Of a stretch of 34,795 bases of DNA, positions 1 to 34,795 are shown piece after piece. A program made the position numbers and the translations under genes. The notes below the pieces were generated by a model. That model saw nothing but the letters and a program-made list of their open reading frames with translations, made no database searches and had not been told where the DNA came from. This DNA comes from Bacillota bacterium (lineage in GTDB: Bacteria; Bacillota; Sulfobacillia; JAJZYS01; JAJYTV01), in assembly GCA_021793645.1 (NCBI GenBank), contig JAJYSJ010000027.1:1-34795 (forward strand). Direction: 5' to 3'. Within the stretch, counting starts at the first letter, position 1. Every line of letters begins with the position of its first letter.

Positions 1-57
1 CTCTACCTCACCCTTGCGAAGCAAATCCAGAAGTTCCATGCTCAACGTGTCAGCCAT
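1..57 (-). CDS. Transposase N-terminus, IS256-like (partial at window edge)
   Basis: Nineteen codons run off the left edge. The ATG at 57 has a good ribosome binding site (AAAGGAGA, about 8 bases upstream), so this is a real gene start. The peptide begins MADTLSMELLDLLRKGEVE. That pattern of a short polar start followed by a leucine-rich LLDLLRKG helix resembles the first residues of IS256 (mutator-type) DDE transposases, which catalyse cut-and-paste or copy-out transposition. The catalytic part lies outside the window, so the family call rests on the N-terminus only. A different IS family or an unrelated gene cannot be excluded. Confidence 0.5.
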   Translation of the reverse strand, partial: MADTLSMELLDLLRKGEVE

Positions 58-230
58 CGATGGGTCTCCTTTGCAATGCGACTTTGTCAGGGTCCTCATT
101 GCAGGGAACCTCTCGGTGGCTGTCGCTGTCAATGCCGGCTTCTCTCCGATGGGGTACGTACCCCACACCGGCACCTCCGGCCGTCCAGCCCCGAGCCCCC
201 GAATTTACACCTCCTACTGAGACTCTAGCG
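58..230. mobile_element. Probable IS left-end region upstream of the transposase
   Basis: This non-coding stretch lies between the transposase start and the first R1 repeat. Around 200-215 it contains GAATTTACACC, whose reverse complement GGTGTAAATTC resembles the outer tip of some IS256-type elements. The other end of the element is outside the window, so the inverted repeat cannot be paired and no target duplication can be shown. The outer boundary is a guess. Confidence 0.3.
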
Positions 231-282
231 CGTTGGGCCAACAGTCGTACTCCGCGTGCTGGCTCCGCTCACGCGCTGCTTG

Positions 283-429
283 ATGGTAGGACTCGCACAG
301 GAGGACTTGTGGGAAGACCCACACATCCTGCGGTCATTGGCTGCCGGGCATAGTGCACAGTTCGGCGTTTCCGCGCTGGTCGAGGTCGGAGGCTGGGTGG
401 AAACCGGTCAGCGGGTGCTGGTCGAATAA
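283..429 (+). pseudogene. Possible C-terminal gene remnant
   Basis: A 48-codon frame ends in TAA at 427-429. Its composition looks protein-like: a hydrophilic helix (EDLWEDPHILRSL) followed by beta-strand-like text ending GGWVETGQRVLVE. There is no convincing ribosome binding site at the ATG, and I do not recognise the family. It sits between an IS end and repeat R1, where gene debris is expected. It may equally be chance. Confidence 0.2.
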
Positions 430-501
430 ACCCATCGCGTTACCGCGGGACGTCCAGCGGGATTGGTCGTGTTCGCAATCCGGTGCCTGGCACGCACTGT
501 T

Positions 502-576
502 CACTATTGACCAAGCGGCATTACGTATCCTAAGCGTTTCTGGCTCGGGGAAGTACGCGCACTTTACACGAAGTAC
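502..576 (+). repeat. R1 dispersed repeat, copy 1
   Basis: This is the best-preserved member of a family of intergenic repeats of about 75 bp. Conserved blocks in order are CATTGG-like (here CTATTG), CGTATCCTAAGCGT, GGCTCGGGGAAGTACGCG and TTTACACGAAGTA. The core AAGTACGCGCACTT is a near-palindrome. The hexamer GAAGTA occurs twice, exactly 20 bases apart. Other copies lie at 15700, 17605, 19055, 20031, 20955, 21842, 23784 and 28118, all in this orientation. Here R1 is followed about 30 bases later by repeat R2. Confidence 0.8.
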
Positions 577-603
577 GGACCCGGTCTTGGCGAACTGCCC
601 GCA

Positions 604-712
604 CCCTGATCCCTCAGGGGCCAGAGGCGAAGAGTGCAGCAGCACCGGACCGGTTTGTGCATTGGGTTCGAGTGCGTCAACCAGACAAGCTGTTGGAGGT
701 AGCTCCTGGTTC
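604..712 (-). repeat. R2 dispersed repeat, copy a
   Basis: About 100 bp matching four other copies (3200, 6935, 13438, 21040). Shared blocks on the plus strand are CCCTCAG, GGTTTG-GCA followed by GAGTGCG, and GACAAGC. Read on the minus strand, the copies carry the frame L-P-x-T-A-C ... A-Q-T-x-x-V-L-L. This copy keeps the frame for about 25 codons, but an indel near the end takes it past the TGA that closes the other copies. It is the most diverged member. Confidence 0.6.
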
Positions 713-744
713 GGCCGGCAGAGGCGGACGACTGGCCGCCTTTT

Positions 745-787
745 CAACAGGAGAGCGCCCGGGGAATGCCCGGGCGCTCTCCTGTTG
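745..787. terminator. Perfect 19-bp inverted repeat, likely terminator of the 817 gene
   Basis: The arms are 745-763 and 769-787, perfectly complementary over 19 bp and GC-rich at the centre, with a 5-base loop (GAATG). The hairpin starts 30 bases beyond the stop of the lipoprotein gene at 817 and is the strongest hairpin seen in the window. Neither flank has a proper T-run, so it may act as a processing or attenuation hairpin rather than a classic Rho-independent terminator. Confidence 0.6.
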
Positions 788-816
788 CAAAGGTCGCCGC
801 CCCGTCTCGGCTGTGC

Positions 817-1944
817 CTACTTGGAGATCTGAATCTCCAGCGTCTTCGTACCCTCGCCAGTGACCACTGCCTGCATCTTGGAATCGACCTGAAAAAGGGC
901 CGCCAGTACAAGCATCTTCCCAGGATCATGCAGGTTTCGGTAGTGCAGCGTGCGGTGCTGCAGAGGGAAGAAGATGTCGAGGCCTGTGGCATCCGACTTC
1001 GGGATGTAGACGACGTAGCCCGGTCCACCGCCGAGTATACGACCGTCGATCATCCAGGACTGCACGTGCCTACCAGGCACCTCTCGCAGGAAGTAGCCGC
1101 TCTGCTGCAGGCCAGTGGACTGGGATCCGAGGCGTATTGCCCATACAGTGCCGTCGTCACCGACGACTAGCGTCCAGTAGAGCGGCACCTCCCCGAGCAT
1201 CGTGAGCGTCGCGTTTGCTCTAGACCAGCGGTACACCGGGACGTTCTCACCGTCGACAGCGCTTAAACCGACCAAGAACAGCGCATCGCTCGGCGAGAGA
1301 AAGGGGCTGCCGCTCGGCATAAAGAACACGCCGCCTGACATGCGCTCTACTCGCAACGCGATCGGCTTGGGTGGAGCGACACGCCGACCCGCGGCGAGAT
1401 CGATCAGTCCGGAATCGATTTCAGTGCTGCCGACAGGGTAGGTCTCGGCGGCAATCCACGCTAGGTCCCCGTTCTTCCCGCCAAAGACGTAGCCCGCCAC
1501 GGTGAACCATTGCCGGGATGTCGGCAAGCGTACGGGAAGGTTGTAGGTCCTGGCCTGTCCGTTCGGGTCGAACAGGATCAACCGGTTGCGCCGCGTCGGG
1601 GTGCCCGGAGGCGCCGGGCAGAGAAACCCGGTCAAGGGACCGTAAATGTCCGTCCCGATCAGCGGCTGAGCGCAACGAAAGACCGTTATCCACCGGCGCG
1701 CGGTCAGCGTCCTGCGCTGCAAGACGTATGGTGCGGTGTCGCTTGCACGCACCATCGTGTTCGGGCCGATCTGATACGTCTGCGACCCGTCAACGAGAAC
1801 ACTTGGGATCTGCATCTGGCTCACCGTGAAGGGACCGACATTGCTCACCTTAACGGACTTTGGCTGCGGGGGCGCACTCTGCGGCGCACCACAAGCTGCG
1901 CACGTGATCCCAGCGCACACCGCCAACGCGAGCAGCCGCTTCAT
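817..1944 (-). CDS. Lipoprotein of unknown function, paralogue of 5561-6691
   Basis: 375 aa. It starts at an ATG with AGGGGAG about 9 bases upstream. The first 19 residues form a lipoprotein signal peptide (KR, hydrophobic stretch, lipobox C-A-A-C), so it should be lipid-anchored outside the membrane. The mature part is rich in short beta strands and has no Asp-box repeats. Recognisable blocks are VGPFTVS near the N-terminus and GGGPGYVVYIPKS about 70 residues before the end. The protein is nearly collinear with the product of 5561-6691. The same two blocks occur in the outer domain of the anti-sigma-like protein at 3579-4775, so all three probably share a fold, possibly a propeller. A strong hairpin follows the stop. 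I do not recognise a named family. Confidence 0.85.
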   Translation of the reverse strand: MKRLLALAVCAGITCAACGAPQSAPPQPKSVKVSNVGPFTVSQMQIPSVLVDGSQTYQIGPNTMVRASDTAPYVLQRRTLTARRWITVFRCAQPLIGTDIYGPLTGFLCPAPPGTPTRRNRLILFDPNGQARTYNLPVRLPTSRQWFTVAGYVFGGKNGDLAWIAAETYPVGSTEIDSGLIDLAAGRRVAPPKPIALRVERMSGGVFFMPSGSPFLSPSDALFLVGLSAVDGENVPVYRWSRANATLTMLGEVPLYWTLVVGDDGTVWAIRLGSQSTGLQQSGYFLREVPGRHVQSWMIDGRILGGGPGYVVYIPKSDATGLDIFFPLQHRTLHYRNLHDPGKMLVLAALFQVDSKMQAVVTGEGTKTLEIQISK

Positions 1945-1997
1945 TCAATCTCACTCCCCTCTTGACAATATGTGGCATCGCCCGGGTCTCCGTCTTG

Positions 1998-2144
1998 ATC
2001 AAGACCGTCGCGTCGGTCGAAGAGGTGATCTCCACCACCGAAGAGGTGGGCGCCTCGGCCGAGCAGATCTCGTCGATGGCAAAGAGCCTCGCGACCATGG
2101 CTCAAGGGCTGCAAGACCAGATCTCCCGCTTCCAGCTGTCCTGA
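1998..2144 (+). pseudogene. Orphan C-terminal tail of a methyl-accepting chemotaxis protein
   Basis: About 48 codons ending in TGA read as the extreme C-terminus of a chemoreceptor: EEVISTTEEVGASAEQ followed by ISSMAKSLATMAQGLQ and a final F-Q-L-S. The heptad-like E-E/A-S-A pattern and the LA-x-MA-x-x-LQ ending are typical of the receptor coiled-coil tail. No receptor body, ligand domain or membrane segment lies upstream; instead the fragment abuts the start region of the lipoprotein at 817-1944. It is a relic, on the opposite strand to its neighbours, and marks a rearrangement point. Confidence 0.6.
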
Positions 2145-2171
2145 TCCGCGTCGCGGGGGGCGGGCGCAGGG

Positions 2172-3038
2172 CTAACTCGCCGTGTGCACCTCGTACAAGG
2201 CCGCGTGCCACAGCCGCAGGCCGGGATCGATCAGGAGAGTTTGTGCCGGACCGCTCACGCCGCAGCGCGGCACCTCGGAGAAGTCGAAGTCGCCCTGGCC
2301 CGTGGCGAAGCGGAGATTCGCCCTCCCGCTTCCGCAGCCGCCGTGACCGACGCTGCTCAGTAGCGGCAGGCTGTTCGCGATCCAGCGAAGCCGCGCAATC
2401 TCCCCCGCGTCGGTGATCGTGACGATCCGGTCGGCCCCGTCGCCGATCTGGACGACCACCTCAACCCATCCCACGTCCCACGGGACGAGGCTCGCCGTCG
2501 ACCTTGGCGGAACGATGATGCGCTCCATCGCGATCGAGTAGCGCAGTCTGCCGCCGCCCTGCACGCCTGTCGACAGCACGATGAGCGCGTTCTGCCCATG
2601 CTGGAAGGACCAGAACGGTCGGCAGCCCTGCTTCGGGCTGCACGTCTCGCCCGAGCCCGCGCTCGTGTAGCCGAGCGCCTTCAGGCGCGGCGCATAGTAG
2701 GCGTAGACTTCATCCGGCGTGCGGGCGGTGCGGTAGGTATGCACTTGCATGTGCAGGTAGAACGAGCCCAGCGTCTCCTGCGGCGCCAGCGACGTCGGCG
2801 TGCGCTGCGCGCCGGGGGGCGGCGGCACGGGGATCGACGCGCCCGCCGCAGAGGGCGTCCCGAATCCCGTGGTAAAGGGAGGCGCCGCCACCTGGGGGGC
2901 GACCCCTTTCCTCACCGCCGCGCCGGTGAACGCGAACACGAGCAGCGCCAAGAGCGCCGCGAGCGTGGGTGCTGTCCGTACGGTGTCCCTACCCTCTCCA
3001 CCGCGATCCGAGGACGGATTCCCGGTCGGCGGCATCAT
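2172..3038 (-). CDS. Membrane-anchored extracytoplasmic protein of unknown function
   Basis: 288 aa from the ATG at 3038, which has GGGGAGG nine bases upstream. The N-terminal 20 residues are polar. They are followed by one hydrophobic segment (TLAALLALLVFAFTGAAV), then a Pro/Ala/Thr-rich linker and a globular part. The globular region has a helix-strand section containing TPDEVYAYYAPRLKALGY, typical of a small domain found in exported proteins, and a C-terminal section with cysteines (GGCGSG, PRCG) that could form disulfides outside the cell. Two further cysteines lie near the middle. I do not recognise a named family. A fragment of the leader of this gene reappears at 6775-6880 without the gene, so a copy appears to have been deleted there. 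Confidence 0.75.
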   Translation of the reverse strand: MMPPTGNPSSDRGGEGRDTVRTAPTLAALLALLVFAFTGAAVRKGVAPQVAAPPFTTGFGTPSAAGASIPVPPPPGAQRTPTSLAPQETLGSFYLHMQVHTYRTARTPDEVYAYYAPRLKALGYTSAGSGETCSPKQGCRPFWSFQHGQNALIVLSTGVQGGGRLRYSIAMERIIVPPRSTASLVPWDVGWVEVVVQIGDGADRIVTITDAGEIARLRWIANSLPLLSSVGHGGCGSGRANLRFATGQGDFDFSEVPRCGVSGPAQTLLIDPGLRLWHAALYEVHTAS

Positions 3039-3199
3039 GGGCAACCGCCTCCCCTGTGCGGGAGGTCTTCGCTCCTGGCTGCCCAGATCCTGTCAATGCC
3101 TGTGCTCGTGTGTCATGTGAGGCACCGAGACGACTGTCGTGGCTAGGAGAGCTGCGCCGAATGCTGTGCTCCGGTAGAAGCGCGGGATGTCCCAGGCGA

Positions 3200-3308
3200 G
3201 GAGGCTTGTCCCTCAGTGGCGTAGGGCTGGGAGTCCAAGTACCACCTCAACGGTTTGCGCACTATTGGCTTGGAGTGCGCCAGGAGGACAAGCAGTCTTT
3301 GGCAGACT
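3200..3308 (-). repeat. R2 dispersed repeat, copy b
   Basis: R2 copy lying in the 3045-3578 gap. On the minus strand it reads S-L-P-K-T-A-C-P at 3308 and continues in frame through AQTVEVVLGLPAL to a TGA at 3213-3215, the same position as in copies c, d and e. It also carries the GCGCAC...GTGCGC inverted repeat. The rest of the gap (3045-3199 and 3309-3508) shows no gene that I can support. Confidence 0.7.
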
Positions 3309-3508
3309 CTGGGTCCACTGGCAAGCGGCGTAGCGCACGGGTCGTGCTGAAGGACGAAGCCGTGTTCCAAGCGATTCTTGGCCTGCAGGGCGCGGGACAT
3401 CTCATGGTGGCGTTTTTCCCGGCTACCGTGGTGAACGAGAATCTGCGCCAGGACGGGTGCTCGGCACGCCTGCCAACCACTACGAGACTTGATCCGAAAG
3501 GTACCAGT

Positions 3509-3535
3509 AAGCGGCGCTGCCAGTTGGTGCCGCTT
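3509..3535. terminator. Hairpin downstream of the sigma/anti-sigma operon
   Basis: Arms AAGCGGC (3509-3515) and GCCGCTT (3529-3535) are perfectly complementary, with a short inner CCA/TGG pairing. The hairpin lies 44 bases past the stop of the 3579 gene, at the expected end of the operon 4759/3579. There is no T-run, so terminator activity is uncertain. Confidence 0.35.
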
Positions 3536-3578
3536 CGCCTATCGTGTCGCTCGGTTTCCCACATCGGGGTTTCGCTTG

Positions 3579-4775
3579 CTACCCTCCAGATACGGTTAGC
3601 ACCTGCCACCTGCCGTGGGGGGCCGGGAAGACGAAACCGTGCGGCATCGTGAAGACGTCACCCGCGTCGCCTTCCCCAACGGTGATGGTCTTCGAGCCGC
3701 CGGGTGTGGCCAGCTTTAGGCGAATCGAGCTGTTCTCCACGTAAATGACATAACCTGGGCCCGTGGAGAGCACATTTATCGACGGTGACGAGTGGTTGAT
3801 GCCTGAATTCCACACGCGGATCGTCATCGCTCCGGCGTTCGGCGTAAGGGAGCCTCCCTTCTTAGACACCCAGATCGCGCCGTTCGCGTCGATGCCGGAC
3901 GAGAGAGAAGGAAGGTGGGCGACGAGCGTGGCCGTGAGACCGTCGATGCGGTAGAGGTCTGTGGGCGCAAGAGACGGGTAGTTGTACTTTTGCACGTAAA
4001 GGGTCCCGTCAGGTGAGAAGAGGGGCCCCCAGCCTCCGTCGGACATGACGGATAGGAGGCGCCCCCTCACCCCGGTTTGGAGATTGACGGATCCCTGCGC
4101 GAAGAGGGGGCCGTTCTCATAGGCGCTGGCAAAGAAGTAAGCCCATCCTTGAGAGACGTACGTCGTCGCGATTGGCACCGACCCTCCCGTCCAGAGGGTC
4201 CAGGTTGCACCGGTCTTCGGGTCGGCCAAAATCCCCTCCGGCTTCCCACCCGAGGCGACGCACTCGACGAAGAGGTACTGCCCGCCGACCGGGCTCACCT
4301 GTCCCTGCGTGGCGCAGGGGAGGTTGGCCACGACCTCTGTGTGGCCATTCGAGTTCTGCACGAGGTCGTTCGGAGTGGATTTCGGCACGTAGTAAATGGC
4401 CGACTGCCCAACCCCGAAGGACTGCCAGCCGGGGTCTCGCGGATTGTACACTTTCGGCAGCAGGTGTGTGGACACAGTAAAGCTCCCGACCTTCCACACC
4501 TGTGTCGAGTGCTTGTTCCGGGTGGTTGGGGACGGCTGATGGCCGAGTGAATGCAGTAGGGGCGCACCGGCCAACAGCAACACAACGAGCACCGCGGCCG
4601 CAGCGGGCCAAGCCCAGTAGCGCCCCGCCCGCGGCACGTTTCCGGGCCGAGCATTCCGGCGCTGCCGCCAGAGGTCACGGTCGAACTTGACGGAGTCGTC
4701 CAAGCCAGGCAGACCGATCCGGCGAAACTCGTCTCTCCACTGTTCTTCTTCGGAGCCCTCACGATGTGGCGCCAC
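3579..4775 (-). CDS. Anti-sigma-factor-like membrane protein with an extracytoplasmic sensor domain
   Basis: 398 aa from the GTG at 4775. This start has GGAG just upstream and overlaps the sigma gene's stop by 17 bases, which suggests translational coupling; an earlier GTG at 4799 lacks a ribosome binding site. The layout is about 50 cytoplasmic residues rich in charge (EEEQWRDEFRRIGLPGLDD), one transmembrane helix (WPAAAAVLVVLLLAGAPLL), and about 310 residues outside. That layout and the sigma gene immediately upstream are what define anti-sigma factors of ECF sigmas; no zinc-binding HxxxCxxC motif is visible. The outer domain shares the VGSFTVS block and the STGPGYVIYVENS block with the lipoproteins at 817 and 5561. 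Role inferred: binds and silences the sigma until the outer domain senses a signal. Confidence 0.75.
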   Translation of the reverse strand: MAPHREGSEEEQWRDEFRRIGLPGLDDSVKFDRDLWRQRRNARPGNVPRAGRYWAWPAAAAVLVVLLLAGAPLLHSLGHQPSPTTRNKHSTQVWKVGSFTVSTHLLPKVYNPRDPGWQSFGVGQSAIYYVPKSTPNDLVQNSNGHTEVVANLPCATQGQVSPVGGQYLFVECVASGGKPEGILADPKTGATWTLWTGGSVPIATTYVSQGWAYFFASAYENGPLFAQGSVNLQTGVRGRLLSVMSDGGWGPLFSPDGTLYVQKYNYPSLAPTDLYRIDGLTATLVAHLPSLSSGIDANGAIWVSKKGGSLTPNAGAMTIRVWNSGINHSSPSINVLSTGPGYVIYVENSSIRLKLATPGGSKTITVGEGDAGDVFTMPHGFVFPAPHGRWQVLTVSGG

Positions 4776-5256
4776 TTGTCTCCACCTCCCACTGCGCACG
4801 AAAACGGTCCCTTGCCCTTCGAAGGCGCGTGCGCACGGCCTCTGGACTCAGGTGCAGGGCCTTCGCGGTCTCTGCGATCGAAAGGTCCTCGTAGTAGGCC
4901 AACCACAGGCACTCGCGATCGCGGGGACGCAGGTGGTTCATCACCTCGTGCACCGCCAGCACGTCTGTGCCGTCATGCAGCCCCGAACTCAGGTCTGGTG
5001 GCTCGACCGACGGAGCAGCCTTATGCTGTTTGCGCAACATGTCCACGCAGAGATGGTGCGCGACCTGGTAGAGCCAGCCGGGAGAGATATGGGCTTCTGG
5101 ACGGCTACTGTGTGTGGTGAACAGGCGCAGGAACGTCTCCTGTGCCACGTCCTGCGCGGCCTGCCAGTCGCGCGTGTACGTAAAGGCGAACTGGGTAATT
5201 CGATCGCCGTGCGAGGTGATCCAACCTTCGAGCCATTCTTCCGAAAGGCCCTCCAC
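4759..5256 (-). CDS. RNA polymerase sigma factor, ECF subfamily
   Basis: 165 aa. I place the start at the GTG at 5256 because AAGGAGGG lies exactly seven bases upstream; longer in-frame extensions have no ribosome binding site. Region 2 (about residues 10-75) contains DVAQETFLRLF and the promoter-melting text WLYQVAHHLCVDMLRK. Region 4 (about 105-160) contains LRPRDRECLWLAYYEDLS followed by the helix-turn-helix ETAKALHLSPEAVRTRLRRA. It directs RNA polymerase to a small regulon and is co-transcribed with the overlapping anti-sigma-like gene. An ECF-type promoter motif sits 50-80 bases upstream, which suggests autoregulation. Confidence 0.9.
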   Translation of the reverse strand: MEGLSEEWLEGWITSHGDRITQFAFTYTRDWQAAQDVAQETFLRLFTTHSSRPEAHISPGWLYQVAHHLCVDMLRKQHKAAPSVEPPDLSSGLHDGTDVLAVHEVMNHLRPRDRECLWLAYYEDLSIAETAKALHLSPEAVRTRLRRARDRFRAQWEVETSGATS

Positions 5257-5307
5257 GTCCCACCCTCCTTCAGACACCCAGGACCAGACAGGCGCTTTTG
5301 TTTTCTT

Positions 5308-5334
5308 AACGGTGCACGAGCCCGCAACGTGACA
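5308..5334 (-). promoter_or_regulatory. Candidate ECF-type promoter for the sigma/anti-sigma operon
   Basis: On the minus strand, TGTCACG, sixteen bases, then CGTT. The spacing and text resemble the TGTCACA-N16-CGTC promoters known for ECF41-type sigma factors. The motif is about 52 bases upstream of the preferred GTG start. Related motifs (TGTCAGG, sixteen bases, CG) lie upstream of the second sigma gene and of the Asp-box gene at 26849. This is a prediction from pattern only. Confidence 0.4.
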
Positions 5335-5560
5335 GGTGCCATCTGCCCAAATGCGCAAATTGGCTCAGGCTCCGGCAGCCCGAACGTAGGCCTGCGCCCC
5401 CGCTTCGGCTGGGTTGGTCGAAGACCGTACCTGAAGTGTCGCAGCCGTCCCAAAGAAAAAGCGGAAGTACCTGGGGATCGTGCAACCCGCACAGCAAGAA
5501 GGGCACCGATCTTCCAGCCCTATTCCCATTGCAGCAGAAACCAGACCATCACGGCGCTGC

Positions 5561-6691
5561 CTACCGGGAGATCTGGATCTCCAGCACCTTCGCGCCCTCG
5601 CCGGTGACCACTGCCTGCATCTTGGCGTCGACCTGCCAAAGGACCGCGAGTCGAAGTATCTTCCCCGGATCGTTCAGGTTCCGGTAGCGCAGCGTACGGT
5701 GCTGAAGTGGGAAGAAGATGTCCAGGCTTGTGGGATTCGAATTCGGGACGTAGACGACGTAGCCCGGTCCACCGCCGAGGACCTGACCGTCGATCTTCCA
5801 GGACTGTACGCGCCCGCCACCCGGAACCTCCCGCAGAAAATAGACGCTCTGCTGCGATCCGGGGGACGGGAAGGCCGGCCGTATCGCCCATAGAGTGCCG
5901 TCATCACCGACGCCCAAGGTCTCGTAGAGCGGCACCTCACCGAGTGGCGTGAGCTTAGCGTCTACTTTGGACCATCGGCACACTGGGACGTTCTCACCCT
6001 CACTAGCACTCGAACCCACCAAGAATAGCGCGTCGCTCGGCGAGAGATAGGGCATGCCGCTCGGCATCTGGAAGAAGCCGCTCCACGTCTGCCGCATGTC
6101 CAACGTAATCGACGCGGGTGCCGCTTTGCTCTTGCCTGCGGCGAGATCAATCAGCCCCGACCCGAGGTCCGTTTGCCCCACCGGATAGTCCTCCGCTGCA
6201 AGCCATGCGAGGGACCCTTTCTTCCCGCCGAAGACGTAACCCACCACTTGGAGCCATTGCCGCGATGTCGGCAGGCGTACGGGAAGGTTGTAGGTCCTGG
6301 CCTGGCCGGTCGGGTCGAAAAGGATCACCGGGTTGCGCTGGGTCGAAGCGCCCGGAGGCGCGGGGCAGAGAAACCCGGTCAAGGGACCGTAGATATTCGT
6401 CCCGATCGGCGGCTGGGCGCAACGAAAGACCGTCGTCCACCGCCCCGCGGTCAACGTCCTTCGCTGCAAGACGTACGGCGCGCTGTCGCTTGCCCGCACC
6501 ATCGTGTTCGGGCCGATCTGATATGTCTGCGATCCGTTGACGAGAACCCCTGGAATCGCCATCCGGCTCACCCTGAAGGGACCGATCTTGATCGCCTTTA
6601 CTGACTTCGGCTGCGACGGCGCACTCTGCGGCGCACCACAAGCCGCACACGTGATCCCCGCGCACACCGCCAACGCGAGCAACCGCTTCAC
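5561..6691 (-). CDS. Lipoprotein of unknown function, paralogue of 817-1944
   Basis: 376 aa from a GTG at 6691 with GGGGAAG upstream. The signal peptide and lipobox (C-A-A-C) are identical to those of 817-1944, and the two proteins align almost end to end. The strongest divergence is in the middle (around residues 210-250) and in surface-like loops. GGGPGYVVYVPNS near the C-terminus and the ending LEIQIS are retained. No hairpin like the one at 745-787 follows this copy. Together with the R2 copies 3' of both (3200 and 6935), it shows that the segment 817-3308 was duplicated as a block. Confidence 0.85.
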   Translation of the reverse strand: MKRLLALAVCAGITCAACGAPQSAPSQPKSVKAIKIGPFRVSRMAIPGVLVNGSQTYQIGPNTMVRASDSAPYVLQRRTLTAGRWTTVFRCAQPPIGTNIYGPLTGFLCPAPPGASTQRNPVILFDPTGQARTYNLPVRLPTSRQWLQVVGYVFGGKKGSLAWLAAEDYPVGQTDLGSGLIDLAAGKSKAAPASITLDMRQTWSGFFQMPSGMPYLSPSDALFLVGSSASEGENVPVCRWSKVDAKLTPLGEVPLYETLGVGDDGTLWAIRPAFPSPGSQQSVYFLREVPGGGRVQSWKIDGQVLGGGPGYVVYVPNSNPTSLDIFFPLQHRTLRYRNLNDPGKILRLAVLWQVDAKMQAVVTGEGAKVLEIQISR

Positions 6692-6774
6692 TCGATCTCA
6701 CTTCCCCAACGGATGTCACGGCCAGCCAGAGTAGCACCACTTGCAGCCCGGCGGTACGTGCTGTCTGTGCGTTA

Positions 6775-6880
6775 CGCCTGCCGTCGCGAGTCGCGACCCG
6801 AGGACGGGCTGCGGGTAGTGGCTCAGTTGGTGACCGCTCCGCGGGAGGTCTTCGCGCCCGGCTGCCGCGATCCTGTGCTG
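6775..6880 (-). repeat. Relic of a duplicated leader (copy of 2998-3096)
   Basis: The block CGGGAGGTCTTCG followed by GGCTGCC and GATCCTGT matches the upstream region of the gene at 2172-3038, and CCGAGGACGG matches too. The membrane-anchored gene itself is missing here: the leader runs straight into the start of the 5561-6691 lipoprotein. I read this as one arm of a duplication from which the gene was deleted. The wider gap 6692-7173 contains this relic and R2 copy c, and no intact gene. Confidence 0.5.
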
Positions 6881-6934
6881 TTGCGGCCACGACTGCGCTG
6901 CGTGCCGCCGAAATAGCCCAAGAGTCAGTGCAGA

Positions 6935-7045
6935 AGGCCTGTCCGTCAGTCGCTTAGACCAGGGAGCGCAAGCACCACCTCAGCGGTTTGCACACCATGG
7001 ACTTGGAGTGCGCAAAGGGGACAAGCCGTCTTCGGTAGCCCCTGC
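6935..7045 (-). repeat. R2 dispersed repeat, copy c
   Basis: R2 copy that on the minus strand reads LPKTACPLCALQ, then VQTAEVVLALPGL to a TGA at 6946-6948. The frame is open back to an ATG at 7164 (72 codons), only nine bases after the acetyltransferase stop at 7174. A near-equal frame (71 codons, also starting MGTSAR) follows the second acetyltransferase copy at 21260. Neither ATG has a ribosome binding site. The TTTGC-CAC...GTGCGCAAA inverted repeat is well kept here. Confidence 0.65.
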
Positions 7046-7173
7046 GCGAAGGAGGCGCACTCTGGTAACGCGCCTGCAACCGATGTCCGGGGCCCTCGGC
7101 ATGCGCTGTCCGCGTCGGGTAGTCCTTCCGTGACCTGGGCGCCGGCACGAGCACTGGTGCCCACGTGGCGGAT

Positions 7174-7644
7174 TTACTTCCCGGCTAGAGACCTCTCGAC
7201 CACCAGCGTAGCGAAGGCATCCGCCGCGTAGTCATCATCGCCGTACACTCCGTCGACCCAGGTGAAGCCCTGCTTCACTCAGAACCGGATGGCTGCCCAA
7301 TTCTTCAAAGCCACCGCAAGCATCATCCGGCGAAATCCCACGCGGCGCGCTTCCCGTGCGAGCCCTTCGACAAACTGCCCACCATAGCCCTGACGTTGCC
7401 CTGAACGGTGCACGCAGAAGAAGGTGACCCACAGCGTTCCATCATCCGGATAGCCGTGATAGAACGTGGCGTAGCCTACCATTTCCCCGGCCCCTTGGAG
7501 AAGAACGGCTGTACCTTGAACCGCTCTACGGTTCCACCCGGCGGAAGGTCGCCCTCGCTCGGCCGGCACCATGCCGCAGGCGGAAAGTCCGAAGACTGCA
7601 GGGGCTGCGAGGACTGCGCGAAGACCTGTGGCGCGTCTTGGCAT
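7174..7644 (-). pseudogene. Chimera: lipoprotein signal peptide joined to a broken GNAT acetyltransferase
   Basis: From the ATG at 7644 (with AGGGGGAA upstream), about 20 residues form a signal peptide ending in the lipobox L-S-A-C. After about ten further residues the sequence becomes the C-terminal two-thirds of a GNAT acetyltransferase (GEMVGYATFYHGYPDD and the acetyl-CoA loop GQRQGYGG). A TGA at 7276-7278 replaces a Trp codon that is TGG in the paralogue at 21270-21820; beyond it the frame stays open to the real TAA at 7174. The acetyl-CoA-binding half therefore exists but lacks its N-terminus, and the last 35 residues are cut off. The signal peptide start lies just downstream of the lipoprotein gene 7675, so the fusion may still be co-transcribed. 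Confidence 0.6.
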
Positions 7645-7674
7645 CCGGCATTCCCCCTTTTCGGGCCGCAAGCG

Positions 7675-9969
7675 CTACTTCTGTGGCAGTGTGCCAGCGC
7701 TCAGATTCGTCCACGTCGAGCCGCCGTCGCTCGTCCGGAGCAGTTGGCCACCGACTATCGCCCAGCCGGCCGAGGGACTCACGAAGTCCAGAAGGCTGAC
7801 GCCTTGCAGTCTGAGGTTTGGCTGCACCGCAGTCCAGTGCAGGCCGCCGTCCGAGGTGCGGTAAATCTTCAAACCGTCCGTGACGACGATGTGATCTGCA
7901 TCGACGACCGAGTAGACGTCTCCTTGGACGGGCGTCGTCGCCGTCCAGGTGTAGCCGCCGTCGGCCGTCCGGTAGAAGACCGTCGCCTGCCCCGGGCTAT
8001 ACAACTGGACGATGGGCAGTACACCATCGCTCGTACCGAAGAACGCGGGGGGCTCGCTTTCGATCGCTCCCCCCGCCACCCTGAAGCCCTGCGGCAAGGA
8101 GAGCGTCTGCTGTTGCCAGTGCGCGCCCCCGTCGTGTGAAGCGTAGAGGACGAAGGTGTTTACGAGCCACGAACCGGTGAGCCAGATGTTCGCGGGGCTT
8201 GAGAGACCAAAGCCGCTCTTGTCCCCGCCCCAGACGATGGACGTCTGCTGGCCCTTCCAACGTCCGTCTGTCGCGAGTTGCCAGTGCGCGCCGCGGTCCG
8301 CGGTGCGGAGCAAGACGACTCCTTCGTTGCCCGCCGCGGCACTCTGGCCAAGCAGCAGAAGGCCGGTGGAGTTGTTCAGAAAGCGGATCTGCATCCAGGT
8401 GGCACTGTCGGTCGCGACGCTCTGCCAACTCTGGCCGCCGTTCGAGGTGTAGTAGACCACCGCGGGTGCGTTCGTGTACGACGCCACCGCAAGCCAGGCG
8501 TGGCTTTGGTCGGTTGCCGCAAAGCTCACCATGGCAGGGCCGACGTTCGGCATGCCCGGTGGGGTCACGTCGAGCCAGGTCGCTCCGCCGTCCGACGTGG
8601 TCAGGACCTGATTGTCGCAGGTGGTCGCCCATCCGTTCGACGTGCTCAGCATGTCGATTGTGCAGATCTGCGCGCCCTGCAGTCCCAAGGGAAAATCCCG
8701 CCCCGAAGACAGGCGGAAGCCCCCAAGCCAGGCGTTGGGCGGCGGCACGAGCGGGCCGCCCACCTCGTTGTAGAAGGAGAGAAGGGGCTGGGACGGCATC
8801 GCCATCGACATGTAGGCCACCGTCTGATTCCACGGCGCCCCAACCTGCACCGGCACACGAACGCGGCCGTCCGGCTGCGGGAAGAATCCCCAGGGACTAG
8901 CGCCAGGCGAGCCTCCGACATCGAAGCGAACCTTGCCGCCAGCCTCGCTCAGGCTCCCCCACGCCAGGTGGTACGGGGCGACGTTCGCCGGATCGTAGTT
9001 GCCGTTCGGGCCCGTGGTTAGTCCAGGAAAGGTGAAGGCGGCCGCGAGATCCGTCCCTTGCCGTATAGCGAAGGTGGCTGTTGGATCTGGGAATTGCTCG
9101 GTGGGAAGCGCGCCCGACCACGCAAAGGCGCCGCCATTGGAGGCAAGAGCCACAGTGCGCAGCGTCTGCGCTCCCGGCATGGCCTCAAAATCCAGCTCTG
9201 GCGCTTTGCCGGGCAGACTTCCCCACACCCAGACCGGCTTGCCAGCATAGGCAAGGCCCTGCTGCAGGACCACCACGTACCCCCGACCTCGCCAGGAAGG
9301 CAGATGGATCGTCACGTGCGCCGTGGCCTCGGTCAGCGTGCCGACTGCCGCAACGCCAACGCCGTCCTTCCCCGGCCGCACGGCGAAGAGATCGTAGACG
9401 CCCCGACTTGGGAGCGTGAGCCGAAATCTCCCGTCCGCCGCCGTGTGGGCGGCCGACTGATACTGACTCCCCGCCCCCACCGGCATGGCGAGGACAAGTC
9501 CGGAGCGGACCGGCTTGCCGTCCGGCCCGACGATGGTCCCCACGACCGCAGACCTGTGTTTCGCGGCCTTTGTGAACCGGCGTGCGCGGAGCTCTACGTT
9601 CACCCGTCCGCCGCTGGACGGCACGTTAAGGTTGACCACCGCTCCGATCGACGCGCTCGACACAAGTCCGGACTCGTAGACGCCGAGCCTGTAGTCGCCA
9701 GGGACCAGCCTCGTCCGATAGGTGTACGTGTCGGGAAGCCCCTTCGAACTTGCAGCCCAGGCGAGGGCGAAGCCGCCCACCCGGCCGCTCGCCTGGTTCT
9801 GCCAGACGGCGTTCAGGTCAGCGTTCGGAGCGACGCCCTGCAGGTGGAGGACCAGTTGCACTGGTACCGTTCTACCAGAGCCGACGGCACCACCAGTTGA
9901 GGCAGCGCTGCACCCTCCCAACGCCAACGGGACGAGAAGACTGAGGATGGCGATCGCTCTGCGCTTGAT
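7675..9969 (-). CDS. Large Asp-box (BNR/YCF48-like) propeller lipoprotein with a carboxypeptidase-regulatory-like domain
   Basis: About 764 aa. The text IKRRAIAILSLLVPLALGGC is a clear lipoprotein signal, but no ATG, GTG or TTG precedes it in frame. The codon correctly spaced (seven bases) after GGGGGG is ATC at 9969-9967, and the first conventional start is TTG at 9927, inside the signal. After an N-terminal beta domain, residues about 140-230 look like a carboxypeptidase-regulatory-like fold (VVGTIVGPDGKPV, ADGRFRLTLPSRGVY). The C-terminal half carries seven Asp-box motifs (TSDGGATW, TSNGGQSW, TADRGAHW, SHDGGAHW, TADGGYTW, TSDGGLHW, TSDGGSTW), which mark the turns of a beta-propeller. Surface-anchored; ligand unknown. 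Confidence 0.85.
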   Translation of the reverse strand: MKRRAIAILSLLVPLALGGCSAASTGGAVGSGRTVPVQLVLHLQGVAPNADLNAVWQNQASGRVGGFALAWAASSKGLPDTYTYRTRLVPGDYRLGVYESGLVSSASIGAVVNLNVPSSGGRVNVELRARRFTKAAKHRSAVVGTIVGPDGKPVRSGLVLAMPVGAGSQYQSAAHTAADGRFRLTLPSRGVYDLFAVRPGKDGVGVAAVGTLTEATAHVTIHLPSWRGRGYVVVLQQGLAYAGKPVWVWGSLPGKAPELDFEAMPGAQTLRTVALASNGGAFAWSGALPTEQFPDPTATFAIRQGTDLAAAFTFPGLTTGPNGNYDPANVAPYHLAWGSLSEAGGKVRFDVGGSPGASPWGFFPQPDGRVRVPVQVGAPWNQTVAYMSMAMPSQPLLSFYNEVGGPLVPPPNAWLGGFRLSSGRDFPLGLQGAQICTIDMLSTSNGWATTCDNQVLTTSDGGATWLDVTPPGMPNVGPAMVSFAATDQSHAWLAVASYTNAPAVVYYTSNGGQSWQSVATDSATWMQIRFLNNSTGLLLLGQSAAAGNEGVVLLRTADRGAHWQLATDGRWKGQQTSIVWGGDKSGFGLSSPANIWLTGSWLVNTFVLYASHDGGAHWQQQTLSLPQGFRVAGGAIESEPPAFFGTSDGVLPIVQLYSPGQATVFYRTADGGYTWTATTPVQGDVYSVVDADHIVVTDGLKIYRTSDGGLHWTAVQPNLRLQGVSLLDFVSPSAGWAIVGGQLLRTSDGGSTWTNLSAGTLPQK

Positions 9970-10275
9970 GGTCAGTCCCCCCTGCCGTCCGACCGACCGT
10001 CTGTCCCAACTGTGATGTTTACGTCAGCAGCGATCAACCGGCATATGTTGGCGGCCCACAGCGCTGGGGGCTCTCAAGTGTTCGTGACTCACACGCCGAC
10101 GCCGTGGCCCCAGCATTCGCTGCAGCCTGAGTGGGCTCCGGTCGCGTGGACACTACTGTAGGCAAGGCAGATTGGACGGGTCTCGGGGCCCTGGCCTTCC
10201 TCCTTACGGAGTACCGCAGTTTCAAAAGAATGTGGGATCTGAGTGTGGCTAACCAAGATGCCTCTTCCGTGGACC
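9970..10275. other. Intergenic region, nothing supported
   Basis: About 300 bases separate the 7675-9969 gene from the stop of the 10276 gene. It contains neither R1 nor R2 and no coding frame I can defend. The promoter of the large lipoprotein should be here (9990-10020 is somewhat AT-richer), but I see no convincing -35/-10 pair. Confidence 0.4.
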
Positions 10276-11268
10276 CTACTGCTTTGGTACCCACGTCTTG
10301 CCATTGTCCGTACTTGAAGCACTGAAGGTGCCAGACGCGAGAGGAACCGTGATGGAAAGTACCCCCTGCGCCGATCTGGAGAAGGCAGGGGCTTTCGACG
10401 GTTGGCTCGGGACGGACAGCGTAGAGAAGGTCAACGTCGTACCTCCGTCGGTCGTACGGTAGAGCCAAACTGCTGACGAGAAGGCGCTGGAAACCGCGAG
10501 AATGCCATCACTCGCAGACCAGAAAAAGACGGTCGGCTGTCCAAGGTTGCCAGGGAAGTCGGGCTGCACGAGACCATCGGTCCAATGTAGTAGCGTCCAC
10601 TTGCTTCCTCCATCCGTAGATCGGAACAAGGCGTACTGCTCTTGCATGGTCGCCGGATTGCCGCCGATGACGAGCCATCGATCAGCAGGTCCGTACGTCG
10701 CAGTCGCTCCAGAAAACACCTGAGCACGCTGAATCAGTCTCACGTCATCCTTCACGGTGGCGATTGGGGGATACCGCAGCGATGCCGCAGCCGCTCGCAG
10801 GAGAGCGGACTCGCTGGACGGCACAGTGACTTGAAGACTGTAGGAGTTGCCATCAACTCCGAGATCGGCAACCTGGAGGAAGGCACTGCCAGAGCCGACC
10901 TGCAGCTGCTCGGAGAAGAATGGGCTTTCGTTTCCTGGGTCCGAAGTGATTCCCGGTCCGGCGTCGGGCATCAGCTTCGGGAAAAGTGCACCGGCATACT
11001 CACCTGTCGCAGGCACCTCATAGATCTTGATCTGCTTGCCCAGCGTCCATGAGGAAGGCACACGCAGCGAGAACCCGTCGTAGGAAACGTTCTTCTCCGG
11101 CGTAGTCGCTACTACGGTTGATGGAGGGGTGTTCGTTTTAGAGGCAGGCTTGGTTGCCGATGATGGATGCGAGTGTTTCTTCGTGATTGCGGTAGGTAGC
11201 TGGGAATAACCACATCCCGCTATCAAGAAGGTTGCTGTAGCCAGAATGATTGGTATCGAGCGATTCAT
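10276..11268 (-). CDS. Small Asp-box lipoprotein
   Basis: 330 aa from the ATG at 11268, which has AGGAGG nine bases upstream (an in-frame start 33 bases earlier is less well placed). Signal peptide and lipobox are IAGC. A Thr/Ser/Pro/Lys linker of about 45 residues follows, consistent with a spacer lifting the domain off the membrane. The middle part (VSYDGFSLRVPSSWTLG) looks like a small beta domain rather than propeller. The C-terminal half carries three Asp-box motifs (STDGGSKW, TTDGGTTL, STDNGKTW), fewer than a closed propeller usually needs. Minus-strand neighbour of two other Asp-box genes. Confidence 0.8.
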   Translation of the reverse strand: MNRSIPIILATATFLIAGCGYSQLPTAITKKHSHPSSATKPASKTNTPPSTVVATTPEKNVSYDGFSLRVPSSWTLGKQIKIYEVPATGEYAGALFPKLMPDAGPGITSDPGNESPFFSEQLQVGSGSAFLQVADLGVDGNSYSLQVTVPSSESALLRAAAASLRYPPIATVKDDVRLIQRAQVFSGATATYGPADRWLVIGGNPATMQEQYALFRSTDGGSKWTLLHWTDGLVQPDFPGNLGQPTVFFWSASDGILAVSSAFSSAVWLYRTTDGGTTLTFSTLSVPSQPSKAPAFSRSAQGVLSITVPLASGTFSASSTDNGKTWVPKQ

Positions 11269-11444
11269 TGACCCATTCCTCCTATTTCCAATGTACGCCA
11301 TTTCGCGTCAGCAAGGTCCGAGAAGCTGTTTTGTTGTTGTGAACACCATCGGGGCGTGACTGTGATCCAGCGGGCAACTGCTCTCCAGGCGTAGGGTGGC
11401 ATCTCATGGATCAACAGACCCAACCCTCCAATTCCCACAAACTT

Positions 11445-12677
11445 TTAGAACTGAGGGTACGGAGTAGCCCAGTGAAGACCTCCGTCGTGTGTCGCGATCA
11501 GCCACACGTGACCGCCGCTCTGAGCCAACGCCCAGCCGTTGCTCGAACTGGTGAACGCAATGGACGTGACCGAGTAACCCTTGGGCAATTTCTCACTCTG
11601 CCACGTCTTTCCGCCGTTCTCTGACCGCCAAAGCCGATTGTCTCCTGAGGCCCAGAGGTGAGTGAGGTCCGTAAAGGCGTACACGTTTCCTGGTAGCCGG
11701 ACAGGAACGGACCAGTGCGCGCCGCCGTCGCGTGTCATGGAGAGCCATGTGGACGCCGGGCTAGCCTGCGTGACAATTGGCAGCACGCCATCGCTTGGCG
11801 AGAAGTAGATAGGAGGATTGGTAGCAAGCTGAAACTTCAGCAAGGCGTCCGTACCCAGCGGCACATGACCCGTTGCGCCGTTGCCGCTTGCCGTCCTGCC
11901 GAGAACTGCTGAACCGAGGTTCGGGGAGATCTGGCCAATCCATCCCGATGCCGCGGCCGGGTCGGAGAAGGAGATCCCGGTCATGGGAAGGCCGGTGAAC
12001 TTGAACACCCTGTTCCAAGTAGCGCCTGCGTCCCCGGATCGATACACGGTGCCTGCATCGGTCCCCATCGCCCCGGTCACGTTGCCGAGAGCGTACCAGA
12101 CAGCGGGAGTGGCGAAGTTGACAAAGTCCGCCCCGGTGGTTTGGCCCGGAAGTTGCACGCTGCGCCATGGGCCGCCGGAATCACGTGCGATGTAAACGGT
12201 GCCGGACACGCCGACGATGGCGATCTCGGATGACCCAACTGCACGCAGCCTCACTGGTGCCGCCGTGGACAGACCCGTCTGGAACACGCGCGACCACAAC
12301 CGCCCGCCATCTGACGTGCGGTAGACCACCACCGGTCCCGTGTCCGCCGTAGTCTGATTCTCCACTGCCAAAGCGAATCCAACCTTCATCGAAACGAAGA
12401 GGAGTTGTTCAGCAGGGAAACGGAGCGGCGCACCACTGATCGAAACCGCTTGCGTCGCCGGCTTGACGTGATGGACAGTAGACGCCATCCAGAAAGTGGT
12501 CACCGCCAGCAGCGCCACAAAAGCCGCAGCGGCCGCAGTCCGCGGTACAAGGCGTCGGGCCGGCCTTCTCCGAGGCGTCCAACTCGTGAGGATGCTGTCT
12601 ATCGGCGCTGACGACACCCGCATGTCCCGTATCTCCCGTCGGATGGCGTCCTGTAGCCTCTCTTCAAATTGATCCAC
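11445..12677 (-). CDS. Anti-sigma-like membrane protein with an Asp-box propeller sensor
   Basis: 410 aa from a GTG at 12677. About 45 charged cytoplasmic residues (EERLQDAIRREIRDMR) lead to one transmembrane helix (TAAAAAFVALLAVTTFWMA) and a C-terminal domain of about 340 residues outside, with six Asp-box motifs (TSDGGRLW, ARDSGGPW, SGDAGATW, TRDGGAHW, SENGGKTW, THDGGLHW). The start overlaps the end of the upstream sigma gene by 14 bases, the arrangement expected for a coupled sigma/anti-sigma pair. The outer domain belongs to the same repeat family as the surface proteins at 7675, 10276, 13667, 17812, 23937 and 26849. Function inferred from layout; no zinc motif is visible. Confidence 0.75.
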   Translation of the reverse strand: MDQFEERLQDAIRREIRDMRVSSAPIDSILTSWTPRRRPARRLVPRTAAAAAFVALLAVTTFWMASTVHHVKPATQAVSISGAPLRFPAEQLLFVSMKVGFALAVENQTTADTGPVVVYRTSDGGRLWSRVFQTGLSTAAPVRLRAVGSSEIAIVGVSGTVYIARDSGGPWRSVQLPGQTTGADFVNFATPAVWYALGNVTGAMGTDAGTVYRSGDAGATWNRVFKFTGLPMTGISFSDPAAASGWIGQISPNLGSAVLGRTASGNGATGHVPLGTDALLKFQLATNPPIYFSPSDGVLPIVTQASPASTWLSMTRDGGAHWSVPVRLPGNVYAFTDLTHLWASGDNRLWRSENGGKTWQSEKLPKGYSVTSIAFTSSSNGWALAQSGGHVWLIATHDGGLHWATPYPQF

Positions 12678-13217
12678 GGGAACCGCCCTCCTTGTCTTCC
12701 GTCAGGAGCTGCTTGAGGGTTCGCTTGGCCTTCCACAGCACGTATCTGACCGTTCCCGCGCTGGTGCCTAGCATCGAAGAGTTTCATGACTGCGATAGCC
12801 GTAGTGGTAGTGAAGAGTGAGCACCAGTCTCTCTCTGGGATTCAAGGACCAAATCGCGGCGCGTAGGTCGCCCTGCTCGGGAGTGGCTTCAGCCTGCTCG
12901 GGAAGCGGACGGACGAGCTCCTGCCAGCCACTTCGGCGATTCTCGCGGTAGGCCGCACGGGTGACTAGACGGAAGAACCAGGACCGAAAGGATGCTGGGT
13001 TGCGTAGTCGGGGCAGCGAGTTGAGCATCTCGATGCAAGCACTCTGGGTTGCATCCTCGGCTGTCTGAGAGTTCTTAGTGACCATACGGGCGATGCGATA
13101 GGCATCCGGCCACAGCCCCTCGACCAAACTGCCCGCTGCTTCGCGATCTCCGTCCGAGACTCGCTTTAGCAGTTCCGCATCGACAAGCAATGAGTCGTGC
13201 CCCCCAGACGTGTCCAT
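12664..13217 (-). pseudogene. ECF sigma factor, frameshifted in region 4
   Basis: Region 2 is intact (TAEDATQSACIEMLNSL, then PASFRSWFFRLVTRAAYRENRR), as is the start of region 4 (SLNPRERLVLTLHYHYGY). At about 12775-12785 the frame runs into TAG after SHETLRC. A shift of one base restores the rest of the DNA-binding helix: MLGTSAGTVRYVLWKAKR followed by a TGA at 12664-12666, inside the start of the anti-sigma-like gene. The uninterrupted stop at 12768 would remove the recognition helix. No slippery heptamer is evident, so I read it as a one-base deletion (mutation or sequence error), not programmed frameshifting. The ATG at 13217 has a poor ribosome binding site; a TTG a few codons in follows GGGGGG. 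Confidence 0.7.
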
Positions 13218-13287
13218 CTACTCATTAGTGTCATTCGGATGCGCAGATCGTTGACCGGCAAAAAAAAGAAATGTTTCTCGGTCGGCG

Positions 13288-13312
13288 CGGTGCGATGTTC
13301 GGCGCCCTGACA
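13288..13312 (-). promoter_or_regulatory. Candidate ECF-type promoter of the second sigma operon
   Basis: On the minus strand, TGTCAGG (13312-13306), sixteen bases, then CGCG. It lies about 70-95 bases upstream of the sigma start, and matches the spacing of the motif before the first sigma gene and that before 26849. Pattern only. Confidence 0.3.
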
Positions 13313-13437
13313 AACCCTGACGAGGCGCGCAACGGCCTCCCACGTCTTCATCAGGTGCGGCCGGTGGTGCGGGGCTTCACCGACGACCTCCGGCCAGCCT
13401 AGCGTGTTCAGGTGCGGGAGTTTCCGGCACCCGCCCC

Positions 13438-13555
13438 CTTATCCCTCAGCCGCCCAAGGCGGAGAGCGCAAGCACTACCGCAACGGTTTGCACACCATCG
13501 GTTTCGGGTGCGCCATGGGGACAAGCAGTTTTCGGGAGACTCTGGGTACGGTGGT
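13438..13555 (-). repeat. R2 dispersed repeat, copy d
   Basis: R2 copy whose minus-strand frame reads SLPKTACPHGAPETDG, then VQTVAVVLALSALGG, to a TGA at 13446-13448. Compared with copy e, nine of the ten differing codons in the two conserved blocks are synonymous. The rest of the 13218-13666 gap holds the candidate sigma promoter, a poly-A run at 13259-13267, and from 13606 the leader shared with the 23937 gene (GAATTATCCCAG then CGGGAGTG). Confidence 0.7.
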
Positions 13556-13666
13556 AAGCGAAGTTCGTCGCCGATAAGTCGCTCTCGGCTTCGCTCCAGG
13601 TAAGCGGAATCCGCCAGCAGGTTCCCAACCCGAGAAGGGGAATTATCCCAGACGGGAGTGTTGATC

Positions 13667-15595
13667 GTGTCCAGACAGCGGGCCCTCGTACTGGCAGCCG
13701 CAGCAGCGATCATCCTGTCCGGCTGTTCGAATGCCTCCGCGCCACCCACGTCTCCCAAGCCTCTGCGGCCGATCACGGCCGAGTTCCTTGGCTCCCTCGG
13801 CGCGCCCTTGGTGACGGCCGTGCATTTCCTGGACTCGCTGCACGGTTGGGTCGGCATCATCGGGACGTCCTACTTTCAGGGCCAGAAGATGCTGTCCAGC
13901 GGCACGCTCCTGCGCACGACCGACGACGGCCGCAGCTGGCAGGTCGTAGCTCATACGCAGCGACCCATCCTGGCGATCGACTTCTTATCTGCGCAGGATG
14001 GCTTCGTGCTGGCGGGCGGCGAATGGACCTCCCCACAGATCCTTTACCACAGTGCGGACGGCGGACAGACGCTTCAGGACCTCTCCCACCCCCGTCCTGG
14101 CGCCGGGAAGACCGAAATGCACTTTTCCTCCCCAACGCAGGGGTTCATCGTCAGCCAGAACACACTCGATATCACGACCGACGGCGGCCGAACATGGAAG
14201 ACGTCCTCTGCCCAGCCGAAGCCCGGCGACTTTGGCGGCCCGATGCCGTTCTCGCCGGTCTTCCTTTCGGGGAGCACCGGTTTCGCCGCCGGGGGAAGAG
14301 GCCTCATGCGTACCACGGACGGCGGCCAGTCTTGGCAGAGCGTCTACGTCCTGCCAAGCGGCGACGTTGCCTCCGACAGTCCCCTGGCCTTCGCGAACTC
14401 GGAGGTCGGCTACGCCGCTGTCTGGGTGAACCCGCCTCCTCCTGGCAAAAGCAGCACCGTCATCCTGCGCACAGATGACGGCGGAGCGTCGTGGCGCATC
14501 GTCTCCGGCGTGCTGCCCGGAGCAAAGGTCGTCGGCGTACCACCCCCGAGCGGCGCAGACGGTATGGCCGCCTGGGGGCAGGAGGACGTTGCCATCAGGG
14601 AGCAGGGCGCGGTCTACGTTAGCAGGAACGGCGGAGTGACCTGGAAGTCCGTCGCCGGGCTTCAGCTCAACAACTACATGTGGGGAAACGTCTTCACCTA
14701 CGATCCCGCAGGCAGGCTCCTCGCGGACGACATGGACGACAACCTCATACGCCTCACGCAGAGCGGCGCTCGGCAGCTGATATGGCCGATCACGCCCCTC
14801 ACGCGGGTGGACTTCGTGAGCGCCACTCAAGGATTCGGCCTCGCGCACGGGTTGGGGCAGCTGCATCTCGTGCGCACGCCCGACGGCGGTCTAACCTGGG
14901 ACGCAGTACCGATGCCGGGCGGAAGCGCACCGACAGGTCTTACGTTTGCGGGTTCCCGCAACGGCTGGGTCCTCCGGGGCACCGACGGGCGACCCCTGGC
15001 GACGGCCGACGGCGGAAAGACATGGCGGCCGATCGGCGTCAGGCACGTACTGTCCGCACGGATCTTCCCGAGTGGCAGCGGCTTCCTCCTCGTCCAGCCG
15101 CCCGGCGCGAAGGAGCCCATCCTGCTCGCCACTTCGGATGGCGGCAAGCGCTTCGTGCGGCGGTCTCTCCCGCGGAAGCTGCCTGTCGGGGGCATCGTCC
15201 GCTTCGCCTCGCCGCAGGTCGGCTTCGCGGCGTCGGGCGAGTCCGTTTGGCGGACCGAGGACGGCGGGCTGCACTGGCGCTTCGTCCCGCTGCCAGAGCA
15301 CCTGTATGACTTCGTACCCGTCGCATCGATGGGGGCAGATCCGTCGGGCGATCTCTGGCTCATCGTCGCTTACGGCCAGGCCGGTGCCAGCACGACGCCG
15401 CAGGAGCTTTGGATCCGCCATCCGGACGGCGCCTGGCAGGAGGTACGCCTGCCGGGAATCCAATTCCCCTTCGATGCAACGAGCGAGTCGCTCGACGTCT
15501 ACTCACGGCGCCAAGCTTGGCTGGCGACGCCCGCCGGAGTGTTCGAGACGAAGGATGGCGGACGTACATGGCGATCGGCCGCGCCCAGTTTCTGA
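13667..15595 (+). CDS. Asp-box (BNR/YCF48-like) propeller lipoprotein, 11 repeats; paralogue of 23937-25865
   Basis: 642 aa from the GTG at 13667. An in-frame GTG at 13658 exists, but the paralogue has a stop codon at that point, so the shared start is the downstream one, with CGGGAG upstream. Signal peptide and lipobox are LSGC at about residue 20. Eleven Asp-box-like motifs run through the whole mature protein (for example TTDDGRSW, TTDGGRTW, TTDGGQSW, TDDGGASW, SRNGGVTW, TPDGGLTW, TADGGKTW, TEDGGLHW, TKDGGRTW), roughly every 45-60 residues, enough for two propellers. Such repeats occur in sialidases, Vps10 and the photosystem assembly factor YCF48; here no catalytic sialidase residues are apparent. 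Likely a surface binding or scaffold protein. Confidence 0.85.
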   Translation: MSRQRALVLAAAAAIILSGCSNASAPPTSPKPLRPITAEFLGSLGAPLVTAVHFLDSLHGWVGIIGTSYFQGQKMLSSGTLLRTTDDGRSWQVVAHTQRPILAIDFLSAQDGFVLAGGEWTSPQILYHSADGGQTLQDLSHPRPGAGKTEMHFSSPTQGFIVSQNTLDITTDGGRTWKTSSAQPKPGDFGGPMPFSPVFLSGSTGFAAGGRGLMRTTDGGQSWQSVYVLPSGDVASDSPLAFANSEVGYAAVWVNPPPPGKSSTVILRTDDGGASWRIVSGVLPGAKVVGVPPPSGADGMAAWGQEDVAIREQGAVYVSRNGGVTWKSVAGLQLNNYMWGNVFTYDPAGRLLADDMDDNLIRLTQSGARQLIWPITPLTRVDFVSATQGFGLAHGLGQLHLVRTPDGGLTWDAVPMPGGSAPTGLTFAGSRNGWVLRGTDGRPLATADGGKTWRPIGVRHVLSARIFPSGSGFLLVQPPGAKEPILLATSDGGKRFVRRSLPRKLPVGGIVRFASPQVGFAASGESVWRTEDGGLHWRFVPLPEHLYDFVPVASMGADPSGDLWLIVAYGQAGASTTPQELWIRHPDGAWQEVRLPGIQFPFDATSESLDVYSRRQAWLATPAGVFETKDGGRTWRSAAPSF

Positions 15596-15699
15596 TGCCC
15601 GCAGCGCCAAAGATGGGAGGATGGCAAAATACCCGTTGCCCCGCCCCGCATACGCGGTTCAGGCGCAAGGTCACGCGTAATCGACACTCGGTCAGGAAG

Positions 15700-15757
15700 G
15701 GTTACGTATCCTAAGCGTTCCGCGCTTGGGGAAGTACGCGCGCTTGACGCTAAGTAT
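15700..15757 (+). repeat. R1 dispersed repeat, copy 2
   Basis: R1 copy 105 bases after the stop of 13667-15595. TTACGTATCCTAAGCGTTCC and GCTTGGGGAAGTACGCG are intact; the 3' end is TTGACGCTAAGTA, with one GAAGTA changed to TAAGTA. The 5' CATTGG block is not recognisable. The remainder of 15596-15903 shows nothing else I can support. Confidence 0.7.
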
Positions 15758-15903
15758 GGACACCTATTCTCTGAGTCGCCCCACACGTGGTCTCAATGGC
15801 CACCAGGGCGGCCACGAGAGTCAGAGAGCAGTCAGTCCGGCTCGGTCTAGGGACGTGGGTGGTTTCTGCTGTAACGCCGTGAAGTGCTTGATGACGCTCT
15901 CGA

Positions 15904-16851
15904 TCAGGTGCGGGTGAAACGGTATCCAAACTCTGTCGCTGGGCGACCCGTACCCTGGACTTCCACGATGTAGCGCCAGCAGTCGGGCTGGGTGCCATCG
16001 GTGTCCGTCACACCGTAGGTCCTCGCAAGTTCCGCGCTGGACAGAACCTTCCCTGCGTAGCGATCGACCGCAGGATCCGCGGCCAAGGCGGCCACTCCGC
16101 GCGCTACAAACGCGGGAGACTCTGAGATGCAGAAGTGGGGCTCCTCTTGCAAAGCGTCGCGCCAGTTCTCCTCACTGACGCCGAAGTTTTCGAGCATCCG
16201 TTCCGACCGCAGCCATCCTGGTGTGACCGCGAGTGCAGTGCACTGCTTGTCCTCTAGTTCGGCTGCAAGGCCTATCGTGATACGCTCGACCGATGCCTTG
16301 ACGAGGTCGTAGTAGAGGCCAACGCCGTGCCGAAATGCTTTATTGTGTTCCGAGGTACCGTCCGTCATCTCAACGACTAGGCCGCCACCGTTTTGGAGCA
16401 TGAGAGGGAGGGCCATGGCGCACGTGATGAGGTGCGTCTCGATACCCATCCGCAGCATGAGCAAGCCCGCTTCCAGGTCATGCTCCCACAGCTTTTTGTC
16501 CCATTGGGCATAGCGATCCCCACCAAAGATGTCGTTAACGAGGATGTCCAGGCGCCCGTGTCGCTTTTCAATATTGGACACGAGTTCCGACACTTGGGTT
16601 CGCTCCAGGTGATCGACGCGCATGGCGATGCCCTCGCCGCCCGCCGCCTGCATTAGATCTCCGGTCTCCTCGATCGTCTCCGGCCGACCCATATCCGATG
16701 GGCCGAGAACCCTGCTGCTGCGTCCCGTGGCATACGTGAACGCTCCCGCACGCGCGAGCTCCACCGCGATGGCTCGCCCTGCGCCACGTGTAGCGCCCGC
16801 CACCAGGGCAATCCTACCGGCCAGTGGACGCTCCTTCGAATGGTTCGTCAC
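15904..16851 (-). CDS. Short-chain dehydrogenase/reductase (SDR) family oxidoreductase
   Basis: 315 aa from the GTG at 16851, preceded by GGAGG twelve bases upstream; longer in-frame starts add an unconserved Cys/Arg-rich leader. The N-terminal Rossmann motif is AGATRGAGRAIA (residues about 18-29), a GxxxGxG NAD(P) site. Arg44 (ATGRSSR) suggests NADP preference. VDILVND-type text is present as LDILVNDIFGG. The catalytic pair is Y181-xxx-K185 (YDLVK). SDRs reduce or oxidise carbonyl/alcohol groups in the cytoplasm; substrate unknown. The gene is convergent with the Asp-box gene at 13667 and has no operon partner. Confidence 0.88.
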   Translation of the reverse strand: MTNHSKERPLAGRIALVAGATRGAGRAIAVELARAGAFTYATGRSSRVLGPSDMGRPETIEETGDLMQAAGGEGIAMRVDHLERTQVSELVSNIEKRHGRLDILVNDIFGGDRYAQWDKKLWEHDLEAGLLMLRMGIETHLITCAMALPLMLQNGGGLVVEMTDGTSEHNKAFRHGVGLYYDLVKASVERITIGLAAELEDKQCTALAVTPGWLRSERMLENFGVSEENWRDALQEEPHFCISESPAFVARGVAALAADPAVDRYAGKVLSSAELARTYGVTDTDGTQPDCWRYIVEVQGTGRPATEFGYRFTRT

Positions 16852-17227
16852 GGTGGGTCGACACCTCCATTCAGCATCGCTGACCAGGCACCGGCGGCAA
16901 CTGCGCATCACTCCAGTGCTCCTTGGCTCTTGCGTGCGACCCTAACGTACCACACGATGATGTCAGTACCTGTCACCAATCTCCGAAAGCTCACAATGTC
17001 TATTCCACGCTAGCGGCTGCGCATGCGCTCGTCGGAGAACTGCATTAGCCATTCAAGAACGTCGCTAGCGCCACCCCTTAAGCTGTCGCTCATGCGCCAA
17101 CCGTGTTGGCAAGAGTTACTTCCACGCTTGAGTGCCCCAACCTGTCCCAGAGACTTGGTCGCCTGTGTTGTCTAGCCTTAACAGCAACGCTCTTCTCGCG
17201 CAACCGCCCATTTAGTGCGCGAGCGAC
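16852..17227. other. Intergenic region between divergent genes
   Basis: 376 bases separating the SDR start from the 17228 gene. Promoters for both should be here. I see no R1 or R2 copy, no hairpin with a T-run and no RNA gene. Base composition is a little lower in GC than the flanking genes. Confidence 0.4.
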
Positions 17228-17557
17228 ATGTGCAAGATGGAGGGTGCCTGCTTGGACGACGAACAGGCGGTAATAATCTGGGTGAAGCTCAGTGATGACA
17301 CGTGGGGCTCGGCGAAGGAATCAACTGCTATCCAGGCGATAGAGGAACTCCTGGACCAGTCCATAACCCCGGACATCGGAGAATATGATGGCCACGAGAA
17401 AGCTCTAGGCTGGTTTACGATGTATCTCTACGGGCCCAACGCCGATCGACTCTGGCGTCTTGCTTCAAACCTCATAGCGGAGTGGCCGAAGGGTTCCTAC
17501 GTTGTGAAGAGGTATGGCCCTCCGGGCGCTACAGAAGTTCGGCTTGACTTGGCCTAA
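17228..17557 (+). CDS. Small conserved-looking cytoplasmic protein of unknown function
   Basis: 109 aa, acidic, with no signal peptide or membrane segment. It has the alternating pattern of a small alpha/beta protein: a strand (AVIIWVKLSDD), a helix (TAIQAIEELLDQ), then EYDGHEKALGWFTMYLYGPN-type text, a helix (ADRLWRLASNLI) and the ending GSYVVKRYGPPGA. The YLYGP-AD and VKRYG blocks recur, from memory, in uncharacterised small proteins often found near toxins or in defence islands. I cannot name a family, and no toxin is adjacent. A weak ribosome binding site precedes the ATG; an in-frame ATG follows three codons later. Confidence 0.65.
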   Translation: MCKMEGACLDDEQAVIIWVKLSDDTWGSAKESTAIQAIEELLDQSITPDIGEYDGHEKALGWFTMYLYGPNADRLWRLASNLIAEWPKGSYVVKRYGPPGATEVRLDLA

Positions 17558-17604
17558 TCCGAAGAGGCGAAAACACCCTCAAAGCGATGAGCCGCCGCTT
17601 GTTC

Positions 17605-17666
17605 CCACATTGGCCAAGGTGCCTTCTGTCTCCTAAGTGATCTCGCGCGCAGTTTACCCGAAGTAC
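17605..17666 (+). repeat. R1 dispersed repeat, copy 3 (internally deleted)
   Basis: CACATTGGCC at the 5' end, TCTCCTAAGTG in the middle and CGCGCAGTTTACCCGAAGTA at the 3' end match the R1 family. About 15 bases containing GGGGAAGTA are missing. It lies between two same-strand genes, 48 bases after the first. Confidence 0.6.
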
Positions 17667-17811
17667 GGCGCGAGCGGGCCGCAGTCATCAATCGGCGCGG
17701 CTTTGTCACATTCCCGTCGTGACCGTGGTTCGATCCCCATGTGGTGCGGCTGTCCCCAGACTACCTGTTGGCGTAGTCTGGAAACAGGCGCACGGTCGGG
17801 GGGGATGGGAT

Positions 17812-19008
17812 ATGGCACCTCGCGGAGTAACAGGTCGCAGTCCACGCCGCACGATCCTTCTCTGGTCTGGGGCCGCCGCCGTTGCAGCCGCCGTCGTGAC
17901 GACTGTCGTCTTGACGAGGCCCCCAGCGCGTCAAACCGCATCGCAACCGATTCTCACCGTGCCATCGGTGCAGACTGTGATCCCCTCGCCGAACATCAAG
18001 ACCGCGAATTCCCCCGACATGACTTCACGTGAAACGGGCTGGATGGCCTGGGGTAGTGTCCACAAGCAAGGCAAGCCGGCGGTGGCAAGGACGACCGACC
18101 AGGGCCGCAGGTGGATCAACGTGACGCCCCGCACGGACCTTGTGGGCGCGAAACTGTCGCTGGATCCAGTCGGGGCTCGAAAAGCGTTTTTGGTTGTAAT
18201 CCACCCGGGAAAGTCCGCGATTGTATACGTCACAGCAGACGGCGGCAAGACGTGGACGCAAGGCCAACGAGTTCCCGTCCTGTACGGTGATGGCGGCGCC
18301 CACCTCGCCGCGCGAGGCAAGGACGTCTGGCTTGAGGTTGGTGGAGCCGCCCACGACGAAGCGGCCCAGCTCTTCACGTCGCGCGATGGCGGCATGACGT
18401 GGCGGCTCGTCGCGAAGCACGCTCCCAATGGATTGGGCACTTTGCCGGGATTCGGTTGGCTGGTATTCACAAGTGCCCAGGATGGTTTCACATGCTCGAA
18501 CGGCGAGAACGCAGGGATTTTCAGGACCGACAACGGCGGTGCCGCGTGGACGCCTGTCTCGCCTGGCCACTTTCTACAGGTTGACCTGCCCGAGATCACG
18601 CGAGAGTACGGTCTAGCCGCAGTCTACCTGATCAGTCCCCCGTCGTTCTTCCCAGAGTTCCTGCGCACAACCAACGGCGGACAATCGTGGAGCGTCGTTA
18701 TAGGCCCGAGCACCCCAGAGATATCTTTGGAGGCGAACGTCGACGTACTCAACGCTGACACAGCGATGTACGTCGATGTTGCCGGTGACATCCGCCGCAC
18801 TACGAACTGCGGCCGGTCGTGGCAGACGATCCCGCTCGGGGCATCGTCAAAGGCCCTTCTGCACGGGAACATCATCATTTCACTAACCTTCGGTTCGCAG
18901 AAGGTGGGGTGGGCGGTCATGACGGCGAAAACGGTCAAGTTGAAGGGTCCCCAGACGCTCTATCTCACCACCGACGGCGGGCGTTCGTGGAAAGCGGTAG
19001 CCAAGTAG
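17812..19008 (+). CDS. Membrane-anchored Asp-box propeller protein, 7 repeats; paralogue of 26849-28066
   Basis: 398 aa from the ATG at 17812, placed by a GGGGGGG tract about 7 bases upstream. About 15 cytoplasmic residues are followed by one transmembrane helix (LLWSGAAAVAAAVVTTVVL) with no lipobox cysteine, so it is a type II membrane protein with the propeller outside. The Asp-box motifs are TTDQGRRW, TADGGKTW, SRDGGMTW, TDNGGAAW, TTNGGQSW, TTNCGRSW and TTDGGRSW, about right for one propeller. The first 110 outer residues are almost identical to the paralogue, while the later blades differ more. TGTCACA lies about 100 bases upstream (17704-17710) but without a matching second box. Confidence 0.85.
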   Translation: MAPRGVTGRSPRRTILLWSGAAAVAAAVVTTVVLTRPPARQTASQPILTVPSVQTVIPSPNIKTANSPDMTSRETGWMAWGSVHKQGKPAVARTTDQGRRWINVTPRTDLVGAKLSLDPVGARKAFLVVIHPGKSAIVYVTADGGKTWTQGQRVPVLYGDGGAHLAARGKDVWLEVGGAAHDEAAQLFTSRDGGMTWRLVAKHAPNGLGTLPGFGWLVFTSAQDGFTCSNGENAGIFRTDNGGAAWTPVSPGHFLQVDLPEITREYGLAAVYLISPPSFFPEFLRTTNGGQSWSVVIGPSTPEISLEANVDVLNADTAMYVDVAGDIRRTTNCGRSWQTIPLGASSKALLHGNIIISLTFGSQKVGWAVMTAKTVKLKGPQTLYLTTDGGRSWKAVAK

Positions 19009-19054
19009 CCGCCGCTGTTTGGGTCTGGGCCGGGTTCTTTGGCCGCTGCTCATT

Positions 19055-19128
19055 TCAACATTGGGGAACTGCGTTGCGTAACCTAAGCGTTCCGGACTCG
19101 GGCAAGTACGCGCAGTTTACACGAAGTA
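19055..19128 (+). repeat. R1 dispersed repeat, copy 4
   Basis: Full-length copy: TCAACATTGGGG, GCGTAACCTAAGCGTTCC, CTCGGGCAAGTACGCG, AGTTTACACGAAGTA. It begins 47 bases after the stop of 17812-19008. The paralogue at 26849 also has R1 at the same distance from its stop, so gene and repeat were duplicated together. Region 19129-19227 shows nothing else. Confidence 0.75.
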
Positions 19129-19227
19129 GCAAGTCCGCAAGGCGAGACTCCGAGAAGCTACCTGGAGGAACGAACCTCCTCTCACCTACGGGCAGGGGAG
19201 GTAATACGGCCCCACGAATCTGGCCCC

Positions 19228-19397
19228 ATGGAACACGTTTTCTATCTGATCGCCTATGTGGCCCTCGTCCTACTCGTGGTCCTCGGCAACCGGCCTTCTG
19301 CTGCAACGGATCCGTGCGCGCAGGGGGGGTCGGCTGGTCCGTCTTGCGCGCCATCCTCAATCTGATCGCGGCCATCGTTTCCGTCTTCCCGTTCTAG
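19228..19397 (+). pseudogene. Tiny two-helix membrane protein interrupted at a G7 tract
   Basis: The ATG at 19228 opens a frame with a strong hydrophobic helix (VFYLIAYVALVLLVVLG) that stays open to a TGA about 46 codons on. At 19323-19329 there is a run of seven G. With one more G the frame would continue VGWSVLRAILNLIAAIVSVF to the TAG at 19395-19397, giving a 57-aa protein with two membrane helices. AGGGGAGG lies about 20 bases upstream, rather far. The G run is exactly where the frame breaks, so either a slipped-strand (phase-variable) site or a sequencing error explains it. Function unknown. Confidence 0.45.
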
Positions 19398-19465
19398 CCT
19401 CTGGAAAGTGAACTGTCTGGGTCCGGAAGACGTCATACGCTCATACTCATTCGGGGTGTTGACCT

Positions 19466-19606
19466 ATGCAGCGGCGAACCGTGCTCATCCTATTGATCAC
19501 TTATCGTTTTGGGGTGTCCATGATTGCGGCAGAGACAAGCAACTTGGCTCTCCTGGGCCTCCTGGGGCTAGCGCCTTTGATCACGATACTTGCGTATAAG
19601 AGATGA
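19466..19606 (+). CDS. Tiny hydrophobic protein of unknown function
   Basis: 46 aa. Basic start (MQRRT), hydrophobic stretch (VLILLITY), a short polar middle, then a second helix (LALLGLLGLAPLITILAY) ending KR. The ribosome binding site is weak (GGGGTG); an internal ATG at 19518 would still give the second helix. It lies five bases before the next small membrane gene, so the two may form an operon. I do not recognise it. Confidence 0.4.
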   Translation: MQRRTVLILLITYRFGVSMIAAETSNLALLGLLGLAPLITILAYKR

Positions 19607-19610
19607 GACG

Positions 19611-19883
19611 ATGGGCAAAAGTGACCGGGCCCGATGGGAGCGCAGGCGCGCCAAGGGCAAGTGGCATTACATCCTCGTGTGGTGCGTGCTCTACTGGGGA
19701 GTGGGCACCGGGCTCTTGATGTCGGCCTTGTCGTAGGTCGACGGGACACCCGGGTTGCCGCCGTTCCGTCTCTGGCCCGACCTTCTCGCCAATCTGGTCT
19801 TTTGTGCCCTGGGTGGCATCGTGATCGGCATCAGGACGTGGGACGCTAACGAGAGCCTGTTCTGGGGCGGCACCGACCGATGA
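19611..19883 (+). pseudogene. Small membrane protein with an in-frame TAG
   Basis: From the ATG at 19611 the frame reads SDRARWERRRAKGKWHYILV and continues as a helix (WCVLYWGVGTGLLMSAL). It meets TAG at 19734-19736, then stays open in the same frame through FRLWPDLLANLVFCALGG and IVIGIRTWDANESLFWG to a TGA at 19881-19883. The RAKGKWHYIL beginning, a first helix, a central loop and a second helix followed by a W-N-E ending look like a small membrane protein family I have seen in Bacillota, without a name. The single TAG makes it a nonsense-mutated gene, or a 41-aa truncated product. Confidence 0.5.
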
Positions 19884-20030
19884 CGCACGAAATAGACCCC
19901 CCCTCCCCTCGTGTGGCCGCCAGGCCCTCTCTTTGGCCCTCTGACCCCACGCCGCAGATCGATCTGAAAGCACGGTTCCACGACTCGGAGCCCTGCTCTA
20001 GGCAGCGCGCGGTACCTCTGCCCTGTTGTT

Positions 20031-20105
20031 GCAACATTGGTCCGGCGACATTTCGTATCCTAAGCGTCCACGGCTTGGGGAAGTATGCGGACTTTACACG
20101 AAGTA
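20031..20105 (+). repeat. R1 dispersed repeat, copy 5
   Basis: Full-length copy: GCAACATTGG, TTCGTATCCTAAGCGT, GGCTTGGGGAAGTATGCG, ACTTTACACGAAGTA, with the two GAAGTA exactly 20 bases apart. It lies between the truncated small membrane gene and the 20320 gene. Region 20106-20319 shows nothing else except the ribosome binding site of the next gene. Confidence 0.75.
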
Positions 20106-20319
20106 TCCACTGGGTAGCGCGGCGGCTTCCAGTAGCCCTCCGTTGACGGGTGTTGCATTGGCGCCCGAGGATAGGGTGGCAGGCACCTGTCGGAAGGCAA
20201 AGGGTGTCGCCCGTTCTCGCATCTGAGTGTTGGACTCGACCTGCTCGTTCTTGCCGTTGCGCATTTGCACGGCCGCGCTGGCTCCGAAGGTCACGCTCAG
20301 CTGTCCCGAGGGGAGGCCT

Positions 20320-20814
20320 ATGATGTCACTCCGCCCCATGGCACAGGCGTATCGGCTAGGGCTGTTGACTGGTGTTTTTCACAAAGAGGATGTCGTCGCT
20401 TGGGCGGATCGCATCGTTGCAAAGTACCCCGCAAAAGACATTCCCTCCTCCTTGCTTGACATATCTTTAGCAAGTAAGCGGACCACTGGCGACATCGTTC
20501 AGATGCTCGGTGAAGTGCAAGGGGAATACGACGCTGGACAGGCGACTAAGATTGTCCTCGGGGAACTGCGTAGACGGTACAGCACAGAACTGAGCAGCGT
20601 AGGAGAGATCACATCCAAATTATATGCCCTTGCCAACGCAAGTGGTGAACTCGATATCTCAGTGTTTCGGGATATTATGACGGTGACTGAAGCGTACGAT
20701 TTGGCGGTTAAACGCATTGTGTCCATGCAGCAAACATTGGCACTCTTAGATGAATTCTTTGCTCCTTATCAGAAGTACGAAAATGTACTTCTTGAATCGC
20801 GATCATGTTCTTAG
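20320..20814 (+). CDS. All-helical cytoplasmic protein of unknown function
   Basis: 164 aa. GAGGGGAGG stands four bases before the tandem ATGs at 20320 and 20323, which sets the start; a longer in-frame extension has no ribosome binding site. No signal or membrane segment. The sequence is predicted helical throughout: AQAYRLGLLTGVFHKEDVVA, WADRIVAKYP, then IVQMLGEVQGEY and a C-terminal helix around residue 140. The WADRIVAKYP block recalls small uncharacterised proteins seen beside polymorphic toxins, but I cannot name one. The second half is visibly more AT-rich than neighbouring genes, which suggests acquisition from elsewhere. Confidence 0.7.
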   Translation: MMSLRPMAQAYRLGLLTGVFHKEDVVAWADRIVAKYPAKDIPSSLLDISLASKRTTGDIVQMLGEVQGEYDAGQATKIVLGELRRRYSTELSSVGEITSKLYALANASGELDISVFRDIMTVTEAYDLAVKRIVSMQQTLALLDEFFAPYQKYENVLLESRSCS

Positions 20815-20954
20815 CCAATGAACTACAAAGGTCGTTGCGCTTCGACCTCTAGGAAATGGGAGAAAGGCGACCTAAAGCCTTTAGTCGTTCGGTGGCAGGG
20901 ACACCGGCGTGTCGATCCCAGCCGTGCTTGTTCTGCGGTTGGTCACCATGCATT

Positions 20955-21005
20955 CTGTCTCACCAAGCATTTTCGGCTTCGGGGAAGTCTGCCTTCGCGA
21001 AGTAC
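20955..21005 (+). repeat. R1 dispersed repeat, copy 7 (degenerate)
   Basis: Core GGCTTCGGGGAAGT, then TTCGCGAAGTA, with 15 rather than 20 bases between the two GAAGT. The 5' half is barely recognisable. As in copy 1, R2 follows about 30 bases later, so R1-R2 is a composite unit at two loci. Confidence 0.5.
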
Positions 21006-21039
21006 GCCCGTCGCGCCGGCCGCGGGCACTCTCGCGTCG

Positions 21040-21140
21040 GTACCTCAGCCGCCCAACGCAGACAGCGTCAGCACCACCGCGACGGTTTGCGCATTGTACG
21101 CATCAAGTGTGCCAAGGGGACAAGCCGTCTTCGGTAGCCC
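21040..21140 (-). repeat. R2 dispersed repeat, copy e
   Basis: The minus-strand frame reads LPKTACPLGTLDAYN, then AQTVAVVLTLSALGG, to a TGA at 21045-21047; it is open back to an ATG at 21260, ten bases after the acetyltransferase stop. Codon-by-codon comparison with copy d shows synonymous third-base changes in the conserved ends and many replacements in the middle. The similarity with copy c extends beyond R2 through to the acetyltransferase, so 6950-7570 and 21045-21670 are a duplicated block. Confidence 0.7.
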
Positions 21141-21269
21141 CTGGGCGAAGTGGGCACGCTCTGGTAACGCGCCTGCAACCGATGGCCGGGGCCCTCGGCG
21201 TTGTCCGCCGGTTAGGTAATCCTTCCCGGCATTGTGACTTGTACGAGCACTGGTACCCATTTGGTGGAT

Positions 21270-21820
21270 TTACTTCCCGGCTAGAGACCTTTCGACCACC
21301 AGTGTAGCGAAGGCATCCGCCGCGTAGTCATCATCGCCGTGCACTCCTTCGACCCGGTTGAAGACCTGCTTCACCCAGAACCGGATGGCAGCCCAATTCT
21401 TTAGGGCCACGGCAAGCATAATCCGGCGAAACCCCGCGCGACGCGCTTCCCGTGCCAGCCCTTAGACAAACTGCCCACCGTAACCTGACGTTGCCCGGAA
21501 CGGTCCACGCAGAAAAATGTGACCCACAGTGTTCCATCATCCGGATAGCCGTGGTAGAGCGTGGCGTAGCCTACCATTTCACAGGTCCCCTGGGAGAAGA
21601 GCGGCTGTATCCTGAACCGCTCTATCGTCCCGGCAGGCGGAAGGTCGCCCTCGCTCAGCTGCCGCCGCATATCAGCGCTGTTCCTCTCGGGATGCCCATC
21701 GAACGCACCAATGTATGCGGTACCTTCCCAGATGGCTTGAAGGCGTTCGAGATCGCTCTCGGGGAGGGCATCCCGAACCAGCAGCTCCTCTGTCTCCCAC
21801 GTCACAGGAATTAGGCGCAC
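21270..21820 (-). pseudogene. GNAT N-acetyltransferase, frameshifted
   Basis: From the ATG at 21820 the N-terminal half is intact (RLIPVTWETEELLVRDALPE, then the CEMVGYATLYHGYPDD strand pair). Just at the acetyl-CoA-binding loop, where the paralogue reads GQRQGYGG, a base is missing and the frame ends at 21401. In the original frame the remainder is recognisable to the TAA at 21270, but it also contains a TAA in place of a Glu codon three residues after the loop (QFV-stop-G). GNAT enzymes transfer acetyl from acetyl-CoA to an amine; without the loop and C-terminus this copy should be inactive. The other copy (7174-7644) is broken in different places, so both decayed independently. Confidence 0.7.
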
Positions 21821-21841
21821 CGCGTCACCTCATCGTTCTCC

Positions 21842-21903
21842 GCCATTGCCCTTTGCAGACAAGCACGTGTTTCAGTCTCGGGGAAGTGCTGGTTCGCGAA
21901 GAC
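21842..21903 (+). repeat. R1 dispersed repeat, copy 8 (degenerate)
   Basis: CCATTGCCC at the 5' end, AGTCTCGGGGAAGT in the middle and TTCGCGAAGA at the 3' end; 15-base spacing as in copy 7. It fills nearly the whole gap between the acetyltransferase start and the end of the HAD gene. Confidence 0.5.
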
Positions 21904-21916
21904 GTGCCGTTGCACG

Positions 21917-22600
21917 TCAGCGCATTGGGGGCGTCCCGAGCAGTGGCAAGATCTGTGCAAGCCGCCGAATGCGCCCTTCTTCGATCTCCGGGTAGGCGTC
22001 CCAGGGGTCGAGCAACAGGGCGTGCATGCCCGCGTTTCGCGCACCGTCTACGTCGGCGCGCAAGAGGTCACCGATATAGAGGGCTTGCTGTGGCGCGACG
22101 GACAATTCTTGCAGCGCGAACTCGAAGATCCGGGCGTCTGGCTTCTCGATCCCGACCACTCGCGAGTCCACAACCACAGCGAAGAGCTCACGTAGGCCGG
22201 CAAGCCGGAGCTGCTCTTCTACCCGACCATCCGAGTTGGAGATCACGCCTACGGAGATGCCGCGCCTACGTAAAGCGGCAACCGTCCCGACATCTCCTTC
22301 GGCCACGCAGCGCCACATGCCGCGCGGATCGCGCTGGTGCTCACCCTCCGCACGAGCACCGAACAACTGCGCTCCCTCGGACGAAAGCCCGATCCTGCGA
22401 CCGATCCGCGCGAAGAAGGCCGCGAACGAATCCGGTACCTCCTCCAGGCCCTCGTTGAGGCGCCTGCGAACGCCGGCATCCACGCGCCCGACATCCTCTT
22501 GCGTGACCAAAACCCCAAGCGTGATCGCCTGCTCCGCAAGCCACAGATGGTCAAGATGTAGCAGCGTGTTGCCCACGTCGAACAGAACGGCATCCACCAT
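21917..22600 (-). CDS. HAD-superfamily hydrolase (phosphatase-like)
   Basis: 227 aa from the ATG at 22600, with GGGAGG six bases upstream. HAD motif I is VLFDVGNTLL: the nucleophile Asp is present but the second Asp of the usual DxD is Gly, a variant seen in part of the family. Motif II is VISNSDG (Ser), motif III is the Lys in GIEKPDARIF, and motif IV is YIGDLLRADVDGARNAG with the two acidic residues. The cap is a helical insert between motifs I and II (residues about 20-95). Members dephosphorylate small metabolites in the cytoplasm; the substrate cannot be told. No operon partner is obvious; the alpha/beta hydrolase gene upstream lies 190 bases away on the same strand. Confidence 0.88.
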   Translation of the reverse strand: MVDAVLFDVGNTLLHLDHLWLAEQAITLGVLVTQEDVGRVDAGVRRRLNEGLEEVPDSFAAFFARIGRRIGLSSEGAQLFGARAEGEHQRDPRGMWRCVAEGDVGTVAALRRRGISVGVISNSDGRVEEQLRLAGLRELFAVVVDSRVVGIEKPDARIFEFALQELSVAPQQALYIGDLLRADVDGARNAGMHALLLDPWDAYPEIEEGRIRRLAQILPLLGTPPMR

Positions 22601-22790
22601 GAGCACCTCCCACTCCGAACATTGGGCACGGCACCATGCTCATCGGTCCCCCCAGGGCAATGCTACACCGGTTGAGCCCGATCCTCCGCACGGGGATGCC
22701 GTCCCAAAAGGAATCCCGGATCCGCGTCCAGGTCCGGGGGGAAACACGCGCAATCAACCTGATCAGGGCTTGCCTTCGGCACGCGCCCTT

Positions 22791-23708
22791 CTAGTTCATT
22801 CGCCTGCTGGACGGCGCGGGCGTGCTTCCCGTTCTGGCAGTCGAACTCGTGGGGGCCAGGGCGAACTTCGCCAGACGCTCAGCGTAGGCATCCTTCAGCA
22901 ACGCGGCGCCCCGGCAGTGACGAGCCGAGGGGATGATCCAAGGGACAGAGCCGCACTTGGTCGACCATGCCTGAAGTCCGCGGCTGAGGCCCTGCCTGTG
23001 TGAAGGCTCCTCTGCGCCCCATACGAACTGCACGCGGCAAGGAACGGCATCGATGTAACGGAGAAGGTGAAGCGCCGCAAGGCGGAGGCGCCCGGTTGCG
23101 ACGCCGAGCACATAGACGCCCGGGAGCAAGAGACGGGCTGCAAAGGGAAACTCGCGGGGAAATGCCCGAACGAGGTCGTCCACCGCGCCATCCGCCCAGA
23201 CTGCAGCGATAGGCACCGACCGACTCGCGTAAAGCGCAGCGAATGTTCCGATCGAGAAGCCCGCGGCGGCAATCTGCTCCCAGTCGAAGCCTTGCTCGGA
23301 CAGCCAGCGCGCTCCGCGCGCGACGACCTGCCATTCCCCACCGATAGTCTGGTGGTTGCCGCCAGACCGGCCGACTCCAGGGTAGTCAAGGATGAGGACA
23401 GCGAGCCCTCGCTCCATAAGCCCTCTCCATAGATCGACCACGGATTCTCCCTGTATGGTGGCCCAGGTCTCTCCGAAGAGTGGAGCGACCACGAGAGCGC
23501 CCAAGGGCTGTGCGACCGGCAAGTACCACCCCTGAAGCGTCGGGGCAGCCCGAGAGTCGCCAGTGACCTCCACCGGTATGGACTTGAGCCCGAAATCCGC
23601 TGGAGTGCCTTCCGGGCCGGCCACAGGTGCCGTCATCCGGTGAAGGAAGAACCAACTGAACAGGAGGTAGATGACTATCAGCGATCCGGCTACCACGAAC
23701 TGGAGCAT
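22791..23708 (-). CDS. Membrane-anchored alpha/beta hydrolase
   Basis: 305 aa from the ATG at 23708, placed by GGAGG nine bases upstream. One N-terminal transmembrane helix (FVVAGSLIVIYLLFSWFFL) precedes an alpha/beta hydrolase domain. The text LILDYPGVGRSGG is the typical strand and turn before the nucleophile elbow, which is GFSIG with Ser152. A likely catalytic His lies in SARHCRGAAL (about residue 264). The acid normally found after the strand QFVWGAEEPS appears as Glu instead of Asp. Such proteins hydrolyse esters or peptides, with the domain facing outside or membrane-associated. The last 20 residues are Ser/Thr/Ala/Pro-rich and unconserved-looking. Confidence 0.8.
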   Translation of the reverse strand: MLQFVVAGSLIVIYLLFSWFFLHRMTAPVAGPEGTPADFGLKSIPVEVTGDSRAAPTLQGWYLPVAQPLGALVVAPLFGETWATIQGESVVDLWRGLMERGLAVLILDYPGVGRSGGNHQTIGGEWQVVARGARWLSEQGFDWEQIAAAGFSIGTFAALYASRSVPIAAVWADGAVDDLVRAFPREFPFAARLLLPGVYVLGVATGRLRLAALHLLRYIDAVPCRVQFVWGAEEPSHRQGLSRGLQAWSTKCGSVPWIIPSARHCRGAALLKDAYAERLAKFALAPTSSTARTGSTPAPSSRRMN

Positions 23709-23783
23709 CTGATGTGGCCTCCCGACTGCGTCGAACAAGTTGCGCGCGCCGAAAGTTTCCTGGGTATTTCTTCACTTTTCTCC

Positions 23784-23851
23784 TTACATTTGGGAGACTC
23801 CTGCCTACGGCCAGCGTTCCAGGCTCCGGGAAGTACGCGCAACGCGAAGGA
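23784..23851 (+). repeat. R1 dispersed repeat, copy 9 (degenerate)
   Basis: TTACATTTGGG, CTACGGCCAGCGTTCC, GGCTCCGGGAAGTACGCG and ACGCGAAGGA align with R1 along its whole length, with substitutions in CCTAAG and a shortened 3' part. It lies in the leader of the 23937 Asp-box gene, about 85 bases before its start. From 23875 the leader is shared with that of 13667. Confidence 0.5.
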
Positions 23852-23936
23852 CGGGCTTCGAGGTTCGGTCACCGGAATCCGCTGGCAGGGCCCCGAACTC
23901 AGAAGGCGAATTATCCCAGGCGGGAGTGATTAGATC

Positions 23937-25865
23937 GTGCCCAGGCAGCGGGCCCTCGTGCTGGCGGCCACCGCAGCGATCATCCTGTCCGGCTGTTCGA
24001 ATGCCTCCGCGCCGCGCACGCCTCCAAGGACTCTGCGGCCGATCACGGCCGAGTTCCTTGGAGGCGTGCCCTCGGTCACGGCTGCGCAATTCATGGATCC
24101 GCTGCACGGCTGGATCGGTGTCGCGGGCACGCCGTACTTCCAGGGGCAGGCTGTTCCATCCCCCGGCATGCTCCTGCGCACGACCGACGGCGGTCGTAGC
24201 TGGCAGGTCGTCGCGCATACGAAGACCCCCATCCTGGCGATCGACTTCTCGTCGCCCGAGGACGGCTTCGTGCTGGCGGGCGCGTGGATCGACGTGACGA
24301 CGGAGTTCACCGTCTACCGCAGCGCAGACGGCGGAGGGACGCTCCAGGAGCTCTCCCACCCCCAGGCCGACGCGGGGAGGGCCGTGATGCACTTCTCCTC
24401 CCCGACGCAGGGCTTCATCGTCAGCCAGAACACGCTGGACGTGACGACGGACGGCGGCCACACCTGGCAGACGTCCGACGCCCAGCCCAAGCCCGGCTTC
24501 TTCGGCGGCCCGATGCCGTTCGCACCGGCCTTCCTGTCGGCTGACGTCGGCGTCACTTCCGCGGGAAACGGCCTCATGCGCACGACGGACGGCGGCCACA
24601 CCTGGCAGAGCGTCTACGCCCTGCCGAATGGCGACGGCGGCTGGGGACCCGTGACCTTCGCGACACCAGAGGTCGGCTACGCCGCACTCGGGGTGGACGC
24701 GACGCAACTCGCCCAAAGCAGTGGCATCATCCTGCGAACCGATGACGGCGGTACGTCGTGGCGCATCGTCTCCGGCGCCCTGCCTGGAGGAGCGGTCATC
24801 GGCACGCCACCCCCGAGCGGCGCCGCAGACGGCATGGTCGCCTGGGGGCAGGAGAACGTTGCCCTCGCGGTGCAGGGCGCGCTCTACGTCAGCCGGGACG
24901 GCGGGGTGACCTGGCAGGCCATCGCCGCGCCGCAGCTTAACGACAGCATGTGGGGGAACGTCCTCACATACGACCCCGGCGTCTGGCTATTCGCGGACGA
25001 CATGTACGGTAACCTCATGCGCCTTGCGGCGAACGACACGTGGCAAACCGTGTGGCCGACCGCGCCCCTCGCGCGGGTGGACTTCACGAGCGCCTCGCAA
25101 GGATTCGGCCTCGCGCGCGAAAAGGGGCGGCTGCGCCTCGTGCGCACGGCAAACGGCGGCGGGACCTGGAGCGCCGTCCCGCTGCCGGGCGGCGGCGCAC
25201 CGACCGATCTCACGTTCGCGGGCGCCCGCCGCGGCTGGGTCCTGCGGGGCGAAGGCGCGCGGCCCCTGGCGACGGCCAACGGCGGGAACACGTGGCATCC
25301 GATCGGCGTGAGGCACGTGCTCTCCGCGCAGCTCTTTCCGGGCGGCAGCGGCTTCCTCATCGCCCGGCCGGACGCCGCGCAGCCGCCCATCCCGCTCGCC
25401 ACGTCGGATGGCGGCGAGCACTTCGTGCGCCGGTCCCTGCCGAAAGAGTTGCCGGTCGGCGGCATCGTCCGCTTCGCCTCGCCGCAGGTTGGGTTCGCCG
25501 CCGCGGCCGATGAAATCTGGAGGACGGACGACGGCGGGCAGCACTGGCGGTTCATCTCGATGCCAGCGCAGCTCGCCGGCTTCGAGCGCATCGTATCGCT
25601 CGGAGCTGACCCTTCGGGCGATCTCTGGCTCCTCGCAGCCTTCGACAGATCTGGCGGTCCCGTCACGCCGCAGGATCTCTGGATCCGCCATCCGGACGGC
25701 GCCTGGCAGGAAGTGCGCCTACCTGGGGTCGATCTGCCCTTCGATACGACAGGGGAGTCACTTGACGTCTACTCCCGGAGCCGTGCGTGGCTCGTAACGC
25801 CTGCCGGGGTGTTCGCTACCAAGGACGGCGGACGCACTTGGCGACCAGACGCACCCAGCCTCTGA
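23937..25865 (+). CDS. Asp-box (BNR/YCF48-like) propeller lipoprotein, 11 repeats; paralogue of 13667-15595
   Basis: 642 aa. The GTG at 23937 is forced by an in-frame TAG two codons upstream; GGCGGGAG is the ribosome binding site. The lipobox LSGC and the first 40 residues are close to those of the paralogue, and the alignment continues to the C-terminus. Eleven Asp-box-like motifs (TTDGGRSW, SADGGGTL, TTDGGHTW twice, TDDGGTSW, SRDGGVTW, TANGGGTW, TANGGNTW, TSDGGEHF, TDDGGQHW, TKDGGRTW) sit in the same places. The GC content is higher than in the paralogue. Secreted, lipid-anchored, probably binding rather than enzymatic. The next gene starts 32 bases on, suggesting an operon. Confidence 0.85.
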   Translation: MPRQRALVLAATAAIILSGCSNASAPRTPPRTLRPITAEFLGGVPSVTAAQFMDPLHGWIGVAGTPYFQGQAVPSPGMLLRTTDGGRSWQVVAHTKTPILAIDFSSPEDGFVLAGAWIDVTTEFTVYRSADGGGTLQELSHPQADAGRAVMHFSSPTQGFIVSQNTLDVTTDGGHTWQTSDAQPKPGFFGGPMPFAPAFLSADVGVTSAGNGLMRTTDGGHTWQSVYALPNGDGGWGPVTFATPEVGYAALGVDATQLAQSSGIILRTDDGGTSWRIVSGALPGGAVIGTPPPSGAADGMVAWGQENVALAVQGALYVSRDGGVTWQAIAAPQLNDSMWGNVLTYDPGVWLFADDMYGNLMRLAANDTWQTVWPTAPLARVDFTSASQGFGLAREKGRLRLVRTANGGGTWSAVPLPGGGAPTDLTFAGARRGWVLRGEGARPLATANGGNTWHPIGVRHVLSAQLFPGGSGFLIARPDAAQPPIPLATSDGGEHFVRRSLPKELPVGGIVRFASPQVGFAAAADEIWRTDDGGQHWRFISMPAQLAGFERIVSLGADPSGDLWLLAAFDRSGGPVTPQDLWIRHPDGAWQEVRLPGVDLPFDTTGESLDVYSRSRAWLVTPAGVFATKDGGRTWRPDAPSL

Positions 25866-25896
25866 CGCATCTTTGGGCGACGAACGGAGTAGAGAG

Positions 25897-26781
25897 ATGA
25901 ACGCTTTAACCATTGGGGCTAGCGGTTTTTTGGGCGCTCACGTCTACCAGCGCCTCGTCGACAAAGGGGCAGATGCGCATGGCACGTGTGGACATCATCA
26001 TCGGCCCGGGCTTCAAGCGATTGATCTGCTGGACACGCGAGCCATGGCCCGTTATCTGAACTCCTTGCGACCGGATGTCGTAATCTGGTGTGCCAAGCGA
26101 ACCCACGAGAACGGCGACGAACAGGCGCTGAATGAAACAGGACTTTGCAATCTGGTCCGCTCTGTCCCTGATGCCACCCGGCTGATCTTTGTGTCAACGG
26201 ATGGCGTGTTGCCCGGGACCGGAGGTCCGCATGGAGAACAGGTGAGGCCTTCTCCCTTTTCTTCCGATTCTTCGATAGCACGTTACACTAACGGGAAACT
26301 GTGGGCGGAACGGTGGCTGCAAATTGACTCTCCTCTCGCCCACACGACAACCATCGTCCGAACAGGCATGATCTACGGCCGGGCAGTCTCGGGCGAGTGG
26401 GACGCCCGCACAGCGGCAGTCCTGAAGGCTTTTGCTTCCGGAGAGACATTTTCGAGGGCGGACAATCTACTGCGCACGTTTGTGTACGTTGAAGAGTTGG
26501 CTTCCGCCCTGTGCGAGTTGGCCACGATCGACTGCATCCGCGGCATAGTGCATGCGGGACCCGAACATGGAGAAAGCCACTTCTCGTTTGCTAGGGCTAT
26601 CGCCCGCGCATGGTCTCTGCCCATGCATCTCGTCCGTCCGCATCAGATTCCACCGGAAGACGTCGCGGAGCGCGAAGTTCGTCTTGATACTCGACTGAAC
26701 ACCTCATTCCTCCGCTCCAAACTTGCGACCCAGTTTCACTCCGTTGACGAGCGGTTTACACTTCTCGCCCGGCAGGCATGA
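25897..26781 (+). CDS. RmlD-like NAD(P)-dependent sugar reductase/epimerase (extended SDR)
   Basis: 294 aa from the ATG at 25897 (GGAG seven bases upstream). The N-terminal Rossmann motif is IGASGFLGAHV (GxxGxxG, residues 7-13). FVSTDGVLPG (Ser100, Thr101) and Y130-xxx-K134 (YTNGK) give the catalytic triad of extended SDRs. Overall length and the STDGV-type block are those of dTDP-4-dehydrorhamnose reductases, which make dTDP-rhamnose for cell-wall or surface glycans, but no other rml genes are present, so the sugar is uncertain. It sits between two Asp-box genes and may be co-transcribed with both; the corresponding gap in the first copy of this arrangement holds an unrelated, oppositely oriented SDR instead. 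Confidence 0.8.
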   Translation: MNALTIGASGFLGAHVYQRLVDKGADAHGTCGHHHRPGLQAIDLLDTRAMARYLNSLRPDVVIWCAKRTHENGDEQALNETGLCNLVRSVPDATRLIFVSTDGVLPGTGGPHGEQVRPSPFSSDSSIARYTNGKLWAERWLQIDSPLAHTTTIVRTGMIYGRAVSGEWDARTAAVLKAFASGETFSRADNLLRTFVYVEELASALCELATIDCIRGIVHAGPEHGESHFSFARAIARAWSLPMHLVRPHQIPPEDVAEREVRLDTRLNTSFLRSKLATQFHSVDERFTLLARQA

Positions 26782-26795
26782 GACTTCCGGCCTCT

Positions 26796-26820
26796 TGTCA
26801 GGCGGGGTAGCCCAGCGACG
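26796..26820 (+). promoter_or_regulatory. Candidate ECF-type promoter before the 26849 gene
   Basis: TGTCAGG (26796-26802), sixteen bases, then CG. It is the same layout as upstream of the two sigma genes. The start codon follows about 28 bases later, leaving a short leader. Pattern only. Confidence 0.3.
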
Positions 26821-26848
26821 GTCTGCTGCCTAAGCTGGAGCAAAGGTC

Positions 26849-28066
26849 GTGTCAGGATGGGGGGGCTCGGCTGTGGGACCCGGACGACACGAGGAAGCAC
26901 GCAGAACGTTCGGAGCCCTCGTCTGGGTCGGTGGCATCGTCGTTGCAGCAGCCATTGTGACGGCCGTCGTCTTGACGAGGCCCTCGGCGCTCCAGACCTC
27001 ATCGCAACCGATTCTCGCCGTGCCATCGGTGCAGACGGTGATCCGCTCGCCGAACATCAAGACCGCATACTTCCCCGACATGACGTCACGCGAGACGGGC
27101 TGGATGGCCTGGGGCAGTGTGCACAAGCACGGCGAGCCAGCGGTGGCGAGGACGACCGACCAAGGCCGCAGGTGGATCAACGTCACGCCGCGCACGGACC
27201 TAGTAGGCGCAAAGCTGTCGCTGGAGCCAGTCGGCGCCCGACAGGCGTTCTTGGTCGCGGTTCATCCGGGGGAATCTGCGATCGTATACGTGACAACAGA
27301 CGGCGGCACGACGTGGGTGCGCGGCAAGCGGGTTGCTGTGCGTTACGGTACTGGCGGCGCATACCTCTCTGCGCGGGGCAAGCATGTTTGGTTGGAGGTC
27401 GGCATCGGCGGCACCACCAACGCAGCGGCCCAGTTGTTCACGTCGCGCGATGGCGGCATGACGTGGCGGCTCGTTTCGAAGCACACTCCGAGTGGTTCAG
27501 GCACCCTGCCGGGCTTCGGTTGGCTAGTCTTCGCAAGTGCCCAGGTTGGGTTCACAAGCCCGGGCCTCGGCAACACCCGTCTTTACAGAACAGACGACGG
27601 GGGCACCACCTGGACACCGGTCGCACCCGGCTATTGGTTAAAGATTGACCCGCCCCAGCTCGAACGAGAGGACGGCCTAGCCCAAGTCCACTTGTTTAGT
27701 TCCCCGGGCAGCTTGACAGAGTTCCTGCGCACAACCAACGGTGGACAAACATGGAGTGTCATGCTCTCGAACCTGACCAGACAGACCCCCATGGCTGGCG
27801 ACGTAGTGAACGCTGAAACAGCTCTGCTCGCCGACGTCGCTGGCGACATCCAACGCACTGCGAACGGCGGCCTTACGTGGCAGACGATCTCGCCTGGGGC
27901 AGCGTCGAAGAGCCTTATGCAACAGAACGTCATCGTCTACCTAAGCTTCAGTTCGCAAAGGGTGGGGTGGGCGGTCATGGTGGCGAGATCAGTCCGATTG
28001 CAGGGTCCCCAGACGCTCTACCTCACCACCGACGGCGGGCGTTCCTGGACGGAGGTAGCCAAGTAA
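26849..28066 (+). CDS. Membrane-anchored Asp-box propeller protein, 7 repeats; paralogue of 17812-19008
   Basis: 405 aa from a GTG with GGAG eight bases upstream. About 20 cytoplasmic residues are followed by one transmembrane helix (ALVWVGGIVVAAAIVTAVVL) without a lipobox, so the propeller faces outside. The Asp-box motifs are TTDQGRRW, TTDGGTTW, SRDGGMTW, TDDGGTTW, TTNGGQTW, TANGGLTW and TTDGGRSW. The region from SVQTVI to the second motif is nearly identical to the paralogue (ETGWMAWGSVHK is unchanged), whereas blades 4-6 differ in sequence. Cytoplasmic N-termini of the two are unrelated before the helix. R1 copy 6 follows the stop at the same distance as in the paralogue. Confidence 0.85.
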   Translation: MSGWGGSAVGPGRHEEARRTFGALVWVGGIVVAAAIVTAVVLTRPSALQTSSQPILAVPSVQTVIRSPNIKTAYFPDMTSRETGWMAWGSVHKHGEPAVARTTDQGRRWINVTPRTDLVGAKLSLEPVGARQAFLVAVHPGESAIVYVTTDGGTTWVRGKRVAVRYGTGGAYLSARGKHVWLEVGIGGTTNAAAQLFTSRDGGMTWRLVSKHTPSGSGTLPGFGWLVFASAQVGFTSPGLGNTRLYRTDDGGTTWTPVAPGYWLKIDPPQLEREDGLAQVHLFSSPGSLTEFLRTTNGGQTWSVMLSNLTRQTPMAGDVVNAETALLADVAGDIQRTANGGLTWQTISPGAASKSLMQQNVIVYLSFSSQRVGWAVMVARSVRLQGPQTLYLTTDGGRSWTEVAK

Positions 28067-28117
28067 GCAGTCGCTGTGCGGGTCTGGGCAGGCTTGTTCG
28101 GCCAAGCCGCTGCGTAT

Positions 28118-28188
28118 TTCAACATTGGGTAACCGCGTTTCGTAACCTAAGTGTTACCCGTCTCGGGGAAGTCCGGCGCTCCAAGTAT
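28118..28188 (+). repeat. R1 dispersed repeat, copy 6
   Basis: TCAACATTGGG, TTTCGTAACCTAAGTGTTACC and TCTCGGGGAAGT are present; the 3' part is shortened to CCAAGTA. It is the partner of copy 4 by position after the paralogous gene. Region 28189-28583 beyond it holds the tandem repeat, the RNA-end-like sequence and the hairpin listed separately, and no gene that I can support. Confidence 0.65.
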
Positions 28189-28309
28189 CTTCTCTGCAGT
28201 CGGTCTTCTGCAGACTCTGGCGCTTACCTCGACGAGGCGCAGTTGACCGAGATCGCCAGAATGCTAACGCGATTGCTAACGCTTTGCCGGGAGCCGTTAG
28301 CAGTTTCCT

Positions 28310-28336
28310 GGAGTGTCCTGGAGTGTCCTGGACGAT
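28310..28336 (+). repeat. Short tandem repeat
   Basis: The unit CTGGAGTGTC occurs twice in tandem and is followed by CTGGA, 2.5 copies of 10 bp in a non-coding stretch. GCTAACG is also repeated nearby (28264, 28274, and inverted near 28297). No function is apparent. Confidence 0.5.
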
Positions 28337-28394
28337 CAGAGCCCCGGAACCCGCTCCAGAGGTACGTTCGGGGACTGGGCGGGAGTGCCAGGGA

Positions 28395-28442
28395 AGACAG
28401 GGGTTCGCAATCAATAGGGTTCTAAGCCCCTCGCCTCCACCA
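28395..28442 (+). other. tRNA/tmRNA 3'-end-like sequence, possible attachment-site relic
   Basis: CAGGGGTTCGCAATC is followed by AGGGTTCTAAGCCCCTC and then GCCTCCACCA at 28433-28442. GGTTC-N-A, a CCCC closing strand and a terminal CGCCTCCACCA are what the 3' end of a tmRNA or tRNA looks like. There is no matching 5' part (no GGAGGCG acceptor strand, no anticodon arm), so it is not a functional RNA gene. Such isolated 3' ends are left by integrases that insert into tRNA or tmRNA genes. No integrase is in the window. Confidence 0.3.
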
Positions 28443-28539
28443 AGTTCAATTGGCTTTAGATCGCGGTCTTTTGGGTCCGGCCTCGCGCTTTGTGAGGCGG
28501 GATTTCCGCGTTTGCTAACGTTTTTCCCGTCAAGCGCTA

Positions 28540-28568
28540 AGGGGCCCAGCGCGCAGCGCTAGGCCCCT
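28540..28568. terminator. Nested hairpin after the ABC binding-protein gene
   Basis: Outer arms AGGGGCC (28540-28546) and GGCCCCT (28562-28568) with inner arms AGCGC and GCGCT around a GCA loop: 12 pairs with one mismatch. It begins 16 bases past the stop of the 28584 gene. There is no clean T-run on the minus strand. Confidence 0.55.
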
Positions 28569-28583
28569 CTAACCAAGTCTCCT

Positions 28584-29816
28584 TTACCAGGTTGGCTTCG
28601 GGTATTCGAACCTACTCTGAGCATAACTCAGCGGCCAGACGATCTTGGTTCCCCCGTTTTGCCATTGCATCAAGAACATGCCGTTGCCGCTCGGCACACC
28701 ATCGGAGTTCCAGCTCATGTCCCCTTGCACCGTTTTGTAGGTATGTCCGTGCAGGGCGGTGATAAGGACGGAGTTCTTGATCGAGTGGGTCGTGGTGACC
28801 AGCTGCTGAAGGACCTGCCCAACCGAGAAGGCCTGCGCCGCGTCTGACGGAATGTCCACCGCCTTGCCACCATACGTGTGAAGGTATGCGGTGACGAACT
28901 GGGAATTCTCGAACGTCTTCAGCGTCGGAGTCCAGCTGTTGGGAACAAGGAATCCCTCCGTATTCGCTGCGCCGATCGCCGACGAGAAAGTGGATCCCTG
29001 GTCAGGGCCGGAGGTCGCCACGATCAGCTTCGGGCTGTAGTGCTGCTGGATGAACGTCTGGACGAACGCCTGCACCTGCGGAACCGATGTCGTGCCGAGC
29101 ACGACGGCGTCAGCATGCGTGTTGACGATCGCCAGCGCTTCCGGTGTCAGGTCCGGCGTCTGGTCCTGGAACACCTGGTAGTAGACAGTGTGGACGCCGG
29201 CAGATGTCAGCTCCTGTTGAAGGGGCGGCAGCTGCGGTTCCGTGAAGGGATTGTTCGACGTGGCGTATGCGACCGTCCGCGGACGCTGGGAAGCGGGCAT
29301 CGTCTTGATCATGTCGCCAAGGCTGACGAGTTCATTGACAACCGCAGCCGGCTCCACGTCCGCGTAGCCGTTATAGTGCTGCTGAAACACCGCCGGGGCT
29401 CCTCCGGCAGGAGCGAGCAGCACGTAGCCGAAGCGCTTCGCGATCTGCTCCGCCGGGATCGTCAGCAATGAGGAGAACGGTCCGACCACGAGGTCGACGT
29501 GATCCGTTCCGATCAGCGTCTGGTAGTTGGTCAGCGTCTGCTGGGTGCTGCTGTCGTCATTCTTGACGATCAGCTTCACCGGGCGCCCGAGGAGCCCTCC
29601 GTTCGTGTTCACCTGGTCAGCCCACAACTGGTATCCCTGAAGATCGGCCTTGCCGTCACCCGAGAACATCCCTGAGAGTGAAATAGAGACACCGATCGTT
29701 ATGGGCTGCTTGGGCGACGTACTAGCCGTCTTCGTCGTCGAGCCGCACGCTGCGAGCAGCAACGTGGACGCGGTCAACGCAACCAGTACCGCCCGGTGCC
29801 GTCTAACAGATGACAA
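28584..29816 (-). CDS. Branched-chain amino-acid-type ABC transporter substrate-binding lipoprotein
   Basis: 410 aa. It starts at a TTG with GGGGGAT five bases upstream. Signal peptide and lipobox LAAC, then a Thr/Ser linker. The mature part begins ITIGVSISLSGMFSGDGKAD, the hallmark opening of LivJ/LivK-type periplasmic-binding-protein family 6 receptors, followed by QGYQLWADQVNTNGGLLGRP and VDLVVGPFSS (first lobe), then a second lobe with DAVVLGTTS. It would capture a small ligand (amino acid, amide or similar) and hand it to an ABC permease. No permease or ATPase genes are adjacent, so it is an orphan binding protein. A strong hairpin follows. Confidence 0.9.
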   Translation of the reverse strand: MSSVRRHRAVLVALTASTLLLAACGSTTKTASTSPKQPITIGVSISLSGMFSGDGKADLQGYQLWADQVNTNGGLLGRPVKLIVKNDDSSTQQTLTNYQTLIGTDHVDLVVGPFSSLLTIPAEQIAKRFGYVLLAPAGGAPAVFQQHYNGYADVEPAAVVNELVSLGDMIKTMPASQRPRTVAYATSNNPFTEPQLPPLQQELTSAGVHTVYYQVFQDQTPDLTPEALAIVNTHADAVVLGTTSVPQVQAFVQTFIQQHYSPKLIVATSGPDQGSTFSSAIGAANTEGFLVPNSWTPTLKTFENSQFVTAYLHTYGGKAVDIPSDAAQAFSVGQVLQQLVTTTHSIKNSVLITALHGHTYKTVQGDMSWNSDGVPSGNGMFLMQWQNGGTKIVWPLSYAQSRFEYPKPTW

Positions 29817-30763
29817 TGAACATCCCCCACTTTGTCCAATTGCGAGTTCCGTTGAATCTCTGCGTGCTCGGACTTACTCGGAGGACACAGTCTGCTTCCG
29901 CTGATGCGTCGAGGCGATCAACCAACGTCAGCCAAACGCCGTCAGTGCTGATGCCTCAGCGACTAGCAGTCCACTTCCACACAGCGAGGACTGCAAACCG
30001 GGTGTTTTGACGCTTCTTTCGCTACCGAACAGCAAGTATAGGGCGCTGTAACCGCTGCGCCGCACCTAGACCAGCGGCATCACTCTCCTTCCAGGCGTTC
30101 ATGATTCGAACCGTCGGATAGTGCGCAATCGCTTTCCCGATGGCCAGAGCCCCGCTGCAGTACTCTGCCATGCAGAGGATTGTCGCAGAGTCCACGGCTA
30201 CGGCCATCTTTGCACCACCGAGACACGTTCAGCCGCAACCTAGGCTCGTTGTAGCACAAAGAAAACGTTTGTCTGCTAAATACGTACTGTCATCCCTGTT
30301 TCCCTCTTTTCTGGTATCGGTACAGTGACTGCCAGATCCCCATCCGTTTCCATCTGGCGCATACCATTCGCTGCTCGGCCCAGATGTGCTCGCGGAGGAA
30401 ACAGGTATGGCCTGATCGCGTGAAGCCGCGCGCCTGCATCCAGGCGATCGCTAGGCACTACAACGCGGTCAGGTTCGCCGGCGCCCATGCGTCGCAGGTG
30501 CAGGAGCTTTTCGCATGTATGCGGCAACCGAACGACTCCCGCGACTTTGATCCCTTCGCGGCCGGACCATAGCTGCAACGCCGAGTGCCGGGAGGGTTGC
30601 GGATATCAGGAAACAAACTTACCCATCTCGCCTTTGCGGAGGGGCAAGCGCCTGTGTGCGGGAACGGCGGGTTGTAGCCAGTAACACTTCTTGCAAGGAG
30701 CAGTGCGGGGACGCAACAATTTGGACCACGCCAACAACTCGAAGGAAGTCGCCCTGACAGGTA
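29817..30763. other. Long intergenic region with gene debris
   Basis: Nearly 950 bases without a gene I can support firmly. A 61-codon minus-strand frame (30022-30207) is described separately. Plus-strand text at 30384-30572 has a protein-like stretch (PRACIQAIARHYNAVRFAGA) but no start: the ATG after GGAGGAAACAG reads only two codons. Around 30255-30330 the DNA is AT-richer (ATACGTACTG, CTCTTTTCTGG). No repeat R1 or R2 lies here. Confidence 0.4.
30022..30207 (-). CDS. Small open frame, possibly a gene fragment
   Basis: 61 aa, ATG with GGTGG seven bases upstream. The text MAVAVDSATILCMAEYCSGA reads like an alpha/beta fragment (strand, turn, helix with two cysteines) and then IGKAIAHYPTVRIMNAW. 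It may be the remains of an N-terminal domain, since it stops abruptly. I do not recognise it and the call is weak. Confidence 0.25.
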   Translation of the reverse strand: MAVAVDSATILCMAEYCSGALAIGKAIAHYPTVRIMNAWKESDAAGLGAAQRLQRPILAVR

Positions 30764-31687
30764 CTAGGCCAAGAAAAGCGGCGCCCATTGACGTAGCCAT
30801 GCCACGAACTGCCCCACGACCCAGTCTGGGCGATCTGCCACTATGCTGTGCAGGCCGGTTTCGCTGACGCGCCACGTCACCTCTGGGTTTTCCCCGAACA
30901 CCGCACGGCTTACGTCGTTGTTGGTGATCGGATCGTGGGCGCTTAAGAGAGAGAGGGTCTTCGTGCGCCAGTCGGTGTCAGGCTTCGGCACGCGGTCCTG
31001 CGTCGCCAAGAGGTGCAGAAGAAAACCAAGCGTGTAACGCCGTTTGCACGAGGGGTCCCTTTCGAAGATCCGGCGTATTGCAGGGTCTTCCGTCACGCCT
31101 TCCACTGGCAGTCTCAGCGGTGGGCGGACCCGTCCGGCGATCGGCCAGGCGAGGTGGGTCAGGAGCCATCCGGTCAGTTCCGATACGTGGAAGTTCAGGC
31201 CGAAGGCCGGCGAGAGGAACAAGGCGCCGTCAGGGTCGAGTCCGTGCGCGCGAACGGCCCAGTAGCTGAGTAGCGCACCATAACTCTCGCCACCGATAAG
31301 GGACATCGGCTTGGGACCGGTCGCCTTCATGGCGCGCCAGACGAAGACGACATCATCGATCGGCTCGTGCCAATCGCGCGTGTGACCACGGGTGCCGCCG
31401 GACCATCCGTGACCCCGCAAGTCGGGTAGCCATGTCTCGATGCCGTGGCGCGCGAATTCGGCGGCGATCGGCACGTAGTACTCAGAATGAACAAGCGACG
31501 CATGGATGAAGAGTAGGCGCGCCCGCACGATCGGAGGCTCGGCGATCCGGAGGAAGAGATCCGGCTCATGGGGGCGATCCAGAAAGCGCACGATCAATTT
31601 GGGCCCGCCCTGGGGCAGTCCGGCACCCACGTCAGTGTGATGCCTCGCGATCTTCGTCAGAGCCCATCCCTCATTTTGTCTCCACAT
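30764..31687 (-). CDS. Alpha/beta hydrolase, monoacylglycerol-lipase-like (serine aminopeptidase S33 type)
   Basis: 307 aa. The complete alpha/beta hydrolase layout is present: LLFIHASLVHSEYYVPIAAE (oxyanion region and helix A), LPDLRGHGWSGG, the nucleophile elbow GGESYG with Ser135, the acid Asp252 in SAHDPITNN, and His280 in ETGLHSIVAD. The DLRGHG-SGG spacing and the GL-HS ending are those of monoglyceride-lipase-like hydrolases, which cleave acyl esters; substrate not predictable. No signal peptide, so cytoplasmic. The ATG at 31687 has no good ribosome binding site, and the first 20-25 residues may not be translated. Confidence 0.85.
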   Translation of the reverse strand: MWRQNEGWALTKIARHHTDVGAGLPQGGPKLIVRFLDRPHEPDLFLRIAEPPIVRARLLFIHASLVHSEYYVPIAAEFARHGIETWLPDLRGHGWSGGTRGHTRDWHEPIDDVVFVWRAMKATGPKPMSLIGGESYGALLSYWAVRAHGLDPDGALFLSPAFGLNFHVSELTGWLLTHLAWPIAGRVRPPLRLPVEGVTEDPAIRRIFERDPSCKRRYTLGFLLHLLATQDRVPKPDTDWRTKTLSLLSAHDPITNNDVSRAVFGENPEVTWRVSETGLHSIVADRPDWVVGQFVAWLRQWAPLFLA

Positions 31688-32053
31688 GCACGAAGGGTTG
31701 CAGCGTGGATCACGGTAGGCGATCCAAACGTCATCTCGGCCACGCGTCCGTGGTGATCACGGATGGAACATCCGCAGCTAAGAGCACGGCTCCGCGATTG
31801 TCCCCAAACCGGAGATGCCTTCGGTCCCAATCTTCGTCGCCCCATCCACCACGGCGTCCGTGCCACTGAAATCTAGTGTAACGCGCAGACGCCACGTCCT
31901 AGCTGCCGCCGTGTGGGGTCCTGCTGCACCCGTTCGCCAGCGAAAGTGCGTGGGAGCGCGTCCGCTAGCGCCGCGGAGTCCGTGAAGGGGAGGCAGGCAA
32001 GCCGCCTCCTGCCCTCTGCCGCGACCGCTCCTTGCGCAACGGAACAGCGATAC
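31688..32053. other. Intergenic region, nothing supported
   Basis: About 365 bases between the hydrolase and slipin genes, both on the minus strand. Short frames here (for example a plus-strand or minus-strand Gly/Asp-rich stretch near 31800-31880) are interrupted by stops. No repeat, hairpin with T-run or RNA gene seen. The hydrolase promoter should lie in the part near 31690-31740. Confidence 0.35.
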
Positions 32054-32923
32054 CTACATGTCTGATTCGCCTTGTCCCTCATCCACGACGGCGTCAGGGT
32101 CGCTGGCCGGCGTCGTACGAACGGCGGAAGTCACCGGAAATCTGACGTTGGTCTCCCGCGCCAGGAACGCTCCCAGCTCTTGGATCGTCGTCATGAGGGG
32201 AGCCGGAAATACGACCGTCGAGTTCTTGTCCACTGCGATTTCCGCCAGGGTCTGGAGCGTGCGCAGTTGCAATGTGACCGGGTGCGCCTGCATGATGTCT
32301 GCCGCCTGGCTGAGCGCGTCTACCGCCAGCAATTCTCCCTCGGCAGAAATGATCTTGGCGCGCTTTTCCCGCTCCGCCTCCGCTTGCCGGGCCATCGCCC
32401 GTTTCATCGATTCCGGCAGCTGGATGTCCTTCAACTCCACCGGAGACACTACGACGCCCCAAACCTTGGTCAGCGGATCCAGAATCTCCGGTATGCGAGC
32501 ATTGATGCGATCGGTTTCCGCAAGGATCTCGTCCAGCGCGTGCTGACCGACCACCTTGCGCAACGTCGTTTGCGCGATCTGGTTAATGGCGGCCTCCACG
32601 TTTTCGATCGCCACCACGGCCTCTACCGGATCGACGACATGGTAATAGGCCACTGCGGAAATATCTACGCTCACGTTGTCCCTGGTTATAATCCCCTGCG
32701 ACTGGATCGGCATGGTCATGATGCGCAGCGAAACCTTTCGGAGGCTGTCGATGAACGGAACGATCAGGGTAAATCCGGGCTCGCGTACCCCTATCACCCG
32801 CCCTAGCCTAAACAACACGCCTCGTTGGTACTGCTGCACAATCCGAGCCGAAAGCAGCATGCCGAGCAGTAGCAATACGACCACAACGGCAATGATGGAT
32901 CCCACCAAACTCTTCACCCCCAC
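32054..32923 (-). CDS. Slipin (stomatin/prohibitin-type SPFH membrane protein)
   Basis: 289 aa. A very hydrophobic N-terminal segment (GSIIAVVVVLLLLGMLLS) anchors it; then VQQYQRGVLFRLGRV and EPGFTLIVPFIDSLRKVSLR, the signature opening of the SPFH/Band 7 domain of slipins. Next come the ITRDNVSVDISAVAYYHVVD and EILAETDRINARI blocks, followed by a charged helix (ARQAEAEREKRAKIISAEGE) that forms the oligomerising coiled coil. Slipins form rings in membrane microdomains and are often paired with an NfeD membrane protease; no NfeD gene is beside it here. Start is a GTG; the exact codon is uncertain among GTG (32923, 32917) and a TTG a few codons on. Confidence 0.92.
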   Translation of the reverse strand: MGVKSLVGSIIAVVVVLLLLGMLLSARIVQQYQRGVLFRLGRVIGVREPGFTLIVPFIDSLRKVSLRIMTMPIQSQGIITRDNVSVDISAVAYYHVVDPVEAVVAIENVEAAINQIAQTTLRKVVGQHALDEILAETDRINARIPEILDPLTKVWGVVVSPVELKDIQLPESMKRAMARQAEAEREKRAKIISAEGELLAVDALSQAADIMQAHPVTLQLRTLQTLAEIAVDKNSTVVFPAPLMTTIQELGAFLARETNVRFPVTSAVRTTPASDPDAVVDEGQGESDM

Positions 32924-33201
32924 AAATTGGCTACGTGCGACCAGATCGGTCGTAGGGCAAGTCCTGTGTCCACTTCTCGTTACTCAGATGGCCGTACACT
33001 TGTGCCTATCGTCCTGTAGGACCGTTCGATCCGTTCGCGCAGCGGTACAAGGCAGTGCCTTGCAGCGGCCGAGCCGATGGAACCTCTGCGGTTGCGCGTG
33101 CAAACAGCCCACGCCTCCGCGAAATGGCCGACTGCTTGTGTGTCGATTCCTGGGTAGTATGATCCGTGGCGGTCTGCGTCGTGCGAGGCGCGGACGCTGC
33201 C

Positions 33202-33348
33202 TCAGGATCGAGTGCGATTAGCCGCTACGGCGGCTTCAATAGCTTGCAGGACTGGGGAACGATGAATGGCCTTCTCACGCTGCTCAACCGCCTGTTCCCA
33301 GAATGCCGTCGCCTGCCCGTGGTGTTCCATCAGCGGATGCTCAGTCAT
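33202..33348 (-). CDS. Small hydrophilic protein
   Basis: 48 aa from the ATG at 33348 (TGAGGACG upstream, modest ribosome binding site). Composition is helical and charged: HHGQATAFWEQAVEQREKAI then PVLQAIEAAVAAN. No cysteine or membrane part. It could be a real small protein or an isolated fragment; no family recognised. Region 32924-33201 on its downstream side shows nothing. Confidence 0.35.
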   Translation of the reverse strand: MTEHPLMEHHGQATAFWEQAVEQREKAIHRSPVLQAIEAAVAANRTRS

Positions 33349-33426
33349 CGTCCTCAGTCCCTTCCAATCTCCAGATGCAAGCATAGCGTACTACTCCGGT
33401 ATGCACTTAAGTAGCTCTCGAAAACC

Positions 33427-33455
33427 TTGTTTTTAACATAGAATCGACATTATAG
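33427..33455 (+). promoter_or_regulatory. Candidate sigma-A-type promoter
   Basis: TTGTTT (33427-33432), seventeen bases, TTATAG (33450-33455), in the only clearly AT-rich stretch of this area. It faces the permease gene. The predicted leader would be about 400 nt long, which is unusual. I see no riboswitch consensus in the leader. Region 33460-33867 otherwise has no supported gene. Confidence 0.4.
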
Positions 33456-33867
33456 CAATAGAGCACGAGCTATTTCGTGTTCTGTTTTTGTCCTGCCAGT
33501 TATTCTCTCCCTGACGAGGACATGCTGGATTGCGAACAGTTCCGAGGCCGGACGACGTCAGGGGGGTGATTGCAGGCGTCGTCGAAGCGGGGTGGTGCCC
33601 GCCCTGGGGCGCCTCCAGGCAGCTCGAGTACGGCAAGTGCAGCCACCATATTACGGAGGCGCCGCGGCACTGAGGCCGCCCTCAGACGCGTGCGCGGAAC
33701 GCAGGTCGCCGTTAAGAAAGTGCTTGACCCTGTGGAGGGACAGGCAGAGACTGGGGCAATAAAGTCCGCGGGGAAAGAAGGCAATCCAACTTGCCGATCA
33801 AGCGTCTACTCTTGGAGCCATTCTCGCTGCCCGCCTCAAGACGAGCCCGGCAAGCGCAGGAGCGCCC

Positions 33868-34390
33868 GTGAGTCGCAAGCTCTGGCTATTCGGTCACCCG
33901 ATTCGAAGCCGGAATACCGACACCCTCAAGGTCGGTGTCTGGCAGGGCTTGTCTGTCCTATCGCCCGATGCACTGTCGTCGGTGGCCTATGGTTCCCAGG
34001 AAATCCTGATCATTCTGGTGACGGCCGGGCTAGGTGCACTCTGGTACTCGCTGCCGATTGCTACCGTGATCGTGTTCTTGCTGCTGTTCCTGATTATCGG
34101 CTACCGGCAGATCATCCTAGCCTATCCCGGGGGCGGCGGGGCCTACGTCATCGGCCGGGACACCTACGGCGACACGGCTGGCCTGCTTGCTGGCGCCGCA
34201 CTGCTGATCGACTACACCCTTACTGTATCGGTCAGTGTCACGGCGGCTATCGCGGCCCTGGTTTCAGCCTTTCCGGGCTTCGTGCCGTACCAGGTCGCGA
34301 TTGCCGTCACGATGGTCATCCTGTTGATGTGGATCAATCTGCGCGGGGTGCGGGAAGCCGCCGGGCTTTTCGCGCCGCCCACCTATCTAG
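33868..34390 (+). pseudogene. APC-superfamily permease (KimA/YdaO-like), truncated by an insertion sequence
   Basis: Starts at a GTG with AGGAG five bases upstream. The first 174 codons are those of an amino-acid/polyamine/organocation-type permease: the LSPDALSSVAYGSQEIL block, three to five hydrophobic helices (LWYSLPIATVIVFLLLFLII, LLAGAALLIDYTL, IAVTMVILLMWINLRG) and YPGGGGAYVIGRD. The DALSSVAYG text is that of potassium-importer KimA relatives. At FAPPTYL the reading passes into foreign DNA at about 34391, then runs 22 unrelated codons to a TAG at 34453. A full protein would have about 600 residues and 12 helices, so this copy is dead. Confidence 0.8.
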
Positions 34391-34795
34391 ATCCCACTGA
34401 AAAAGCCTGTCACATGGGCGGTGGCCCGGGGACCGGGGCGACGTGGGTGGAGTAGGACCGGGCCTTCTGGGCTCGGCCTGCTACCGGGTAGCTGCTCGGC
34501 GGAGGTTGTGGGCGAGGATCGCGAGCCCCACACCGGTGGCAACGCGGTCATATCCCCTGTAGCGGGATCGGCGGAGGCCGTACCCTCGCTTGAGGCGACT
34601 GATAGTCGCCTCGCTGCCGGATCGCCAGGCTTGGGCTTGGCGGAAGGATTGCTTGTGTTGAAATCTGTGGCGATCGGCGGAGATCTTGCCGCGTTTGGGG
34701 ATGGCGACGTTGCGTACGCCCAGGTCACGACAGCCGGTATGGTTGGCGGCGGTATCGTAGCCGCGATCGGTAGCAACGATCGCAGGCGCTCTGCG
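34391..34795. mobile_element. Insertion sequence, IS5/ISNCY-like, right part missing
   Basis: The element starts right after the permease codons ending CTA, probably at GATCCCACTGAAAAAGCC or one base later. The junction CTAG matches the 4-bp target (CTAR) favoured by IS5-type elements, but the second end is outside the window so a duplication cannot be verified. It holds the 3' end of a transposase on the opposite strand. Confidence 0.6.
34481..34795 (-). CDS. Transposase C-terminus, IS5/ISNCY-like (partial)
   Basis: 104 codons from the window edge to a TAG at 34481-34483. The text starts at VATDRGYDTAANH (the second catalytic Asp region of DDE transposases), continues DLGVRNVAIPKRGKIS, then WRSGSEATISRLKRGYGLRR with the third catalytic Glu, and ends GLAILAHNLRRAATR. 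This is characteristic of IS5/ISNCY-type transposases. The N-terminus lies beyond the window. It has no neighbours within the element here. Confidence 0.85.
   Translation of the reverse strand, partial: RRAPAIVATDRGYDTAANHTGCRDLGVRNVAIPKRGKISADRHRFQHKQSFRQAQAWRSGSEATISRLKRGYGLRRSRYRGYDRVATGVGLAILAHNLRRAATR

Follow-up and report, generated by a model that had tools for sequence, protein, structure and literature searches.

Repeats in an uncultured Bacillota lineage and the probable left end of a large serine recombinase element inserted in dpaB

Introduction

The closest described system to the one reported here is vfbin, the intervening element in spoVFB of Bacillus weihenstephanensis KBAB4 (PMC4191935, PMC10747680). 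In the sections of the literature that we consulted, vfbin is one of a set of elements of the same kind, with vrin, skin, the SP-beta prophage in spsM, and gin in gerE (PMC4191935, PMC5595907, PMC6957869, PMC10747680), and excision by a serine recombinase is described for such elements (PMC5595907). The locus studied here resembles vfbin in the gene that is interrupted, dipicolinate synthase subunit B, when the two are compared at the gene level. It differs in its host, which is another, uncultured Bacillota lineage, and in having dispersed copies of its left end, of which the consulted passages on vfbin make no mention.

Other described systems share further features with this locus. The skin element of Bacillus subtilis also combines a large serine recombinase with a split sporulation gene (PMC6957869, PMC12607644) and carries an ars operon (PMC12607644), as a decayed copy of our element carries ars genes; in these accounts, however, its target is sigK and it is derived from a phage. 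The gin element, as presented in PMC5595907, is an exogenous element that splits a sporulation gene of Bacillus cereus and has a large serine recombinase and an imperfect inverted-repeat att site, but its target is gerE and it has three recombinases and a known directionality factor, whereas here one recombinase stands at the junction. SCC-type composite islands, which use Ccr serine recombinases, likewise hold multiple att-like sites with genes between them (excerpts of PMC5595907), and the recombinase described below gives sub-cutoff matches to CcrB and CcrC models. The target gene of SCC is different. In the portion of the open-access literature covered, we found no report of a split spoVFB/dpaB element in this lineage.

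The data below connect otherwise anonymous repeats between genes with a defined site of recombination. To the Bacillus and Clostridium species known to have split spore genes they add an uncultured Bacillota lineage, in which att sites, recombinase and empty site are all at hand. Copies of an attachment end beside duplicated secreted-protein genes suggest, in addition, that such recombinases may shape gene arrays.

Results and Discussion

Two co-oriented intergenic repeats

The window, by which we mean the whole analysed stretch of 34,795 nucleotides, is contig C20 of genome G000, one of a family set of ten genomes (G000-G009). The isolate codes of three relatives' contigs, from two MAGs, may point to acid mine sites, and the family is conjectured to be near Sulfobacillus. 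We searched it using nhmmer with profiles for two repeats, R1 (approximately 70-85 bp) and R2 (108 bp), keeping matches at E < 0.02. As shown in Table 1, the window holds eight R1 and five R2 copies, all 13 on the plus strand and none overlapping a mapped gene. Five of the eight R1 copies sit 50-125 bp downstream of a same-strand ORF. The R1 copy at 20939 is weak, with E 0.003 for the first profile and 1e-8 for the refined one. Co-orientation extends beyond the window: at E < 0.02 all 40 R1 and R2 copies are concordant within each of the nine contigs that hold at least two copies. Weaker R1-like matches (E 0.02 to 1) occur at window 21867 (plus), window 27078 (minus) and L058 7323 (plus), and the last two break this rule.

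Table 1. R1 and R2 copies in the window
Feature	Coordinates	Strand	Remarks
R1	506..575	+	nhmmer E 9.4e-22; first half of composite 1
R2	610..712	+	nhmmer E 2.2e-20; composite 1; P'-like half-site ~653-675
R2	3208..3315	+	P' half-site 3253-3278 (minus strand), 4/26 mismatches
R2	6941..7046	+	P' half-site 6986-7011 (minus strand), 0/26 mismatches against attL consensus
R2	13442..13548	+	P' half-site ~13486-13511 (minus strand)
R1, solitary	15688..15756	+	93 bp 3' of YCF48-like gene 13658-15595
R1 with internal deletion	17609..17665	+	52 bp 3' of small ORF 17228-17557
R1, solitary	19060..19128	+	52 bp 3' of YCF48-like gene 17719-19008
R1, solitary	20036..20105	+	nhmmer
R1, shorter variant	20939..21004	+	composite 2; 125 bp 3' of ORF 20227-20814
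R2	21040..21146	+	composite 2; P'-like half-site ~21085-21112 with 2 extra nt
R1, partial	23813..23851	+	E 7.2e-7
R1 left part, then different module	28124..28181	+	58 bp 3' of YCF48-like gene 26849-28066

The module that follows the partial R1 at 28124 (window 28164-28442) recurs after a partial R1 on contig C53 (L044, from ~11383 down to 11200, minus strand). In the window it is followed by a stretch resembling a tmRNA 3' end, CTCGCCTCCACCA, which scores 14 bits against the Rfam tmRNA model, below gathering, and is perhaps an old island attachment site.

R1 runs in the same direction as R2 and, in the window, lies between genes; within the genomes searched it is confined to this family. It is present in eight of the ten family genomes, and a search with one R1 copy found it in none of 51 genomes from elsewhere. 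G000 has 15 R1 matches at E up to 0.01 (eight on C20, four on C13, two on C53 and a marginal one on C93) against six R2 copies, which lie in the window and on C84 only and two of which are paired with R1. R1 arrays also adjoin ordinary genes, such as that for methionyl-tRNA synthetase in G008. Exact-pattern scans of viral contigs, a narrow approach in which exact matches alone count, returned 0 matches each for R1 and R2.

We considered several identities for R1. RNAalifold predicted 0 pairs over 23 copies, and an RNA element was rejected given this lack of consensus structure and the lack of an Rfam gathering-level match in the window. An integron attC array was set aside on the same structural result and on finding no TIGR02249 match over cut-off in G000. 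The breakpoints between R1 types I and II were discarded as recombination points since their edges are not precise. R1 might instead descend from a short coding sequence (forward frame ...LRILSDPGSGKYA...) that has since decayed, for example the target half of another recombinase element. Column variability in R1 has a weak period of three (permutation p 0.014). Stops interrupt the in-register frame in 7 of 38 copies, whereas the other five registers have them in 13 to 30, a difference that is partly a consensus effect. Against this origin, 13 of the 38 copies have internal gaps, and searches of Pfam, NCBIfam, PDB, plasmids and phages with the R1 peptide returned nothing that could be its parent gene; its best match outside the family (G029) is a low-complexity-looking frame with no recognisable parent gene. 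We regard a coding origin as unlikely.

dpaB is cut where R2 begins

We surveyed dpaB (spoVFB, dipicolinate synthase subunit B) in 21 genomes using the TIGR02852 profile. The gene is cut at about codon 155 in five of the ten family genomes, and R2 starts exactly at the cut. In these genomes (G000, G004, G006, G007 and G008) the profile matches end at position 154-156 of 187; 3' pieces that start at position 143-151 and end at 187 stand alone at other loci. Five 5' parts extend beyond the cut (L083, L084, L139, L141 and L142), and R2 matches each of them (E 9.5e-19 to 3.1e-9). At L083 4350-4430 (C84, G000) and L084 4637-4715 (G007) it lies at the end of an ORF named dipicolinate synthase subunit B by NCBIfam, and the family match of that ORF stops at R2. 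A sixth 5' part, on G000 contig C2, continues into 10 bases of uninterrupted attB before the contig ends.

The 3' parts of dpaB were found at seven loci in six genomes (L062, L136, L138, L140, L143, L144 and L145). In all seven a large serine recombinase ORF runs with its 3' end into the dpaB piece, which on its other side is followed by asd (aspartate-semialdehyde dehydrogenase). G001, G005 and G009 yielded a 3' part and no 5' part in the TIGR02852 search. In G003 dpaB is intact and asd comes after it; the attB of this genome is one of the two uninterrupted examples among the ten genomes, the other being that at the end of G000 contig C2.

Rejoining the two parts at the core restored a 189-codon frame in all three genomes in which both ends are present (G000 C84 with C80, G004 and G008). 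Compared with the intact G003 protein, 172 (G000), 163 (G004) and 166 (G008) of 189 residues are identical. The two G000 parts may not belong together, as C84 carries a broken recombinase that differs from that on C80. The presence in G000 of an intact attB at the end of C2 beside an attR on C80 is only suggestive of excision.

Other dpaB pieces stop earlier, at codon ~101-108 (L137 7875-8143 on G000 C2, L147 284-589 in G003, L149 1911-2036 and L148 4153-4320). In G000 the short piece lies upstream of the longer copy, which it partly duplicates in tandem.

Attachment sites and recombinase

The junctions define the components of a site-specific recombination system. In attB the left half ends ...CCCTTCGGGCA and continues GGATAATCC. 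The attL site, dpaB 5' part plus R2, has the same left half followed by CTCCAAGTCCATGGTGTGCAAAC (consensus), and attR, in which the 3' end of the recombinase ORF meets the dpaB 3' part, reads GTTTGCGCATCGTGGCACTGGAGCA (G005 copy) and then GGATAATCC. The junctions align base for base at a GCA core. The attP derived from two junctions is 48 bp long, and the consensuses of its P and P' arms form a dyad with 19 of 23 positions matching around CA, a score reached in 0 of 20,000 shuffles; this agrees with the imperfect dyad of ~50 bp around a central dinucleotide expected of a large serine recombinase attP. Three features of sporulation-gene intervening elements are likewise present: one split site, a recombinase at the junction, and a short core at which the frame is restored.

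The recombinase ORF beside the dpaB 3' parts encodes 503 aa in five loci and is cut by contig ends in the other two. Two copies were scanned with Pfam and showed Resolvase and Recombinase domains, with the zinc ribbon below cut-off; the best NCBIfam match, also below cut-off, is to the fdxN excision recombinase XisF. At E 1e-20 no recombinase match was found in G003, G006 or G007, and the matches in G002 are distant or partial. The G000 copy on C84 is a decayed remnant with a truncated recombinase and a dpaB region 81% identical to that on C2; the copy (L083 4350-11862) encodes an LMWP-type ArsC-like protein, a partial ArsB, ArsD and two ArsA proteins, together with a cation efflux gene.

Given the dpaB/R2 and recombinase junctions, the dyad attP and the restored 189-codon frame, a large serine recombinase element is probably inserted in dpaB at codon ~155, with R2 as its left end, on the attL side, and R1 a separate repeat. 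In such a system the recombinase would cut at the central CA, excise the element and rebuild dpaB and, by analogy with the known elements, excision may be timed to sporulation.

R1 and R2 side by side

The original observation, that R1 is followed by R2 on the same strand at two loci, was confirmed, with gaps of 34 and 35 bp between nhmmer edges. Two of the five R2 copies have an R1 end at most 45 bp upstream, a modest excess over random intergenic placement (p ~0.015). Their shared orientation is not independent evidence for a composite unit, since all eight R1 and five R2 copies of the window are on the plus strand. The linkers of the two composites are dissimilar (shuffle p 0.47), and the composite is therefore not a clean duplicate of one block.

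It had also been proposed that, if R2 is the tail of a transposase or recombinase gene, R1 would be the end of the same element and solitary R1 copies could be non-autonomous derivatives. The link to recombination was right in spirit but wrong in detail. R2 does belong to a site-specific recombinase element, as it abuts a truncated gene whose other half lies beside a large serine recombinase, but it is not the tail of the recombinase gene; our search for its parent context led to dpaB and not to a transposase. As an end of the same element R1 fared poorly, being close at one of the four testable dpaB/R2 junctions. At that junction (L142, G006) a partial R1 lies ~190 bp from R2; in L141 the distance is 3.8 kb, and no R1 was detected in L083 (11.9 kb searched) or L084 (8 kb). 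The fifth junction, L139, was left out of this count, its contig ending 135 bp past R2.

In favour of R1 and R2 as the ends of one transposon are the near-equal spacing of the two composites and the partial R1 at the G006 junction. Against it, dpaB rather than a transposase abuts R2 at all five junctions, the linkers differ, and the order varies, with R2 preceding R1 in L058. The two repeats also occur independently: G007 has R2 and no R1 match, G009 has two recombinase copies and no R1 match, and G003 combines R1 with an intact dpaB and yields no recombinase match, the completeness of these three genomes being 76-82%. A single transposon is a very improbable source of both repeats. An insertion sequence with R1 and R2 as its parts was rejected on the dpaB junctions and on the one-in-four proximity of R1. 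We take the composite for a pair of neighbouring array repeats and not for a single transposon.

Left-end copies in the window

Each window R2 comprises the P' side and ~55 bp more of the element. The other half of R2, as a consensus of eight copies, matches the dpaB B half at 12 of 16 positions next to the core (p 0.0002) and 14 of 29 overall (p 0.009); single copies match at 8-12 of the 16. We read the five window copies as left ends of att type, each fused to a diverged half that resembles attB. Relative to the attL consensus, the P'-like half-site of the copy at 610 lacks 3 nt and has probably decayed; both composite R2 copies carry indels in this half-site and are probably dead. Left ends are dispersed, whereas a search for right ends, which was not exhaustive, found none dispersed on the window, C13 or C53; the fuzzy half-site scan missed the copy at 13486 that is visible in the alignment. 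The window contains no convincing recombinase or dpaB remnant, and the assembly, in which, as in any MAG, contigs can be chimeric, gives no physical link between it and dpaB. In G004, G005 and G007 the arrays are found beyond the junctions, on the side of the element.

The window copies could stem from earlier insertions or could have been copied with duplicated lipoprotein/YCF48 blocks. In its strictest form the latter would make R1 and R2 mere passengers of homologous block duplication, with no recent site-specific recombination in the window. Consistent with this, the sequence beyond R2 is 90% alike over ~350 bp between 7147-7498 and 21243-21593, the R1 copies at 19060 and 28124 lie downstream of paralogous genes with like flanks, and the half-sites at 610 and 21040 carry indels. 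The copies are nevertheless co-oriented though the genes run in both directions, and the partner across the R2 core changes between like blocks. A G004 block consists of R1, a YCF48-like gene, a lipoprotein gene read from the antisense frame, and R2, and ends in dpaB; G005 has a like block on the recombinase's element side that terminates in the other half, and the window shows the same arrangement at 6941. This difference in partner is what site-specific exchange would give. We consider spread by block duplication alone a strong contender, at slightly less than an even chance.

With R2 read as the left end of the dpaB element, R1 would be an unrelated intergenic repeat that shares these arrays with R2 and points the same way. 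A bolder extension is that the family keeps dpaB split, with excision needed for resistant spores, and that the recombinase has seeded many co-oriented left ends and so built up and reshuffled the secreted lipoprotein/YCF48-like arrays, R1 marking a second site type; the system would then be a serine-recombinase counterpart of a cassette array. This larger model is speculative and we think it improbable.

Several further features were noted around the R2 copies. A short module (GGGAGGTCTTCGC...GGCTGCC...GATCCTGT) occurs at 3060-3095 and 6843-6880, ahead of the R2 copies at 3208 and 6941. At 734-798, in the interval from R2 to the lipoprotein gene 817-1944, a strong 30-bp inverted repeat (90%) is likely to be a terminator. 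A 32-bp segment at 13374-13404, 38 bp from the R2 at 13442, matches a transposase-like ORF on C2 (L137 6452-7348) at 94% and is likely a transposon remnant. Finally, at 3579-5358 and 11445-13217 two sigma-factor genes, each beside a putative membrane-anchored protein, possibly form sigma/anti-sigma pairs, which lie among the duplicated YCF48-like genes.
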